From Clostridia bacterium (GTDB lineage: Bacteria > Bacillota > Clostridia > TANB77 > CAG-465), in assembly GCA_026415435.1 (NCBI GenBank), contig JAOAHC010000040.1, positions 1 through 64,000 on the forward strand: a DNA stretch of 64,000 nt, given 5' to 3'. The notes under the pieces are model-generated. The model saw nothing but the letters and a program-made list of their open reading frames with translations. It was not told where the DNA came from and did not search any database. Each line of letters opens with the position of its first letter. Positions within the stretch are counted from its first letter, which is position 1. Shown piece by piece: positions 1 to 64,000 of the stretch. A program made the translations under genes and the position numbers.

Positions 1-512
1 TAGATGTGAAATATGTACCACAGAATTGTCTAACAAAAGAATTAAGAGATAAAAAAGAAAAGTATTATCAATATACAGCAATAGATGAATATACAAGGTT
101 AAGATGTATATGGTTTTCAAATGAACATAGTACATATGAATCAAGTAAATTTGTAGATATAATACAAAGAACATTTCCATTTAAAATAGAGTGTATACAA
201 ACAGATAATGGGTTTGAATTCACTAATCGACTAATGGGACCGAATAGTAAAGAAACACTGTTTGAGAGTAAATTAGGTGCATTAGGAATAAAACATAAAC
301 TTATTAAACCTTATACACCAAGACACAATGGAAAAGTAGAAAGAAGTCATAGAAAAGATCAAGAAAGATTTTATTACAATAAGATATTTTTCAGTTTTGA
401 AGATCTAGTTAACAGAGCAAAGTATTATATAAGAGAATATAACAATTTTCCAATGAAGCCTTTAAAATGGCTAAGTCCAAGAGAAAAACTATTAGAATAT
501 ATGTCAAGTTAA
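1..512 (+). CDS. IS transposase, DDE integrase core (5' end outside window)
   Basis: This is the C-terminal part of a retroviral-integrase-type (rve) transposase, of the IS481/IS3 kind. The open frame runs in from the left edge: the codon before the GTG at 6 is GAT, giving the Asp of a DVKYVP motif, which is normally the first catalytic Asp of the DDE triad. The second Asp lies in QTDNGFEF and the Glu in NGKVERSHR, so the visible triad is complete. The end RYYIREYNNFPMKPL-type region and the short C-terminus (ending LLEYMSS) are usual for this family. The N-terminal HTH part is not in the window. The copy may be functional. No target duplication can be tested because the other end is missing. 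Confidence 0.85.
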   Translation, partial: DVKYVPQNCLTKELRDKKEKYYQYTAIDEYTRLRCIWFSNEHSTYESSKFVDIIQRTFPFKIECIQTDNGFEFTNRLMGPNSKETLFESKLGALGIKHKLIKPYTPRHNGKVERSHRKDQERFYYNKIFFSFEDLVNRAKYYIREYNNFPMKPLKWLSPREKLLEYMSS

Positions 513-560
513 AGTTCACGCTAAGTATATCATGGTATTCAAACTATATATTTTAAAATA

Positions 561-589
561 AAGTGTGACATATGATTGACAAACCTACA
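561..589. repeat. Probable right end (terminal inverted repeat) of the insertion sequence
   Basis: Just downstream of the transposase gene is the sequence AAGTGTGACATATGATTGAC followed by AAACCTACA. Read from the outside it begins TGTAGG and contains TGTCACACTT, the look of IS3/IS481-type terminal repeats. The boundary is inferred only, since the left end lies outside the window. Confidence 0.4.
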
Positions 590-619
590 TTTTATAAATA
601 AATCGTTATATTATATAAG

Positions 620-648
620 TTGAATTTAATATATATATATGATATAAT
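620..648 (+). promoter_or_regulatory. Sigma-A-type promoter of the glycolipid operon
   Basis: TTGAAT (620-625) and TATAAT (643-648) are separated by 17 bases, about 65 bases before the start codon at 715. An (AT)n run fills the spacer. It lies just outside the presumed IS end. Confidence 0.6.
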
Positions 649-714
649 TATATTTAGTAAAATTATGGTTATTTTATATATACTATTTTTTGAATTAGGA
701 GGGAGATAGGTATT

Positions 715-1773
715 ATGAGTAAAACTATTAATATGTTATCTGGTGCGCATAAAGTAAAAGGACAAGGAGTTTTATCTGCATGCGAAGAGCAAGTTAACCT
801 TGTAAAGAACCATTTAAATAATGAATATAAGGTGGAAATAAATGAAATTAAGTTTGCAGATATAATGCATTATCATACTATTAACTTAGAGTATTTCTTA
901 ACACTACCTTTTACAAAAATTAAATCATGCACAGTTGGATATGTACATTTTCTTCCAGAAACCCTTGAAAATAGTATAAAACTACCAAAAATAATTAAAA
1001 AAATATTCTATAAATATGTTATTGAGTTTTATAAAAATATGGATTATATAATTACAGTTAATCCGTATTTTATTGATAAATTAGTTAATTATGGTATAGA
1101 AAGAGATAAAATTACTTACATACCTAACTATGTCTCATCTAAAAATTTCTTTAAAATTGATAAACAAGAAAAAATAAAGGTTAGAAAAAAATATAACATA
1201 TCAAAGGATAAGTTTGTTATTTTGTGTGTAGGACAACTACAAACTAGAAAAGGGTTTTTCGATTTTATAGAAATAGCAAAAAAACTTCCTGATATTCAGT
1301 TTGTTTGGGCAGGAGGATTTTCGTTTAAAAAAATTACTGACGGGTATGAAAAAATAAATAAAATAGTTGAAGATCCACCTAAAAATGTTAAATTCTTGGG
1401 AATAATTCCAAGAGAGGAAATGAATAATATATATAATATGGCTGATGTAATGTTTCTACCATCTTATGAGGAACTCTTTCCAATGTCTGTACTTGAATCT
1501 GCAAATTGCAGATTACCAATAGTATTAAGAAATATTGATCTATATAAAGGCATATTAGATGGATATTATTTAAGTGGACACACTAATGATGAATTTATAA
1601 GCATAATTAATAAATTAAAAACAGAATTAGCCTTCTATATTAAAGCTTCACATATGGCGTCTTTATGTAGTAAACACTATAGTGAGGAAAATGTAAGCAA
1701 GATATGGAAAGCATATTATAATAAAATATATAAGATGAGTTTAAAAAATAAGAACAAATGGAGAAATTTATGA
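715..1773 (+). CDS. GT4 glycosyltransferase, probably membrane glycolipid synthesis
   Basis: A family 4 (GT-B fold) glycosyltransferase of 352 residues. The N-terminus carries the MLSGAHKVKGQGV pattern followed by HYHTINLEYF and VGYVHFLPETLE. From memory this resembles the Lactobacillales glycosyltransferases that act on glucosyl-diacylglycerol (CpoA/LafB/BgsA type). The C-terminal nucleotide-sugar domain starts at VILCVGQLQTRKGFFDF (about residue 168) and holds the E-x7-E motif in YEELFPMSVLESA. There is no signal peptide or membrane helix, so it should act at the inner membrane face. A strong AGGAGGG site precedes ATG 715. The next gene starts inside its last codons. The glycolipid substrate is inferred from resemblance and from the flippase-like neighbour. 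Confidence 0.8.
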   Translation: MSKTINMLSGAHKVKGQGVLSACEEQVNLVKNHLNNEYKVEINEIKFADIMHYHTINLEYFLTLPFTKIKSCTVGYVHFLPETLENSIKLPKIIKKIFYKYVIEFYKNMDYIITVNPYFIDKLVNYGIERDKITYIPNYVSSKNFFKIDKQEKIKVRKKYNISKDKFVILCVGQLQTRKGFFDFIEIAKKLPDIQFVWAGGFSFKKITDGYEKINKIVEDPPKNVKFLGIIPREEMNNIYNMADVMFLPSYEELFPMSVLESANCRLPIVLRNIDLYKGILDGYYLSGHTNDEFISIINKLKTELAFYIKASHMASLCSKHYSEENVSKIWKAYYNKIYKMSLKNKNKWRNL

Positions 1774-2900
1774 GAAAAAGAAAGAAGTACATAATAAACA
1801 TAGGTATTATTGTAGGGATATTTATTGCATTATTTATTTATATGTTGATTGTCGATGGATGGTCTAACATGGTAACTGTAACAAAAAATGTAGACTTCTT
1901 GTGGGTTTTTATTGGTGTAGCTTGTATGTTTGTTTATTGGTTTTTTGATGCATTAGTAATAGATATTATATGTAAGAAAATCTATCCAAAACAGAAATAT
2001 TCAAATAGCTTTAAATTATCAATGATTGGTCAGTTATTTAACAACATAACTTTGTTTTCTTCAGGTGAGCAACCAGTTCAAACATATATTATGAATATGG
2101 AGGGAAAGAGTGTAAGTAATAGTGCATCAATATTGTTACTTAAATTTATAATTTTCCAGGCAACTCATGTTATATATACAGCTATAATATTAATATTTAA
2201 ATATACATATTTTAAATCATTAATTAGTAATTTTGTAGATCTAGCACTTATAGGATTTTTAGTTAACTTTTTTGTTATAATCATACTAATTTTAATTGGT
2301 ATTAATAGAAATATTTCTTTAGGAATATTAAGACCAACTTTTAAACTATTAGGAAAATTACGTCTAATTAAAAATCTTGATAAAAAGTTATTAAAACTTG
2401 AAAATGAGATTAATTCTTTTCATGATCAATTTAAACTATTTAGTAAAGAAACAACACTTATTATTAAATCATTTATTTTGACTTTTGTACAACTAACTGC
2501 TTTTTTTTCAGTTGCATATACAGTTTATAAAGCTTTTGGTTTTACAGCACATGAATTTATTAATATATTAAGCGCACAAGCCTTTTTAATGATGGTAGTT
2601 GCTTTTGTGCCGACACCTGGAGCTGGACTTTTTGCAGAGGGAGGCTTCTACGTTATATTTTCACATTACTTTACTAATAACACAATATATATGGCTACAT
2701 TCTTTTGGAGATTATATGTATTCTATCTACCGATACTAATTGGTGGAATGTTTATGATTGGAATAAACAAAAAGAAAAAGGTAAAGAAGGAACATATATA
2801 CTTACTTGATAAACCATATTTGAAACAAATAAAAAATATAATTATACGATTAGATAATATGAAAAAATATAGAAAAATAAAGGTGGAGGAAAATTTGTGA
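1770..2900 (+). CDS. UPF0104 / MprF-type flippase-like membrane protein
   Basis: Polytopic membrane protein of about 376 residues with seven to eight hydrophobic helices, of the lysylphosphatidylglycerol-synthase transmembrane (UPF0104) family but without the catalytic C-terminal domain of MprF. The conserved segment FSSGEQPVQTYIM and the PTPGAGLFAEGGF motif support the family. Known members move or present lipids across the membrane. Next to the GT4 gene it may export the glycolipid made there (inference). An ATG at 1758 is in frame, but GGAG at about 1759-1763 sits 7 bases before ATG 1770, so 1770 is preferred. It overlaps the preceding gene by 4 bases and the next by 4. Confidence 0.8.
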   Translation: MRKRKKYIINIGIIVGIFIALFIYMLIVDGWSNMVTVTKNVDFLWVFIGVACMFVYWFFDALVIDIICKKIYPKQKYSNSFKLSMIGQLFNNITLFSSGEQPVQTYIMNMEGKSVSNSASILLLKFIIFQATHVIYTAIILIFKYTYFKSLISNFVDLALIGFLVNFFVIIILILIGINRNISLGILRPTFKLLGKLRLIKNLDKKLLKLENEINSFHDQFKLFSKETTLIIKSFILTFVQLTAFFSVAYTVYKAFGFTAHEFINILSAQAFLMMVVAFVPTPGAGLFAEGGFYVIFSHYFTNNTIYMATFFWRLYVFYLPILIGGMFMIGINKKKKVKKEHIYLLDKPYLKQIKNIIIRLDNMKKYRKIKVEENL

Positions 2901-3634
2901 AAAATACAGTTTTAGTTACAGGTGGGGCAAAAGGAATAGGTAAACAAATTTGTATCGATTTTGCAAGATCTGGATATAACGTGTGTGTTAATTACAACAC
3001 ATCTGAGAAAGAAGCCAAGTTGTTAGAAAATGAGCTAAATAATGAAGGCTTAAGTATATCTATATATAAAGCTGATGTAAGTGATAGAATACAAGTCGAT
3101 AATATGATTGATACAATAATTTCTAGATATGGTTCAATTGATGTCTTAGTAAATAACGCTGGGATATCTGAATACAGCCTATTTACAGATATATCTGAGG
3201 AAAGTTTTAAAAGAATGCTTGACATTCATTTACTTGGAACCTTCAACTGTACCCAATCTGTATTAAAAAAATATATGATTAACAAAAAAGAGGGAAAAAT
3301 TATAAATATTTCTTCTATATGGGGAATTACAGGAGCTTCATGTGAGGTTCATTATTCTACGGCTAAAGCGGGGATGATAGGGTTTACAAAAGCCTTAGCA
3401 CATGAACTAGGTCCATGTAACATAACTGTAAACGTAGTTGCTCCTGGGGTTATAGATACAGATATGATTGCCACTCTGACAGAAGAAGAAAGAAAAGGGA
3501 TAATAGATCAAATTCCTCTTATGAGAATAGGTAATACAAAAGATATATCAGGGCTTGTATTATTTTTAGCATCAGATAAGGCAAGCTATATAACAGGCCA
3601 AGTTATAAGTCCAAATGGTGGAATGATAATATAA
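2897..3634 (+). CDS. Short-chain dehydrogenase/reductase, FabG-like
   Basis: Classical SDR of 245 residues. It has the NAD(P) motif TGGAKGIG near the N-terminus, NNAG at about residue 88, the catalytic Ser in ISSIWG and YSTAKAG (Tyr-x3-Lys), and a C-terminal GQVISPNGG tail as in 3-oxoacyl-ACP reductases. It begins with GTG in a GTGA overlap with the upstream stop, after GGTGGAGG, so translation is probably coupled. As last gene of a glycolipid-type operon it may serve lipid or acyl-chain reduction. SDR sequence alone does not fix the substrate, so it should not be named fabG without more data. Confidence 0.8.
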   Translation: MKNTVLVTGGAKGIGKQICIDFARSGYNVCVNYNTSEKEAKLLENELNNEGLSISIYKADVSDRIQVDNMIDTIISRYGSIDVLVNNAGISEYSLFTDISEESFKRMLDIHLLGTFNCTQSVLKKYMINKKEGKIINISSIWGITGASCEVHYSTAKAGMIGFTKALAHELGPCNITVNVVAPGVIDTDMIATLTEEERKGIIDQIPLMRIGNTKDISGLVLFLASDKASYITGQVISPNGGMII

Positions 3635-3680
3635 AAAAATATGACTAAATTCATATTTATGAAATTAGTCATATTTTTTT
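3634..3680. terminator. Bidirectional intrinsic terminator
   Basis: A perfect 15-bp stem, AAAAAATATGACTAA at 3634-3648 with its complement at 3666-3680, encloses a loop of about 17 bases. A and T runs at the two feet let it serve both the plus operon and the converging minus gene. Confidence 0.85.
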
Positions 3681-3691
3681 CATCTTTCATA

Positions 3692-4033
3692 TTATTTTGT
3701 TTTTGGTTTTAATGATTGTGTAGTCGCCAAAAAAATTGAAATTGCAATCATTACTAAATGTGCTAAAAAAATGATACCAGGATACCCTATTACAAGGCTA
3801 ATTATACTAACGAATACTACCGAAAAAGTTGATACACACCATAGTAATCCTGATTGGATCGTTTTTGTATACAAAAACACTACATATATCAATCCAAGAA
3901 TAAGTGAGTTTTCAATACAGTCTAAAAGCACACCGTTGTTTTGTAAGGGAAAATTTAAAAGTAGTTCAATCATAAAAAACAAACTCATTATAAGTAGAAT
4001 CCTTATTGCTATTTTCCTCTCAATTTTTATCAT
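3692..4033 (-). CDS. Small four-helix membrane protein, unknown function
   Basis: A 113-residue protein with four evenly spaced hydrophobic helices (about residues 8-28, 44-59, 63-84 and 87-105) and a basic N-terminus and C-terminus (KPKTK). I do not recognise the family. The start is firm: AGGAGG lies 7 bases before the ATG on the minus strand, which favours this reading over an overlapping open frame on the plus strand that lacks a ribosome site. It converges on the upstream operon at a shared terminator. Confidence 0.65.
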   Translation of the reverse strand: MIKIERKIAIRILLIMSLFFMIELLLNFPLQNNGVLLDCIENSLILGLIYVVFLYTKTIQSGLLWCVSTFSVVFVSIISLVIGYPGIIFLAHLVMIAISIFLATTQSLKPKTK

Positions 4034-4140
4034 AGATAAATCCTCCTAAAAAAGTTTTTTTAAAGATTTCTTTATATTAATATATTTATATTATACACTA
4101 ATTTACATAAAAAGTCAATTTTAATGTTTTGTTTATGGAT

Positions 4141-4170
4141 AAAAAAGCGCATAGATTAAAAATCTAAGCA
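4141..4170 (-). terminator. Intrinsic terminator of the small Q/M/P-rich gene
   Basis: Read on the minus strand, GCTTAGATT and AATCTATGC form a stem with one mismatch and a short loop, followed by six T. It lies 15 bases after the stop codon. Confidence 0.75.
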
Positions 4171-4184
4171 CTTACATAACATTA

Positions 4185-4427
4185 TTATTTTCCAGGAGTT
4201 CCTTCTCTTGAAATTTTTTCATAATCTTTTAATCTTATCCTATAGTCCAACATTTGAGTTAAATACCTATAATACATATACTGTTGTTCGTAATACATTG
4301 CTGGATTCATAGAAGATTGAAGTGGATCCATATCTGAAGAAGGATTCATGTTCATATTCATTTGTGGCATTTGTTGTTGGATATTTGAAAAGTTATATGG
4401 ATCAAAAAAAGGTTGATTTTTTTCCAT
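4185..4427 (-). CDS. Small Gln/Met/Pro/Tyr-rich protein, possible spore coat component
   Basis: An 80-residue protein. The first half is rich in Q, N, M and P (QQQMPQMNMNMNPSS), followed by a Tyr-rich stretch (YYEQQYMYYRYL) and a charged end. There is no signal peptide, membrane helix or known motif. AGGAGG stands 9 bases before the ATG, and an intrinsic terminator follows, so it is a single-gene unit. Small Q/M/Y-rich proteins of this kind are common among spore coat and exosporium proteins, and the next gene is the sporulation gene ylbJ. The coat role is only a guess from composition and position. Confidence 0.6.
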   Translation of the reverse strand: MEKNQPFFDPYNFSNIQQQMPQMNMNMNPSSDMDPLQSSMNPAMYYEQQYMYYRYLTQMLDYRIRLKDYEKISREGTPGK

Positions 4428-4531
4428 TATATATACCTCCTTAATTTTTTTGAAAATTTAAGTATATTTTTAAAAAAATAACTAATAATAATTGTGTAAC
4501 TTCATTAATATGTGTTACCCCCCTTCTTTTT

Positions 4532-4559
4532 AAAGTAGTCTAAGAAAATAGGCTACTTT
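4532..4559. other. Hairpin overlapping the ylbJ stop codon
   Basis: AAAGTAGTC (4532-4540) pairs with GGCTACTTT (4551-4559), nine pairs with one G-U. The T run follows on the plus strand, not on the minus strand where ylbJ is read, so it fits a terminator for plus-strand (antisense) transcripts or a 3' end stabiliser better than a ylbJ terminator. Confidence 0.45.
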
Positions 4560-5751
4560 TTTTGCCTTTATTTCTTTTTCTATCTTTTAAGTTATAAATT
4601 ATCATGTAAATTGAGAGCATAAGCACTATTAATAGAATAGAGTTAATGTATGCTGATATTAATGATGTTTTTAAAAAATCTGAATTTTTAACATCATTAA
4701 TCATGCTAGAAATAGTTAGAGTCTGTACATTAAATATACTTGTATGTTCAATTAAAATATATGATATTATCATGGAAATTATACCATGCATTACTTTAAA
4801 TAATGCTAATTTTAAAAAATTGAAATTATGTTTTGATACAGTGGAAAAAATTTGAAAGATAACACAAAGGCCACTAAATCCTAAGATAAATGATTCTAAA
4901 CATATTAGAACTGTTAAATTAGCATCTAAATTTAATATATTATATGATCCTCTAGTTATTTCAAATATCCCAGATAATATATATGAAGTGTTTTGTTCTA
5001 ACATATAGTGACTTAATACTAAATTTATCATATCAAATATTAAATTAAAAACTGAAAGAAAACCAAATATCAATGCTAGTGTAAAAAAAGAGTTTAGTAT
5101 ACATTTTTTTAATAATTCTACGTAGTTCAATTTTTTCCTATTATTTAAACTATTTTTATAAATTCTATTTAAATTTTCAGTGTTTTCATGTATAATTGTA
5201 TTGTGATGGTAATAATTAAATCTAGAAAATATTATTCCAAAAATAATTGAGGCTAGGTAATGGGAAATTAGAAGTATTATTCCTATTCTCATATTGTTAA
5301 ATATTCCTATTCCAACAGTTACTAGTATAAAAGCAGGATTGCAGTTATTTACAAATGACAATAAAGTATATGCTTGTTTTTCTGTTATTTTACCCTCTTC
5401 GTAGAGAGTATTTACAGCTTTTGAACCACTTGGAAAACCACATAAAAAACCAAGAATTATTGCAATAGAAGCTTCCTCAGGTATGCAAAATAGTTTTTTA
5501 AATATCTTACCAAAACTTTTTGCAACATTTGTAAATACATTGGTAGAAAGTGCAAATTCTGATAATATCATAAACGGTAATAAAGAAGGAATAATACAGT
5601 TCAAAAAGATATCTATACTGTTTTTAAGTGATTGTACACTTTGTTTTGAAAATACAAGAAAGATTAATAAAGTTAAAAAAAATATTATTGTATATATGGC
5701 TGATTTTAAATTTAATATGGATTTACGTAAGTTGATTGTAAAAAAATTCAT
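4540..5751 (-). CDS. ylbJ: Sporulation integral membrane protein YlbJ
   Basis: A 403-residue polytopic membrane protein of the YlbJ family (nucleoside-recognition/Gate type). The family signature CGFPSGSKAVNTLYEEG is followed by FVNNCNPAFILVTVG, with about nine hydrophobic segments around it. In Bacillus ylbJ is a sigma-E gene needed for normal spore formation. Its transport substrate is not settled. The ATG at 5751 has a modest AGGTG site. It diverges from the methyltransferase gene with only 43 bases between, so both promoters must be packed there or lie inside the genes. This is one of the two best signs that the organism sporulates. Confidence 0.85.
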   Translation of the reverse strand: MNFFTINLRKSILNLKSAIYTIIFFLTLLIFLVFSKQSVQSLKNSIDIFLNCIIPSLLPFMILSEFALSTNVFTNVAKSFGKIFKKLFCIPEEASIAIILGFLCGFPSGSKAVNTLYEEGKITEKQAYTLLSFVNNCNPAFILVTVGIGIFNNMRIGIILLISHYLASIIFGIIFSRFNYYHHNTIIHENTENLNRIYKNSLNNRKKLNYVELLKKCILNSFFTLALIFGFLSVFNLIFDMINLVLSHYMLEQNTSYILSGIFEITRGSYNILNLDANLTVLICLESFILGFSGLCVIFQIFSTVSKHNFNFLKLALFKVMHGIISMIISYILIEHTSIFNVQTLTISSMINDVKNSDFLKTSLISAYINSILLIVLMLSIYMIIYNLKDRKRNKGKKSSLFS

Positions 5752-5794
5752 TTAAATACACCTATATACTATTTATGAATAAGGAGCACTATAT

Positions 5795-6676
5795 ATGCGT
5801 TATAACGAAGATTTTAAAGATTATGAATTGATTGACATGGCAAACTCAGAAAAACTTGAGCGTTGGGGAGATGTTTATTTAATAAGACCGGATCCACAAA
5901 TAGTTTGGACTGAGAAATCATATCCAAAATTATGGAATAATGCCCATGCAAGATATATAAGAAGTAATACAGGTGGAGGCATGTGGCAAAAATTAAAACC
6001 AATGAAGGATGTATGGAGTATTAAATATAAGGATCTTAAATTTAATTTGAAACTTATGGGTTTTAAGCATACAGGACTTTTCCCAGAACAATCTGTGAAT
6101 TGGGAATATATGATTAATAAAATAAAAATGAGAAAGTCACAAGATAAAAATAGTGAAATAAAAGTATTGAATTTATTTGCCTATACAGGAGGAGCAACTG
6201 TTGCATGTCTTAGCGCTGGTGCTAGCGTATGTCATGTTGATTCATCTCAAGGTATGGTAAATTGGGCAAAAGAAAACGTTATTTCTAGCGGTCTTAAAGA
6301 TAAACCGGTAAGATTTATAGTAGATGATGTTATAAAGTTTGTTGAAAGAGAAATTAGAAGAGGCAATTTTTATGATGCTATAATAATGGATCCACCATCA
6401 TATGGTAGAGGTAAAAATGGTGAGGTATGGAATATAGAAAACGACTTATATAACCTTATATCATTATGTAGTAAGATTTTATCACAAAAACCACTATTTT
6501 TTATAGTAAATACCTATACAGGTGGACTTTCTGGAACAATTATACAAAATGTCTTAAGACTAGGACTAAATAAGCATAACTTTGATTCGATTTCTTCAGA
6601 TGAAATTGGACTTAAAATGAGTAAAAATGGTATCATGCTTCCATGCGGAATTACCACAATATATGAAGGAAACTAA
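5795..6676 (+). CDS. Class I SAM-dependent methyltransferase, RlmI/RlmK-like
   Basis: A 293-residue Rossmann-fold methyltransferase. Motif I is VLNLFAYTGGATVACL (about residue 124), motif II is VCHVDSSQGMVNWAKEN, and the catalytic motif IV is DPPSYGRG (about residue 201). The order and the DPPSY signature match the class I rRNA methyltransferase group of RlmI/RlmK (cytosine-5 or guanine-N2 of 23S rRNA). The N-terminal PUA domain of RlmI is missing. Instead an Arg/Trp-rich region (about 20-95) precedes the catalytic core. AAGGAG precedes the ATG. The following gene begins 13 bases after the stop. The target base cannot be told from sequence. Confidence 0.75.
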   Translation: MRYNEDFKDYELIDMANSEKLERWGDVYLIRPDPQIVWTEKSYPKLWNNAHARYIRSNTGGGMWQKLKPMKDVWSIKYKDLKFNLKLMGFKHTGLFPEQSVNWEYMINKIKMRKSQDKNSEIKVLNLFAYTGGATVACLSAGASVCHVDSSQGMVNWAKENVISSGLKDKPVRFIVDDVIKFVEREIRRGNFYDAIIMDPPSYGRGKNGEVWNIENDLYNLISLCSKILSQKPLFFIVNTYTGGLSGTIIQNVLRLGLNKHNFDSISSDEIGLKMSKNGIMLPCGITTIYEGN

Positions 6677-6689
6677 AGGGGTGTATAAT

Positions 6690-7988
6690 TTGAAAATAGG
6701 GAAAGCTATAAAGGCAAATTATGAAACAACTTATAATACAGCTATAAACGAAATTCTTGATCAAATAAAAGTTACTGCAAGTGATAAAGCAATTCTTGCT
6801 GGTAAAGATAATTTAGCAGGGAAATTTGTAAAATCAGATATGCAAAAAGCTTTTTTTGATAATCTAAAAGCAAATACTTTAGATAAATCACAATTAGCTG
6901 TTATTGATGCTACTAGACTAGAACAAGAGAAAATACTAAAATATAATTCTACAAATAAATTCAAGCAAGAACTAACTAAAAATATTGGTATAGATTCTAA
7001 GAAAGTAGATGACAAAGTTAAATCTAACGTAGATAAAAATAATAAAGAAAATAAAAAATTAGCTAACAACTCAAATATTGAAGATACATATTCAATAGTT
7101 CTAAAGGCCCTATATGAAGAAATGTTAGATGAATACTATAACTTAAAACAAGAAGTAGACAGAGAGCTAGCTAGGGATAACGAATTAAATCCTCATAATG
7201 GAATATACAGAAAATATCTTTTATATCAAAATTTTCTAAGAAAAGTTGATAGTGAATATAAGAATAGAAATGGTAGATATGTAGCTATTGATGATGAAAG
7301 TATTAAAGAAAAAGAAAAGAAATACTTACGTCTTGATTTACAAGGTGAATACAAGCTTCAAAAAGATTTAGGAAACTCTATAAATAGAATTACTGATATA
7401 CAAAATGAAATTGATCAAATAAGTGAATTAATAGTAGAATTAAGTAATGATTTCCAAAAAGGAATTCTTAAAGCAGGAGAATATAATACAAAATTAGAAA
7501 ATTTAAAAGAAAAACTATATAGAAAAAATATTGAACTTGATAGACTTGAACCTACAAAAGAAGAGATCAAAAATTGGCAAGAGGCAAAAAAAGAACAACA
7601 AGATGATGAGAATCGAGTAGTAGGCACATATTATAGGGATCAAAAAGAAAAACAGGGATTATTAGATAGTAAAATATTAGATGGTGAAAGAAAACTTGAA
7701 AGCAAAAGCAATAATAATATAGATAATATTTATGATAACAATATAGAAAATTTAGAAGCACAAAAGGCAATTATCGAAGAAGAAATTGAAAATATAGCAA
7801 AACAAATTAGTGATAATAAGGAAAAAAGAAAAAATTCTAGAGGTAGTGCTTTAGCTGATTTGGATAATGTATATACTGATGAAGAGATACTTGAACAAGA
7901 TATACATAGATTAAGAAAACAACTAGATAATATTGATATTCAAATAAGTGAGGAAAGACAAAAAAAATCAGATAACAAGGTTAGATAA
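6690..7988 (+). CDS. Coiled-coil protein, unknown function
   Basis: A 432-residue soluble protein rich in Lys, Glu, Asn and Asp. Long heptad-like helices run from about residue 140 to the end, and no transmembrane segment or catalytic motif is visible. The first 90 residues (from KIGKAIKANYETTYN) look globular, and conserved-looking features there are few. An ATG at 6627 is in frame but lies within the methyltransferase gene. AGGGGTG at 6677-6683 sits 6 bases before TTG 6690, so I chose TTG. It is followed 25 bases later by the aldolase gene. I do not recognise it. A cytoskeletal or scaffold role is possible but unsupported. Confidence 0.6.
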   Translation: MKIGKAIKANYETTYNTAINEILDQIKVTASDKAILAGKDNLAGKFVKSDMQKAFFDNLKANTLDKSQLAVIDATRLEQEKILKYNSTNKFKQELTKNIGIDSKKVDDKVKSNVDKNNKENKKLANNSNIEDTYSIVLKALYEEMLDEYYNLKQEVDRELARDNELNPHNGIYRKYLLYQNFLRKVDSEYKNRNGRYVAIDDESIKEKEKKYLRLDLQGEYKLQKDLGNSINRITDIQNEIDQISELIVELSNDFQKGILKAGEYNTKLENLKEKLYRKNIELDRLEPTKEEIKNWQEAKKEQQDDENRVVGTYYRDQKEKQGLLDSKILDGERKLESKSNNNIDNIYDNNIENLEAQKAIIEEEIENIAKQISDNKEKRKNSRGSALADLDNVYTDEEILEQDIHRLRKQLDNIDIQISEERQKKSDNKVR

Positions 7989-8013
7989 TAGTATAAATTA
8001 TAGGAGGAAGTTT

Positions 8014-8958
8014 ATGGGATTAGTAACAACAAAAGATATGTTTGAAAAAGCATATAAAGGTAATTATGCAGTTGGAGCATTTAACGTAAATAATATGGAA
8101 ATTGTTCAAGGGATAATGGAAGCAGCTCAGGAACAGGCTGCTCCAGTTATTTTACAGGTATCTTCAGGTGCAAGAAAATATGCAAATCCAATCTATTTAA
8201 AAAAATTGGTTGAAGCAGCTGTTGAATGTAATGAACAAAAAGGTATTGATTTACCAATAGCGTTACATTTAGATCATGGTGCAGATTTTGAAATCTGTAA
8301 ATCATGTATAGATGGTGGTTTTACTTCCGTTATGATTGATGGTTCAAAGTATGATTTTGAGGAAAATATAGCGGTAACCAAAAAAGTAGTAGAATATGCA
8401 CATGCTAAGGGTGTAGTTGTTGAAGCTGAACTTGGTAAACTAGCAGGGGTAGAAGATGATGTAAATGTATCAGATGGTGATGCAATGTATACAAATCCTG
8501 ATCAGGCAGTTGAGTTCGTTGAAAGAACAGGTTGTGATTCACTTGCGATAGCTATAGGAACAAGTCATGGTGCATATAAATTTAAGGGTGAACCAAAACT
8601 TAGATTTGACATATTAGAAAAAATAACTAATATGATGCCAAATTATCCTTTAGTACTTCATGGTGCCTCATCAGTACCACAAGAATTTGTTAATATGTGT
8701 AATGAGTATGGCGGTAATATACCAGGTGCTAGAGGCGTACCAGAAGAAATGTTAAGAGAAGCTTCAAAATTAGGTGTATGTAAAATAAATATAGATAGCG
8801 ATATACGTCTTGCTATGACAGCATACATTCGCGAGTGTTTTGTAAAAACGCCTGAAGTATTTGATCCAAGAACTTATTTAGGTTCTGCAAGAGATGCAGT
8901 GAAATTTATGGTTTCAAGAAAAATAACTAATGCACTTGGATGTAATAATAAGATATAG
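8014..8958 (+). CDS. fba: Class II fructose-1,6-bisphosphate aldolase
   Basis: Zinc-dependent aldolase of 314 residues that splits fructose 1,6-bisphosphate into dihydroxyacetone phosphate and glyceraldehyde 3-phosphate in glycolysis. Visible elements are LHLDHGADF (first zinc His and catalytic Asp), VVEAELGKLAGVEDD, IAIGTSHGAYK (zinc His), YPLVLHGASSVP (zinc His) and the phosphate-binding INIDSDIRLA near the C-terminus. AGGAGG stands 6 bases before ATG 8014. An in-frame ATG upstream at 7948 is inside the coiled-coil gene and is not needed. Length is normal for the family. It ends in a strong terminator. Confidence 0.95.
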   Translation: MGLVTTKDMFEKAYKGNYAVGAFNVNNMEIVQGIMEAAQEQAAPVILQVSSGARKYANPIYLKKLVEAAVECNEQKGIDLPIALHLDHGADFEICKSCIDGGFTSVMIDGSKYDFEENIAVTKKVVEYAHAKGVVVEAELGKLAGVEDDVNVSDGDAMYTNPDQAVEFVERTGCDSLAIAIGTSHGAYKFKGEPKLRFDILEKITNMMPNYPLVLHGASSVPQEFVNMCNEYGGNIPGARGVPEEMLREASKLGVCKINIDSDIRLAMTAYIRECFVKTPEVFDPRTYLGSARDAVKFMVSRKITNALGCNNKI

Positions 8959-8967
8959 TAAACAGTT

Positions 8968-9006
8968 AAAAGTACCTATTATCTAAAAGGATTAATAGGT
9001 ACTTTT
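8968..9006. terminator. Intrinsic terminator after fba, likely bidirectional
   Basis: A perfect 14-bp stem (AAAAGTACCTATTA at 8968-8981 with its complement at 8993-9006) and an 11-base loop lie between fba and the converging GH3 gene. Confidence 0.9.
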
Positions 9007-9017
9007 ATAAATTATAT

Positions 9018-10271
9018 TTATTTCTTAGTTATTTTATCTATAATTTTGTAATCATTTTTATCGTTAAAATTTGAAATAATGGAAGATTCTTTTTTAAAAA
9101 ATTTTGATATATATTTATGTTTAATTATTCTTTTTACAGAGTCATCCAGTCTTTGTGTAGAAATTTGACCAGATCTTACTGCATTTAGTATTTCATTGTA
9201 GCTATAATCAATATCTTGTGGTAATAGCAATATATCTGCGCCAGCTAAAAAAGCAGCATAGGAAGGGGAAGTAGAAATATTTTGTTTTGTAATAGCTCCC
9301 ATTTCTAGTCCATCTGTTACTATAATACCATCAAAGTTTAAATTATTTCTCAAAAGCTCATATATATCTTTATTTAAAGATGCTGGTATGATATTTTTTG
9401 ATAGATTGTTATATACAACATGATTTATCATTATAATATTAGTTCCAGATTTAATACCGATTTTAAAAGGGATAAAATCAGAATTTTCTAATTCACTTAA
9501 CGTTATATTGCTAGTAACAATTTGATTGTGTGTATCACCTTCGCTACTTCCTAGTCCTGGAAAATGTTTAAGTGTACTTGAAATATTATATTCATTTAAT
9601 CCTTTTATATATCCACTTATCATCTTAGAAACAATATATGGATCTTTTCCAAAACTCCTATATTTGATACTATCACTATTATCTAAATCACATACAGGTG
9701 CAAAATCTAAATTGAATCCAAGGTATTTTAATCTTCTGCCAATAATTTTAGCATACTCGTATGACAAAGTTTCATCTTTTGTGAGTCCAAGTTCAGAGAT
9801 ATACGGTAAGGCACTTGTAAGTGAAGATTTTGCAAGTCTATCGACAACTCCACCCTCGACATCAACTGAAATAAACATAGGAATTTGTAAATTGGTATTA
9901 TTAATATCAATAATAAATTTTCTAGTTTGATCAATATTTTTCATGTTTTCAGAAAACAGTATAAATCCACCAAGGTTATATTTTGTAATCATAGTTTTTG
10001 CATCATCGTTTAATTCATACATATTGCTATTATTTGAATCTTTTCTATATGCGCAAATAAATAGTTGACCTACTTTTTCTTCGAGTGACATTGACCCTAT
10101 GATAGAATCTACATATTTGTCACTATTTTCATATATATTTATATTTTCGTTTTGATTATTAGGGACTTGTGAATTACTACAAATTTCATTTTTCAAACTT
10201 GATATGTAAAGTACCATAATCAAGATTAAAATAATTAAAATAAATGAGCTTATCCAAATTATTTTTTTCAT
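9018..10271 (-). CDS. GH3 beta-N-acetylhexosaminidase (NagZ-like), membrane-anchored
   Basis: Family 3 glycoside hydrolase of 417 residues, single-domain like NagZ. An N-terminal hydrophobic helix (residues 4-25) without a lipobox Cys suggests a membrane-anchored or exported enzyme. The KHFPGLGSSEGDTHN motif includes the Asp-His dyad typical of NagZ-type hexosaminidases, and IVTDGLEMGAI carries the nucleophile Asp. Such enzymes remove N-acetylglucosamine from wall fragments, so muropeptide turnover is the likely role. AAGGTGG lies 6 bases before the ATG. The gene stands alone between a shared terminator and a divergent promoter region of about 200 bases. Confidence 0.88.
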   Translation of the reverse strand: MKKIIWISSFILIILILIMVLYISSLKNEICSNSQVPNNQNENINIYENSDKYVDSIIGSMSLEEKVGQLFICAYRKDSNNSNMYELNDDAKTMITKYNLGGFILFSENMKNIDQTRKFIIDINNTNLQIPMFISVDVEGGVVDRLAKSSLTSALPYISELGLTKDETLSYEYAKIIGRRLKYLGFNLDFAPVCDLDNSDSIKYRSFGKDPYIVSKMISGYIKGLNEYNISSTLKHFPGLGSSEGDTHNQIVTSNITLSELENSDFIPFKIGIKSGTNIIMINHVVYNNLSKNIIPASLNKDIYELLRNNLNFDGIIVTDGLEMGAITKQNISTSPSYAAFLAGADILLLPQDIDYSYNEILNAVRSGQISTQRLDDSVKRIIKHKYISKFFKKESSIISNFNDKNDYKIIDKITKK

Positions 10272-10386
10272 ATAACCACCTTAATTACATTATATACTAA
10301 ATAATATTTTAAATATATCGAATTATATTTATTTTTAATTTAAAATATATATTTGATTAACTGATAAATATATGTTTACATAAAAA

Positions 10387-10415
10387 TTGACAAATTGCAT
10401 TATATATGGTACAAT
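10387..10415 (+). promoter_or_regulatory. Promoter of the tandem unknown genes
   Basis: TTGACA (10387-10392), 17-base spacer, TACAAT (10410-10415), about 60 bases before the start codon at 10475. The upstream TTTACATAAAAA is a probable AT-rich UP element. Confidence 0.65.
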
Positions 10416-10474
10416 ATTAGAATAAATATATTTTAAACTAATAGAATTATAATTAATTATTAGGAGGCATTAAT

Positions 10475-10858
10475 ATGGAAAAAATATCATCTATGATAGT
10501 ATGGGTTGGTTACAAAAAAGGTATTGAAAATTTTATGAAGAATACAGCTTCAAATTGTTTTCCAGTTGAATTTTTCGAATTGATTTGCTATGCATTCAGT
10601 GATGCACATAATCATATAACTCCTTTAGAGTTTTATATGAAATTAAAGTGTACAATATGTGATATAAAAACTGGTGTAATATTTGATAAATTCAATGACC
10701 AAAATCCTGATTTTATACATGAAGTTAAAAAAAATTTACTCATGGATTCTGAGGAATTAGCCATTAAGTTATTAGAAAGAATCGCACCACCAAAATTTCT
10801 AGAAATGTCTAAAAGTCTTTTTCTTAGCTGTAACAAAAGAAGTGTTAACCCACTTTAA
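10475..10858 (+). CDS. Unknown protein, first of two tandem paralogues
   Basis: A 127-residue soluble protein with no signal peptide, membrane helix or motif that I recognise. It aligns over its whole length with the next gene: an I-x-W start, FM, FPxExFEL-x2-Y, a Pro-x4-Y-x2-L segment, PDxI and an LExxAP-type motif (LLERIAPPKF here) near the C-terminus. Four or five Cys are scattered (residues about 30, 38, 57 and 60, and one near the end) and are not shared with the paralogue, so they are unlikely to be structural. The GGAGG site is strong, and a good promoter lies just upstream. Function unknown. Confidence 0.65.
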   Translation: MEKISSMIVWVGYKKGIENFMKNTASNCFPVEFFELICYAFSDAHNHITPLEFYMKLKCTICDIKTGVIFDKFNDQNPDFIHEVKKNLLMDSEELAIKLLERIAPPKFLEMSKSLFLSCNKRSVNPL

Positions 10859-10879
10859 TTTTAATAAAGGAGAAAGAAT

Positions 10880-11245
10880 ATGAAAAGAGAATTATCTAAT
10901 GTAATATGGATTAATTGTGAAGAAGATATTAGAAAATTTATGGATACTGAAGATTCAAAAGAATTTCCTAAAGAAGTTTTCGAATTGTTGAACTACGTAA
11001 TACGGGATAAAGGAAATCAAAATGTATGCCCATTTGTCTTGTATACAGAACTAAATGTCATAATTTGGGATTTAAGTGTAAAAGTAGGGTCAAATTATCC
11101 TGATTATATTTGGAAAGCTCGGAGGATAATATTAGATGAGTACACCAAAGTAATACCTAAAATTTTGGAGAAAGTGGCACCGCTCACTTTTAGAAAGGAA
11201 TTTGATAAATTATTTGTAGAGAAAAAGCTCAGTATAGTAAAGTAA
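10880..11245 (+). CDS. Unknown protein, second of two tandem paralogues
   Basis: A 121-residue soluble protein related to its upstream neighbour by an ancient-looking duplication. The shared pattern is VIW near the start, FM, FPKEVFELLNY, CPFVLYTEL, PDYIW and ILEKVAP. Identity is low by eye, so the copies have diverged strongly. AAAGGAG lies 8 bases before the ATG, and the gap to the first copy is 21 bases, so they form a two-gene operon closed by a terminator. No known domain could be assigned. Confidence 0.65.
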   Translation: MKRELSNVIWINCEEDIRKFMDTEDSKEFPKEVFELLNYVIRDKGNQNVCPFVLYTELNVIIWDLSVKVGSNYPDYIWKARRIILDEYTKVIPKILEKVAPLTFRKEFDKLFVEKKLSIVK

Positions 11246-11252
11246 CGGTTTT

Positions 11253-11286
11253 AAAGATGGTCTTTAATTAGACTGTCTTTTTTGTT
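11253..11286 (+). terminator. Intrinsic terminator after the tandem paralogues
   Basis: AAAGATGGTCT (11253-11263) pairs with AGACTGTCTTT (11270-11280), eleven pairs including two G-U, followed by T6. Confidence 0.8.
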
Positions 11287-11316
11287 GTTCAAAAATGTAA
11301 AATTAACTAAAAAACA

Positions 11317-11345
11317 TTGCTAAATTTATATATATGGTATAAAAT
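11317..11345 (+). promoter_or_regulatory. Possible promoter of the hydrogenase operon
   Basis: TTGCTA (11317-11322), 17 bases, TAAAAT (11340-11345), with ATG at 11371. The -35 match is moderate. Confidence 0.45.
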
Positions 11346-11370
11346 GTATAGGGATTTAAGGAGGATTTTT

Positions 11371-11859
11371 ATGGATCATTGTAAAGGTTGTTCAGGTTCA
11401 AAAGTTGATAAAGAAATAGAAAAAATAACAAAAAAATATAAAGGAGTAGACGGTGGAATCATATCTGCACTTCATGAAGTACAGGATCTATATGGATATA
11501 TACCCGAAAGCGTACAAAAATATTTATCTAGTAATTTAGATATATCAATGTCTGAAATCTATGGAATAATAACATTCTATTCTAGATTTTCACTTATGCC
11601 AAAGGGTAAATATAACGTGCAAGTATGTATGGGAACTGCTTGTTATGTAAAAGGTGCAGAAGCCGTGCTTAAGGAGTTTAAGGAAAAGCTAAAAATAAAT
11701 GAAGGTGAAGTAACTAGTGATGGTAAATTCTCTATAGAAGCTGTAAGATGCATAGGTGCTTGTGGTCTAGCTCCAGCTATAGTAGTTAATTCAGATGTAT
11801 ATGGTAAAGTTGCACCAGACAAAGTAGATGAGATAATTTCTAAATACGCAAACGAGTAA
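11371..11859 (+). CDS. hydC: NADH-linked [FeFe]-hydrogenase subunit, NuoE-like [2Fe-2S] protein
   Basis: A 162-residue thioredoxin-like [2Fe-2S] subunit, homologous to NuoE and to HydC/HndA of multimeric NADH-linked hydrogenases. The four cluster cysteines are in CMGTACYVKG (C-x4-C) and CIGACGLAP (C-x3-C). An extra CKGC near the N-terminus is not part of the usual fold. It relays electrons between the NADH-oxidising subunit and the hydrogenase. Upstream in-frame starts exist (11317 and 11344), but AAGGAGGA lies 5 bases before ATG 11371. It is first of three tightly spaced genes. Letter naming of these subunits varies between organisms. Confidence 0.88.
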   Translation: MDHCKGCSGSKVDKEIEKITKKYKGVDGGIISALHEVQDLYGYIPESVQKYLSSNLDISMSEIYGIITFYSRFSLMPKGKYNVQVCMGTACYVKGAEAVLKEFKEKLKINEGEVTSDGKFSIEAVRCIGACGLAPAIVVNSDVYGKVAPDKVDEIISKYANE

Positions 11860-11877
11860 TATAGGAGGAAGTTATAT

Positions 11878-13704
11878 ATGATAAAAACAAGTCAAGAACT
11901 AGAAGACATAAGAAAAAATACAAAAAAAGATTTTAAAAGATTAAGGATTATGGTTTGCGCTGGTACAGGATGTACATCTTCTAAAAGTGAGAATATTTTA
12001 GAAGAGTTACAAAAGAAAACTCATGAAAGTGGTGTTGATGCTGTATGTGAAAAAACTGGGTGTTTCGGTTTTTGTGCTAAAGGCCCAATAGTTGTTATAG
12101 AACCAGATCAAACTTTCTATGAAATGGTAAAAGTAGAAGATGTAGATGATATCGTATCATCTCTTAAAAGTTCTACAAAAGTAGAAAGATTAATTCCAAA
12201 AGAAAATGATAAATATATAGAAAAGTGGCATGAATTAAACTTTTACAATAAACAAAATAGGGTCGCTCTAAAAAATTGTGGATATATTAATCCTGAAAAT
12301 ATAGATCAGTATTTGGCGATGAACGGATACATGGCACTTGAAAAAGTTTTAAAAGAATATTCTCAAGATGAAGTTATAAAAATAGTGACTGATTCTGGTA
12401 TTAGAGGTAGAGGCGGGGCAGGATTTCCAACAGGTAAGAAATGGCTATTTGCTAAAAATGTTGATTCAGATATTAAGTATGTTTGCTGTAATGCAGATGA
12501 GGGTGATCCAGGTGCTTTTATGGATAGAAGTATCCTTGAAGGAGATCCACATAGTGTTTTAGAAGCTATGGCTATAGCAGGATACGCAATTGGTTCTTCA
12601 CAAGGATATATATACGTTAGAGCTGAGTATCCAATAGCTGTTAAAAGGCTAAATATTGCTATTAAACAAGCAAGAGAATATGGCCTTCTTGGAAAAACTA
12701 TATTTGGGACTGATTTTTCGTTTGATATCGAACTTAGACTTGGTGCTGGAGCATTTGTTTGTGGTGAAGAAACTGCACTTATGAATTCAATTGAAGGTAG
12801 ACGTGGTGAACCAAGACCAAGACCACCTTTTCCAGCAGTAAAAGGCCTATTTGCTAAACCAACAATATTAAATAATGTTGAGACGCTTGCAAATATACCT
12901 CAGATAATATTAAAAGGCGCTGATTGGTATTCTAGTATGGGTACTGAAACTTCAAAAGGTACGAAAGTATTTGCTTTGGGCGGAAATATAAATAATGTAG
13001 GGTTGGTTGAAGTACCAATGGGTACTACATTAAAAGAGATAGTTTATGATATAGGTGGCGGAATACCTAATGGTAAGAAATTTAAAGCTGCACAAACTGG
13101 TGGGCCAAGTGGTGGTTGTATACCAGAAGAACATATGAATACACCTATTGATTATGAATCTCTTACAAAAATAGGTTCTATGATGGGATCAGGTGGACTT
13201 ATAGTAATGGATGAAGATAAATGTATGGTAAATATAGCTAAATTTTTCTTAGAATTTACTGTAGATGAGTCATGTGGTAAATGTCCACCATGTAGAATTG
13301 GAACTAAAAGAATGCTTGAAATTTTAACTAGAATTACCGAGGGGAAAGGTAGAGAAGAAGATATAGAAAAATTAGAGAAGTTAGCATATGATATAAAAAA
13401 AGCTTCACTTTGTGGACTTGGTCAAACTGCACCTAATCCAATTTTAAGTACAATTAGATATTTTAAAGATGAATATATAGCTCATATAAAAGAAAAAAGA
13501 TGTCCTGCTGGTGAATGTAGAGCTCTAAGTAAAGTAGTTATAGATCCTGAAAAATGTAAACAATGTGGTCTATGTCAAAAAGTATGTCCTACTAATGCAA
13601 TTGAAGGCGCGGTAAGACAGGGACCATACAAAATAATTCAAGATAAATGTATAAAGTGCTTAGCTTGTGTGGCTAAATGTCCTTTTAAAGCTATAAGTAA
13701 GTAG
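11878..13704 (+). CDS. hydB: NADH-linked [FeFe]-hydrogenase subunit, NuoF-like flavoprotein
   Basis: A 608-residue electron-input subunit. Domains in order: N-terminal thioredoxin-like [2Fe-2S] domain (CAGTGC near 27, CEKTGCFGFC near 57), NuoF-type FMN and NADH domain with the Gly-rich IRGRGGAGFPTGKKW (about 173), a [4Fe-4S] site SCGKCPPCRIG (about 465), and two C-terminal ferredoxin-type [4Fe-4S] motifs, CKQCGLCQKVCP (about 561) and CIKCLACVAKCP (about 591). This layout is that of HydB/HndC. In studied enzymes it oxidises NADH, often together with reduced ferredoxin (electron confurcation). Whether this one bifurcates cannot be read from sequence. AGGAGG precedes the ATG by 9 bases. Confidence 0.92.
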   Translation: MIKTSQELEDIRKNTKKDFKRLRIMVCAGTGCTSSKSENILEELQKKTHESGVDAVCEKTGCFGFCAKGPIVVIEPDQTFYEMVKVEDVDDIVSSLKSSTKVERLIPKENDKYIEKWHELNFYNKQNRVALKNCGYINPENIDQYLAMNGYMALEKVLKEYSQDEVIKIVTDSGIRGRGGAGFPTGKKWLFAKNVDSDIKYVCCNADEGDPGAFMDRSILEGDPHSVLEAMAIAGYAIGSSQGYIYVRAEYPIAVKRLNIAIKQAREYGLLGKTIFGTDFSFDIELRLGAGAFVCGEETALMNSIEGRRGEPRPRPPFPAVKGLFAKPTILNNVETLANIPQIILKGADWYSSMGTETSKGTKVFALGGNINNVGLVEVPMGTTLKEIVYDIGGGIPNGKKFKAAQTGGPSGGCIPEEHMNTPIDYESLTKIGSMMGSGGLIVMDEDKCMVNIAKFFLEFTVDESCGKCPPCRIGTKRMLEILTRITEGKGREEDIEKLEKLAYDIKKASLCGLGQTAPNPILSTIRYFKDEYIAHIKEKRCPAGECRALSKVVIDPEKCKQCGLCQKVCPTNAIEGAVRQGPYKIIQDKCIKCLACVAKCPFKAISK

Positions 13705-13719
13705 AATGTGGAGGTATTT

Positions 13720-15483
13720 ATGGAAAAGAAAATGATTAACTTAACTATTGACTCAAGAAAAATTGCAGTTGAAGAAGGTTCTACAATATTAGATGCAGCA
13801 AGAAAAATAAATATCGATATACCTACACTTTGTTTTTTAAAGGAAATAAATGAAGTAGGAGCATGTAGAATGTGTATAGTTGAAGTTGAGGGAGCAAGAG
13901 GTTATGTAGCTTCGTGTGTGTATCCTGTAACTGAAGGTATGGTTGTTAAAACTAATACTTATGACTTAATCGAAACTAAAAGAACTATATTACAACTTCT
14001 ACTTTCAAATCATGAGAAAAACTGTCTTACTTGTGTAAGAAGTACAAATTGTGAACTTCAAAACCTTGCTAAAAAATTCAATGTAGATTCACTACCATAT
14101 GAAGGTGCTATGACAGAAAAAGTGTTAGATACAGATTCAGCTTGCATATCTAGAAACACTGCTAAATGTGTATTATGCAAAAGATGTGTAAATGTTTGTA
14201 GAAAAGTACAAGGTGTATCTGCTATTGATACTGTAAATAGAGGTTTTAAATCAAAAATAGGTGTTGCATTTAATATGAGTATATCTAAATCTACATGTGT
14301 GGGATGTGGTCAATGTATAGTACATTGTCCTGTTGCTGCACTTCAAGAAAAAGATTATACAAGAGAAGTTAAACGTGCATTATCAGATCCAAACGTTCAT
14401 GTTGTAATTCAAACAGCACCATCAGTACGTGCATCAATAGGCGAAGAGTTTGGCATGGAAATTGGCACACTTGCAACCGGTAAAATGGTAGCGGGTCTTA
14501 GAAAACTTGGTTTTGATAAAATCTTTGATACTGATCTTGCAGCAGATGTGACTATAATGGAAGAGGGGACTGAATTTTTAGAAAGATTAAATAATGGTGG
14601 AAAATTACCAATGATTACCTCTTGTAGTAGTGGTTGGATAACTTTTGCAGAGAAATTTTATCCAAATTTATTAGAAAACCTTTCAACTACTAAATCACCA
14701 ATGGAAATTATGGCTGTCCTTATAAAGAAATACTACGCTGAAAAGATGGGTATTGATCCAAAAAATATATTTTCTGTTGCTCTTATGCCTTGTAGTGCTA
14801 AAAAAGCAGAAGCTATTAGACCAGAATTAAAAATGGATGGAATGCAACTAGTAGACCAAGTTATAACTACAAGAGAAATGGCAAGACTATTAAAAGAGGC
14901 AAATATTGATATTGCTACACTAGAAGATGATGAATTCGATAGTCCACTTGGTGAAGCGACTGGTGCTGGTCATATATTTGGAACAACTGGTGGAGTGATG
15001 GAGGCGGCTTTAAGAACAATATCTGAGCTTGCTACAAATAAACCATTAGAAAATATTGAATTTAATGTAGTAAGAGGCGTAGAAGGAATAAAAGAGGCAA
15101 AGATTAATTTAGGTGATAAAGAACTTTGGATAGCAGTTGCACAAGGGCTAAAAAATGTAAGTAAAGTCATGGATGAAATAGAAGATGGCACAAGTAAATA
15201 TAGCTTTATTGAAGTAATGACTTGCCCTGGCGGTTGCATAATGGGAGGAGGTCAACCTATAAAAACATCATATGAAAGAGCTAAGGTTGATGTAAGGGGT
15301 CTTAGAGCAAAAGCTTTATATAAAGCTGATAAAGATGCTAAATATAGATCTTCGCATAAAAATCCTGAGGTTCAAAAAATATATGAAGAATTTTTAGGAG
15401 CTCCAAATTCACATAGAGCTCATGAATTAATGCACACAAAATATCATAAACAAGATGTTTATGTGAGTGATAATAAAAAATAA
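13720..15483 (+). CDS. hydA: [FeFe]-hydrogenase catalytic subunit with altered H-cluster motif
   Basis: A 587-residue [FeFe]-hydrogenase that makes H2 from reduced carriers. It has an N-terminal [2Fe-2S] domain (GACRMC near 48), a His-Cys cluster (HEKNCLTC near 97), two [4Fe-4S] motifs (CVLCKRCVNVC near 150, CVGCGQCIVHC near 194) and the H domain. H-domain motifs are L1 TSCSSGW (300-306), L2 MPCSAKKAE (from 356) and L3 EVMTCPGGCIMGGGQP (from 498). L1 normally reads TSCCPxW, so the second Cys and the Pro are both Ser here. GGAGG sits 5 bases before ATG 13720, and an in-frame GTG at 13708 is less likely. It is last in the operon. Confidence 0.93.
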   Translation: MEKKMINLTIDSRKIAVEEGSTILDAARKINIDIPTLCFLKEINEVGACRMCIVEVEGARGYVASCVYPVTEGMVVKTNTYDLIETKRTILQLLLSNHEKNCLTCVRSTNCELQNLAKKFNVDSLPYEGAMTEKVLDTDSACISRNTAKCVLCKRCVNVCRKVQGVSAIDTVNRGFKSKIGVAFNMSISKSTCVGCGQCIVHCPVAALQEKDYTREVKRALSDPNVHVVIQTAPSVRASIGEEFGMEIGTLATGKMVAGLRKLGFDKIFDTDLAADVTIMEEGTEFLERLNNGGKLPMITSCSSGWITFAEKFYPNLLENLSTTKSPMEIMAVLIKKYYAEKMGIDPKNIFSVALMPCSAKKAEAIRPELKMDGMQLVDQVITTREMARLLKEANIDIATLEDDEFDSPLGEATGAGHIFGTTGGVMEAALRTISELATNKPLENIEFNVVRGVEGIKEAKINLGDKELWIAVAQGLKNVSKVMDEIEDGTSKYSFIEVMTCPGGCIMGGGQPIKTSYERAKVDVRGLRAKALYKADKDAKYRSSHKNPEVQKIYEEFLGAPNSHRAHELMHTKYHKQDVYVSDNKK

Positions 15484-15492
15484 ATTATTAAA

Positions 15493-15532
15493 AAATAAGA
15501 CAGGGTAAAGTATAATTTACCCTGTCTTATTT
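15493..15532. terminator. Bidirectional terminator embedded in the opposing gene's 3' end
   Basis: A perfect 17-bp stem (15493-15509 with 15516-15532) and a 6-base loop. The right arm contains the last codons and the stop of the minus-strand gene ending at 15517. Confidence 0.9.
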
Positions 15533-15888
15533 GGTAGCATACTATCTAAAATGCCATATATTGCAGCAGCTATTAAACTACTAACAATACTTATATAATA
15601 TCCTGCAACAAAAAATTGTGTCATGTATATTATTACTGCTGCAGAGGTAAAACCTACAAGACCGCGTCCAAGTGGTATGTCATGTATACCAGTAAAAACT
15701 GCCATTAAATAATCAAGCGATATTATTGCAATAGAGCTTAAAATTAATATAGGAAACGAAGAAATATTAAAATTTGGAGTAAAAAATACAGTTACTGCAA
15801 ATATTGATATTGATGCTATAAATCTAAGTATCATTTGTGAAATTCTTAAATCATCTGATACATTACTATAAATAGAAGAATTTGACAT
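15517..15888 (-). CDS. Small integral membrane protein, unknown function
   Basis: A 123-residue protein with a short polar N-terminus and four hydrophobic helices (about 18-37, 44-64, 77-94 and 97-116). Conserved-looking residues are in DIPLGRGLVGF between helices 2 and 3. The size and four-helix layout resemble phage-holin-superfamily-IV-like or similar small membrane families, but I cannot assign one. GGGAGTG precedes the ATG. It diverges from yetF with 78 bases between. Its final codons build the hydrogenase operon terminator. Confidence 0.65.
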   Translation of the reverse strand: MSNSSIYSNVSDDLRISQMILRFIASISIFAVTVFFTPNFNISSFPILILSSIAIISLDYLMAVFTGIHDIPLGRGLVGFTSAAVIIYMTQFFVAGYYISIVSSLIAAAIYGILDSMLPNKTG

Positions 15889-15966
15889 GGAATCACTCCC
15901 TTTTTAAAAATATTATTTGTATAAAGTTTAAATTTATGCAGAAAATATTTTCAAGGTGATTATAAG

Positions 15967-16617
15967 ATGTTAGTAATTTTTTTAAGAGCTTTAATATTAT
16001 ACGTAGTGGTTTTCTTGGTTATAAGACTTATGGGAAAAAGAGAGTTATCAAAAGTTCAGCCTTTTGAACTAGCTATAATAATATTAATAGCAGATCTTGC
16101 TTCTGGTCCAATGTCATCGCGTGCAATAACTATATTTGACGGAATTATACCTATAGTTACATTACTCATTGCATATATACTATTTACATTTTTTATACAG
16201 TCGAGTGATAAAGCCCAAAACCTTTTATGTGGAAAAATCTCAATTCTAATTCAAGATGGCAAAATAAATGAAGATGAGATGAAAAAATTACAATATACGG
16301 TTGCAGATTTGATGGAGCAATTAAGAGAAAAGGATGTATTTAAAATTCAAGATGTAAAATATGCAATACTAGAGACAAATGGAAAACTAAATGTAATAAA
16401 GAATTCAGATAAAGTTAATAATATACCGTTAAATATTATCGAAAATGGATTTATTGCAGAAGTAAATATTAAAATACTTGGAATGTCTGAAGAAGATGTA
16501 GAAAAGCTGATTAAAAAGCATAATTTGAAGCAAGAAGATATATTGCTTGGCACAATTGATGAGGATAAAAACTTTTTATATCAATTAAAAGATATTAAGT
16601 TAGAGGTGATAAAATGA
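15967..16617 (+). CDS. YetF family (DUF421) membrane protein
   Basis: A 216-residue member of the YetF/YcaP (DUF421) family. Three N-terminal membrane helices include the family motif VIRLMGKRELSKVQPFELA. They are followed by a cytosolic-type two-subdomain region with a C-terminal KHNLKQEDILLGTIDED segment. The biochemical role of the family is not established; Bacillus paralogues are linked to spores. AAGGTGA lies 7 bases before the ATG. It overlaps the DUF4363 gene by 4 bases (ATGA), a pairing I know from other Clostridia, so the two probably act together. Confidence 0.85.
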   Translation: MLVIFLRALILYVVVFLVIRLMGKRELSKVQPFELAIIILIADLASGPMSSRAITIFDGIIPIVTLLIAYILFTFFIQSSDKAQNLLCGKISILIQDGKINEDEMKKLQYTVADLMEQLREKDVFKIQDVKYAILETNGKLNVIKNSDKVNNIPLNIIENGFIAEVNIKILGMSEEDVEKLIKKHNLKQEDILLGTIDEDKNFLYQLKDIKLEVIK

Positions 16618-16994
16618 AACAATTAGTTATTTTATTAGTATCACTTAGTCTGATTGTTTTTGCTGGAATATGGGAAGGAAAATATTTGGATATGACATCT
16701 CAATATGTATTATCGGATATAAATTACTCTAAAAATGCAATTGATAATAACAATTTTGATTTGGCAAAATCTCATATAAAGGATACACAAACAACTTGGA
16801 ACGAGATAAAAGAAGTATGGATTATGGTAGTAGAGCATAATGAGATAGATAAAATTGAAGATGCGTTAGTGAAGTACGAAGGATATATCGAAAATAAAGA
16901 TAAAACAGAAGCCTTAGTATATGCAAAAAAATTAGAACAAATATTTAGGCATATATCAGAAAAGCAAAAAATTAGTATTGGTAATGTGTTTTAG
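16614..16994 (+). CDS. DUF4363 family protein
   Basis: A 126-residue protein with one N-terminal hydrophobic helix (residues 3-18) and an outside-facing helical domain. The family-like pattern includes DTQTTWNEIKEVWIMVVEHNEIDKIED. It is translationally coupled to the DUF421 gene through an ATGA overlap, with AGAGGTG before it. Function unknown. The helix may be a signal anchor, which would place the domain on the outer membrane face next to YetF. The gene ends about 7 bases before a long terminator hairpin. Confidence 0.75.
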   Translation: MKQLVILLVSLSLIVFAGIWEGKYLDMTSQYVLSDINYSKNAIDNNNFDLAKSHIKDTQTTWNEIKEVWIMVVEHNEIDKIEDALVKYEGYIENKDKTEALVYAKKLEQIFRHISEKQKISIGNVF

Positions 16995-17000
16995 TTAATA

Positions 17001-17044
17001 AAAGTTTAAAAACTGTTAATTTAATTTAACAGTTTTTAAACTTT
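17001..17044. terminator. Bidirectional terminator embedded in the 3' end of dapA
   Basis: A perfect 19-bp stem (17001-17019 with 17026-17044) and a 6-base loop. Most of it is the coding end of dapA, which is read on the other strand, and it includes the dapA stop codon. Confidence 0.9.
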
Positions 17045-17897
17045 GTTTTAATATATCTATATTTTTTTTACTTAGATCACATAGAGGTAATCTACATTTA
17101 CCTACATCATAACCTAAAATATTCATTGCCTCTTTAATTGGTGCAGGATTAACTTCAATAAATAAATTTTTTATTAATTCAAAATATTTAAGTTGTAGAT
17201 CAAGGGATTCACTTAATTTATTTTTAAAAAACAATTCACAAATATCGTGTGTTTGTTTTGGTAATATATTTGCAATAACAGATATTACACCAGCTCCTCC
17301 TATAGATAATACAGGTACAATCTGATCATCATTTCCTGAATATATTGCAAAATTTTTTGGGAGTTTAGAAGCAATTTCTGTAATTTGAGCTATATTATTA
17401 CTAGCCTCTTTAACACCACATATATTAGATATTTCAGAAAGTCTTTTTAATGTATCGGGTTCAAGATTTAATGAAGTTCTACTAGGTACATTATATAATA
17501 TTATTGGAATAGTTACACTATTAGCTATTTTTTTAAAATTTAGATAAAGACCTTCTTGAGAACATTTGTTATAATATGGTGTAACCAATAGTAGTCCGTC
17601 TACTTTAGCTACATTTTCAGCATATTCGGATAATTCACAAGAGTATGAAGTATTATTACATGCAGTACCGGCGATTACAGGAATTCTTTGATCTACTACT
17701 TCAACAGTGTATTTCATGATTTTTTTTCTTTCATCATTGCTTAAGGTAGATGTTTCACCTGTCGTACCGCATACTATAATAGCATCTGTGTCATTTTCAA
17801 TTTGAAATTCAATTAATTCTTCAAGTTTGGAATAATTTACATTATTATCTTTATCAAATGGTGTGACGAGAGCCACTCCTGAACCTTTAAAAATCAT
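17016..17897 (-). CDS. dapA: 4-hydroxy-tetrahydrodipicolinate synthase
   Basis: A 293-residue TIM-barrel enzyme that condenses pyruvate with aspartate semialdehyde, the first step specific to lysine, diaminopimelate and (in spores) dipicolinate synthesis. It shows GTTGETSTL (about 43), TPYYNKCS with Tyr 107, LYNVPSRTS with Tyr near 133, and the Schiff-base Lys in CGVKEAS near 162. Length is typical. A GTG at 17906 is in frame, but it is part of the AAGGTG ribosome site that serves ATG 17897, so I chose the ATG. No lysine riboswitch was seen in the short upstream region. The last codons form a terminator stem. Confidence 0.93.
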   Translation of the reverse strand: MIFKGSGVALVTPFDKDNNVNYSKLEELIEFQIENDTDAIIVCGTTGETSTLSNDERKKIMKYTVEVVDQRIPVIAGTACNNTSYSCELSEYAENVAKVDGLLLVTPYYNKCSQEGLYLNFKKIANSVTIPIILYNVPSRTSLNLEPDTLKRLSEISNICGVKEASNNIAQITEIASKLPKNFAIYSGNDDQIVPVLSIGGAGVISVIANILPKQTHDICELFFKNKLSESLDLQLKYFELIKNLFIEVNPAPIKEAMNILGYDVGKCRLPLCDLSKKNIDILKQSLKTVKLN

Positions 17898-17952
17898 AAA
17901 TATCACCTTAGTATAATATATTTTAAAAATTATAAAATATGATCTTTATAAT

Positions 17953-17990
17953 AAAAAATGCACAAATACATCGTGTATTTGTGCAAAAAA
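17953..17990 (-). terminator. Intrinsic terminator of the small minus-strand gene
   Basis: TGCACAAATACA (17959-17970) and TGTATTTGTGCA (17974-17985) form a perfect 12-bp stem with a 3-base loop, flanked by A/T runs. It is directly downstream of the stop at 17994. Confidence 0.9.
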
Positions 17991-17993
17991 TTT

Positions 17994-18257
17994 TCAGGAA
18001 GCCTTACTACTATAATCGACTATATAAAGCCTATCTTCATTGTAATTACTTTGGGATATTTCTACAAAAACTCCAAATTCTATTAGAAAAAACCACCTTA
18101 AATGTGAAAGAAGAGTTTGTTCGTCAAACGTTTTCAAAAAGACACTGGTTTCAATATTTGGTTTTTTAAGATAATAAAATCCAAAATAGAAATTGCAATC
18201 TAATAATTTTATAAGTTCTTCTCGAGACTTAGAATATAGTTTGGGATCAATGTTCAT
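17994..18257 (-). CDS. Small unknown protein (87 aa)
   Basis: An 87-residue soluble protein beginning MNIDPKLYSKSREELIKLL, with many aromatic residues in the middle (NFYFGFYYLKK) and an acidic end. The open frame extends upstream to 18341, but AGGAG lies 7 bases before the ATG at 18257 and a good promoter maps between, so the short form is the gene. I do not recognise the family. It has its own promoter and terminator, so it is a single-gene unit facing dapA from the same strand. Confidence 0.6.
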   Translation of the reverse strand: MNIDPKLYSKSREELIKLLDCNFYFGFYYLKKPNIETSVFLKTFDEQTLLSHLRWFFLIEFGVFVEISQSNYNEDRLYIVDYSSKAS

Positions 18258-18312
18258 GATTAGTCTCCTTTCAATATAGTTAATATTAAAACACCGATAT
18301 ATAATTGCACTT

Positions 18313-18341
18313 ATTATAACATAAATAGGAATAGGTTTCAA
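18313..18341 (-). promoter_or_regulatory. Promoter of the 87-aa gene
   Basis: On the minus strand TTGAAA (18341-18336), a 17-base spacer and TATAAT (18318-18313) lie about 55 bases before the ATG. Confidence 0.65.
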
Positions 18342-18498
18342 TATATACGCTAAATCGATTTTAAAATAAATTGATAAATATAAAATTCGTCAAAATCCTT
18401 ACAAATTCTTTTGTATAATATTTATATCTATATTGTTATATATAAATTATTTAAGTTAATAATATTTATAATAACTTTTAGTATACAAGGAGAAACTA

Positions 18499-19626
18499 AT
18501 GATAGATTATAAAGTATTTTTTATTAGATTTATAGGATTAATAGCAATAATTCTTACCATTTTTGGTTTTATTACTCTTAGTATATATTTTTTGCCTTTT
18601 TTAATAGCAACAATTGTAGTTATGACGATTGAACCATTAATTAGATTAATACATGAAAAATGTAAAATTAATAAAAAGATAGTCGTAGCCTTTTTAACAT
18701 TCTTTATTTATGGTATACTTGGTTTTGTCATCTTTTTAGTTTGTACGAGACTTATAAAAGAATCAGCTGCTTTAATCAATATAATACCAACACTATATGA
18801 TAAAGCAGTAAATATGTTTAATAGTAATTTTGATAAGTATAAAAATATATATGATGGATTACCAGAGACTATAACAATAAAAATATATGATATAGGAACA
18901 GGGATTTTAACTCAAATAACTCAGACAGTTACCGATATACTTAACTCGATTTTTAACTTTATAATGTTTTTGCCAACAATAGTAATGTATGCAGTAGTAA
19001 CAATTCTTGCAACTTACTTTATTGGAGTGGATAAAAATAAGTTTTTGAGAGTTTTAAAGGATACTTTACCTAAAAAATGGTATGATAATTTTGTCAACAT
19101 AATAGATAGGTCAATAAGCTCTGTTTTAAAATATTTTAAAGCAGAGATAACTATAGCAGGTATTACATTTATACTACTAATAGTAGCTTTCATTATAGTA
19201 GGTCAACCATATCCGTTTACAATAGCAATTTTTCTTGCACTTTTAGATGTTTTGCCTGTAATTGGAATAGGTGCTGCTATGGTACCATGGGCAATATATT
19301 TAGGCATAATAGGTGATATATCAGGATCAATGAAAATAATTGTTATATATACAATATTACTAATTATTAGGCAAATAATAGAGCCGAAGATAGTGAGTAA
19401 TACCCTTGGAATAAAGCCAATTGTAACACTGTTTTCAATGTTTCTTGGATTTAAAATACTTGGAATACTTGGTATTATAGCAGGTCCAATACTTGCACTT
19501 ATACTAAAAGATGTATTTAATATAGTGCTTGAAACAGGCTATATTAAAAGTATGTTTGTAGAAAGAAAAGGACTTAAGAAAAGATATAGAAAAAGAGACA
19601 AGGTAAATATATCAATGTTTTTATAG
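18499..19626 (+). CDS. ytvI: AI-2E/PerM family permease, YtvI type
   Basis: A 375-residue polytopic protein of the AI-2E exporter-like (PerM) superfamily. Two N-terminal helices, a long amphipathic middle (about 80-150) and five to six C-terminal helices include the conserved DVLPVIGIG and RQIIEPKIVSNTLGI segments. Clostridial and Bacillus proteins of this length and layout are usually called the sporulation membrane protein YtvI. The transported substrate is unknown. AAGGAG lies 8 bases before the ATG. It is a stand-alone gene. Assignment to the superfamily is firm; the YtvI name is likely. Confidence 0.8.
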   Translation: MIDYKVFFIRFIGLIAIILTIFGFITLSIYFLPFLIATIVVMTIEPLIRLIHEKCKINKKIVVAFLTFFIYGILGFVIFLVCTRLIKESAALINIIPTLYDKAVNMFNSNFDKYKNIYDGLPETITIKIYDIGTGILTQITQTVTDILNSIFNFIMFLPTIVMYAVVTILATYFIGVDKNKFLRVLKDTLPKKWYDNFVNIIDRSISSVLKYFKAEITIAGITFILLIVAFIIVGQPYPFTIAIFLALLDVLPVIGIGAAMVPWAIYLGIIGDISGSMKIIVIYTILLIIRQIIEPKIVSNTLGIKPIVTLFSMFLGFKILGILGIIAGPILALILKDVFNIVLETGYIKSMFVERKGLKKRYRKRDKVNISMFL

Positions 19627-19735
19627 AATTTTATTAAAAATATGTAAATATTGATCTTTAGTATAATTTGTGGTAATCTATATATGGATATAAATTTATT
19701 TTAATAATATTATTATTGTTATTGGAGGAATGGCT

Positions 19736-20230
19736 ATGGATGAAAAAATAATAGAAATGCAAAATAATATTGAGAATAAGAAGAAAAAATTGTGTATAGC
19801 CAATGAGCGGCTAACACTTGCTAATCAAGAACTTAAAAATGCTCAACAAATGGTTGAGGATATTTCAAAAACTTTATCAGAAGAATAACGAAATTTCGAA
19901 AACTTTTTGAGATCTAAACTTCCTGAAAAAATATTAACAGATGAATTATTAACTCTATGCCAGAAAAATAATTTAAGTATTTCATATTTCGAGGAAGTAT
20001 ACTATTATGATGATCCTGATGATATATATTCAATAGGTTGGTACAAAAAGATCTATGCGAGTATTGATGGATTCTATGAAATAATAATATCAGAAATAGA
20101 GGTAAATGAGAAGAAAAAATATAAAAATGACATAACCAATTCATTACGTATTAATATATCTTTAAGAGGTATACAGTATATAAAAGATAAACAAGAACAA
20201 TTAATTAATCTTGCATCATTATTCAGATGA
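19736..20230 (+). pseudogene. Unknown gene interrupted by one in-frame TAA
   Basis: GGAGG at 19723-19727 is placed for the ATG at 19736, which opens a 50-codon coiled-coil frame (from MDEKIIEMQNN to LSEE) ending at TAA 19886-19888. The same frame continues without another stop to 20230, adding about 113 residues (RNFENFLRSKLPEK onward, then an acidic/Tyr-rich middle YYYDDPDD). The downstream part has no ribosome site of its own; only a TTG at 19907 could start it. The simplest view is one 164-codon gene broken by a nonsense change. Read-through or a sequencing error are alternatives. No domain was recognised. A terminator follows. Confidence 0.6.
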
Positions 20231-20261
20231 TTAATAGTTTTTGAGATTATTTTTAAATAAG

Positions 20262-20292
20262 TTTCCACCAGCTAAGTTGGTGGAAATTTTTA
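20262..20292 (+). terminator. Intrinsic terminator
   Basis: TTTCCACCA (20262-20270) and TGGTGGAAA (20278-20286) form a 9-bp GC-rich stem with a 7-base loop, then a T-rich tail. Confidence 0.85.
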
Positions 20293-20510
20293 TTGTTTTT
20301 AAGACTAAGGATATTGTCCATAAAAATGCATAGGTTGAACTACCGATATTGATATGATATATTTTTATAATAAATGATAGACTTACGATAAAACTGATTT
20401 TTAGACATTTCAAAATTTAACATAATAGTTTGACTTTTGAGGTGTAATTTTAATACCAAAATGTTATTTTAAAATACATCCTTATATATTTACATAAAAA
20501 TGATAAAATA
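20293..20510. other. Non-coding stretch before the exopolysaccharide promoter
   Basis: About 220 bases between the terminator and the -35 box. A 60-codon minus-strand frame crosses it but has no ribosome site and runs through the terminator. I see no gene. The right end carries TTTACATAAAAA, a likely UP element. Confidence 0.5.
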
Positions 20511-20556
20511 TTGACATATAATGTCGAAATATGATATAATATAAGAAAATTCGACA
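20511..20556 (+). promoter_or_regulatory. Promoter of the exopolysaccharide operon with flanking inverted repeat
   Basis: TTGACA (20511-20516) and TATAAT (20535-20540) are 18 bases apart. A perfect 7-base inverted repeat, TGTCGAA (20522-20528) and TTCGACA (20550-20556), brackets the -10 box. It would be well placed as an operator. No regulator gene lies beside it. Confidence 0.65.
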
Positions 20557-20604
20557 AATATAATACATAATTTTTGAACATTAATTAAATCATGGAGGTT
20601 AAGC

Positions 20605-21291
20605 ATGGAAGAAATAGAATTAAACGATATTTTAAATATTTTTAGAGGTAAAATATTTTTTATAATAATACTAACTTTGGTTATTACAACAATTGGCTCT
20701 GTGTATGTAACTTTTTTTCAAAAACCACTTTATATGGCAGAAACAACTATGGTTCTAACTGCTCCAGTTAGCGCAAATTCAAATGGGCAATCAACGCAAG
20801 CTATAACTCAAAACGATATACTTTTAAATCAAAAGTTAGTTTCTACTTATGGTGAAATTATAAAATCTAAAAAGATATCTTCAAAAGTAATAGAAAATTT
20901 AAAATTAAATTATACACCTCAGCAGATAAATTCAATGGTAACGGTAAGTTTTAAAAAAAATACTGAGATGCTTCAAATAAATGTTCTGAGTGATGACCCT
21001 CAAAATTCTGCTAATATTGCTAATAATGTTGCTGAAGTTTTTGGCAAAGAAATAGTAAGTATTTACAATATAAAGAATGTCTCAATAATTGATAAAGCTG
21101 AAGTAAATAATTCTCCATATGGTTTTAATGTAATAAAAGATATAATAATGTTTTTTACAATTGGATTTGTGTTATCAATAATACTTTCATTTGTTATATA
21201 TTTCTTTGACACAACAGTAAAAAACCCAGAAGAAGTTGAGCTAAAGACGGGATTGCCTTTATTAGCTATAATTCCAATATATAAGAAATAA
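20605..21291 (+). CDS. Wzz/YveK-type chain-length determinant, kinase activator
   Basis: A 228-residue Wzz-domain membrane protein, the Firmicute CpsC/CapA/YveK type. One helix near residues 16-36 and one near 176-198 hold an outside-facing domain between them. A proline-containing stretch follows the first helix, and the protein ends in a short cytoplasmic tail (DTTVKNPEEVELKTGL) that in homologues contacts and activates the tyrosine kinase encoded next. It controls polymer length together with the kinase. GGAGG precedes the ATG. First gene of the operon, directly after the promoter. Confidence 0.9.
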   Translation: MEEIELNDILNIFRGKIFFIIILTLVITTIGSVYVTFFQKPLYMAETTMVLTAPVSANSNGQSTQAITQNDILLNQKLVSTYGEIIKSKKISSKVIENLKLNYTPQQINSMVTVSFKKNTEMLQINVLSDDPQNSANIANNVAEVFGKEIVSIYNIKNVSIIDKAEVNNSPYGFNVIKDIIMFFTIGFVLSIILSFVIYFFDTTVKNPEEVELKTGLPLLAIIPIYKK

Positions 21292-21301
21292 GGGGGAAGT
21301 T

Positions 21302-22132
21302 ATGAAAATTCTTAAAAGTAAAATTCAAAAGTTGGTTAATGAATTAGTAGTTCATGATGATCCAAAATCTCCAATATCTGAAAAATTAAGAACACTTAGA
21401 ACTAATATACTTTTTTCATCTGTTGATGAAGAGATAAAAACTATACTTGTTACAAGCCCTACACCAGGTGACGGGAAAAGCTGGATATCCGCAAACCTTG
21501 CTACCGCATTTGCGCAAACAGGAAATAAAGTTTTGCTTATAGATAGTGATATGAGAAAGGGTAGACAGCATAAGATCTTTGGTATGGATAATTCTTTTGG
21601 TTTTTCCAACTATTTATTAGAATATGGTAAAAGAAAAATACAACCTCAAATTCAAGAGCAACCTGTAGAGCAAAATGATAATCAATCAAATGAAAATGAA
21701 TTTGATAGTGATATAGATCAAGAAGTTAAAAAAACAGTTAGTAAATTTAGGGAGACTGATATACCAAATCTATATGTTATGACAGCTGGCAGTGTTCCAC
21801 CGAATCCGTCTGAACTACTTGGTTCTAAAAAGATGCTAAAATTTATGGAAAGTATCAAAAAAAAGTTTTCAGTTATTATATTTGATGGACCACCTGTAAA
21901 TGTAGTTACAGATTCACTTATACTTACTAGATTAGTTGATACAACAGTTCTCGTGGCTGCAATAAAAAATACACAAATAAAGCATTTAGATACAGCAAAA
22001 AAATCTATTGAAAATGTAGGTGGTAAAATAGCAGGCGTGGTTGTAAATAAGCTTCCGGTTACAAATGCATCACAGTATAAAGAGTATTACGAATATTACC
22101 AAAGGAAGGAAGATACTGCTAAGAAGAATTAG
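21302..22132 (+). CDS. CpsD/CapB-type tyrosine kinase (BY-kinase)
   Basis: A 276-residue cytoplasmic bacterial tyrosine kinase. Walker A is SPTPGDGKSW (about 51-60), Walker A' is VLLIDSDMRKG (about 78-88), and Walker B is VIIFDGPPVN. The C-terminus holds a Tyr cluster (YKEYYEYYQ) that is the usual autophosphorylation site. A Gln/Glu/Asn-rich insert of about 35 residues (from about 115) is longer than in typical homologues. With the Wzz protein and the PHP phosphatase it forms the phosphorylation cycle that controls polysaccharide assembly. GGGGGAAG precedes the ATG. Confidence 0.92.
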   Translation: MKILKSKIQKLVNELVVHDDPKSPISEKLRTLRTNILFSSVDEEIKTILVTSPTPGDGKSWISANLATAFAQTGNKVLLIDSDMRKGRQHKIFGMDNSFGFSNYLLEYGKRKIQPQIQEQPVEQNDNQSNENEFDSDIDQEVKKTVSKFRETDIPNLYVMTAGSVPPNPSELLGSKKMLKFMESIKKKFSVIIFDGPPVNVVTDSLILTRLVDTTVLVAAIKNTQIKHLDTAKKSIENVGGKIAGVVVNKLPVTNASQYKEYYEYYQRKEDTAKKN

Positions 22133-22148
22133 TGATATAGGTGATAAT

Positions 22149-22949
22149 ATGATTGATATACATACACATATTCTCTCTGGTATTGATGATGGATCAAAAA
22201 GTTTAGAAAACAGCATTAAAATTATGGAAGAAGCTAAAAAGAATGGATACACTAAGATTGTTGTTACACCACATTACATAGAAGGTTCATATGAAACTGA
22301 TAATGAAGAAAAACTTAAATTATTGCAAATAATGCAACAAAGACTTAAAGAAAAAAATTTAGATATTGAGTTATTACTTGGTAATGAAGTATTTATAACA
22401 GAAAATATATTTTATCTTATTAAGAATAATAAAGTATGTACAATAAATAATTCAAGATATTTATTAATTGAACTACCTAGAAATGATAAGATTTTTAACA
22501 TAGATAACTATATTTTTGCTCTTAAAAATTGTGGCATTATACCTATAATAGCACATCCAGAAAGATATAGATATGTACAGGAGAATCCAAATATTTTGAT
22601 AGAGTATATAGAGAAGGGTGCTCTTTTTCAGTTAAATACAGAAAGCTTGATTGGATCTTATGGTAGAGCATCAAAAAAAACAGCAAAAATTTTAGTTGAA
22701 AATAATATGGTTCAATTTTTAGCAACAGACAGTCATAGGACAAACAGGGAATATGACAATATAACAAATGTTAAAAAACTACTTTTAAAACTAACTGATG
22801 AAGAAAATATAAATAGACTTATGAGCATAAATCCTGATTTAGTTATTAAAAATCAAGATATAGATGTAAAAGAGCCAATTAGGCATAAAAAGATTTTTAA
22901 AAGTGGTGGTATTTCATGTATATGGAAAAATTTTTGGAACAAAATTTAA
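22149..22949 (+). CDS. PHP-family tyrosine-protein phosphatase (CpsB/YwqE type)
   Basis: A 266-residue metal-dependent phosphatase that removes phosphate from the BY-kinase. The PHP metal motifs are IDIHTHILSGIDDG at the start, TPHY near 39, a Glu in LLGNEVF, IIAHPERY near 139 and ATDSHR near 195. An earlier in-frame ATG at 22065 lies inside the kinase gene. AGGTGA precedes ATG 22149, which begins exactly at the conserved domain, so that start is chosen. The last 30 residues (from about 240) are basic. The VanZ-like gene begins before its stop codon. Confidence 0.9.
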   Translation: MIDIHTHILSGIDDGSKSLENSIKIMEEAKKNGYTKIVVTPHYIEGSYETDNEEKLKLLQIMQQRLKEKNLDIELLLGNEVFITENIFYLIKNNKVCTINNSRYLLIELPRNDKIFNIDNYIFALKNCGIIPIIAHPERYRYVQENPNILIEYIEKGALFQLNTESLIGSYGRASKKTAKILVENNMVQFLATDSHRTNREYDNITNVKKLLLKLTDEENINRLMSINPDLVIKNQDIDVKEPIRHKKIFKSGGISCIWKNFWNKI

Positions 22950-23398
22950 GAATAATTTGCATAGTATTATTAATAATTTTACTTATTGTTATATTTATAT
23001 TTTCAAGTCAGAATTCTAGAGAATCTTTAAATACGAGTAGTAAAGTTACAAATATAATACTTAAAATTCAAGATAAAATATATGGTAATAGAAATAATCC
23101 CTCTTTAGTTAGAATAAATGATTTACAAGTTTTAATAAGAAAACTTGCACATTATATTTTATATATTTTTGTAGGTGTATTACTTATAATTATTTTTACA
23201 ACACTTAGCTTTGATGATAAATATAGGCTTATTTTATCAATGCTAATAAGTGGTAATCTAGCATCAATAGATGAAATACATCAAATGTTTATATATGGTA
23301 GAACACCAAAGTTAACGGATGGATGTAGGTATATATATGTTAGGTGCTTTAACAGGAATATGTATCGTATATGTGGTAAAAAATATGTTTTCGAATAA
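22916..23398 (+). pseudogene. VanZ-like membrane protein, C-terminus frame-shifted
   Basis: VanZ-family membrane protein with helices near residues 11-30, 75-95 and 102-120, and the conserved SQNSRESL, KLAHYILYIFVG, SIDEIHQMFIYGR and TPKLTD segments. After TPKLTD the frame turns polar (GCRYIYVRCF), although the family should have a last helix there. The +1 frame gives that helix (DVGIYMLGALTGICIVYVV). The switch coincides with GGATGGAT at 23317-23324, so a 4-base duplication explains it. Without it the gene would run to 23429 and overlap the next start. Starts at 22916 and 22922 are both possible. The role of VanZ proteins in polysaccharide loci is unclear. Confidence 0.75.
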
Positions 23399-23415
23399 GA
23401 AGGGGGTATTAAGCA

Positions 23416-24090
23416 ATGAATATAAATAATATGGACGTATTATCTGTTGAAAGAATAGATAGTAGTGAAAGTATATACAATAGACTTACAAAGAGAAGCT
23501 TTGATATATTAATGGCTTCAATTGGAATTAGTATTCTTATACCAATAGCAGCTATAATAGCTGTCATATACTTATTTATTCCTGGACAGTCGAATATATT
23601 TTTTGTTCAACAAAGAATAGGGAAAAACGGTAAACTTTTTAAAATGTATAAGTTTCAAACTATGATTGATAATGCTGATGATGAATTAATAAAGTTTCTT
23701 AGTGAAAATGAAGAGGCAAGGCAGGAGTATAAAATCAAGAAAAAATTAACTAATGACCCAAGAATAACAATAGTAGGGAAATTTTTAAGAAGGACAAGCA
23801 TCGATGAATTTCCACAATTTATAAATATACTTAAAGGTGAAATGAGTATTGTGGGTCCAAGACCTTATCTTCCAAGAGAAATAGATGATATGGGAACATA
23901 TTACGACTATATAATAAAATGTAAACCTGGTCTTACTGGAATGTGGCAAATATCTGGAAGGAATGATATTAGTTTTGAAAATAGGCTTAAAATAGATTAC
24001 AAGTATGTTCAAAATAATTCAATAAGAAATGATGCTAAGATAGTATTTAAAACTATTGAAAATACTCTTATAGGTAGGGGTGCACTATAA
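23416..24090 (+). CDS. Undecaprenyl-phosphate sugar phosphotransferase (initiating enzyme)
   Basis: A 224-residue polyprenyl-phosphate sugar-1-phosphate transferase (WbaP/EpsL/CpsE catalytic domain type). It moves a sugar phosphate from a UDP sugar onto undecaprenyl phosphate, the first step of each repeat unit. It has one N-terminal membrane helix or re-entrant helix (about 30-56), then KMYKFQTM, the catalytic-region SIDEFPQFINILKGEMS, VGPRPYLP and the C-terminal PGLTGMWQISGRNDISF. Only the short catalytic form is present, without the extra helices of WbaP. AAGAAGGGGG precedes the ATG. The sugar cannot be told. Confidence 0.92.
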   Translation: MNINNMDVLSVERIDSSESIYNRLTKRSFDILMASIGISILIPIAAIIAVIYLFIPGQSNIFFVQQRIGKNGKLFKMYKFQTMIDNADDELIKFLSENEEARQEYKIKKKLTNDPRITIVGKFLRRTSIDEFPQFINILKGEMSIVGPRPYLPREIDDMGTYYDYIIKCKPGLTGMWQISGRNDISFENRLKIDYKYVQNNSIRNDAKIVFKTIENTLIGRGAL

Positions 24091-24113
24091 TTTTAAAAAA
24101 GGATGAGGAAAAG

Positions 24114-25241
24114 ATGAGTCTTAAAAAAATTGTATATATTGCTGAGTCTGCTGGTGGAGTTGCTGAATATCTAAAAAATTTTCTAAATAATACTTCACAA
24201 GAATTTGAAAATTTTTTAATTGTATCATATAACTATAAAAATATAATCTCACAGTTTAAATATATTAAAAGTGAAAATATATATTATGTTGATATGGTAA
24301 GAGATATAAGCTTAGTAAAAGATATAAGTGCTATATTTAAAATACGAAAATTTATTAAACAGATTAATCCAGACACAGTATATATGCATAGTAGTAAGGC
24401 TGGTGCTTTAGGAAGATGTTCTTTATTATTTTGTAAAAAAAGAATTAAAAAAATATATAATGCTCATGGTTGGTATTTTAATGCTAGTATTAATAAAATA
24501 AAAAAAATAATCTTTACTTTAATAGAAAGAATTCTTGCTCTCAATACAGATATAATAGTTAATATTTCTTATTCAGAGTTAACATCTGCTTTAAAAAATA
24601 AAGTAGGAAATATTAAGAAGAATATATTAATTGAAAATGCAGTGCCTTTTGAAAAGTATGAAGTTAACCAAGAAGCAAGAAATACAATTAGGAATAAATA
24701 TAACCTTAAAAATTCAGATATACTTGTTGGTATAGTTGGTAGATTAAGTGAGCAAAAAGATCCAATTACAACTATTAAAGTTGCTGAAATAATTATTAAA
24801 AAATATTCAAATGTATACTTTATGTTTGTTGGAGACGGTAATTTAAAAAATGAAGTTATAGAATATTCAATAAAAAATAAAATAAAAGATAATATCATAA
24901 TTACAGGATGGGTAGAAGACGTAGAAAACTATATTAATGCTTTTGATATAGCGATGCTTCCTTCAATGTGGGAAGGATTTGGACTTGCTATTACAGAATA
25001 TGTTGCAAACAAAAAAATGATAGTTGCAAGTAAAGTTGGTGGCATTGAAGATATATTAAAAGATTATCAATATAGCTATTTAATTCAAAGTGGAGACTAT
25101 AACCAGTTTGCAAAAAAAATATCTAGTATAATTCAAAATAAAGAATATATAATTGATAAGAATGTATTAAATTACGAATTATTATCATCAAGATATTCAA
25201 TGAGAAGATTAATTAATGAACATATGGAAGTTTTTAAGTGA
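24114..25241 (+). CDS. GT4 glycosyltransferase
   Basis: A 375-residue GT-B enzyme of family 4. The N-terminal acceptor domain begins IVYIAESAGGVAEYL, with the HSSKAG and NAHGWYFN elements. The C-terminal donor domain starts at VGIVGRLSEQKDP (about 204), and the E-x7-E motif lies in SMWEGFGLAITEYVA (about 285). It resembles EpsD/EpsF-type second-step transferases that use the product of the initiating enzyme encoded just before it (inference from order). GGATGAGG precedes the ATG. No membrane helix. Confidence 0.88.
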   Translation: MSLKKIVYIAESAGGVAEYLKNFLNNTSQEFENFLIVSYNYKNIISQFKYIKSENIYYVDMVRDISLVKDISAIFKIRKFIKQINPDTVYMHSSKAGALGRCSLLFCKKRIKKIYNAHGWYFNASINKIKKIIFTLIERILALNTDIIVNISYSELTSALKNKVGNIKKNILIENAVPFEKYEVNQEARNTIRNKYNLKNSDILVGIVGRLSEQKDPITTIKVAEIIIKKYSNVYFMFVGDGNLKNEVIEYSIKNKIKDNIIITGWVEDVENYINAFDIAMLPSMWEGFGLAITEYVANKKMIVASKVGGIEDILKDYQYSYLIQSGDYNQFAKKISSIIQNKEYIIDKNVLNYELLSSRYSMRRLINEHMEVFK

Positions 25242-25261
25242 TTTTTTAGAATGGAGAAAGT

Positions 25262-26560
25262 ATGAGATCTAAAAAAAACAGTATTATAACTAATGCTTTA
25301 CTTATATTAATTTATATTGTATTAGCAGTTACATATATAATTAGTAGTGAACCAAATATAGTGTTCCTTGCTAATGTAATAACTATGATTTTTACAATAA
25401 TAATATCTAAAATATCATTTTTTAGTATAAAAAGTATTGTATTAAATTATCTACTTTTTTCATGTTATTTTCAATATAATATTGGTGAGTCGTATGGAAT
25501 TTTGGAAATTTCATCACTTCCATTAAATTATTTGCAAATAAACTATATCATATTGATATATAATGTTTTATGCTATATATGGCTTGCATCTACTAATATA
25601 TTAAAAAAAGAAGAAGAGTTCTTAATTAGTAAAAATTTAATTTCATTAAAGAGTGCATATTTTTGTTCAATTATTGCTATAGTGTGTGCCATAATTGCTT
25701 TTCCAGGAATTCCTTTTAGCAGAGAATATATAAGCAATAGATTTATTGCTTTGCTTCCTGGAACTGCGTGGAACCACTTATCTATTGTAGCAACTTTATT
25801 TGCTATTGGAAAATTAAAAGATAGTAAATTTGTTAAATTTTCAGTTGTATTTGTTATATTTTGGTTTTTATCTCATTTTGAGAGAGTTGATATAATAGGG
25901 CTTACAGTCTTACTATTTATTTTACTAGTTATAACGAAAAAACTTGAAATAAAACCTATAAAACTTATGAAATATGGTGTAGTAGCACTGGTTATATTTA
26001 TTGTTATGATATATATAGGCGATATGAGAAATAATGTAACAGAGTTTAAGATTTCAGATATAAGTAAGAAAGTATTAGTTCAAAGTACGGCTGCAGATAT
26101 AGGGCACGTTTTTAATGTTGCTACTAATTATTATAATAATGAATCCTTACTACTAGGAGAAACATATGTAACATATATAGTAGAAATCATACCTTTTCTA
26201 AGTTCAAATCATGAAATTTCTACTGTTATATATAATTACTATCCAACACCTGGAGGAAGTTATATACTTTCTGAACCTTTAATTAATTTTGGAATAATAG
26301 GTGTAGTTATATTTCAAACATTTGAATTTTTCATATATAAATTAATATTATCTAAAAATAGTCAATATAGAAGATATGTATATTTCTTTTTAATAATATC
26401 TGTATTTCGTACAACTTGGTATGGATTACTATACATTGAAAAAGCTATGATTTACTTTATACCAATTATGTATTTTATATGTAATTTTATTGATAGGAAA
26501 GAAAAAATTACATCATATAAAAAAGAAGAAAATGAAAAGATGATAGAAGGTGCTAACTAA
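25262..26560 (+). CDS. Wzy-like repeat-unit polymerase
   Basis: A 432-residue membrane protein with about eleven hydrophobic helices and a larger outside loop around residues 250-340 (containing NNESLLLGETYV and YYPTPGGSYILSEP), the usual layout of O-antigen/exopolysaccharide polymerases of the EpsG/Wzy kind. Such proteins join lipid-linked repeat units on the outer membrane face. Sequence identity within this group is very low, so the call rests on topology, length and position in the operon. AATGGAG precedes the ATG. The next gene overlaps by one base. Confidence 0.82.
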   Translation: MRSKKNSIITNALLILIYIVLAVTYIISSEPNIVFLANVITMIFTIIISKISFFSIKSIVLNYLLFSCYFQYNIGESYGILEISSLPLNYLQINYIILIYNVLCYIWLASTNILKKEEEFLISKNLISLKSAYFCSIIAIVCAIIAFPGIPFSREYISNRFIALLPGTAWNHLSIVATLFAIGKLKDSKFVKFSVVFVIFWFLSHFERVDIIGLTVLLFILLVITKKLEIKPIKLMKYGVVALVIFIVMIYIGDMRNNVTEFKISDISKKVLVQSTAADIGHVFNVATNYYNNESLLLGETYVTYIVEIIPFLSSNHEISTVIYNYYPTPGGSYILSEPLINFGIIGVVIFQTFEFFIYKLILSKNSQYRRYVYFFLIISVFRTTWYGLLYIEKAMIYFIPIMYFICNFIDRKEKITSYKKEENEKMIEGAN

Positions 26561-27696
26561 TGAAAAAAATAAACATTGTATGTTATAGTGAAAAAATTGA
26601 ACATGGAGGTATTGAGACATACATAATTAATTTATTCAAAAACTTAGATAACTCTAAATTTAATTTTACTATTATGTGTTCTCAAAAGTTAACAGATAGA
26701 TATGATAATGAAGTTCAAAGTAGAGGTAGTAAGATTGTTGTTACACTACAAAAAATATACAAGTCACCTATACTGAGAACAATTAATAACTTTTATGCTT
26801 TTTATAAAACAATAAAAAAAATGGATTGTGATATATTACATTTAAATGTATGTAATAGTGTAACGATGGCATATGGATGCATTGCAAAAAAATGTGGAGT
26901 AAAAAATGTTATTTTTCACAGCCACTCTTCAAATATTTCAAATAATGCAAGAATTTTAAAGTTAATAGCTCATAAAATATTTAAACTAATCTTTGAAAAA
27001 TATGGTACTTGTTATATTGCGTGTTCAGATCTAGCTGCTAAATGGTTATATAGTGAAAACATAATAAGACAAAACAAAGTAAAAATACTAAATAATCCAG
27101 TTGATTTTAGTAAATTTAAATATGATGAAACTTTAAGGGAAAATATAAGACATGAACTTGGTTTAGAAAATAAGTTTGTAATAGGAAATATTGGTAGATT
27201 TAATAAAGAAAAAAATCACATCTTTCTAATAAACGTATTTGAAGAAATATTGAAAATAAATGATAATAGTATCCTATTTTTAGTAGGACAAGGAGAATTA
27301 AAGGCAAATATAGAAAAATTAGTTAGTGAAAAAAAGATATCAGATAAGGTTATCTTTTATGGGGTAACAGAGGATATATATATATGTTATTTAGTAATGG
27401 ATGTTTTTGTGCTTACTTCTCATTTTGAAGGAAACCCTATTACAGCAATGGAAGCACAATCTTATGGTTTAAAATGCTTTTTATCTAGTAGTATAACTAG
27501 ACAAGCTGATATAACAAATAGTATAGAAATGATAAGTTTGAATAAGTCCCCTGAATATTGGGCATATGAAATTCTAAAACATAGTGACAACTATAATAGA
27601 AGTTATATATACAACAAAATAAAGATTGATGATTACAATATAAATAATGTTACAAATAAAATGCAAGAAATATATTCAAATTTAATGAAGGAGTAG
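26560..27696 (+). CDS. GT4 glycosyltransferase
   Basis: A 378-residue family 4 glycosyltransferase. The acceptor domain starts INIVCYSEKIEHGGIETYI (the GGIE loop near 19) and includes LHLNVCNSVTM and FHSHSSN. The donor domain starts at VIGNIGRFNKEKNH (about 206), and the E-x7-E motif is in SHFEGNPITAMEAQ. The pattern is that of EpsF-like enzymes. Its start codon shares one base with the polymerase stop, so translation is probably coupled. Donor sugar unknown. Confidence 0.88.
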   Translation: MKKINIVCYSEKIEHGGIETYIINLFKNLDNSKFNFTIMCSQKLTDRYDNEVQSRGSKIVVTLQKIYKSPILRTINNFYAFYKTIKKMDCDILHLNVCNSVTMAYGCIAKKCGVKNVIFHSHSSNISNNARILKLIAHKIFKLIFEKYGTCYIACSDLAAKWLYSENIIRQNKVKILNNPVDFSKFKYDETLRENIRHELGLENKFVIGNIGRFNKEKNHIFLINVFEEILKINDNSILFLVGQGELKANIEKLVSEKKISDKVIFYGVTEDIYICYLVMDVFVLTSHFEGNPITAMEAQSYGLKCFLSSSITRQADITNSIEMISLNKSPEYWAYEILKHSDNYNRSYIYNKIKIDDYNINNVTNKMQEIYSNLMKE

Positions 27697-27702
27697 AGTT
27701 AA

Positions 27703-28698
27703 GTGGATGATTTAGTAAGCGTTATAATACCAGCATATAATGCTCAAAAATATATAAAAAAATGTATAGAAAGTGTTTTGAATCAAACGTATGCGCATAT
27801 AGAGATTATTATAGTAAATGATGGATCAAAAGATGATACTCTTAAAATATGTAAAAGTTACGCAAAAAACAATTCAAATGTTAAAATTATTACCACTAAA
27901 AATAGAGGGGTATCATATGCCAGAAACTCTGGTATTAATTCGAGTAATGGTAAATATATAGTATTTATAGATTCTGATGATTATGTAGATAGAGAGTATA
28001 TATCTGCATTAATTACTAATTATGATGACAATAAACTTACACTGTGTGGATATTATGAAGTTATTGAAAACATTAATAATAAATTAAATAGTAAGTTAAA
28101 TTTTAAAGAAAAAATTACTGGTTTAAAAGAAGATTTTTATTTATTATACAACAATGGTCTAATTAATTCAAATTTTTGTAAGCTTTACTTATCTAATATT
28201 ATAAAATCAAATGAAATAAAGTTTGATGAAGAAATTTCAATAGGAGAAGATCTATTATTTAACTTGGAATATATGAAATATGTTAATGACGGATTTAAAT
28301 TAGTTGAGTTGCATCTTTACTACTATGTCAAAAGAAAGAGAGACTCCCTTAGTATAAGATACAATAAAGACATGCTTTTAAGTAAAATGAAGATTTACAA
28401 CAATTTAAACGATTTTGCAAAATCATATTTTTTAGAAAATACACAATATACTTTAAAAATTAGACTTGCTTCATTTAATATATTGATTTCAGCAGCTTCA
28501 AATGAATTTCATAACAAACATAAAAATTTACTTGAAAGATACATAAGTTGTAAAAAATTATTATCTGTTAAAGAGGTTATAAATATAATTAATATAGCTT
28601 ATAAAGATAAATTGATATCATATAGTAGATATTTTCTTTTAAAAAATAAAATGTATTTAATATATATGGTTATAAAAAAATTAAAAATATGGAGGTAG
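27703..28698 (+). CDS. GT2 glycosyltransferase
   Basis: A 331-residue family 2 (GT-A fold) transferase. It has VSVIIPAYNAQKYIKKC at the N-terminus, the nucleotide-binding VNDGSKDDT, GVSYARNSGI and the metal-binding IDSDDYVD near residue 89. The second half is Lys/Asn-rich and helical. It starts with GTG, 8 bases after GGAG. The last codons provide the GGAGG ribosome site for the next gene. It is related to, but clearly different from, its GT2 neighbour, so the two probably add different sugars. Confidence 0.88.
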   Translation: MDDLVSVIIPAYNAQKYIKKCIESVLNQTYAHIEIIIVNDGSKDDTLKICKSYAKNNSNVKIITTKNRGVSYARNSGINSSNGKYIVFIDSDDYVDREYISALITNYDDNKLTLCGYYEVIENINNKLNSKLNFKEKITGLKEDFYLLYNNGLINSNFCKLYLSNIIKSNEIKFDEEISIGEDLLFNLEYMKYVNDGFKLVELHLYYYVKRKRDSLSIRYNKDMLLSKMKIYNNLNDFAKSYFLENTQYTLKIRLASFNILISAASNEFHNKHKNLLERYISCKKLLSVKEVINIINIAYKDKLISYSRYFLLKNKMYLIYMVIKKLKIWR

Positions 28699-28699
28699 T

Positions 28700-29710
28700 A
28701 TGGAAGATCTGGTTACTGTAGTAGTCGCAATATACAATACAGAAAAATATTTGAAAAGATGCATAGACTCTATACTTAGGCAAACTTATAAAAATTTGCA
28801 AATAATTTTAGTTGATGATGGTTCAACAGATATGTCTAGTATAATTTGTGATGAATATTCTAGATTATATTCAAACATTTTAGTTATACATAAAATTAAT
28901 GGTGGATTGAGTGATGCAAGAAATAAAGGGATTGATGCGGCAACTGGCAAGTACGTAGCACTAATTGATTCAGATGATTACATTAATGAAAATTACATAT
29001 TAAAGTTATATAACTTATGTAGAGAGTACAATGCAGACATTGCTCAGTGTTCATATACTATGGTTTATAATAGTGATGATCAAGTAGTACATAATAAAAC
29101 AAATGTAGAACAAAATAAAAAAACAAATAAGTCTTTATCAGGTAAAGAAGCTGTAATAAGCAGTTTTAGTGAATTTGATGTTCAAAGTACTGTTGCATGG
29201 AATAAATTATATAAAAAAGACTTATTTAATTATTATAGATATCCGTATGCTAAAATTCATGAGGATGAATTTACTACATATAAACTACTATATATTTCAA
29301 ATATAGTATCATACATAGATGAACCACTATATTACTACTATAAGTCTACTGACAGTATAACTACTAGAAAATATAATTTAAAGAGGTTAGACGTAATAGA
29401 AGCAATGGAAGAAAAATTAAAATTCTTCTTAGAAAAAAATGAAGAAAAATTATATAATCTAACATTAAAACAATATTATTTTGTACTTTTAAATTCTAAA
29501 TATGATGTTGAAAAGCACATAGATGATAGTAGTGATAAAAAAAGAGTATTGAAAAATATAAGATGTAAACTAGAAGATATATATAATAAAATAATTAAGT
29601 CTAAAGACTTTAAGTTAAAATATAAGATTAAAATAACAATATCTAAAATTTTTCCAAAGCTAAGTATCAGTGTTTTTAGAAAATTAATTATTTCAAGGAG
29701 GGAATCATAA
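28700..29710 (+). CDS. GT2 glycosyltransferase
   Basis: A 336-residue family 2 transferase. It has VTVVVAIYNTEKYLKRC, LVDDGSTDMSS, the GGLSDARNKGID loop and LIDSDDYIN near residue 91, then a Trp-Asn-Lys-type acceptor segment (TVAWNKLYKKDLF) and KIHEDEFTTYKLL, both common in EpsE/CpsI-type enzymes. GGAGG lies 5 bases before the ATG, inside the end of the previous gene. Its stop overlaps the next start (TAATG). No membrane helix. Confidence 0.88.
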   Translation: MEDLVTVVVAIYNTEKYLKRCIDSILRQTYKNLQIILVDDGSTDMSSIICDEYSRLYSNILVIHKINGGLSDARNKGIDAATGKYVALIDSDDYINENYILKLYNLCREYNADIAQCSYTMVYNSDDQVVHNKTNVEQNKKTNKSLSGKEAVISSFSEFDVQSTVAWNKLYKKDLFNYYRYPYAKIHEDEFTTYKLLYISNIVSYIDEPLYYYYKSTDSITTRKYNLKRLDVIEAMEEKLKFFLEKNEEKLYNLTLKQYYFVLLNSKYDVEKHIDDSSDKKRVLKNIRCKLEDIYNKIIKSKDFKLKYKIKITISKIFPKLSISVFRKLIISRRES

Positions 29711-30801
29711 TGAATATACAAGATCTAAAAGTAAAATTAAAAACTGTAATGTCTAATAGAGTTAAAACATTACTTGTAAATCTAAAAACTAAGCTAAAAT
29801 CTCATTTTATGTGTGAAGATTATAATAAATACAAAGCCGCTTCTAAAAGGGTTGGTAAAAAAGAATATGTTATCTTTAATACACCAGTACATGGTAATAT
29901 AGGTGACCATGCTATAATTTATGCTGAAAAAAGATTATTGTTAGAGTCAGATATTGAGGCTTTTGAAGTTCCTACATACGAAGAAAAATATTGTTTTGAA
30001 TATATAGTAAAAAATATTTCGCCCGAGGCAACTATCTTAGTTACAGGTGGAGGATTTATGGGATCAGAATGGTTTGTTGAGGAAGAGTTAATAAGAAAAG
30101 TTATATTAAATTTCCCATATAACAAAATAATAATATTTCCTCAAACTATTTACTATAAGGAAGATGAAACTGGTAAAGAGAAATTAGAAAAATCTAAAGA
30201 GATCTATAATTCTCACAAGGATTTACATATATGTGCTAGAGAAAAGGTCTCATATGACATTATGAAAAAAGAATATCCAAATGTAGATATACTTTTAATA
30301 CCTGATGTTGTTTTATCTCTTAAAAATAATAATAATAATAAATTCATAAGAGAAGGTATATTGTTAGTTCTAAGAAATGATAAAGAAAAAAACTTATCAC
30401 AGGAATATACTGATAGCATTTTACACACAGCAAAACATTACTTTAGAATTGTGAAAAATTCTGATATGGTTATAAATAAAAATATATCTAGAAGAAAAAG
30501 AGAAAAAATTGTGTTAGAAAAATTAGATGAATTTCAAAAATCAAAATTAGTTATAACAGACAGACTACATGGTATGATATTTTCTGCTATAACAAATACA
30601 CCTTGTATTGTGTTAGGCAATTATAATCATAAAATAAAAGGTGTTTATGATTGGATAAAAGATTTAGATTATATAAACTATGTTGAGGATATAAGTGAAG
30701 TAGAAGAGCTAGTTAGTAGATACGATTCTTATGATATTAGTTTTGATAAATCTAATTTTGATAATAAATTTGAAGAATTAAAAAGCATACTATTTAATTA
30801 A
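29710..30801 (+). CDS. Polysaccharide pyruvyl transferase family protein
   Basis: A 363-residue protein of the polysaccharide pyruvyl transferase (PF04230, CsaB/ExoV/EpsO) family. Members add a ketal-linked pyruvate from phosphoenolpyruvate to a sugar of the repeat unit, making the polymer acidic. It has FNTPVHGNIGDHAI at about 57-70, VTGGGFMGSEWF, ICAREKVSYDIM, and the conserved ITDRLHGMIFSAITNTP with GNYNHKIKG. AAGGAGGGA precedes the ATG, which overlaps the upstream stop by one base. Homologues that carry out other transfers exist, so pyruvylation is likely, not certain. Confidence 0.88.
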   Translation: MNIQDLKVKLKTVMSNRVKTLLVNLKTKLKSHFMCEDYNKYKAASKRVGKKEYVIFNTPVHGNIGDHAIIYAEKRLLLESDIEAFEVPTYEEKYCFEYIVKNISPEATILVTGGGFMGSEWFVEEELIRKVILNFPYNKIIIFPQTIYYKEDETGKEKLEKSKEIYNSHKDLHICAREKVSYDIMKKEYPNVDILLIPDVVLSLKNNNNNKFIREGILLVLRNDKEKNLSQEYTDSILHTAKHYFRIVKNSDMVINKNISRRKREKIVLEKLDEFQKSKLVITDRLHGMIFSAITNTPCIVLGNYNHKIKGVYDWIKDLDYINYVEDISEVEELVSRYDSYDISFDKSNFDNKFEELKSILFN

Positions 30802-30813
30802 TGAGGTTATAAA

Positions 30814-31905
30814 ATGGAGAAAATAAAAAGATTTATTGACTGTTATATTCCAACTGAAACATGTAATTTAAGATGTCATTATTGTTATATAACACAATGT
30901 AGAAAATTTAATAATAAAATGGTAAAATTTGATTATGACGCAAGTTATATAAGAAAAGCATTATCAATAAAAAGATTAGGTGGAGTTTGCTTATTAAATC
31001 TTTGTGCTGGAGGAGAAACTTTACTATCTGATGAAATAATACCTGTAGTTAAAGAACTGTTAGAAGAAGGTCATTATGTTATGATTGTAACCAACGGAAC
31101 TTTAACTAAAAGATTTGATGAGATAGCAAAGTTAGAAAAAAACTTATTAAATAGACTATTTTTTAAATTTTCATTTCACTATTTAGAATTGTTAAGATTA
31201 AATATGTTAGATACATTTATTAATAATATTAATAAAATGAAAAAAAGCGGTTGTTCTTACACAATTGAAATAACACCCAGTGATGAACTAATTCCTTATA
31301 TAGATGAAATAAAAGAGATATGTAAAAAAGAGTTTGGATGTCTATGTCATATTACTATAGGTAGAAATGATACAAAGAGACAAATAGAAGTTTTATCAAA
31401 GTATTCATTTGAGGAGTATAAGAAAATTTGGAGTGTTTTTGATTCAGAATTATTTGATTTTAAATCTGAAATATTTTATGTTAAAAGAAAAGAATTTTGT
31501 TATGCAGGAGATTGGATGTTATATCTTAATTTAGCTACTGGTGAAATAAAGCAGTGCTATAAAGGTCTTATAATTCAAAATATCTATAAAGATATAACAG
31601 AACCTATTGAAACATTAGCAATAGGTAACTTATGTAGAGAACCTCATTGTTATAATGGACATGCCTTTTTAACACTAGGGATTATTCCTGAACTCCAAAC
31701 ACCTACATATGCAAAGTTAAGAAATCGAATATCTAATAATGGTACAGAGTGGCTTAGAAAAGACGTATCAGAATTCATGAAGTGTAAGCTAAAAGATAAT
31801 AATTCTAAATATGGTTACTCAAAAAAAATATATACAAATATAAAAAATGTATCTAAAATACTACCACGAAAAATATACAATAAATTATTAAAAAAATATT
31901 GGTAG
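30814..31905 (+). CDS. Radical SAM protein of the exopolysaccharide locus
   Basis: A 363-residue radical SAM enzyme. The [4Fe-4S]/SAM motif is C17-x3-C21-x2-C24 (ETCNLRCHYCYIT). A GGE-like SAM-contact motif follows (LCAGGETLL, about 68), then MIVTNGTL. The C-terminal third has four further Cys (EFCYAGDW, IKQCYKG, NLCREPHCYNGHAF), enough for an auxiliary cluster, though the spacing is not the textbook SPASM pattern. I recall similar proteins from surface-polysaccharide loci of Clostridia, but no reaction is established there. It sits between the pyruvyl transferase and the flippase, so a sugar or linked-group modification is the natural guess. Confidence 0.8.
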   Translation: MEKIKRFIDCYIPTETCNLRCHYCYITQCRKFNNKMVKFDYDASYIRKALSIKRLGGVCLLNLCAGGETLLSDEIIPVVKELLEEGHYVMIVTNGTLTKRFDEIAKLEKNLLNRLFFKFSFHYLELLRLNMLDTFINNINKMKKSGCSYTIEITPSDELIPYIDEIKEICKKEFGCLCHITIGRNDTKRQIEVLSKYSFEEYKKIWSVFDSELFDFKSEIFYVKRKEFCYAGDWMLYLNLATGEIKQCYKGLIIQNIYKDITEPIETLAIGNLCREPHCYNGHAFLTLGIIPELQTPTYAKLRNRISNNGTEWLRKDVSEFMKCKLKDNNSKYGYSKKIYTNIKNVSKILPRKIYNKLLKKYW

Positions 31906-31942
31906 TTAATAAATCAAAAACTAATTTAAGGAAATGGAAAAA

Positions 31943-33493
31943 ATGAAAAATAAAAGATTAATGTTTAATTTATTTTCTAGTGTATTTGCCTTTATGGTTC
32001 AAATGGGGATAAATTTTATCTTAGCTCCAATAATAGTAAGAAAATTAGGAAACGAGGCATATGGATTTATAGGACTAGCTAATAACTTTGTAAGCTATGC
32101 TACCATATTAACTGTTGCCCTAAATTCTATGGCAACCAGATTTATAACTATAGAGATACATAAGAATAATATAGAAAAAGCAAATAAATACTATAGTTCA
32201 GTATTTTTTTGTAATATTATACTTTCTTTAATAATCTGTATAGTGTCCATAATTACTATTTTAAATTTGAATAGCATTATACAAATACCAGATGAATTGT
32301 ATATTGATGTAAAATTGACTTTCAGCTTAATTTTTTTAAGTTTCATAATATCATTAATAAATACAGCATTTTCAATAGCCACATTTGTTAAAAATCGAAT
32401 AGATATAGCTTCTGTTAGGCAAATAGTTGCTAATGTTATAAAAATGGTTGTTTTATTAGTATTATTTATGTATTTCAAACCTAAAATATATTATATAGGT
32501 ATAGCTACGATAGTATTTTCTTTGTATATATTATTCTCGAATTTAAAAATAACTAAGAAAATACTACCAGAATTAAAGATAAATATTAAATATTTTAATT
32601 ACAAAAAAGTAAAAACTCTTATTTTATCTGGAATATGGAATTCTATAAATAGTTTAGGTACAGTATTATTAACTGGTCTAGATTTATTAATAGCTAACTT
32701 ATTTATTGGGCCTTATGCTATGGGCATACTCTCAATATCTAAGATAATGCCAACTGCTTTTGAGACTTTGCTAGCAACATTTGGTGGAGTATTTGCACCG
32801 CAATTTACAATCATGTATTCGCAAAATAAAATAGAAGATTTAGTAAAAGAGATTAAGTTCTCAATTAAACTATTGTCACTCATAATGATAGTTCCAATAT
32901 CGGGATTTATCGCTTTTGGAACAGAATTTTATACATTATGGTTACCTGAAAAGTCACATAATGAAATTTTACAAATACAAATATTATCAATCTTAACAAT
33001 AGCACCATATGCTTTTAGTGCTTTTATTTATACACTTCATTATTTAGATACAATCACTAATAAACTTAAAAGACCAGTCTTATGTACGTTAATAATGAGT
33101 ATAATTAATATTTTAATAGTTATAATTGCTTTAAACGTAACGGACTTAGGAGTATATGCAATTGCAGGCATAAGTTCAATTCTTTGGATATTAAAAGTTG
33201 TAATATTTAATCCTATTAATGCGGCATATAATTTAAAAATTAAATTGACTACTTTTTATCCTCCTTTATTAAAAGCAATAAAGTGTATGATAATAATACT
33301 GTTATTGTTTTTAATAGTCGAAAAATATTTTATAATTGATTCTTGGAAAGACTTACTTTTTTCAACCGGTGTATCAGGAGTATTAGGATATATAATTAGT
33401 TTTATAATGATATTAAATAAACAAGAAAAAATAAGAATTAAAAGAATAATTAATGATAAGCTGATGAAATCTAGCATTGTAAAAGAAAAATAA
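31943..33493 (+). CDS. Wzx-type polysaccharide flippase
   Basis: A MOP-superfamily (Wzx/RfbX) membrane protein of about 516 residues with 13-14 helices. The N-terminal FILAPIIVRKLGNEAYGFIGLANNF segment is the family hallmark. It moves the lipid-linked repeat unit to the outer face for the polymerase. Two in-frame starts exist: ATG 31934 touches its AAGGA site with almost no gap, while ATG 31943 is about 10 bases away, so 31943 is preferred. Typical length. Confidence 0.9.
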   Translation: MKNKRLMFNLFSSVFAFMVQMGINFILAPIIVRKLGNEAYGFIGLANNFVSYATILTVALNSMATRFITIEIHKNNIEKANKYYSSVFFCNIILSLIICIVSIITILNLNSIIQIPDELYIDVKLTFSLIFLSFIISLINTAFSIATFVKNRIDIASVRQIVANVIKMVVLLVLFMYFKPKIYYIGIATIVFSLYILFSNLKITKKILPELKINIKYFNYKKVKTLILSGIWNSINSLGTVLLTGLDLLIANLFIGPYAMGILSISKIMPTAFETLLATFGGVFAPQFTIMYSQNKIEDLVKEIKFSIKLLSLIMIVPISGFIAFGTEFYTLWLPEKSHNEILQIQILSILTIAPYAFSAFIYTLHYLDTITNKLKRPVLCTLIMSIINILIVIIALNVTDLGVYAIAGISSILWILKVVIFNPINAAYNLKIKLTTFYPPLLKAIKCMIIILLLFLIVEKYFIIDSWKDLLFSTGVSGVLGYIISFIMILNKQEKIRIKRIINDKLMKSSIVKEK

Positions 33494-33517
33494 TTAAAGT
33501 AGTAGTAGGAGGTTAAA

Positions 33518-34540
33518 GTGGAAGAAGATAATAACATATTTAATAAGAAAAAAGGTAAAAAGAAAAAAATACTAATTATATCAGTCATAGTTATAGGTAT
33601 ATTAACTGCAATATCTATAGCAGCTATTATATATTTTAAATCAAAATTAAATCTAGTTAAATACGAGCCTATTGACAAGAATGATTTATCTATAAATAAT
33701 AATATATATAATAATATATCAAATGATCTTTCTAAAGATGAATTTAGTGATATAGTTAATGTAGCATTTTTTGGCTCGGATTCAAGAGATATTAACAATT
33801 TTGAAGCTGGAAGATCAGATAGTATAATGATAGCTTCACTAAATCCAAAAAATAAGAGTATAAAATTAATTAGTATTCCTAGGGATACTTATGTAAATGT
33901 TCCGGGATATGGAAAAACTAAAATAAATCATGCTTATGCATATGGAAAAGAACAACTTAGTATTAAAACTATAAATAGTAATTTCGGTTTAAATATTTCA
34001 GAATATGTTACAATAGATTTTTCTGGACTAATAAATATAATAAATGAAGTTGGAGGAGTAGAGGTTACAATAACTAAAGATGAAATGGATGTTTTAAATG
34101 AATATTTGAAAGAATCATATAAAATATCTAACAAAACATACATTCCTTTAACGAAATATGGTAAAGTTATATTAAATGGAGAGCAGGCGTTGGCACATTC
34201 TAGAAATAGATATGTAGGCAATGATTTTACAAGAGCAAGTAGACAAAGAGTTGTTCTTATGGCATTATTTAATAAAATATCTACAATGGATAAAGTCAAA
34301 ATTTTTTCTTTGATAGATGATATCTTAAAAGAAATTAAAACCAATATTAATGTTACTGAATATATGGGACTCATTTCATCTGTGATCACTAATATAAATG
34401 AGTATAAGAAAAATATTATATCTGTACAAATACCATCTACAAATTATTCATCAGGAAATACAATATCTGGAGTATATTACTTTGTAACTGACATAGATAA
34501 AGCAAAAGAAGACTTTATAACTTATTTATATAAGAAATAA
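33518..34540 (+). CDS. LytR-CpsA-Psr (LCP) family wall ligase
   Basis: A 340-residue LCP protein that attaches lipid-linked polysaccharide to peptidoglycan. A Lys-rich cytoplasmic N-terminus and one membrane helix (about 21-43) are followed by the LCP domain: VAFFGSDSR (about 85), SDSIMIASLNP, ISIPRDTYVNVPG (catalytic Asp/Arg region), KINHAYAYG, LNGEQALAHSRNR with the conserved Arg residues, and DFTRASRQR. It starts with GTG after GGAGGTT. Last gene of the operon, and it explains how the polymer would be fixed to the wall. Confidence 0.93.
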   Translation: MEEDNNIFNKKKGKKKKILIISVIVIGILTAISIAAIIYFKSKLNLVKYEPIDKNDLSINNNIYNNISNDLSKDEFSDIVNVAFFGSDSRDINNFEAGRSDSIMIASLNPKNKSIKLISIPRDTYVNVPGYGKTKINHAYAYGKEQLSIKTINSNFGLNISEYVTIDFSGLINIINEVGGVEVTITKDEMDVLNEYLKESYKISNKTYIPLTKYGKVILNGEQALAHSRNRYVGNDFTRASRQRVVLMALFNKISTMDKVKIFSLIDDILKEIKTNINVTEYMGLISSVITNINEYKKNIISVQIPSTNYSSGNTISGVYYFVTDIDKAKEDFITYLYKK

Positions 34541-34545
34541 ATATT

Positions 34546-34576
34546 AAAAAGTAGACCAATTGGTTTACTTTTTTTC
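34546..34576 (+). terminator. Terminator of the exopolysaccharide operon
   Basis: AAAAAGTAGACC and GGTTTACTTTTT form a 12-pair stem with one G-U and a 4-base loop, with a T7 tail, just after the LCP stop. Confidence 0.85.
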
Positions 34577-34609
34577 ACATTTTAACTTGTACAACATATA
34601 TTATTATAT

Positions 34610-34626
34610 AAACAGATAATCTGTTT
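34610..34626. promoter_or_regulatory. Palindrome upstream of the Cys-rich gene
   Basis: AAACAGATAATCTGTTT is an 8-bp inverted repeat around one base, inside the 5' region of the gene at 34659. A sigma-K/E-like CATATATTA (34595-34603) stands just before it. Operator or RNA hairpin; not proven. Confidence 0.4.
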
Positions 34627-34658
34627 TGTATATAAAAATTAGAAAGGGGTTAATTTAA

Positions 34659-34895
34659 ATGCAAGAAGAATACGGATTTGAAAATTTCCAAGATAATCAA
34701 CAACAAAATGGTTATAACGGAGATCAAGGTTCAGTAGGTGGATACAAAGAAGACTACCATAAAAAAGGTTGTAATTGCCATTGTAAAAAACAATTCTGTA
34801 GAGAGCCAAAGGTATTTGAAAGAAAATGCTGCTACAAACAAAGATGGTACTTCACTGAATCAGATACTGAATGCGGTAACTGGTATAAATGCTAG
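34659..34895 (+). CDS. Small Cys-rich protein, possible spore coat protein
   Basis: A 78-residue protein. The first part is Gln/Asn/Gly/Tyr-rich (FQDNQQQNGYNGDQG), then comes a basic His/Cys-rich segment (KKGCNCHCKKQFC) and a C-terminal part with four further Cys (KCCYKQRWYF, ECGNWYKC). It has eight Cys in all and no signal peptide. AAAGGGG precedes the ATG. Possible single-gene unit. Composition is like small spore coat or morphogenetic proteins, and the upstream CATATATTA resembles mother-cell sigma -10 boxes, but no family was recognised. A metal-binding role for the CxCxC cluster is another option. Confidence 0.65.
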   Translation: MQEEYGFENFQDNQQQNGYNGDQGSVGGYKEDYHKKGCNCHCKKQFCREPKVFERKCCYKQRWYFTESDTECGNWYKC

Positions 34896-34907
34896 TATAA
34901 ATAATTT

Positions 34908-34934
34908 TGAGGATATAGTAAGCCCATATCCTCA
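34908..34934. other. Hairpin between converging genes
   Basis: TGAGGATAT (34908-34916) and ATATCCTCA (34926-34934) form a perfect 9-bp stem with a 9-base loop. Neither side has a T run, so it is not a standard intrinsic terminator, although it sits where one is expected between the Cys-rich gene and engB. Confidence 0.5.
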
Positions 34935-34953
34935 GTACATAAATTGTATAAAA

Positions 34954-35529
34954 TTATTTTAAAGATTCGAAAAGTAAATTTTCAATTATATCAACATTAA
35001 TTCTAGTTTGACTTGAGAACGGTATAATTTCTTCTTTTGCAAAAAGACCCTTTCTAATTTTTAATATATACTCATCAATTTTTGTCTTTGCAATTTTATC
35101 TGCTTTATTTGCGATAATTGTAAAAGGCAAATTTTGACTTACAAGCCAATCATACATTAATTTATCATTATTGCTCGGTTCATGCCTTATGTCTATTAAA
35201 AAAAGTATATGCGAAATTTTATCATTATTTGTAATGTATGCATCAATTAAATTATTAGTTTGAGTTTTTTCAACTTGAGACATTTTTGAATATCCATATC
35301 CAGGTAAATCAACTAAATAAAATTCATTATTAACATTAAAATAATTAATAGATTTTGTTTTGCCTGGTGTATTTCCAACGTAACAAAGTCTTTTTTGATT
35401 TGCAACTGTATTAATAAAAGATGACTTGCCTACATTAGATTTCCCAACTAAAACAATTTGTTTTAAATCTGTATCAAGTATTTGTGTCTTAGAAAATACA
35501 GATGTTTCAAATACTACATTTTTAAACAT
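34954..35529 (-). CDS. engB: Ribosome biogenesis GTPase EngB/YsxC
   Basis: A 191-residue small GTPase needed for assembly of the large ribosomal subunit. G1 is VGKSNVGKSSF (about 29-39), G3 is DLPGYGYSK (about 74), G4 is NKADK (about 141) and G5 is a C-terminal FSSQT. The size and DLPGYGY pattern are diagnostic. GAGGT precedes the ATG. It lies 3 bases downstream of serS on the same strand, so they share a transcript. The lonA gene often found beside engB is absent here. Confidence 0.95.
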   Translation of the reverse strand: MFKNVVFETSVFSKTQILDTDLKQIVLVGKSNVGKSSFINTVANQKRLCYVGNTPGKTKSINYFNVNNEFYLVDLPGYGYSKMSQVEKTQTNNLIDAYITNNDKISHILFLIDIRHEPSNNDKLMYDWLVSQNLPFTIIANKADKIAKTKIDEYILKIRKGLFAKEEIIPFSSQTRINVDIIENLLFESLK

Positions 35530-35532
35530 TCT

Positions 35533-36816
35533 TTAACCTCTTTTTTTTGGTTCAATTTTTTCCATATTGTTCATATAAGGTTTTAAAACATCTGGAATAG
35601 TTACTGAACCATCTTCATTTTGATATAATTCTAATATTGGTATAAGTATTCTAGGTGAAGCAATTGCAGTGTTATTTAGTGTAAACACAAATTTAGTTGA
35701 ACCATCACTATTCTTATATTTTATATTACTTCTTCTAGATTGGAAATCGTTAAATGATGAACATGAATGAGTCTCGCTGTATTTTCCACGACTAGGCATC
35801 CAAGCCTCGATATCATGTTTTCTAACTTGACCAATACCCATATCACCAGTACATACTTTAACAACTCTATATGGTATTTTTAAATCTTGTAATATTTCTT
35901 CTGCATTATTAAGTAAGAAATCGTGTAGAGCATATTGCTTATCAAAATCAGCCTCACACATTATAACTTGTTCAATTTTAGTAAATTGATGAACTCTATA
36001 TAAACCTCTAGTATCTTTGCCATAAGTACCAGCTTCACGTCTAAAACAATTAGAAAGTCCACAATACATTTTTGGTAATTCATTTGCAGATTCAAAGGTT
36101 TCGTTACTGTTATATGAAACCAAAGCTACTTCAGATGTACCAACTAAATATAGTTCGTCTTCAGTTATAGCATAAGCTTGTTCACGACCGCCAGGGAAAT
36201 AGCTAGTACCATACATAGCTTCTTCTTTAACCATAACAGGAACAGACATAGGAGTAAACCCTTTTTTTACTAGTTTATCAATTACATATCTACATAAAGC
36301 CATTTCAAGTAATAAGCCTTCATTTTTTAAAAAGTAAGAACGAGACCCTGAAATCTTTGTAGCTCGAGGAACATCTATTAAATCAAGAGATTCTGCTAAA
36401 TCAATATGATCCTTAATTTCGAAATTAAATGAAGGAATTTCACCAACTTTTTTAAATTCAACATTATCTTCATCAGTTTTTCCATAAGGTACTTCATCTA
36501 GTGGAACACTAGGTACATTGTACATAATTTCTTGAAATTCATCTTTTAAAGGATTGATTTCTGTTTCAAGTTCAGATATTTTTTCTTTTAAATTTCTTAC
36601 ATACTCTACTGTCTTTTGTTTATCATCAGATGGAAGAGAAGGTATTTTAGCTGAAAGAGTGTTTCTTTCTTCTTTGAATGCGTCCAACTTTTTATTTATT
36701 TCACGTACTTGTGTATCAAGTTCTAAAAGTCTGTCAATGTCAACTTTACAAAATTTATCTAAAGCCGCTTTTTTTACAAGTTCACTATTTTCTCTGATAT
36801 ATTTAATATCTATCAT
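35533..36816 (-). CDS. serS: Seryl-tRNA synthetase
   Basis: A 427-residue class II synthetase that charges tRNA-Ser. It has an N-terminal two-helix coiled-coil arm (about 30-105), then the catalytic core with the motif 2 region (FRREAGTYGKDTRG and RVHQFTKIEQV) and motif 3 (NNTAIASPRILIPILE). Length is normal. AAGGAGAG lies before the ATG. The gap to the upstream DUF4364 gene is only 33 bases, too short for a T-box leader, so it is not controlled by its own T-box here. Confidence 0.96.
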   Translation of the reverse strand: MIDIKYIRENSELVKKAALDKFCKVDIDRLLELDTQVREINKKLDAFKEERNTLSAKIPSLPSDDKQKTVEYVRNLKEKISELETEINPLKDEFQEIMYNVPSVPLDEVPYGKTDEDNVEFKKVGEIPSFNFEIKDHIDLAESLDLIDVPRATKISGSRSYFLKNEGLLLEMALCRYVIDKLVKKGFTPMSVPVMVKEEAMYGTSYFPGGREQAYAITEDELYLVGTSEVALVSYNSNETFESANELPKMYCGLSNCFRREAGTYGKDTRGLYRVHQFTKIEQVIMCEADFDKQYALHDFLLNNAEEILQDLKIPYRVVKVCTGDMGIGQVRKHDIEAWMPSRGKYSETHSCSSFNDFQSRRSNIKYKNSDGSTKFVFTLNNTAIASPRILIPILELYQNEDGSVTIPDVLKPYMNNMEKIEPKKRG

Positions 36817-36849
36817 AATATTCTCTCCTTATAATCTCAATATAATATT

Positions 36850-37374
36850 CTAATCTTTTGTCATAAGTTCAAGAAGTTTAGAATATATATTTTCGGCATT
36901 TTCTTGCCAATTTTTTGATATGTTTTTTGCTTGCTCCTTAGTGCCAGCATAAATTGAAATATTAACTAATTCGTCATTTCCATCTTTAATATAACAGGAG
37001 ACTTTATATTCTTCTGATTTTATAGGTATTATCTGTGTATTAATAGAGTAGTCAGTTTTTACTTCAACTATATTTTTATTTATAATTTTTTTTAGATTGT
37101 GTAAATTAACTCCTGGTATAAGTTCAAGTAATTCATTTAACATACTATTTCCAGAGGATGTTAGTTTATACAGAACAGTGCCTTGATCTATAATTTGGTA
37201 TACATATTCACTATTTTTTAACTTTTCAATATAGTCTACTATATCAAAATAAGTTATATCTTCAAATTCTTCACAAAACTTAACTATCTGTTCAACAGTA
37301 AGTGGTTTTGTGGATTTATCAAGAATATATAGCACAATAATTTTATTATCAAATAGTTCAAAATCCTTCGACAA
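36850..37374 (-). CDS. DUF4364 family protein (winged-helix-like)
   Basis: A 174-residue protein of the clostridial DUF4364 family. The N-terminal winged-helix-like region (LFDNKIIVLYILDKSTKPLTVEQIV) is followed by a short beta-rich C-terminal domain. The frame extends upstream to 37431, but AAAGGTGA lies just before TTG at 37374, where the conserved part (SKDFELFD) begins, so TTG is chosen. The DNA-binding-like fold suggests a regulator, but no function is established. Same strand as serS, 33 bases upstream. Confidence 0.78.
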   Translation of the reverse strand: MSKDFELFDNKIIVLYILDKSTKPLTVEQIVKFCEEFEDITYFDIVDYIEKLKNSEYVYQIIDQGTVLYKLTSSGNSMLNELLELIPGVNLHNLKKIINKNIVEVKTDYSINTQIIPIKSEEYKVSCYIKDGNDELVNISIYAGTKEQAKNISKNWQENAENIYSKLLELMTKD

Positions 37375-37419
37375 AAAAATCACCTTTCTTCTTTTATATA
37401 TCTTTACAAAAATATGTAT

Positions 37420-37433
37420 ATATGATATCATAT
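37420..37433. promoter_or_regulatory. 14-bp perfect palindrome in a divergent intergenic region
   Basis: ATATGATATCATAT lies between the DUF4364 gene (minus) and cmk (plus). It might be an operator, but AT-rich DNA gives such palindromes by chance. Confidence 0.3.
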
Positions 37434-37516
37434 CTTTAAGAAAAAATAAAGCAAATATATTAAATAAGCTTTAATTTCATAAAATATATTATATATACGA
37501 AATGGGGTTGTACAAA

Positions 37517-38204
37517 ATGATTAAAACTAAAAAAAATTATATTATCGCTATCGATGGACCATGTGCTACAGGAAAACGGAGTACTTGCTAAAAGATTAGC
37601 TGAAAGATTAAATATATCATACATTGATACTGGTGCAATGTATAGGGCAGCTGGCCTATATTTTTACCAAAATAATATCGAGCTAAATGAAGAAAATGTA
37701 AAAAAATATATTGATAATATAAATATCGACATATACTATATAAATAATGATATGAAAACTTTATTAAATGGTGAAGATGTTAGTATTAAAATTAGAGAAA
37801 ACGAAATATCTAAAATGGCATCTGCAATTGGTGTTTATTCTATAGTAAGAAGTAAATTAGTAGATCTACAAAGAAAAATGAGCTATAGTAAAAGCGTTAT
37901 TATGGATGGTAGAGATATTGGTACAGTAGTGTTTCCAAATGCTGATGTTAAAATATTTTTAACTGCTTCTACAGAACAAAGGGCAATAAGAAGACAAAAA
38001 GATATTGTAAAAAAAGAAGGTAAACTAATTGACTTAAAAACTCTTGAAGAAGAGTTGGATCAGCGTGATTGTAATGATATGAGTAGAAGCTGTTCACCTC
38101 TTAAAATGGCAGATGACGCAGTACTTCTTGATACAACTTCAATATCTATAGAAGAAATGATAGACGAAGCATACAAAATAGTAAAAGAGAGGATTGATCT
38201 TTAA
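37517..38204 (+). pseudogene. cmk: Cytidylate kinase with a one-base frameshift near the P-loop
   Basis: Phosphorylates CMP and dCMP. From ATG 37517 the frame reads a proper start (NYIIAIDGPCATGK), then hits TAA at 37589. Moving to the +1 frame restores the rest: LAKRLAERLNISYIDTGAMYRA, the family motif VIMDGRDIGTVVFPNADVK, the Arg-rich QRAIRRQKD and a normal C-terminus. Removing the single C at 37577, next to an A run, gives GKGVLAKRLAE, close to the usual P-loop. All other parts look intact. As cmk is generally needed in Firmicutes, a sequencing error or recoding are serious alternatives to a true null. It is followed 6 bases later by plsC. Confidence 0.85.
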
Positions 38205-38209
38205 CAAAT

Positions 38210-38794
38210 ATGATTATTTATCTGGTTAAAAAAATACTTTATTTAGTTTTATCAAAAATATATTATAATGTTAAACATATTTCTAAGGAAAATGAAGAAA
38301 ATCTTGACAGATGTATTATTTGTGCAAATCATACAAGTGCGGTTGATTCTATATATATTTATTCAGTAACCAAAAATTTGAGTATAATGGCAAAATCAGA
38401 GTTATTTAAATATAAGATAATTGGTAATATTTTTAAATATTTTGGTATTTTCCCTATAAGACGCGGTAAAAAAGATGCTTCTAGTTTACTGCACGCAATT
38501 AATTTATTTGAAAGTGGTAATAAAATTAAGTTACTTATATTTCCTGAAGGAACCAGAGTAAAATCAGGTGAACATCTTAGTCCAAAAGTTGGACCTGCAT
38601 ATGTTGCTGTAAAAGCAAATGTACCAATTGTTCCTGTATATATTTCAAACGATAGACGACCTTTTTCAAAAATAAAAATAATATATGGTAAACCTGTTTA
38701 TTTAGATAGAAGTAGAAATAAAGATAAAGTTTATTTACAATCATTTTCTGATGAGTTATTAAATAAAATATATAGTCTTAAAGATGAAATTTAA
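38210..38794 (+). CDS. plsC: 1-acyl-sn-glycerol-3-phosphate acyltransferase
   Basis: A 194-residue PlsC-type acyltransferase that makes phosphatidic acid from lysophosphatidic acid. The catalytic NHTSAVD (H-x4-D) is near residue 43, the FPIRRG substrate segment near 83, FPEGTR near 108, and the proline motif VPIVPVYI near 140. One short hydrophobic N-terminal helix anchors it to the membrane. The cmk-plsC order is common in clostridial genomes. The ATG lies 6 bases after the cmk stop, and no strong ribosome site is visible, suggesting coupling with cmk. Confidence 0.92.
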
Positions 38795-38838
38795 ATAGTA
38801 TTTTAAACTGGATTTATGTAGCAAAGGGGGAAGAACAT

Positions 38839-41070
38839 ATGAAATACGAATTTAATGCATGGACAAGCTTTATAGGAGATACATGGAAAAATGAAATAAA
38901 TGTACGTGATTTTATTGTAAACAATTACACGTATTATGATAAAGATGATACATTTTTAAGTGAGCCTACACAAAAAACTGAAAAATTGTTCAGTAAAATC
39001 CAAAGTTTAATGAGTCAAGAAAGAGACAATAACGGCATATATAAAATAGACCAAAATATAGTTAGCTCTATAACTTCACATGGGCCTGGATATATAGATA
39101 AAGATCTAGAGGTTATATTTGGATTGCAAACAGATGAACCCCTTAAACGTGCTATAATGCCTTTTGGTGGTATTAGAATGGTTGAAAAAGCATTTGAAGA
39201 GTACGGATATAAACTAGATGCTGAAATAATTAAGATTTTTGATGAATACAGAAAAACACACAATCAAGGTGTCTTTGACGTGTATACTTCTGCTATGAAA
39301 AAGGCTCGTAAATCTGCTATTATAACAGGACTGCCTGATGCGTATGGTAGAGGAAGAATTATAGGTGACTACAGAAGAGTTGCACTATATGGCATAGATA
39401 TACTTGTAGATGATAAGAAAAAACAACTTTTGGATCTTGAAAAACTTGTTATGCTTGATGAAAATATAAGACTTAGAGAGGAAATTACCGATCAAATAAA
39501 AGCTTTAGAAAATCTTGTGAAAATGGCTTCTAGTTATGGCTTTGATATATCAAAACCTGCAACAAATGCAAAAGAAGCTGTGCAATGGACATATTTTGCA
39601 TATCTTGGTGCTATTAAAGAACAAAATGGCGCTGCAATGAGCATAGGCAGAATTTCTAATTTCTTAGATATATATATTGAAAGAGATCTTCAAAATGGAG
39701 TTATAACTGAGTCTGAAGCCCAGGAATACATAGACCAATTAGTAATTAAGCTCAGAATAGTGAGATTTTTAAGGACTAAGGAATATAACGCTTTATTTAG
39801 TGGAGATCCAAACTGGATTACTGAAAGTATAGGTGGAATTAATGTTTATGGAAAGCCTTTAATTACGAAGACTTCATATAGAATGCTACATACTTTAGTA
39901 AATTTAGGACCTGCTCCTGAGCCAAATTTAACTGTTTTATGGTCTGAAAGATTACCAGAACCATTTAAAAAATTTTGCGCTAAAATATCTATAACTACAA
40001 GCTCAATACAATATGAAAATGATGATTTAATGAATAAATATTATGGAGATGATTATGCTATAGCTTGTTGTGTTTCACCAATGAAAATAGGAAAGCAAAT
40101 GCAATTTTTCGGTGCCAGATGTAATATAGCAAAATTATTACTTTATGCTATAAACGCTGGCAAAGATGAAATCAGTTTTGAACAAATTGGTCCAAATATA
40201 TCTTTAAATAATGGTGAATATTTGCAGTATGATGAGGTAATGAAATGCTACCAAAAAATGATGCAATGGTGTACAAAACTATATATAGATACCTTAAATG
40301 TAATACACTACATGCATGATAAATATTCTTATGAATCTTTACAAATGGCGCTTCATGACAAAGATGTACATAGAACTATGGCATGCGGAATAGCAGGTTT
40401 ATCTGTTGCGGTTGACTCACTTAGTGCCATAAAATATGCTAAAGTAAAACCTATAAAAAATGATTTTGGAATAATAACTGATTTTGAAGTTGATGGTGAT
40501 TATCCTAAATTCGGTAATGATGATGATAGGGTAGACGAAATTGCAAGACAAATTCAGAAAATGTTTATGGAAAATCTGAAAAAGCATAAAACATACAGAA
40601 ATGCAGAAACTACAATGTCTATACTTACTATAACTTCAAACGTAGTTTATGGAGAAAAAACTGGTAGCACTCCTGATGGAAGATATAAAGGTGAGCCTTT
40701 TGCACCTGGTGCAAATCCAATGTACAACCGTGAAAAAAACGGAATTGGAGCTACACTTTGTTCACTTTCAAAACTAAGATATGAAGATAGTATGGATGGT
40801 ATTTCTTATACTTTTTCGGCAGTGCCTAGTACACTTGGAAATGATTTAAATGCAAGGGTAGATAATCTAGTGTTATTACTTGATTCATACTTTGCAAAAC
40901 AAAGTCAGCACATTAACATCAATGTATTAAATAAAGATGTTCTAATAGATGCAATGGAGAATCCTGATAAATATCCAAATCTTACAATAAGAGTATCTGG
41001 ATATGCAGTTAATTTTATTAAACTTTCTAGAAAACATCAGGAAGATATTTTATCTAGAACTTTCTTTTAA
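38839..41070 (+). CDS. pflB: Formate C-acetyltransferase (pyruvate formate-lyase)
   Basis: A 743-residue glycyl radical enzyme that converts pyruvate and CoA to acetyl-CoA and formate. The active-site cysteine pair is in CCVSPM (410-411), and the glycyl radical site is RVSGYAV with Gly near 721. The C-terminal [15 protein letters not shown] matches the family. Length is close to the E. coli enzyme. GGGGGAAG precedes the ATG. The activase is two genes downstream, with an epimerase-like gene between. In this fermentative setting it supplies acetyl-CoA while the hydrogenase disposes of NADH. Confidence 0.96.
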
Positions 41071-41092
41071 AATAAATTTTAGGAGGTTTTTT

Positions 41093-42106
41093 ATGAAAAT
41101 ATTTATGATTGGTTCAACAGGACTTTTAGGCGCATCTAGCGCAGATGAACTTATAAAAAGAGGGCATGAAGTTACTTCAATTGCCCTACCCAACATTCCT
41201 AAAGGAGCATATTTAAACCCTGACTTAAAAATTACTTATGGTAATTATTTAGAATTAAATGATGATGAAATAAGGGCAAATTTAAACGGTTGTGAAGGTA
41301 TTGTATTTGCAGCTGGTGTTGATGAAAGAGTTGAATTTAAAAAGCCTGTATATGAGTCTTATGAAAAATATAATATAAAATCTCTAGAGAGAATACTTAA
41401 AATTGCAAAAGAAGAAAAAATAAAAAAAGTAGTAGTACTTGGATCATATTTTGCTTATTTTGCAAAAAAATATCCTAAAATGAAGCTATGTGATAGACAT
41501 CCATATATCCGTAGTAGAATAGAGCAAGAAAATTTAGCTTTATCATATGGCGGGGATGGAATGGAAGTTGTAGTTTTAGAATTACCATATATATTCGGTA
41601 TCCAAAAAGGTAGAAAACCTGTTTGGACAGTTATATTAGAACAAATATTAAAAATGAAAGATAATACATATTATCCGAGAGGTGGTACCACTATGGTAAC
41701 AGTAAAACAAGTAGCACAGTGTGTAGCTGGTGCTATCGAAAATAGTACTGGCACAATGTCTTGTCCTGTTGGTTGGTATAACATGACTTGGAAAGAACTT
41801 TTAGGCATAGTTCATGAAGCTATAGGTATGAAGAATAGGAAAGTTATAACCATTCCTAAATTTTTGTACAAGCTATATTCTTTTAAGATAATAAAAGAAT
41901 ATCAAAAAAAGGAAGTTGAACCTGGTCTTAATCCATATTATCTAGGTGATATAATGTATAAAAATTTATTTATAGAACCTGATATTATAAAAAATGTATT
42001 AAAAGTTGAAGAAGATAATATAAAACAAGCAATTATTGACTCGTTTAAGTTGTCAATGGAAGCTTTAAAAAACGATAAAAAATTCGTGGGTATGAAAGCA
42101 GAGTGA
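41093..42106 (+). CDS. NAD-dependent epimerase/dehydratase-like protein between pflB and pflA
   Basis: A 337-residue extended SDR with the N-terminal nucleotide motif GSTGLLGASS, an acidic NxD-like region (CEGIVFAAGVDE), VVVLGSYFAYF and a second-half VGWYNMTWKELLG segment. Where the catalytic Tyr-x3-Lys is expected the sequence is YIRSR, so the Lys is apparently replaced by Arg. This could be a conservative change or a loss of redox activity. AGGAGG stands 6 bases before ATG 41093, and an earlier in-frame start at 41003 lies inside pflB. The gene is 22 bases after pflB and 5 before pflA, so the three should be co-transcribed. No known role in pyruvate formate-lyase function. Confidence 0.78.
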   Translation: MKIFMIGSTGLLGASSADELIKRGHEVTSIALPNIPKGAYLNPDLKITYGNYLELNDDEIRANLNGCEGIVFAAGVDERVEFKKPVYESYEKYNIKSLERILKIAKEEKIKKVVVLGSYFAYFAKKYPKMKLCDRHPYIRSRIEQENLALSYGGDGMEVVVLELPYIFGIQKGRKPVWTVILEQILKMKDNTYYPRGGTTMVTVKQVAQCVAGAIENSTGTMSCPVGWYNMTWKELLGIVHEAIGMKNRKVITIPKFLYKLYSFKIIKEYQKKEVEPGLNPYYLGDIMYKNLFIEPDIIKNVLKVEEDNIKQAIIDSFKLSMEALKNDKKFVGMKAE

Positions 42107-42111
42107 TATAA

Positions 42112-42783
42112 GTGACAAAAAAAGACGTAGTAAAAGGTAGAATACATTCTTTTGACAGTTTTAGTACTGTAGATGGGCCAGGTATAAGATATGTGATATT
42201 TATGCAAGGCTGTAATTTAAGATGTAAATATTGTCATAATCCTGATACTTGGAAAATCGATGGGGCAAAAGAATATACTGTAGACGAAGTAGTAAGTAAA
42301 ATATTAAATTGTAAAGATTATATATATAAGTCAAATGGTGGTATTACGATAACTGGTGGCGAACCTTTACTTCAAATAGATTTTCTAATTTATTTATGCA
42401 AAACACTAAAACTACACAATTTTAATATTGCAATAGATACTGCTGGGTATACTAATGTATCTGAAAAACTTGATGAGTTATTAAAGTACGTAGATCTAAT
42501 TATTTTAGATATAAAACTTATGAATAACGAAAATCATAAATGGCTTACAGGTGTAAGTAATGAAAAAATATTAAATTTCGCTGAATATGTATGCAATGAA
42601 AAAAATATTCAGTGCATAATAAGACATGTAAATGTGGATAAATTAACTGATAGTGGAGATGAAATAACTAATTTAGAAAACTTTGTTGCTACACTAAAGA
42701 ATATACAAAAAGTTGAATATTTAGAATATCATGAAATGGGAAAATACAAATGGAATGAACTTGGGCTAAGATATGAACTATAA
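42112..42783 (+). CDS. pflA: Pyruvate formate-lyase activating enzyme
   Basis: A 223-residue radical SAM enzyme that generates the glycyl radical on PflB. The cluster motif is C34-x3-C38-x2-C41 (GCNLRCKYCHNPDTW), preceded by the activase signature SFSTVDGPGIRYVIF. GGEPLLQ and DIKLM follow in the expected order. The length is slightly short but within family range. It starts with GTG. The upstream sequence is GATATAA, so the ribosome site is weak, and coupling with the epimerase gene, which ends 5 bases earlier, is likely. Confidence 0.95.
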   Translation: MTKKDVVKGRIHSFDSFSTVDGPGIRYVIFMQGCNLRCKYCHNPDTWKIDGAKEYTVDEVVSKILNCKDYIYKSNGGITITGGEPLLQIDFLIYLCKTLKLHNFNIAIDTAGYTNVSEKLDELLKYVDLIILDIKLMNNENHKWLTGVSNEKILNFAEYVCNEKNIQCIIRHVNVDKLTDSGDEITNLENFVATLKNIQKVEYLEYHEMGKYKWNELGLRYEL

Positions 42784-42797
42784 AGGAGATTATATTT

Positions 42798-44012
42798 ATG
42801 AATGAAAAAGGGCAGATAGATGAAAAGCAAGTATATTTACTATATATTGAAGGTAAACTATCTATAAAAGAAATTGCAAAAAAGTGCCATGTTAATGAGG
42901 GTGCTGTGTTTGCTATTGCCGAAAACTATGCTAAGTTTGTTCTAGAAGATGTGACTGAATTATATGCTGCTAAGTTAAAAAGAGAAAAAAAAGAAAAAGA
43001 AGATAAAAAAAGAAAAGAACAAGAAGAGAAAGATAAATTAAATAAAGAAAAAAATGATCAAAAACAAGAACAAGCTCTAGATGAAGCAAGGAAATATATG
43101 CATGATTATTTAGAATCAAAAGATAGCAAAGAACTATTTTGCGCTAAAACCAATAGAACTTTATCATATTTTAGAGATACACTTGATTTACTTAAAAACT
43201 CTGATAATAAACAAGACTATAAATTATATAAGGATTTAGAATATAAAATACTTCACCTAGAGGATGACGAAGGTGAAAAAAATACTAAAGCAAAAATTTG
43301 CATTGAAAGTTTTTTAGAACATAAAAAGGATATTTATGATTTTTGTAGTGAAAACAAATATTCAAGAAAATATTTTTATGAAATGTTGGATGTTGTAAAA
43401 AATAGCGATCAAAATCTATATAATTTTGTTAAGTATAAAATAGTACAAGATGAAATAAAAAAGTCTAGCACAATTGCTTTAACTATTAAAAAGATGGCTA
43501 CCTATGAAATAGCTGGTATTAATAGTGATGGAAAAAATAAAAAGTTTGATATTTTAGATTATTACAAAATGACAAATATTAATATTGATAAATTAATTAG
43601 AGCTGCTAGTGATATGAAGCTAGACTCGGAATATGAAAGTTTAAAGAGATTTGCTGATTCTACAAGAAATGATAGAACACATATTACTGAACATGATATA
43701 ATGAGTAAAAGATACGTAGTTCATGGAATTTTAGTTGAAAACGATATAAAACAAAAAATTATTAATTATTTAGAAAAGAATAAAATTCCTTTTGTAAATG
43801 GTACTTTTAAAATTGCCCTTGAAAAATTTGTTGATAGTGAAATTGATATTTCAAAGAGTGTTCTTACGGATAAATCCGAAAAAATTGTTGAAGCTACTCT
43901 AAAAAAAGAATTTAGTAGTAAAAACGTTTCTGAGGATATAATAAATGAATCTATAATTGAACTTACAACTGCTGCGCCAGAGCATGATATGCTTAAATCT
44001 GACTCTAATTAA
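42798..44012 (+). CDS. HTH-repeat/coiled-coil protein, unknown function
   Basis: A 404-residue soluble protein. The N-terminus looks like a resolvase-type HTH (YIEGKLSIKEIAKKCHV, about 14-30), followed by a Lys/Glu coiled coil (about 56-92). Then at least two related modules of about 50 residues follow: YLESKDSKELFCAKTNRTLS...NSD...YK and FLEHKKDIYDFCSENKYSR...NSD...YK, with a weaker third (ILDYYKMTNINIDKLIRAA). Each module looks like a helix-turn-helix (FC-x8-S-x3-F). AAAGGAG precedes the ATG. I do not know the family. DNA binding is a reasonable inference from the HTH-like repeats. Confidence 0.65.
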   Translation: MNEKGQIDEKQVYLLYIEGKLSIKEIAKKCHVNEGAVFAIAENYAKFVLEDVTELYAAKLKREKKEKEDKKRKEQEEKDKLNKEKNDQKQEQALDEARKYMHDYLESKDSKELFCAKTNRTLSYFRDTLDLLKNSDNKQDYKLYKDLEYKILHLEDDEGEKNTKAKICIESFLEHKKDIYDFCSENKYSRKYFYEMLDVVKNSDQNLYNFVKYKIVQDEIKKSSTIALTIKKMATYEIAGINSDGKNKKFDILDYYKMTNINIDKLIRAASDMKLDSEYESLKRFADSTRNDRTHITEHDIMSKRYVVHGILVENDIKQKIINYLEKNKIPFVNGTFKIALEKFVDSEIDISKSVLTDKSEKIVEATLKKEFSSKNVSEDIINESIIELTTAAPEHDMLKSDSN

Positions 44013-44029
44013 AATATTAGGAGAATTAT

Positions 44030-45211
44030 ATGAAAAGTAAATTAATGAAGTTTTTTAAAGTAATTATTTTATTATTAATTTTAACTTTTGCTTTTGTTAT
44101 ACTACATGACATTTATGTAGCATCATATAACAAGAATTCACTTACATATAATTCTAAACTATATACAAATAAAGCAGATATTATTGAATTAAGTAATGTT
44201 GAAAATTACTTAGGTTCTGATATACTTAAATTTTCTTCACTTGATGAGTATAAAAAGTATTTTGAAAATATAAAATTTAATGTAATAAATAACAATATAT
44301 CAGATAATGAGAATACATTAAGTGAATTGGATTTTTTAATTAATTTAGAACAAGCAAAGGATATATTTGATAGCAATATGTGTCTTTCTATTGCAGTTAT
44401 AAATGATAATAGAAGCATTGATCTAAATAAACTTTCAAATAATAAAGTAGGCTATTACACACAAGAAAGTGGTCTTAATTTAAATATTGCGCTTGAATCA
44501 ATTTATTCAAACATATATGCATATGCATCTCATTACTTAGTTTTAATACCAATTAATAAAGAAAGTATTTCTAAAAATATAACTGTAGAATTAGATACGA
44601 AGTATAAAACTCTTAAAACAAGTTTTTTAGATGAAATTGATTTTAATAATGATAAAATGTTACTAAAAAAACCAATTATTTATTTTTATCCTGAAACTGA
44701 GACAAAGGTTACTGTTAAACTATCTAATCCATATCTTTTGCTTTATACTTATCCAAAATATATAAATAATTGGACAATATTAGCAAAACCAAGTGGTGAT
44801 ATTAAAGATTTAAAAACTAACAAAAACTATTATGCGTTGTATTGGGAAGCAATAGATAACTTCAAAATAGATAAAACTAAAGGTTTTGTGGTACGAGGCG
44901 AAGATACTACTAATTTTTTAGAAGAAAAACTTAAAATTCTTGGACTAAACGATAGGGAATCTAATGAATTTATAATATACTGGTTACCTGAACTTGAAAA
45001 AAATAAATACAACTATATAAGATTTAGAACAATGAATGAAATAAATGATTATATGCAGCTTGATATTTCTCCTAAACCAGATACTCTAATTAGAGTAATA
45101 ATGGATTATATGCCACTAAACAAATCGATAAGTGTTGTAAAACAAAATTTAAATTCAGTTAATAGAAAAGGATTTACTGTTGTTGAATGGGGAGCTAGAA
45201 AATTAGTATAA
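44030..45211 (+). CDS. Membrane-anchored protein of an uncharacterised family
   Basis: A 393-residue protein with one N-terminal membrane helix (about 8-27) and an outside-facing body. The second half begins KKPIIYFYPETETKVTVKL and continues TYPKYINNWTILAKPSG, YALYWEA and FVVRGEDTTNFLEEKL. I recall this conserved block from many bacterial proteins labelled hypothetical, often exported, but no function is known to me. The first 200 residues are Asn/Asp/Ser-rich and less conserved-looking. AGGAGAA precedes the ATG. It lies 17 bases after the HTH-repeat gene. Confidence 0.65.
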   Translation: MKSKLMKFFKVIILLLILTFAFVILHDIYVASYNKNSLTYNSKLYTNKADIIELSNVENYLGSDILKFSSLDEYKKYFENIKFNVINNNISDNENTLSELDFLINLEQAKDIFDSNMCLSIAVINDNRSIDLNKLSNNKVGYYTQESGLNLNIALESIYSNIYAYASHYLVLIPINKESISKNITVELDTKYKTLKTSFLDEIDFNNDKMLLKKPIIYFYPETETKVTVKLSNPYLLLYTYPKYINNWTILAKPSGDIKDLKTNKNYYALYWEAIDNFKIDKTKGFVVRGEDTTNFLEEKLKILGLNDRESNEFIIYWLPELEKNKYNYIRFRTMNEINDYMQLDISPKPDTLIRVIMDYMPLNKSISVVKQNLNSVNRKGFTVVEWGARKLV

Positions 45212-45231
45212 TTCCATGAAAGGAGAAAAAT

Positions 45232-45576
45232 ATGCTTAATCCAATAGATGAATATATAAAAGATTTTCCTGAAGAAATACAGGTTAAATTGCATGAAATT
45301 AGAGATATCATAAGAGAAGTATTACCTGAAGAAACAACTGAAAAAATCAGTTGGCAAATGCCAACATTCTACCTAAATGGTAATTTAGTTCACTTTGCCG
45401 GATTTAAAAATCATATAGGTTTCTTTCCAGGATCAGAAGGAATAGAAAAATTCAAGGATAAATTTGGTGGTTTGCAATTTTCAAAAGGTGGAGTTCAATT
45501 TAACTATGACAAACCATTGCCGAAAAAATTGATACAAGAGATTGTTGAGTATAGAGTTAAGCAAAATATAAAATGA
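45232..45576 (+). CDS. DUF1801 family protein (YdhG/iron-chaperone-like)
   Basis: A 114-residue protein of the DUF1801 group. It has IDEYIKDFPEEIQVKL at the start, the central KISWQMPTFYLNGNLVHFAGF and HIGFFPGSEG, and the end FSKGGVQFNYDKPLP. This fold is shared with frataxin-like YdhG of Bacillus and many small stand-alone proteins. A role in iron handling is proposed for one member but cannot be extended here. AAAGGAG precedes the ATG. Complete and of usual length. Confidence 0.85.
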   Translation: MLNPIDEYIKDFPEEIQVKLHEIRDIIREVLPEETTEKISWQMPTFYLNGNLVHFAGFKNHIGFFPGSEGIEKFKDKFGGLQFSKGGVQFNYDKPLPKKLIQEIVEYRVKQNIK

Positions 45577-45594
45577 AGTTTAAAGGGGTATAAA

Positions 45595-46248
45595 ATGTTC
45601 GAAAGAATAAAAAACGATGAATATATTAAAGATATTTATAATAAAATAACCTTGTTAGAAAAAAATGGTTCAATGTGGCATAGTCATAGTTTTAAACATA
45701 TAGATAATGTTATTAATACCGTTGAATCTATTTTAAAACAATTGAATTATAGTGATGACTTAATAGAAATTGCAAAAATAGCAGCAGTTTTACATGACAT
45801 TGGTTGTATAAATGGTAAAGATGAACATGCTGAACGAAGTTTTGAAATGGCAAAAATGTATTTTAAAGACAATGGTATTATTACTTATGATAACAATTTA
45901 ATTCTTGAAGCAATAAAATCACATAGTGATATTAAACATGATAGTAGTTTTATTACAAAAGTATTAGTATTTGCAGATAAATTAGATTTAAAAAGTGATA
46001 GACTAACTGAAGCAGGAAAAAACACAGACATTGTAAAAGAATTCCAATATTTAGAAGATATAATTGTAACAATTAATGATAAAGATTTAATTGTTAACTT
46101 TATCGCTAATAAACAAATTAATAAAAAGGTACTTGAAAGTTATTATTTTATACCAAAAGTATTTAGGGCTATTAAATCATTTGCAGATGAATTAAATATA
46201 AACTCAACTATACTATTTAATAATAATACATGGGAAATTGATTTATAA
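45595..46248 (+). CDS. HD-domain phosphohydrolase
   Basis: A 217-residue HD-superfamily protein. The metal residues are His in HSHSFKHIDNV, the HD pair in AAVLHDIGCI (about 66), the second His region in IKSHSD and the last Asp in VFADKLDL. Such proteins hydrolyse phosphate esters or nucleotides; the substrate is unknown. AAAGGGG precedes the ATG. It is 18 bases after the DUF1801 gene and may be co-transcribed. The C-terminal 60 residues lack known motifs. Confidence 0.82.
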   Translation: MFERIKNDEYIKDIYNKITLLEKNGSMWHSHSFKHIDNVINTVESILKQLNYSDDLIEIAKIAAVLHDIGCINGKDEHAERSFEMAKMYFKDNGIITYDNNLILEAIKSHSDIKHDSSFITKVLVFADKLDLKSDRLTEAGKNTDIVKEFQYLEDIIVTINDKDLIVNFIANKQINKKVLESYYFIPKVFRAIKSFADELNINSTILFNNNTWEIDL

Positions 46249-46301
46249 TAGTATATATATATTTAATACTGTATTTTTATAATTAAATTTCATATAAAAA
46301 C

Positions 46302-46330
46302 TTGACAAACAGACATAAATAGTATAAAAT
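46302..46330 (+). promoter_or_regulatory. Promoter of typA
   Basis: TTGACA (46302-46307), 17 bases, TAAAAT (46325-46330), about 90 bases before the ATG, so the transcript has a leader that contains the hairpin at 46347. Confidence 0.65.
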
Positions 46331-46346
46331 GTATACATAATATAGG

Positions 46347-46384
46347 TGTAACCTAGATTTTAAAATTTAGGTTACATGTTTTTT
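46347..46384 (+). promoter_or_regulatory. Terminator-like hairpin in the typA leader
   Basis: TGTAACCTAGATTT (46347-46360) pairs with AAATTTAGGTTACA (46363-46376), with one G-U, and is followed by TGTTTTTT. It lies after the promoter and 35 bases before the start codon, the place of an attenuator. An alternative pairing that would prevent it was not obvious. Confidence 0.6.
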
Positions 46385-46419
46385 GTATTTTATATGAAAA
46401 TTGAAAGGAAGTAAAACTG

Positions 46420-48231
46420 ATGAAAAATATAAGAAATGTAGCAATAATTGCACACGTTGACCATGGTAAAACTACTCTTGTTGACGCACTATTAAGACAA
46501 AGTGGTATTTTTAGAGATAATGAACACATAGCTGAAAGAGTTATGGATTCTAATGATATTGAAAAAGAAAGAGGAATAACAATACTTTCAAAAAATACAG
46601 CCGTAAAGTATAAAGATGTTAAAATTAACATTGTAGATACTCCAGGGCATGCTGATTTTGGTGGAGAAGTAGAACGTGTTTTAAAAATGGTAGATGGTGT
46701 TATACTTGTTGTTGATGCATTTGATGGTCCTATGCCTCAAACAAGATTTGTTTTAAGCAAAGCTTTAGCTTTAAACTTAGTACCTATTGTGGTAGTAAAC
46801 AAAATTGATAGACCAGGTGCAAGGCCTACAGAAGTAGTGGATGAAGTATTAGAACTATTTATGGATTTAAATGCAAGTGATGAACAACTAGATTTTAAAG
46901 TTGTTTATGCTTCTGGTAAAAATGGCTTTTCTAAATTAGATTTAAATGAAGAAAGTGATAACATGATGTCTTTATTTGAAACTATAATAAATACAGTACC
47001 TGAACCTAAAGGAAGTCAAGAAGAACCTCTTCAACTTTTAGTTTCTAATATAGATTATGATGAATATACAGGAAGAATAGGAATAGGAAGAATCGAAAGA
47101 GGAAAAATACAAAATGCTCAATACGTAGCACTATGTAAAAAAGATGGAACTGTTTCAAATGTTAAGGTTGGGAAACTGTATACATATATTGGTTTAAAAA
47201 GAGTTGAAGCAGATATGGCATCTTGTGGCGATATAGTTGCTGTAACAGGTGTTGAAGGTATAAATATAGGTGAAACTATAGCTGATCCTACTATGCCAGA
47301 ACCAGTTGATTTTGTTGATATAGATGAACCAACTGTAACTATGACATTTAGTGTAAATAATGGTCCATTTGCTGGAAAAGAAGGAAAATATATAACATCA
47401 AGACATATACGTGATAGATTATTTAAAGAAGTAGAAACGAACGTTTCTTTACGTGTAGAAGAAACAGAATCACCAGATAGTTTTAAAGTATCAGGAAGAG
47501 GAGAGCTTCATTTATCAATACTTATAGAAAACATGAGAAGAGAAAACTATGAACTTTTAGTATCACGTCCAAGCGTTATATATAAAGAAATTGACGGTGT
47601 TAAATGTGAACCTATGGAACAAGTAACAATAGATATTCCAGAAGAGTTTGTTGGCGTAGTTATGGAAAAAATGGGATATAGAAAAGGTGAAATGACTAAT
47701 ATGAGTACTTCTACATCTCAAGCTGGATTTTCAAGATTAGAGTTTAAAATTCCTGCTCGTGGTCTTATAGGCTATAGAAGTGAATTTATGACAGATACAA
47801 AAGGTAATGGAATATTAAATCATATATTTGCTGGATATGAAAAAGATAGAGGTGAGGTTGTAACTCGTTTAAGAGGTACTGTAATAGCTCATGAAAGAGG
47901 AAAAGCAACTACTTATGGTTTATATAATGCACAAGAAAGAGCATCTTTATTTATAAATCCTGGTACAGAAGTTTATGTAGGAATGATAGTTGGTGAAAAT
48001 TCAAGAAATGAAGATATGACAGTAAACGTATGTAAAGAAAAACATCTTACAAATATGAGAGCTTCTGGTAGTGATGATGCATTAAAATTAGTACCAATAA
48101 AAGAATTATCACTTGAACAATCAATCGAATTTATTGCTGATGATGAACTAGTAGAAGTAACACCAGTAAGCATTAGACTTAGAAAGAAAATTTTAGATCC
48201 AACAGAAAGATTAAGAGCAAGTAGAAAATAA
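46420..48231 (+). CDS. typA: Translational GTPase TypA/BipA
   Basis: A 603-residue ribosome-binding GTPase of the elongation-factor family that helps large-subunit assembly, mostly under cold or stress. G1 is AHVDHGKTT (about 11-19), followed by the RGITI switch, G3 DTPGHADFGGEVER and G4 NKIDRPGA. EF-G-like domains III and V and the BipA C-terminal domain (GLIGYRSEFMTDTKGNG onward) are all present. Length is typical. GAAAGGAAG precedes the ATG. It has its own promoter with a leader hairpin and a clear terminator, so it is a single-gene unit. Confidence 0.96.
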   Translation: MKNIRNVAIIAHVDHGKTTLVDALLRQSGIFRDNEHIAERVMDSNDIEKERGITILSKNTAVKYKDVKINIVDTPGHADFGGEVERVLKMVDGVILVVDAFDGPMPQTRFVLSKALALNLVPIVVVNKIDRPGARPTEVVDEVLELFMDLNASDEQLDFKVVYASGKNGFSKLDLNEESDNMMSLFETIINTVPEPKGSQEEPLQLLVSNIDYDEYTGRIGIGRIERGKIQNAQYVALCKKDGTVSNVKVGKLYTYIGLKRVEADMASCGDIVAVTGVEGINIGETIADPTMPEPVDFVDIDEPTVTMTFSVNNGPFAGKEGKYITSRHIRDRLFKEVETNVSLRVEETESPDSFKVSGRGELHLSILIENMRRENYELLVSRPSVIYKEIDGVKCEPMEQVTIDIPEEFVGVVMEKMGYRKGEMTNMSTSTSQAGFSRLEFKIPARGLIGYRSEFMTDTKGNGILNHIFAGYEKDRGEVVTRLRGTVIAHERGKATTYGLYNAQERASLFINPGTEVYVGMIVGENSRNEDMTVNVCKEKHLTNMRASGSDDALKLVPIKELSLEQSIEFIADDELVEVTPVSIRLRKKILDPTERLRASRK

Positions 48232-48246
48232 ATATAAAATGAGTAT

Positions 48247-48284
48247 AAAAATAGAGCTTACTTAAATAAAGTAGCTCTATTTTT
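48247..48284. terminator. Bidirectional terminator after typA
   Basis: AAAAATAGAGCT (48247-48258) and AGCTCTATTTTT (48273-48284) form a perfect 12-bp stem with a 14-base loop. It also lies 6 bases past the stop of the converging minus gene. Confidence 0.88.
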
Positions 48285-48289
48285 ACGTC

Positions 48290-48775
48290 CTATGCAGCAA
48301 GATTTGGATAGGCAAGTCTAATAACTTTTTTATTATCCCTTCCGTTTATTTTATATATGTAGGATAAATTATTGCTATCAAAATCATCTCTGGTTAAAAC
48401 CTTTATAGCCTCATCCGGAGTAAGTTTTCGAATAGTTTCTACTAACCACTTAATTGCATATACAATAAGCTCATCCGTCCAACCAGAACACTTTACCTTT
48501 TTTAACTCCCAAGGCATAAAATTATGTTCAGGAAATGCTTGTTTTATTAGTTCGTATAATGAATAAAATTTTCTTGCACTTCTTATGCCATATTTAGATA
48601 AGAATTTGGCATCGTAACTCTTACAGATTGTCTTCTTGTCATATTTCAGATAGTTTTTGAATAGTATTCGCACAGCTCTAATAGTTCTTTCTGAATTCCA
48701 AAATCCATTAGGCACCCTAGTAATTCTTCTTTCAAATACTTCAAAAAAGTATTTTTTTTCCTCTTTAGGACTCAT
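48290..48775 (-). CDS. Unknown helical protein (161 aa)
   Basis: A 161-residue soluble, basic, aromatic-rich protein with no signal peptide. Features visible are GFWNSERTIRAVRIL, a central FYSLYELIKQAFPEHNFMPW and an end DFDSNNLSYIYKINGRD. The two Trp-containing blocks look like weak repeats. I do not recognise a domain with confidence; short HTH-like segments are possible. AAGGAG lies 11 bases before the ATG, a rather long spacing. It has higher G+C than its neighbours by eye in parts, which might mean a different origin. It shares the typA terminator. Confidence 0.55.
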   Translation of the reverse strand: MSPKEEKKYFFEVFERRITRVPNGFWNSERTIRAVRILFKNYLKYDKKTICKSYDAKFLSKYGIRSARKFYSLYELIKQAFPEHNFMPWELKKVKCSGWTDELIVYAIKWLVETIRKLTPDEAIKVLTRDDFDSNNLSYIYKINGRDNKKVIRLAYPNLAA

Positions 48776-48928
48776 AGTTATAAAAACTCCTTTACAAATA
48801 TTATAGTTAATATTATTATAGTCTTTAATGTATAGAAAGTCAATATAATTTTACATAAAATATTTATATGAAGTATAAAAAAATATCATCTGTAAATACT
48901 AATATAGAATTAAAAAGAGGTGAGTTTT

Positions 48929-50857
48929 GTGTATAATACAATAAAATTAAATAAAAATTATGATGATACTTATGAACTTTTGGTATATTGTCACTCTAAA
49001 CTTGATACAGAATTTGGTTTAGATTTTTTGTCACGAGAAAATATAAAAAAAGATGTAGATTCTGTTTTAAAATATATTAGAGTTAATGCTAACAAAATTA
49101 AAGTTAATAGTGTAAAAATAATAGTGGGGGGGATAGTTATAGCTACTATTCCATTTACAAACTTTTTTAATGTTTACGGTACGGATGTTCAAAAATATAG
49201 TATGGCATATTTATATTCTACAACAAGTTCAGGGCAGATTTCAGATATTGATAAAACCAATAACGCCATTAATACTGTTTCTCCAAGTTACTTTAATATA
49301 CAGGCTGATGGTAGTTTACAAATTGGTAATATAAGTAGTGATTTAATTAATTACTGTCATAGTAAAGGTTTAAAAGTTATACCTTTTTTAAGTAATCATT
49401 GGGATAAGCAAGCTGGTATAGCTGCACTTAATAATGCTGATAATATGACAACTGATCTTGCAAATTATATTGTTCAATATAACCTAGATGGTATAAACAT
49501 TGATATTGAAAATGTAACAGAAGCAGAGAAAAACCTATACACTAATTTTGTAGCAAAGCTACGCTCAAAGTTACCTAATACCAAGGAAATTTCAGTAGCT
49601 GTAGCTGCTAATCCAAATAGTTATATTACTGGCTGGCACGGTTCATATGATTATACTGGTCTTGCTAATAACTCAAATTATATTATGGTTATGGCATATG
49701 ATGAACATTGGCAAGGAAGTGCACCAGGACCTATTGCAAGTATAACTTTTGTAGAAAATTCAATTAAATATGCAACTTCCAAAACATCTACTGATAAAAT
49801 AGTTCTAGGAATTCCTTTCTATGGTAGAATTTGGAGTGATGATAGTAATTTTAATGGAAACGGTGTAACATTAGATAAAGTAAGTAAACTAATTTCTGAT
49901 TATGGTGCCACAGTAACCTACGATGGGATTCAACAATCACCAAAAGCCACTTTTACAGTCAAATCTTCAGATATAATTAATACAATAAATGGTAAAACTT
50001 TAATTCCTGGAACTTACACTATATGGTATGAGAATGAGACTTCAATTCAACATAAACTAGGTCTAGTTACTAAATATGGTTTAAAGGGAACTGCTGTTTG
50101 GGCAATAGGTCAAGAACCTAGTACAATATGGCAAAATTATTCTTCATGGTTAAATCCATCATCTACACCTACAATACCAAATATAACTCCAAGTATAACA
50201 CCTGAGCAAACAGTTATTAAAACTGGTACAGTAAATACAAATATATTAAATGTTAGAAGTAGTCCTTCTACAAATTCAAAAATTTTAACCACTCTTAAAA
50301 AAAATGATATTGTAAATATTTATGCTGCTAATAATGGTTGGTATACTATTAGGTTATCAAATGGTCAAAATGCATACATAAGTGATAGTTACGTAAATAT
50401 TAAAAACAACTCTACCAATACTGCACCCACATCTAAAACTGGAATTGTGACTACAACTACACTAAACGTAAGAAGCGGTCCTTCTACTAAAACAAAAATA
50501 ATGTCATCGCTAAAAAAGAATACTTCTGTTACGATTATATCAACAAATAATGGATGGCATACTATTAAATTAAGCAATGGACAAATAGGATATGTAAGTG
50601 GTACATATGTAAAATTAAATTCAACTTCAACAAGTGTAAGTACAGGTACATCAACAACAACATCTACTAAAACTGGAATAGTAAATACCTCTATATTAAA
50701 TGTAAGAAGTGGTCCTTCTACTGGATATAAGGTAATATCTAATCTTAGAAAAAACACTACCGTTAGTATTATTTCAACAAGTGGTGGTTGGCACAAAATT
50801 AAATTATCTAATGGGCAAATAGGATACATTAGCAGTTCTTATGTATCTATAAAGTAA
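48929..50857 (+). CDS. GH18 family glycosidase with three C-terminal SH3 domains
   Basis: A 642-residue surface or spore-wall hydrolase. Residues 1-65 form a cytosolic-looking N-terminus, followed by a membrane helix (KIIVGGIVIATIPF). The GH18 barrel (about 75-415) holds LDGINIDIEN, where Glu 194 is the expected acid in the D-x-x-D-x-D-x-E pattern, and the later MVMAYDEHW and GIPFYGRIW strands. Three bacterial SH3 domains follow (about 431-491, 504-564 and 582-643), each with LNVRS-x-PS and GW-x2-I. It probably acts on peptidoglycan or a spore-cortex polymer like YaaH-type proteins. GTG 48920 lies within the AGGTGAG ribosome site, so GTG 48929 is chosen. Confidence 0.87.
   Translation: MYNTIKLNKNYDDTYELLVYCHSKLDTEFGLDFLSRENIKKDVDSVLKYIRVNANKIKVNSVKIIVGGIVIATIPFTNFFNVYGTDVQKYSMAYLYSTTSSGQISDIDKTNNAINTVSPSYFNIQADGSLQIGNISSDLINYCHSKGLKVIPFLSNHWDKQAGIAALNNADNMTTDLANYIVQYNLDGINIDIENVTEAEKNLYTNFVAKLRSKLPNTKEISVAVAANPNSYITGWHGSYDYTGLANNSNYIMVMAYDEHWQGSAPGPIASITFVENSIKYATSKTSTDKIVLGIPFYGRIWSDDSNFNGNGVTLDKVSKLISDYGATVTYDGIQQSPKATFTVKSSDIINTINGKTLIPGTYTIWYENETSIQHKLGLVTKYGLKGTAVWAIGQEPSTIWQNYSSWLNPSSTPTIPNITPSITPEQTVIKTGTVNTNILNVRSSPSTNSKILTTLKKNDIVNIYAANNGWYTIRLSNGQNAYISDSYVNIKNNSTNTAPTSKTGIVTTTTLNVRSGPSTKTKIMSSLKKNTSVTIISTNNGWHTIKLSNGQIGYVSGTYVKLNSTSTSVSTGTSTTTSTKTGIVNTSILNVRSGPSTGYKVISNLRKNTTVSIISTSGGWHKIKLSNGQIGYISSSYVSIK
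50218..50857 (+). repeat. Three tandem SH3-domain coding repeats
   Basis: Three copies of about 180 bases (starting near 50218, 50440 and 50675) are joined by Thr/Ser-rich linkers. Copies two and three are most alike (both LNVRSGPST, KLSNGQIGY), suggesting a recent duplication. This is a protein repeat, not a CRISPR or mobile repeat. Confidence 0.8.
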
Positions 50858-50868
50858 CCGATATACTA

Positions 50869-50903
50869 ATATCAAGCATATAAAATATGCTTGGTATTTT
50901 TTG
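50869..50903 (+). terminator. Intrinsic terminator after the GH18 gene
   Basis: ATATCAAGCATA (50869-50880) pairs with TATGCTTGGTAT (50886-50897), twelve pairs with one G-U, followed by T6. Confidence 0.85.
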
Positions 50904-50928
50904 TTATGCAAAATTTTAATAATTTATC

Positions 50929-50957
50929 TTGTTTTAATATGTTGTATATGATATAAT
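50929..50957 (+). promoter_or_regulatory. Promoter of the MFS transporter gene
   Basis: TTGTTT (50929-50934), 17 bases, TATAAT (50952-50957), 33 bases before the ATG at 50991. Confidence 0.55.
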
Positions 50958-50990
50958 TTTGAAAATACGTAAATATTTAAGGGAGTTTTT

Positions 50991-52277
50991 ATGCAAAAGA
51001 AAAATGAAGTAACTAACATAAGAAAATATAATACAAAGTTATATTTGATATACAAAATGGTATCTAATGATTTACTGTTTTTTTACGCAGTAGATTTTTT
51101 ATTTTTAACACAAGTGAAGGGAATAGCAGTTTCAAAAATACTTCTTGCTGAGGCAATATATACAGTTTTTCGTATTTTACTTCAAATACCTTGTACTTTA
51201 CTAGTTAACAAGATAGGAAATAAATTGTCATTAATTATAGGTAATATTTCTCTTGCAATGAGTGTAGTATTAATAATTTTTTGTAATGATTTTCAGATGC
51301 TTATTATTTCCAATCTATTTGCAGCATTTGCATGGACTTTAAAAGGAATAACGGCACCGGCCCTATTATATGATATTTTACCAAGTAATGAAAAGAGCGG
51401 CAATTTATATTCAAAAATTGATGGTAAAGGAACCTCTTATTATTACTATATGGATGCTGTAGGTTCTATATTATCAGGTTTCCTATTTGTAATAAATCCA
51501 TATATTCCTATTATTATATGCTTAGCTTTATCTATATATGGAATATATGTTGTTATTAAAATAAAAGATGTGCAAAACACTGAAATAAATGATACACACA
51601 ATATGACTATAAGAAGTGAATTTAGAGATTTAAAATATGCATTAAAATATATGATGAACTCGAGAAGATTATCAAGTCTACTTTTATTTTATAGTACAGT
51701 ATCTGGTTTTATGATATTCTTTGGAATATATAGAAAAAGCTTACTTGCAGATTTACAGGTTCCAGCACAATATTTTGGTATTATTTTTGCAATTTTAGGA
51801 ATAATATCGGCATTATCATCAAGCCATCAAATTATGTATCATAAGAGATATAAAAATAGAACTTTAACTAGGCTTTCAATGTCATTTATAGGTGCTTCAA
51901 TTATAATTGGTCTAGTTCCACTTATAGGATTACCTTTACAAAATACAATTGTTATTGTTATGGCCATGTTTATAATTCAATATATTGTTATAGAACCTTT
52001 TTACTCATTAAGTAAAAGGTATTTGGGTAACTTTTCTGATTCAAATTTAAGAATAAAGATATATTCTATAACGTCATTATTTCAAAGTTTGGTAAGAGTA
52101 ATAATTGCATTTATAAGTTCATTTATGCTTTCTATAACCAGTACGGCAACAACAATAATAATAATGTCATATATTTTTGGAACAATGGCAATTTTCATGC
52201 TAATTTATATGAAAAATAAGGTTGGATTAAAACCAGAAGAATATAGTAAAGAAGATATAGAATATCTTAGAAATTAA
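50991..52277 (+). CDS. MFS family transporter
   Basis: A 428-residue major facilitator superfamily protein with about twelve helices in two halves and a cytoplasmic loop near residues 185-215. The first loop has the DFLFLTQVKGIAVSKI and VNKIGNKLSLIIGN segments (the motif A position, but without the classic GxxxDRxGR). Drug or metabolite export is the usual default, but nothing here fixes the substrate. AAGGGAG precedes the ATG. It is a single-gene unit between two terminators. Confidence 0.8.
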   Translation: MQKKNEVTNIRKYNTKLYLIYKMVSNDLLFFYAVDFLFLTQVKGIAVSKILLAEAIYTVFRILLQIPCTLLVNKIGNKLSLIIGNISLAMSVVLIIFCNDFQMLIISNLFAAFAWTLKGITAPALLYDILPSNEKSGNLYSKIDGKGTSYYYYMDAVGSILSGFLFVINPYIPIIICLALSIYGIYVVIKIKDVQNTEINDTHNMTIRSEFRDLKYALKYMMNSRRLSSLLLFYSTVSGFMIFFGIYRKSLLADLQVPAQYFGIIFAILGIISALSSSHQIMYHKRYKNRTLTRLSMSFIGASIIIGLVPLIGLPLQNTIVIVMAMFIIQYIVIEPFYSLSKRYLGNFSDSNLRIKIYSITSLFQSLVRVIIAFISSFMLSITSTATTIIIMSYIFGTMAIFMLIYMKNKVGLKPEEYSKEDIEYLRN

Positions 52278-52316
52278 CTAGATATTTCTGGTAAATATTA
52301 TACGTTTTTTTGTCGA

Positions 52317-52356
52317 AAAGATTTTGCAATTTGAGGTTGCAAAATCTTTATTTTTA
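52317..52356 (+). terminator. Terminator of the MFS gene, overlapping the next promoter
   Basis: AAAGATTTTGCAA (52317-52329) and TTGCAAAATCTTT (52337-52349) form a perfect 13-bp stem with a 7-base loop, then ATTTTT. The first six bases of the right arm also serve as a possible -35 box. Confidence 0.88.
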
Positions 52357-52365
52357 GTATATAAT
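52337..52365 (+). promoter_or_regulatory. Promoter of the split cyclic glucan synthase genes
   Basis: TTGCAA (52337-52342), 17 bases, TATAAT (52360-52365). The ATG follows at 52405, giving a leader of about 35 bases. The -35 box lies in the terminator hairpin. Confidence 0.6.
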
Positions 52366-52404
52366 AAGCCTAAATGTATATATACGAAAGAGGTGCACGA
52401 CAAT

Positions 52405-55400
52405 ATGAAAAGTTCCCTTAATCCTATCTTTGTTGAGGCAAAAGAAAACTATAATATAGTCTCTCAAACATACAAAATTTTAGAAACTACATATGACATG
52501 AAATTATCTATACATCCTGCAGGGCAGTGGATACTTGATAATATGTATATAATTGAAAATGAGTACTCTAAGATAAGAGAAGATGCAAGTGTCTTAAAAA
52601 GAAAAAAGTTACCTGTTATTAAAACTCATAATGGTGATAAATATATTGCAATTTACTATCTTGCTTATGAGCTTATTGAAAACAATACAGGTTACGTCGA
52701 TCAAAACATTATATTAAAATGCTTAAAAGATTATCAGAAGTTATCTTATCTAACTTCTGAAGAATTAGATTTATTTATACTTATGCTTAGATTAAATTTA
52801 TTAAAATTTATTGCAAGAGTTTCACTAAATATTTTAAATAGTCAAAACCAAAAAATGAATGTTGAAAAGATCTTAAATAAAAATATAGAAAACTTTAATA
52901 TTCTAAGTGAAATTTTATTTCAGGATCTAAACAATTTTAAAAATAAAATTATTGATATAGGTAAGATAAAAAATACAAATACTGCATTCGTAGAATATAT
53001 GGCTTTTAGATTAAAAGATCTAGGAGTAGAAGGAGATAAGTACTTTAATATTTTAACAGCGGAAGCAGACAAAATCGGTTTTACTGTTGAAGAAGCAATT
53101 ATAAAAGAACATATGGAGGTTGCAAAAACTACAAGTCTTGTAGGTAGAGCAATCCTATCATATAAGCAATTAAATGGTATAAATTTTAGAGAAATATTTG
53201 AAAAAGTTAATAAAATAGATGAATCATTAATGTATGATTATACAAATGAATTTATAAAATGTGATTATAAGACAAAAGCAAGATATAGGGAATATATTAT
53301 TAAATTAGCTAAAAAATATTCATTATCTGAAGTGTATATAGCAAAAAAAGCAGTTGATTGTTCAAAAAAATATAGTAAACACGTTGGCTTTTTTCTTGTT
53401 GGTGATGATAAATGTTTATTAAAAAAAGAATTATCAAAATCATATATTTTTGATAAAATGTATTATAGTTTAATAAAACCATTAGGTTCATATTTTTATA
53501 TTATTTCCATGTTACTAATAGCACTTTTATCCGCAATTTTGGTTACAACTAGACTTGCTAACTTTAACAATATAATTGGTAATCTTTTAGTTGCATTTAT
53601 TTCTTTTGGATTTATCCTTGAAATATGGGAAAAGACAATCAATTATGTTATACGAAAATCAACTGGTCCTAAAATTTTACCAAGATTTGATTTTGCAAAA
53701 TCTGTAGATGAAAAAAATATTACTTATGTAGTAATGCCGAGTGTTATTTCATCCATTGAAAAGTTGGATAATTTAATTAAGAAGATGGAAATAACTTACC
53801 TCGCAAATAGATCTAATAATATGTATTATATGTTGCTTGGAGACTGCGTTTCTAGTGATAAGGAATATATTGACATAGATGGCAAGATAGTGGAGTATGC
53901 TAAAGAAAGATTAGATGAATTAAATAGTAAATATCCTAGCAACCATAATTTGTTTAATTTTATTTATAGAAAAAGAGTATATAGTAAAGGTGAAGATTGC
54001 TATATGGGATGGGAAAGAAAAAGAGGAGCTCTTTCTCACTTTAATAAACTCGTATTAAACAGATTAAATATAAAAGAGATCGATAAATATATGTATCTTA
54101 TTTATGATGATGTTGTTGAAGCAAAGTATGCTATAACTATAGATGAAGATACTATGCTTTCTCTAAACACTGCTAAAGATTTGGTATCTATAATGGCTCA
54201 TCCGCTAAATAAACCTGTTCTATCTAAAAATCAAAAGATAGTTGAAAAAGGTTATGGTCTAATTCAACCGGCAGTTGGTCTTGATATAGTTGCAGCTAAC
54301 AAAAGCATATTTTCAAAAATATTTGGTGGTTTTGGTGGGTTAGATATATATACCACTGCCGTATCCAATGTATATCAAGATCTTTTTGAAGAAGCTATAT
54401 TTTGTGGAAAAGGGATATATGATATTGAACTTTATGAAAAACTACTAGATGAAGAAATACCTGAAAACTTAGTTCTTAGCCATGATTTATTAGAAGGTTC
54501 ATTTTTAAAAGCTGGACTTGCTTCTGATATTGAAGTACAAGATGGATTTCCAAATAATTATATTGCATATATGAAAAGAAATCATAGATGGTATAGAGGA
54601 GATATGCAAATAATAAAGTGGCTAATTAGTCCTTATTCAAATTTAAATTTCTTATCAAAATGGAAAATATTTGACAATATAAGAAGACCTATGTTAGAAG
54701 TTTGCGCATTTATTGCATTAATTATCTCTTTATTTACATCACTTACTCTATTTTCAGATGTAGTATTGATTACATTTATGGTTATAAATTTTGGATATAT
54801 AATATCTATAGCTGATATAATTGTGTTTGGTAAAAGCACTCATACCAGAGAAATACAGTACATTCCTCTTATTCATGGGATAGACTCTGTCTTCCTAACT
54901 ATGTGTTTTAGATTTTTGACAATACCATATAGTGTATATATCACAGTTGATGCTTTCTTAAAATCTATTTATAGAATGCTAATATCAAAAAAGCACTTAC
55001 TAGAATGGACTACTGCCGAAGTATTAGATAAAAATGCTAAAGGAAGCTTATCTTATTATATATTTAATATGATTCCAAATATAATTTTTGGTGCATTAAT
55101 ATTAATTTATATAAATTCAAGCTTTGTTACTTATGATTATAATATACATAAGTATTCTTTTATATTTATTACTGTAGTCGCTATATTTTTTATACTCACA
55201 CCATTTCTTGCATATTTGTTAGGAAAGAGTCATTTATTTGGAAGAAATGAACGTTTAGATAGTAAAAAAGAAGAAGAAGTTTTAGAAGTTGCAAAAAGAA
55301 CTTGGACATTTTTTGATAGTATGATGACACAAATAAATAACTATTTACCAACTGATAATTTTCAAGAAAATAGAAGATATAAAATAGCAAATAGAACATC

Positions 55401-57954
55401 TTCTACAAATATTGGTTTTGGTGCAATGGCTATTATTAATGCATATGATCTTAAGTTTATTAGTGAAAACGATGCGGTAATTAGACTTAATAATTTCTTT
55501 GCAACCATAAAAAAACTTGATAAATGGAATGGACATTTATATAATTGGTATAATATAAAAACTTTGGAGCCATTAAGACCTAGATTTGTATCAACAGTTG
55601 ATAGCGGTAATTTTATTGCTTGCCTATACGTTGTTAAACAATTTCTTATCGAAATAAGAGATAATACAAATAAAATTCCTGATGACTATAACTATAGAGA
55701 TTACAAAACTATAAATGAGTTATTTGACTACATAGATGAATTAATTTTAGATACTGATTTTTCAAAACTGTATGACACTACGAGAAATCTATTCTCAATT
55801 GGTTATGCACAAGAAACTGGAAAGTTAATAGATAGTTACTATGATATGTTAATGTCAGAGAGCAGAATTACAAGCTTAATTGCAATTGCTTCTCGCCAAG
55901 TTACTTCTAAACATTGGTTTACACTATCAAGAAATCTAGTAAACTTAGATGGATATAAGGGTCTTGTTTCATGGACAGGTACTGCCTTTGAATACTATAT
56001 GCCATATCTATTTAATAAATCATATGAGCATACCTTAATAGATCAATCACTATTTTTTGCAAAATATAGTCAAAAAAAATACTCTAAGATAAATAATGTC
56101 CCTTGGGGTGTTTCTGAATCAGCTTTTGCTATTAAAGATGGTGAACTAAACTATCAGTATCAAGCTTTTGGTATTCCATGGCTTGGACTTAAAAGAGGCC
56201 TTAATGACTATTTAGTAATTTCACCATATTCTTCATTACTTATGATAGAATTTGCTCCTCAAGAAGTATATAAAAATATAAAAGCTTTAAAAAGCATAGG
56301 AGCATATTCAAGTTTTGGTTTTTATGAATCAATTGATTATACAAGACAACATCTTCCAGAAGATACTAAATATGAAGTTGTTAAAACGTACATGGCTCAT
56401 CATCAAGGTATGATTTTGACTGCAATAAACAACTATATAAATAAATCTATAATAAAAAATAGATTTCATAGAAATCCTGATATTTTAGCTTGTGATATTT
56501 TATTAAAAGAAAGAGAAAGATTAAAATCTAATATTACTCAAAATATAGATAAAAAAGAGAACACATTTAAACAAAAAGATATTAGCATATATACACCATT
56601 TGTACATCAAGATATAGTAACTCCAGATACAAACACTAGAAACTTTCATTTATCTCTATTAAAAGGAAGTGAAATTTCATCAATAACTACTAGTAACGGT
56701 GGTACTTACTTAATGTATAATGATAAAATTGTAAATAGACAAAGATATACCAATATTAATTCTAGCGGAAACTATGTATACCTTACAGATAAACAAAGTG
56801 GTGTAACGTTTCCTACTACTGATTGTGATCCAAAATATGCAAAAAACAAGTGTATGTTTGTATCAACACTTAATTCAACTGAGTATTATAAAGAAGTGAA
56901 TGATCTAGAAGTAAATACAAGCGTATTTTTATCACAAGAATACAGTATAGAAATAAGAAAAATAAGTATATATAATAATAGTGATATTAGAAGAGAAGTT
57001 ACAATAAATACATATGTTGAACCAGCCTTGACTGATTACATGACAAATGTGGTTCATCCTGCATTTAGTAATTTACAAATAGAAACTTATTACGATAAAG
57101 ATTTGGATGTGTTAGTTGCTAGTAAAAGGCAAAAAAACGAGACAGATAAAGAATTATATGTGTATACAAAACTAATAGGAATAGATCTTGAAAAAGATGT
57201 AGAAACTGAGAAATCTAAACTTGAAAACAACTTACAAAATGATGTTTATGATTCAAATATAACTAGATATCCTCTTTGGCCTATACTTTCATATAGAGCA
57301 AGTATAATTTTAGATCCACATGAACGACAAGAATTTTACTACATACTTGGTGTGGCAGATAATAAATATAAAATATCAAATACTATAATAAATTTAGATG
57401 AGGAAAGTATCTCAAAACAATATAAATTATGTATTGATCTAAATAACTTAACTGCTAGATATTTAAAACTTGAATCAGGTAAAGCTCATGTGTATAACGA
57501 AATTATAAAAGAAGCTTTATTTGAAAAAAACAATATGGATAAAAGCGATTTCTGGAACGAAAATTTAAGCCAGTCAATGCTTTGGAAATATTCTATATCA
57601 GGTGATTTTCCAATAATATTAGTAAATATTAATAAAATTGAATCTGCTGGTATAATAGAAGAAATAATCAATTTTATGGATTATGCTAAAAATAGAAAAA
57701 TAACCCTTGATATAGTTATATTAATTGATGAGGAAATGCTACAATATGGACCTATATATACCTATGTGAAAACAAGAATTGACAGAGCTACATACACTGA
57801 ATATACAAAAGGAAATATATATGTTCTAAATATTAGAAATCTAACTAATACTGAAGTTAAACTACTTACATTTTTATCTAAAAAATATATTACAGATATT
57901 AATGTTTTCTTACCAAAGGGAAATGAAGAGGTGCATGAAAATGAAAACCAATAA
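52405..57954 (+). CDS. Cyclic beta-1,2-glucan synthase, part 1 (GT84 and cyclisation domains)
   Basis: A 1849-residue membrane enzyme like NdvB/Cgs and the Thermoanaerobacter CGS. In order: a soluble N-terminal region (HPAGQWILDN, about 34-350), a helix pair (about 360-400), the GT84-type transferase with TIDEDTMLSLN (about 579) and RNHRWYRGD (about 725), six or so helices (about 760-950), a glucoamylase-like (PF10091/GH189-type) cyclisation domain with KWNGHLYNWYN, FVSTVDSGNF and HHQGM (about 965-1365), and a beta-sandwich (about 1410-1620). The usual GH94 module is absent and encoded by the next gene. AGGTG precedes ATG 52405; an in-frame ATG at 52324 lies within the terminator. Confidence 0.88.
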   Translation: MKSSLNPIFVEAKENYNIVSQTYKILETTYDMKLSIHPAGQWILDNMYIIENEYSKIREDASVLKRKKLPVIKTHNGDKYIAIYYLAYELIENNTGYVDQNIILKCLKDYQKLSYLTSEELDLFILMLRLNLLKFIARVSLNILNSQNQKMNVEKILNKNIENFNILSEILFQDLNNFKNKIIDIGKIKNTNTAFVEYMAFRLKDLGVEGDKYFNILTAEADKIGFTVEEAIIKEHMEVAKTTSLVGRAILSYKQLNGINFREIFEKVNKIDESLMYDYTNEFIKCDYKTKARYREYIIKLAKKYSLSEVYIAKKAVDCSKKYSKHVGFFLVGDDKCLLKKELSKSYIFDKMYYSLIKPLGSYFYIISMLLIALLSAILVTTRLANFNNIIGNLLVAFISFGFILEIWEKTINYVIRKSTGPKILPRFDFAKSVDEKNITYVVMPSVISSIEKLDNLIKKMEITYLANRSNNMYYMLLGDCVSSDKEYIDIDGKIVEYAKERLDELNSKYPSNHNLFNFIYRKRVYSKGEDCYMGWERKRGALSHFNKLVLNRLNIKEIDKYMYLIYDDVVEAKYAITIDEDTMLSLNTAKDLVSIMAHPLNKPVLSKNQKIVEKGYGLIQPAVGLDIVAANKSIFSKIFGGFGGLDIYTTAVSNVYQDLFEEAIFCGKGIYDIELYEKLLDEEIPENLVLSHDLLEGSFLKAGLASDIEVQDGFPNNYIAYMKRNHRWYRGDMQIIKWLISPYSNLNFLSKWKIFDNIRRPMLEVCAFIALIISLFTSLTLFSDVVLITFMVINFGYIISIADIIVFGKSTHTREIQYIPLIHGIDSVFLTMCFRFLTIPYSVYITVDAFLKSIYRMLISKKHLLEWTTAEVLDKNAKGSLSYYIFNMIPNIIFGALILIYINSSFVTYDYNIHKYSFIFITVVAIFFILTPFLAYLLGKSHLFGRNERLDSKKEEEVLEVAKRTWTFFDSMMTQINNYLPTDNFQENRRYKIANRTSSTNIGFGAMAIINAYDLKFISENDAVIRLNNFFATIKKLDKWNGHLYNWYNIKTLEPLRPRFVSTVDSGNFIACLYVVKQFLIEIRDNTNKIPDDYNYRDYKTINELFDYIDELILDTDFSKLYDTTRNLFSIGYAQETGKLIDSYYDMLMSESRITSLIAIASRQVTSKHWFTLSRNLVNLDGYKGLVSWTGTAFEYYMPYLFNKSYEHTLIDQSLFFAKYSQKKYSKINNVPWGVSESAFAIKDGELNYQYQAFGIPWLGLKRGLNDYLVISPYSSLLMIEFAPQEVYKNIKALKSIGAYSSFGFYESIDYTRQHLPEDTKYEVVKTYMAHHQGMILTAINNYINKSIIKNRFHRNPDILACDILLKERERLKSNITQNIDKKENTFKQKDISIYTPFVHQDIVTPDTNTRNFHLSLLKGSEISSITTSNGGTYLMYNDKIVNRQRYTNINSSGNYVYLTDKQSGVTFPTTDCDPKYAKNKCMFVSTLNSTEYYKEVNDLEVNTSVFLSQEYSIEIRKISIYNNSDIRREVTINTYVEPALTDYMTNVVHPAFSNLQIETYYDKDLDVLVASKRQKNETDKELYVYTKLIGIDLEKDVETEKSKLENNLQNDVYDSNITRYPLWPILSYRASIILDPHERQEFYYILGVADNKYKISNTIINLDEESISKQYKLCIDLNNLTARYLKLESGKAHVYNEIIKEALFEKNNMDKSDFWNENLSQSMLWKYSISGDFPIILVNINKIESAGIIEEIINFMDYAKNRKITLDIVILIDEEMLQYGPIYTYVKTRIDRATYTEYTKGNIYVLNIRNLTNTEVKLLTFLSKKYITDINVFLPKGNEEVHENENQ

Positions 57955-59980
57955 AGATGAGTTAATTGCTTTTAATTCTTATGGTGGATTTGATACAACA
58001 AATAATGAATATCACATTTTAAATACAAATACACCTCTTCCTTGGTGTAATATTATAGCTAATGAGCATTTCGGAAGTATAATTTCTAACAAAGGTACAG
58101 TATATACCTATTACAAAAATAGCCGTGAATTCAAACTTACAAACTGGTGTAATGATTGGGTAACCTTTGAGCCAGGTGAAAGATTTAAAGGTATATTTGA
58201 ATATGACTATAACATAATATATGGTTTTGGATATGTTAAAGTTATAGAAGAAAATGAGTTTATTTCTAAATCAATGGATATATTTATTCCTAATAATAGT
58301 GATGTTAAAATTCATTATATCACATTGAAAAATAAGACAGAAGTTGAACAAAATCATAAAATTGAATATATTTTAGAACCTACAATGGGTGTTAGTAAAG
58401 AAATTAGTGGTATGTATATTATATGTAAAGAAATAAATGATTCTATGTGTTTTAAAAATCCATATAACCTTGAATTTTCTGATAATACAGCCTTTGTAAC
58501 TGTTGTTAGTGAAAATAACTTTGTTATGACAGAATATGATTCAAGTAACTTTACTACAAAAGTAGATATATCTATACCAAAAAATGGAAGTATTTCATTT
58601 GCCATAATATTAGGTGTCAGTGAAAAAAATGGTATTCAAATTAATGATATTTTGGCTCAATATGATAATATGATAAAAATTCAAGATTCTCACAAAAATA
58701 CAAAAAAATATTGGAGTGACTTAGTTGTAAAAAATTTCTCTACAGGAGATAAATATATAGATATACTAGCTAATGGTTGGTTACTTTATCAAACAATAGT
58801 ATGTAGACTTTATGCAAGAAGTGCATTTTATCAATCAGGGGGAGCAATTGGATTTAGAGATCAATTACAAGATAGTTTAGCATTAATTTCATCATGGCCG
58901 GAAAAAACAAAAAATCAAATTATTCTTCATTCTAGTAAACAATTCGAAAAAGGAGATGTCCTTCATTGGTGGCATGAACATAATAATGCAGGAATAAGAA
59001 CATATTTTAGTGATGATTATCTGTGGTTACCATATGTTACAACTGAATATATAAAACTGACTAATGATTTATCAATATTAGATATTAAAGCTAAATATTT
59101 GGAAGACAAACCAATGGGTAACAAAAGGGAGCTTTATGAAGTATTTTATAATATTGAAACTGAAGCAAGTATATACGAACATTGCAAAAAAGCAATATTA
59201 TATGGGTTAAGTAGAATAAGTGAAGATAATGGACTTTTAGATATAGGTGATGGTGACTGGAATGATGGATTTAGTAACATAAGAGGTCAGTCTGTTTGGC
59301 TTACTTTCTTCATGATGGATATTTTGGATAGATTTTCAAGCTTAGCTAGTCATAAAGAAGATAAAGAAATGACTGATATATGCAAAAAATACATACATAA
59401 ATTTAAGCATAGTATTATTGCATATGCATGGGATAACGGCCATTTTGTAAGAGCATTTTATGAAAATGGTGAAGTTTTAGGAGCAAGTTCTAATGAAGAA
59501 TGTAAAATCGATTTAATATCTCAAGCATGGGCAGCTATTGCACTTAAAAAGTTTCCAGATTTAGAACATGAAATTAATCAATCATTGGATGCTGCTGAAA
59601 AATATTTAGTTGATAAAAATAATATGATTGTGAGTTTACTATATCCTGCATTTGACAAACCAAAAAATAATCCTGGATATATCAAAGCATATGTTCCTGG
59701 TACTCGTGAAAATGGTGGCCAATATACGCACGCAGCAATTTGGCTTGCTAAGGCATATTTTGAAGTAGGTAAATATGATAAAGGTATTGAAATATTAAAA
59801 TATTTAAATCCTATATATCATAGTGATAATAAACAAAAAGCTGATATTTATATGGTTGAACCATATGTGCTTGCAGCTGATGTATACACCAATCCAGACC
59901 ACATAGGCAGAGGAGGATGGACTTGGTATACAGGCTCATCAGCTTGGATGTATAAAACAATCGAAGACTTTATGAAATAA
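57941..59980 (+). CDS. Cyclic beta-1,2-glucan synthase, part 2 (GH94 phosphorylase domain)
   Basis: A 679-residue GH94 protein matching the C-terminal module of fused cyclic glucan synthases. It starts with the module boundary pattern LIAFNSYGGFDTTNNEYHI and has an N-terminal beta-sandwich (NTPLPWCNIIANEHFGSII, SREFKLTNWCNDW). The (alpha/alpha)6 catalytic barrel includes GFRDQLQDSLAL, WWHEHNNAGIRTYFSDDYLWLPY and DGDWNDG (437-443), which carries the catalytic Asp. GAGGTG sits 7 bases before ATG 57941, inside the upstream gene, so the genes overlap by 14 bases in different frames. In studied synthases GH94 trims linear chains by phosphorolysis and sets ring size. Confidence 0.9.
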   Translation: MKTNKDELIAFNSYGGFDTTNNEYHILNTNTPLPWCNIIANEHFGSIISNKGTVYTYYKNSREFKLTNWCNDWVTFEPGERFKGIFEYDYNIIYGFGYVKVIEENEFISKSMDIFIPNNSDVKIHYITLKNKTEVEQNHKIEYILEPTMGVSKEISGMYIICKEINDSMCFKNPYNLEFSDNTAFVTVVSENNFVMTEYDSSNFTTKVDISIPKNGSISFAIILGVSEKNGIQINDILAQYDNMIKIQDSHKNTKKYWSDLVVKNFSTGDKYIDILANGWLLYQTIVCRLYARSAFYQSGGAIGFRDQLQDSLALISSWPEKTKNQIILHSSKQFEKGDVLHWWHEHNNAGIRTYFSDDYLWLPYVTTEYIKLTNDLSILDIKAKYLEDKPMGNKRELYEVFYNIETEASIYEHCKKAILYGLSRISEDNGLLDIGDGDWNDGFSNIRGQSVWLTFFMMDILDRFSSLASHKEDKEMTDICKKYIHKFKHSIIAYAWDNGHFVRAFYENGEVLGASSNEECKIDLISQAWAAIALKKFPDLEHEINQSLDAAEKYLVDKNNMIVSLLYPAFDKPKNNPGYIKAYVPGTRENGGQYTHAAIWLAKAYFEVGKYDKGIEILKYLNPIYHSDNKQKADIYMVEPYVLAADVYTNPDHIGRGGWTWYTGSSAWMYKTIEDFMK

Positions 59981-59988
59981 ACAAATTT

Positions 59989-60026
59989 TTAAGGGAAGAA
60001 AGTTTAATTTTTCTTCTCCTTTTATT
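59989..60026 (+). terminator. Probable terminator after the GH94 gene
   Basis: AAGGGAAGAAA (59991-60001) pairs with TTTCTTCTCCTT with one bulge, followed by a T-rich tail. It is weaker than the others in this window. Confidence 0.6.
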
Positions 60027-60058
60027 TAATCATTATAAGTGTTTTTTTGAATTTCACC

Positions 60059-60086
60059 TTGAAAAATCTAAGTTTTATGGTATAAT
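60059..60086 (+). promoter_or_regulatory. Promoter of tig
   Basis: TTGAAA (60059-60064), 16 bases, TATAAT (60081-60086), about 40 bases before the tig start. Confidence 0.6.
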
Positions 60087-60127
60087 ATAGTAGTTGAATA
60101 ACAAATATTTAAATTGGAGGATTAGTG

Positions 60128-61411
60128 ATGAACTTAAAAATTGAAAAACAAGATAATTCAAAAATAGTAATTGAATTTACTATGTCAAAAGAAGAATTTA
60201 ATGAAAGCCTAGATAAAGCTTTTGTAAAAAATGCTAGATATTTTAAAGTACCTGGATTTAGAAATGGTAAAGTACCAAGAGCAATGGTTGAAAAGCTATA
60301 CGGTGAAAGTGCTTTATATCAATCTGTAATTGAAGATACTGTTGATTTAGAATTTTCAAAAGCAGTTGTTGAAAACAATTTAGAAGTAGTTTCAAAACCT
60401 GAACTTGATGTAAAACAAATCGGTAAAGATAAAGAGTTTATTTTTGCTGTAACTTTCTTTGTTAAACCAGAAGTAAATGTAAAAAAGTATAAAGGTCTAG
60501 AGATAGAAAAAGTAAAAATTGAAGTTACAGATGAAGATATAAACAAAGATATTGAAGAAACTAGAAATAAGAATGCAAGAATTATAAATGTAGATAATAG
60601 ACCTCTACAAAACGGTGATATATCTAAAATAGATTTCGAAGGTTTTGTTGATGGTGTTGCTTTTGAAGGTGGTAAAGGTGAAAACTTTGATCTAACAATT
60701 GGAAGCGGTCAATTTATACCAGGATTTGAAGATCAACTTATCGGTATGAATGTAGGTGAAACTAGAGAAATTAAAGTTACTTTCCCTACTGAATATCATA
60801 GTGAAAACTTGGCTGGTAAAGAATCTATGTTTAAGGTAAAGTTAAATGAGATCAAAACTAAAGAATTACCTGAATTAGATAATGAATTTGCAAAAGATGT
60901 TTCTGAATTTGATACTTTAGACGAATATAAAAAAAGCGTATCTGAGAAATTATTAAAAGTAAAAGAAAATCAAGCTAATGCTCAAAAAGAAACAAATATT
61001 ATAAATGCTTTAGTAGAAAATGTAGAAGCATCTATACCAGAATCAATGATAGAATCTCAAATTGATGAAACATTGGAACAGTTTGCTGCTAATTTATCAT
61101 ACCAAGGTTTAACTATTGAAAAATATGCTGAACTTCTTGGAACAAATATGGAAGGTATTAGAGCGCAATTTAGACCTAATGCAGAAAAAGATGTTAAATT
61201 AAAACTTGCACTTGAATTTATAAATAAAACTGAAAATGTAGAAGTAAGTGATAGTGATATTGATGCTAAAATCGATGAATTATCTACTCAATATGGTTCA
61301 GATAATGCTGAAAATTTAAAATTAAATGATAATGTAAGAAAATATATGAAAGAAAAACTACAACAAGAAAAAGTCTTAAAATTTGTTATTGATAATGCAA
61401 TTGAAAAATAA
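60128..61411 (+). CDS. tig: Trigger factor
   Basis: A 427-residue ribosome-bound chaperone and peptidyl-prolyl isomerase. The N-terminal ribosome-binding signature is FKVPGFRNGKVPR (about 39-51). The FKBP-like domain contains DFEGFVDGVAFEGG, IPGFEDQLIGM and VTFPTEYH (about 170-235), and the helical C-terminal domain has two long arms (about 255-420). GGAGG lies 7 bases before ATG 60128; a GTG at 60125 is also in frame but worse spaced. Followed by clpP and clpX, the usual order in Firmicutes. Confidence 0.96.
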   Translation: MNLKIEKQDNSKIVIEFTMSKEEFNESLDKAFVKNARYFKVPGFRNGKVPRAMVEKLYGESALYQSVIEDTVDLEFSKAVVENNLEVVSKPELDVKQIGKDKEFIFAVTFFVKPEVNVKKYKGLEIEKVKIEVTDEDINKDIEETRNKNARIINVDNRPLQNGDISKIDFEGFVDGVAFEGGKGENFDLTIGSGQFIPGFEDQLIGMNVGETREIKVTFPTEYHSENLAGKESMFKVKLNEIKTKELPELDNEFAKDVSEFDTLDEYKKSVSEKLLKVKENQANAQKETNIINALVENVEASIPESMIESQIDETLEQFAANLSYQGLTIEKYAELLGTNMEGIRAQFRPNAEKDVKLKLALEFINKTENVEVSDSDIDAKIDELSTQYGSDNAENLKLNDNVRKYMKEKLQQEKVLKFVIDNAIEK

Positions 61412-61449
61412 GTTTTATTACATAATATAATTTAAAGGAGGTTATTTAT

Positions 61450-62058
61450 ATGTATAATAGTTTAGTACCTATGGTTATTGAACAAACAAGCAAAGGTGAG
61501 AGATCTTATGATATATACTCACGTCTTTTAAAAGAGAGAATTATATTTTTAGCTGATGAAGTAAACGATGTTACTGCTTCTTTAGTAATAGCTCAATTAC
61601 TGTTTCTAGATGCCGAAGATCCAGGAAAAGATATTTTTCTATATATAAATAGTCCTGGTGGTAGCGTATCTGCTGGTATGGGAATATATGATACAATGCA
61701 ATATATTAAATCTGATGTTTGTACCATCTGTGTAGGTATGGCCGCAAGTATGGGAGCATTTTTACTTGCAGCAGGAAAAAAAGGAAAAAGATATGCACTT
61801 CCTAATGCTACTATTATGATACATCAACCTTTAGGTGGAGCTCAAGGTCAAGCAAGTGATATAAAAATTCATGCTGAGCACATTATAAAAACTAAGGAAA
61901 AGTTAAATAGAATACTTAGTGAAAGAACAGGAAAACCACTTGAGCAAGTAGAAAAAGATACGGATAGAGATAACTTTTTATCTGCTTTAGAAGCTAAAGA
62001 ATATGGTTTAATTGATGATGTAATGGATAGCATAAATAACATAGTTAAGGAGAAGTAG
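61450..62058 (+). CDS. clpP: ATP-dependent Clp protease proteolytic subunit
   Basis: A 202-residue serine protease of the ClpP tetradecamer. The catalytic Ser is in GMAASMGAF (Ser 100), the His in MIHQPLGG (His 125), and an Asp lies near 174 in [20 protein letters not shown]. The hydrophobic N-terminal stretch and [18 protein letters not shown] segment are standard. AAAGGAGG precedes the ATG by about 10 bases. It ends two bases before clpX begins, and the two gene products work as one machine. Confidence 0.97.
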
Positions 62059-62059
62059 T

Positions 62060-63334
62060 ATGGCTAAAAAAGGAAAAAAAAATGGCTATGATGATTTTGA
62101 CGATATATTATTTTGTTCCTTTTGTGGTAGATTAAAACAAGAAGTAAATCGTTTAATAGCCGGTCCAGATGGCCTTCTTATATGTGATGAATGTGTTGAG
62201 GTCTGTCATAAAATACTACAAGACGAAGATAATATAGTTAGAGAAAAAACTTCAAAAAATCAAAAACAAGTAATAGAAAATACTGAACTTCCTTCCCCAG
62301 AAAGCATAAAACAAGTTTTAGATGAATATGTAATTGGGCAAGATATGGCAAAAAAAGTTTTATCTGTTGCAGTATATAATCATTATAAACGCATAAAAAA
62401 TAAAGATAAAATTGATGATGTTGAAATACAAAAAAGTAATATATTATTACTTGGTCCAACTGGTTGTGGTAAAACATTATTAGCTCAAACATTAGCTAAA
62501 ATGTTGCACGTACCATTTGCAATAGCAGATGCTACTACACTTACTGAAGCGGGATATGTAGGAGAAGATGTAGAAAATATCTTACTTAGACTTATTCAAG
62601 CAGCTGACTTCGATATTTCTAAAGCTGAAAAAGGAATAATTTATATAGATGAACTAGATAAAATAGCTAGGAAATCTGAAAATCCATCTATTACTAGAGA
62701 TGTAAGTGGTGAAGGAGTACAACAAGCTTTACTTAAAATAATTGAAGGAACAGTTGCAAACGTACCTCCACAAGGGGGAAGAAAACATCCTCAACAAGAA
62801 TTTATTAAAATAGATACAACTAATATTTTATTTATATGCGGTGGTGCTTTTGATGGACTAGAAAAAATAGTTGAAACTAGAATAGGTTCTAAATCTATGG
62901 GATTTGGAGCTAAAATAGAATCAAAGAAAGATATTGACTATGGTAAAATATTTTCTCAAGTTCAGCCACATGATATTATAAAATACGGTCTTATTCCAGA
63001 GCTTGTTGGTAGACTACCTATTATAACTTCTCTTAATCAACTTACTAAGGAAGCTTTAATTGATATATTAGTTAAACCTAAAAACGCATTAATTAAGCAA
63101 TATAAAAAATTGTTTAAAATGGATGACGTTGATTTAGAGTTTGATAGAGAAGCTCTTGAAATTATTGTAGACCAAGCATTAGAAAGAAAGACTGGTGCAA
63201 GAGGACTTAGATCTATAATTGAAAATATAATGGTAGATGCTATGTATGAAGTTCCATCAAACAAAAAAATAAAAAAATGTATAATCTCAAAAGATGTGGT
63301 ACTAAAAATTTGTCCACCTATATATGAATATTAA
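62060..63334 (+). CDS. clpX: ATP-dependent Clp protease ATP-binding subunit ClpX
   Basis: A 424-residue AAA+ unfoldase that feeds ClpP. The N-terminal zinc-binding domain has CSFCGR and CDECVEVC (about 14-50). The AAA+ module has Walker A GPTGCGKT (about 130), Walker [10 protein letters not shown], a pore loop in [10 protein letters not shown] and the sensor 2 region TGARGLRSI. The IGF-like ClpP-docking loop is present as [14 protein letters not shown] lies in the end of clpP, 9 bases before the ATG. Complete and typical, closed by a terminator. Confidence 0.97.
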
Positions 63335-63345
63335 TCAAACATATC

Positions 63346-63379
63346 AAAAATACTGACTACTTAATATGTCAGTATTTTT
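63346..63379 (+). terminator. Terminator after clpX
   Basis: AAAAATACTGAC (63346-63357) and GTCAGTATTTTT (63368-63379) form a perfect 12-bp stem with a 10-base loop and T tail. Confidence 0.88.
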
Positions 63380-63409
63380 CTATTAAATATATTAGAAGGG
63401 AATAAGTAT

Positions 63410-64000
63410 ATGGATTTATTTTACTTATCAAATACTGATGAAAACTATGTTTCAAAATACAATGAAATTATATCTGATTTAATTATTGAAAAAAAATCAA
63501 AATTTATTTGCTATATTTTTAACATAAATACAGAAAGCCAGGCATTAGATTATATCGAAAAAGTAAGAAGAAATTATGAAGATGCAAGACATGTAGTATA
63601 TGTATACTCATATTTTAAAAAGAATGTTAGAAATACTAGATATGATGATGATAATGAACCAGGTTCTGCTGGGACGAAAGCAATAATTGACACAATTGAA
63701 AAAGAAAAAATAGCTAATATCTGTATAGTAATTGTAAGATATTTTGGAGGAATATTATTAGGAGTTGGACCACTAAGTAGATCTTATTTAAATTCTGTTA
63801 GACAATGTATTAATAAATGTACAAAAAATATTCTTTATCAATATATACAAAAAGAATTTGAAATAAATTATTCAAAGTATAATAGCATAGCTGAACAATT
63901 AAATGAATATGCAAACAAAAGATTGATTATCATAAATACGGTAACCTTTAACGATACTGTATACATAAAACTATATATAGAGAAAAATATTGAAAATCAT
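63410..64000 (+). CDS. YigZ/IMPACT family protein (3' end outside window)
   Basis: The first 197 codons of a YigZ-family protein, open to the window edge. The IMPACT N-terminal domain shows KKSKFICYI, DARHVVYVY, DDDNEPGSAGTKAI, the conserved VRYFGGILLGVGPLSRSY and the start of the second, EF-G-like domain (DUF1949). Family members bind nucleic acid or ribosomes; the exact role is unclear. AGAAGGG precedes the ATG. The terminator upstream separates it from clpX. Confidence 0.88.
   Translation, partial: MDLFYLSNTDENYVSKYNEIISDLIIEKKSKFICYIFNINTESQALDYIEKVRRNYEDARHVVYVYSYFKKNVRNTRYDDDNEPGSAGTKAIIDTIEKEKIANICIVIVRYFGGILLGVGPLSRSYLNSVRQCINKCTKNILYQYIQKEFEINYSKYNSIAEQLNEYANKRLIIINTVTFNDTVYIKLYIEKNIENH

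Follow-up and report, generated by a model that had tools for sequence, protein, structure and literature searches.

What does it mean for a cyclic beta-1,2-glucan synthase (CGS) to be encoded by two genes? The described examples of this enzyme are single chains, in which GH94 phosphorolysis trims the glucan and GH189 cyclises it (PMC10901819, PMC11842490, PMC10834661). In the window, that is, the whole 64,000-nucleotide stretch analysed, Pfam and comparison with Agrobacterium tumefaciens Cgs and with TiCGS confirm the reading of the first-pass annotation that the GT84, GH189 and GH94 content lies in two overlapping genes. ORF1 (52405..57954, + strand) encodes 1849 aa from its ATG. ORF2 (57941..59980, + strand) encodes 679 aa from its own ATG, 7 nt after a Shine-Dalgarno-like GAGGTG (57928..57933, + strand), and its first 14 nt overlap ORF1 in a frame shifted by +1. 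The separate ATG, the GAGGTG and an overlap in another frame are as first described. GAGGTG is found upstream of the ORF1 ATG at 52405 as well. As the host genome (1.45 Mb, 94% complete) contains one PF17167 place and one PF10091 place, ORF1 and ORF2 are the only copies found in it. All parts of a synthase are present but spread over two chains, so the pair is classed as a split variant and not as a typical CGS. Its product, judged by homology, is probably cyclic beta-1,2-glucan.

ORF1 corresponds to a membrane-bound synthase/cyclase subunit. It comprises, all on the + strand, an N-terminal domain (NTD, 52426..53403; phmmer to 8rf0 and a domain HMM), a GT84 region with transmembrane (TM) helices (53656..55098), a GH189 cyclisation domain (55261..56583), the first GH94 beta-supersandwich or GP1 (56641..57363; Pfam PF06165, AlphaFold2 model and Foldseek to 8rfe), and a Rossmann-fold-like subdomain or RFL (57436..57903; domain HMM, AlphaFold2 model and Foldseek). 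A variable charged tail follows (57904..57954, + strand), a remnant of the RFL-GP2 linker, which holds the ribosome-binding site of ORF2 and the overlap. ORF2 comprises the second GH94 beta-supersandwich, GP2 (57956..58660, + strand; Pfam, alignment to Cgs and Foldseek), and the catalytic (alpha/alpha)6 barrel, GP3 (58694..59974, + strand). Pfam detects Glycoamylase/GH189 and GH94_b-supersand (GP1, residues 1421-1651) on ORF1, and the second supersandwich and the GH94 catalytic domain on ORF2. By hydropathy only, TM segments are seen in ORF1 and none in ORF2.

The residues expected for activity are in place (numbering of P0001, which begins two codons ahead of the ORF1 ATG). In GT84, D482, D582, D696, R730/W731 and the primer tyrosine Y651 align to D527, D624, D739, R773/W774 and Y694 of Cgs. 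The GH189 residues E1154 and E1240 are equivalent to E1356 and E1442 of TiCGS, and GP3 of ORF2 exhibits the general acid D442 (equivalent to D2528) and H597. The GT84 UDP-binding and catalytic aspartates, the RW motif, Y651, the GH189 glutamate and histidine pairs and D442 are invariant in family f1, which spans five genera, and the same GT84, GH189 and GH94 activity residues are nearly invariant in the compared sequences outside f1.

The break had been placed exactly at a module boundary, but it falls inside GH94. ORF1 aligns to residues 59-1115 and 1254-1941 of Cgs (8rf0), and ORF2 to residues 2043-2760. In Cgs, GP1 starts at 1536 and RFL covers 1847-2012, followed by GP2 and GP3 (PMC10901819). 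As ORF2 begins at about Cgs residue 2043, past RFL, the split corresponds to RFL|GP2, within the GH94 module. The break cuts through the chain-length-control module, not beside it. A break at the GH189|GH94 boundary is ruled out by Pfam and by the Cgs alignment, which place GP1 and RFL on ORF1. The AlphaFold2 model of ORF1 residues 1405-1851 (pLDDT 84, pTM 0.84) matches Cgs 8rfe in Foldseek with a TMq of 0.84, and that of ORF2 (pLDDT 87, pTM 0.90) matches 8rfe with a TMq of 0.89. GP1 and RFL are predicted to keep a confident Cgs-like fold on ORF1, and ORF2 is predicted to fold as GP2-GP3. In the fused proteins of order-mates from families f3 and f4, a variable linker of 40-50 residues between RFL and GP2 lies exactly at the split position. 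A foreign GH94 gene acquired separately is ruled out, as ORF2 best matches the GP2-GP3 region of CGS and adjoins ORF1.

The overlap of the frames in the window and the use of MAG data could suggest an assembly error, a sequencing indel or a programmed frameshift that joins both frames into one protein. The other genomes of family f1 leave this reading with a negligible probability. Both halves are found as separate frames in 36/36 genomes, this one and 35 relatives, and none is fused, with open frames of 1836-1890 aa for ORF1 and mostly about 680-720 aa for ORF2, a few broken or contig-end cases aside. We scored 32 junctions, a few of which come from second copies in, or further records of, genomes already in the set. 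In 31 of them, ORF2 starts between -14 and +37 nt from the ORF1 stop; in the remaining one, where ORF1 ends early, it starts at +129 nt. Frame relations 0, 1 and 2 occur 10, 16 and 6 times, respectively, so that independent genomes show every frame relation and real gaps of up to about 37 nt. As no constant frame relation exists, programmed frameshifting or recoding is ruled out. Nearly all scored ORF2 starts are preceded by a match of at least 5/6 to AGGAGG, compared with 1.6% of 1,392 control ATGs inside ORF1 genes; the ORF2 start was picked by Shine-Dalgarno score among few candidates, which introduces a small bias. Together, the 36 genomes, the varied frame relations and the dedicated ribosome-binding sites rule out an assembly error or a recent frameshift and bear out the gene fission first proposed. 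Translational coupling, which had been proposed along with it, is likely.

Some f1 loci deviate from this pattern. G031 is broken in both halves and G028 in ORF2, G006 has one stop in ORF1, and in G009 the two halves are on two contigs. The broken frames of G031 (L024/L069/L090) and G028 (L028) correspond to either a pseudogene or a MAG sequence error. Separately from these loci, a frame of 26,764 residues is listed for L036 (G136:C1:240662-241936), which is probably a masked-N run and not a real frame.

ORF1 and ORF2 are adjacent in the scored f1 loci, and the pair is followed in many f1 members (L061-L070) by trigger factor and clpP, at 60125-62058 in the window. The upstream MFS gene (window 50991-52277) was not found beside the pair in the relatives searched, and no exporter was recognised among the neighbours of the pair. 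Upstream of the MFS gene (window 48920-50857), a 645-aa protein combines, judging by eye, three SH3-like repeats with a glycosidase-like domain.

With regard to the C-terminus, ORF2 is not complete, contrary to the initial view that both halves were. Every inspected f1 ORF2 stops just past the barrel (...WMYKVIEDYL) and lacks the usual C-terminal tail of about 75 residues, which is present in the inspected relatives outside f1, except for G503 and the truncated frame of G039. G503 (L150), which belongs to an unrelated split lineage, has thus lost the GH94 tail as well. This loss, the broken frames of G031 and G028, the small f1 genomes (1.1-2.1 Mb) and a fast stem branch in the tree could indicate that a reduced genome is losing its phosphorylase half, the fission being a first step of this decay. 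Nevertheless, we consider this very unlikely. Near pairs give dN/dS values of 0.04-0.12 in ORF1 and 0.05-0.15 in ORF2; both halves are under purifying selection in f1. The catalytic residues are invariant, ORF2 is retained in every f1 genome of all five genera, and it has its own Shine-Dalgarno sites. The first-pass annotation had likewise argued against decay, and selection and the kept catalytic residues agree with it. The rate of GP2 relative to GT84 is 1.81 in the split family f1 and 1.18 in the fused family f3; this somewhat faster GP2 could reflect a relaxed interface.

A segment is missing from ORF1 too: its GH189 domain does not have the insertion of about 120 residues that forms a 4-helix motif in A. 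tumefaciens Cgs. Loss of this 4-helix dimer motif is ruled out as the cause of the split, as the fused order-mates also lack it.

Comparison with other Clostridia, which the first-pass annotation had called for, showed that the split is conserved in a clade, f1, and that sister families are fused. The inspected order-mates of families f3 and f4 have fused proteins of 2,620-2,804 aa, and a fused frame is present in about a hundred of the 391 sampled Clostridia genomes (hand count from the list). In the same sample, the RFL|GP2 split is also found in family f5 and in G360, G424, G482, G503 and G519. Other positions of the break exist. The three checked genomes of family f2 (L106, L107 and L108) are all split at GP1|RFL, with frames of 1,668+920, 1,687+936 and 1,667+908 residues. 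L146 (G520) is split at CY|GP1 into frames of 1,346 and 1,332 residues, the whole GP1-GP3 phosphorylase being a gene of its own. Within f5, L111 (G056) and L152 (G039) exhibit a three-piece synthase: one break, with overlapping frames, separates the catalytic part of GT84 from the TM part behind it, and another lies at RFL|GP2. Further breaks, at GT84|CY in G057 and within CY in G043 and G201, could be sequence errors.

At least five changes of the RFL|GP2 trait are needed on the trees, which are unrooted and on which fission and re-fusion look alike. A single clade for all RFL|GP2 splits is rejected (lnL difference 700, AU p = 6.8e-08), which rules out a single ancient split, whereas f1 and f5 as one clade is not rejected (AU p 0.38). 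Judging from these trees, the RFL|GP2 break recurs in unrelated clostridial families and has several origins. A search of the open-access literature for split CGS found none.

How the two proteins work can be approached through enzymes of known structure. In the 1,2-beta-oligoglucan phosphorylase LpSOGP (PDB 5h3z), Ndom1, Ndom2 and the catalytic barrel correspond to GP1, GP2 and GP3, and the pocket is formed where Ndom1 meets the catalytic domain (PMC5309861). Ndom1 and Ndom2 plus barrel are on one soluble chain in LpSOGP, whereas ORF2 has one sandwich and the Ndom1 counterpart, GP1, sits on the membrane subunit ORF1. In A. tumefaciens Cgs, a glucan track runs along RFL-GP2-GP3, and the protein truncated at 1846 is inactive (PMC10901819). 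As the GP1 counterpart completes the pocket of LpSOGP and the track of Cgs spans RFL-GP2-GP3, we infer a complex with a shared site. We think it probable that ORF1 and ORF2 form a two-subunit synthase, created by fission at RFL|GP2 and held together by coupling and re-docking, in which the phosphorylase site is shared between the chains, and that ORF2 is not a free phosphorylase. The sequences show that the synthase, one gene in the sister families, is divided here at the variable RFL-GP2 linker, that each half has its own start and ribosome-binding site, and that f1 keeps the two together under purifying selection. In the proposed scheme, translational coupling would result in the ORF2 protein being made at the same spot as the ORF1 protein, and the ORF2 protein would dock back onto GP1 and RFL of the membrane-bound ORF1 protein. 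Both the phosphorylase pocket, made of the GP1 wall and the catalytic residues of GP3, and the RFL-GP2-GP3 glucan track would be rebuilt across two chains. The complex would then prime, elongate, trim and cyclise beta-1,2-glucan like the fused enzyme. In the isolated ORF2 model, the conserved active-site loops 297-302, 585-592 and 657-662 have a pLDDT below 50, which may fit, if weakly, a missing partner. The loss of the C-terminal tail, on the other hand, shows that the phosphorylase part has changed too, and we count it against the complex model.

ORF2 could also work without GP1, as homodimeric GH94 enzymes with one sandwich and a barrel do. It would then be an independent soluble beta-1,2-glucan phosphorylase, forming a homodimer in which GP2 of the other subunit completes the pocket and recycling linear glucan, while ORF1 would make rings without length control. 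GP2 plus GP3 is indeed the make-up of dimeric GH94 enzymes (cellobiose phosphorylase, Foldseek TMq 0.83), in which the pocket is closed by the Ndom of the other subunit (PMC5309861). The lack of a TM segment in ORF2 and the finding that the GP active site of A. tumefaciens is dispensable for growth (PMC10901819) point in the same direction. However, we regard independent action, which the first-pass annotation had suggested, as rather unlikely. GP1 and RFL are kept on ORF1 and are predicted to be still folded; as GP1 stays on the other polypeptide, a complex is likelier than an independently acting phosphorylase. ORF1 and ORF2 remain neighbours in the scored loci, and the best resemblance of ORF2 is to the GP2-GP3 region of CGS. 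Moreover, the C-terminal truncation that abolishes function in A. tumefaciens points to a scaffold role of this part, which a free ORF1 would lack.

The proposed two-subunit synthase differs in several respects from its closest known systems. A. tumefaciens Cgs (PDB 8rf0, 8rf9, 8rfe) exhibits the same order, NTD-GT84-GH189-GP1-RFL-GP2-GP3, the same catalytic residues and the primer tyrosine, but it is a single chain of 2,818 residues, whereas ORF1 and ORF2 are two chains broken at RFL|GP2; it also has the 4-helix insertion in its cyclase and a tail past its barrel, both absent here. TiCGS of Thermoanaerobacter italicus, the GH189 founder (PDB 8wy1), has the GH189 domain and the catalytic glutamate pair in common with ORF1; it is treated as one polypeptide (PMC10834661), and ORF1 has no insertion inside the cyclase. 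Cellobiose phosphorylase and other dimeric GH94 enzymes have the one-sandwich-plus-barrel make-up of ORF2 and a pocket built between two chains, as we propose for ORF1 and ORF2. In contrast to ORF2, they have a C-terminal segment, whereas ORF2 is genetically tied to GT84 and its substrate is inferred to be beta-1,2-linked.

The ORF1/ORF2 pair represents a natural, conserved and recurrent split of a known enzyme, and the recurrence of the break shows at which position so large an enzyme can be divided. Such a pair may be mislabelled by annotation pipelines as an incomplete synthase and a cellobiose-phosphorylase-like protein. The roles of the C-terminal domains of CGS, scaffold or length control, are hard to separate in a one-chain enzyme; the RFL|GP2 split provides a ready-made two-piece enzyme, in which both roles can be tested directly by adding or omitting ORF2. 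More tentatively, and with somewhat less than even confidence, we suggest that Clostridia repeatedly made the single-chain CGS multi-subunit, with the phosphorylase site between a membrane subunit carrying GP1 and RFL and a detachable GP2-GP3 subunit. If this is true, ring size and glucan recycling could be tunable by the amount or the docking of the second subunit.
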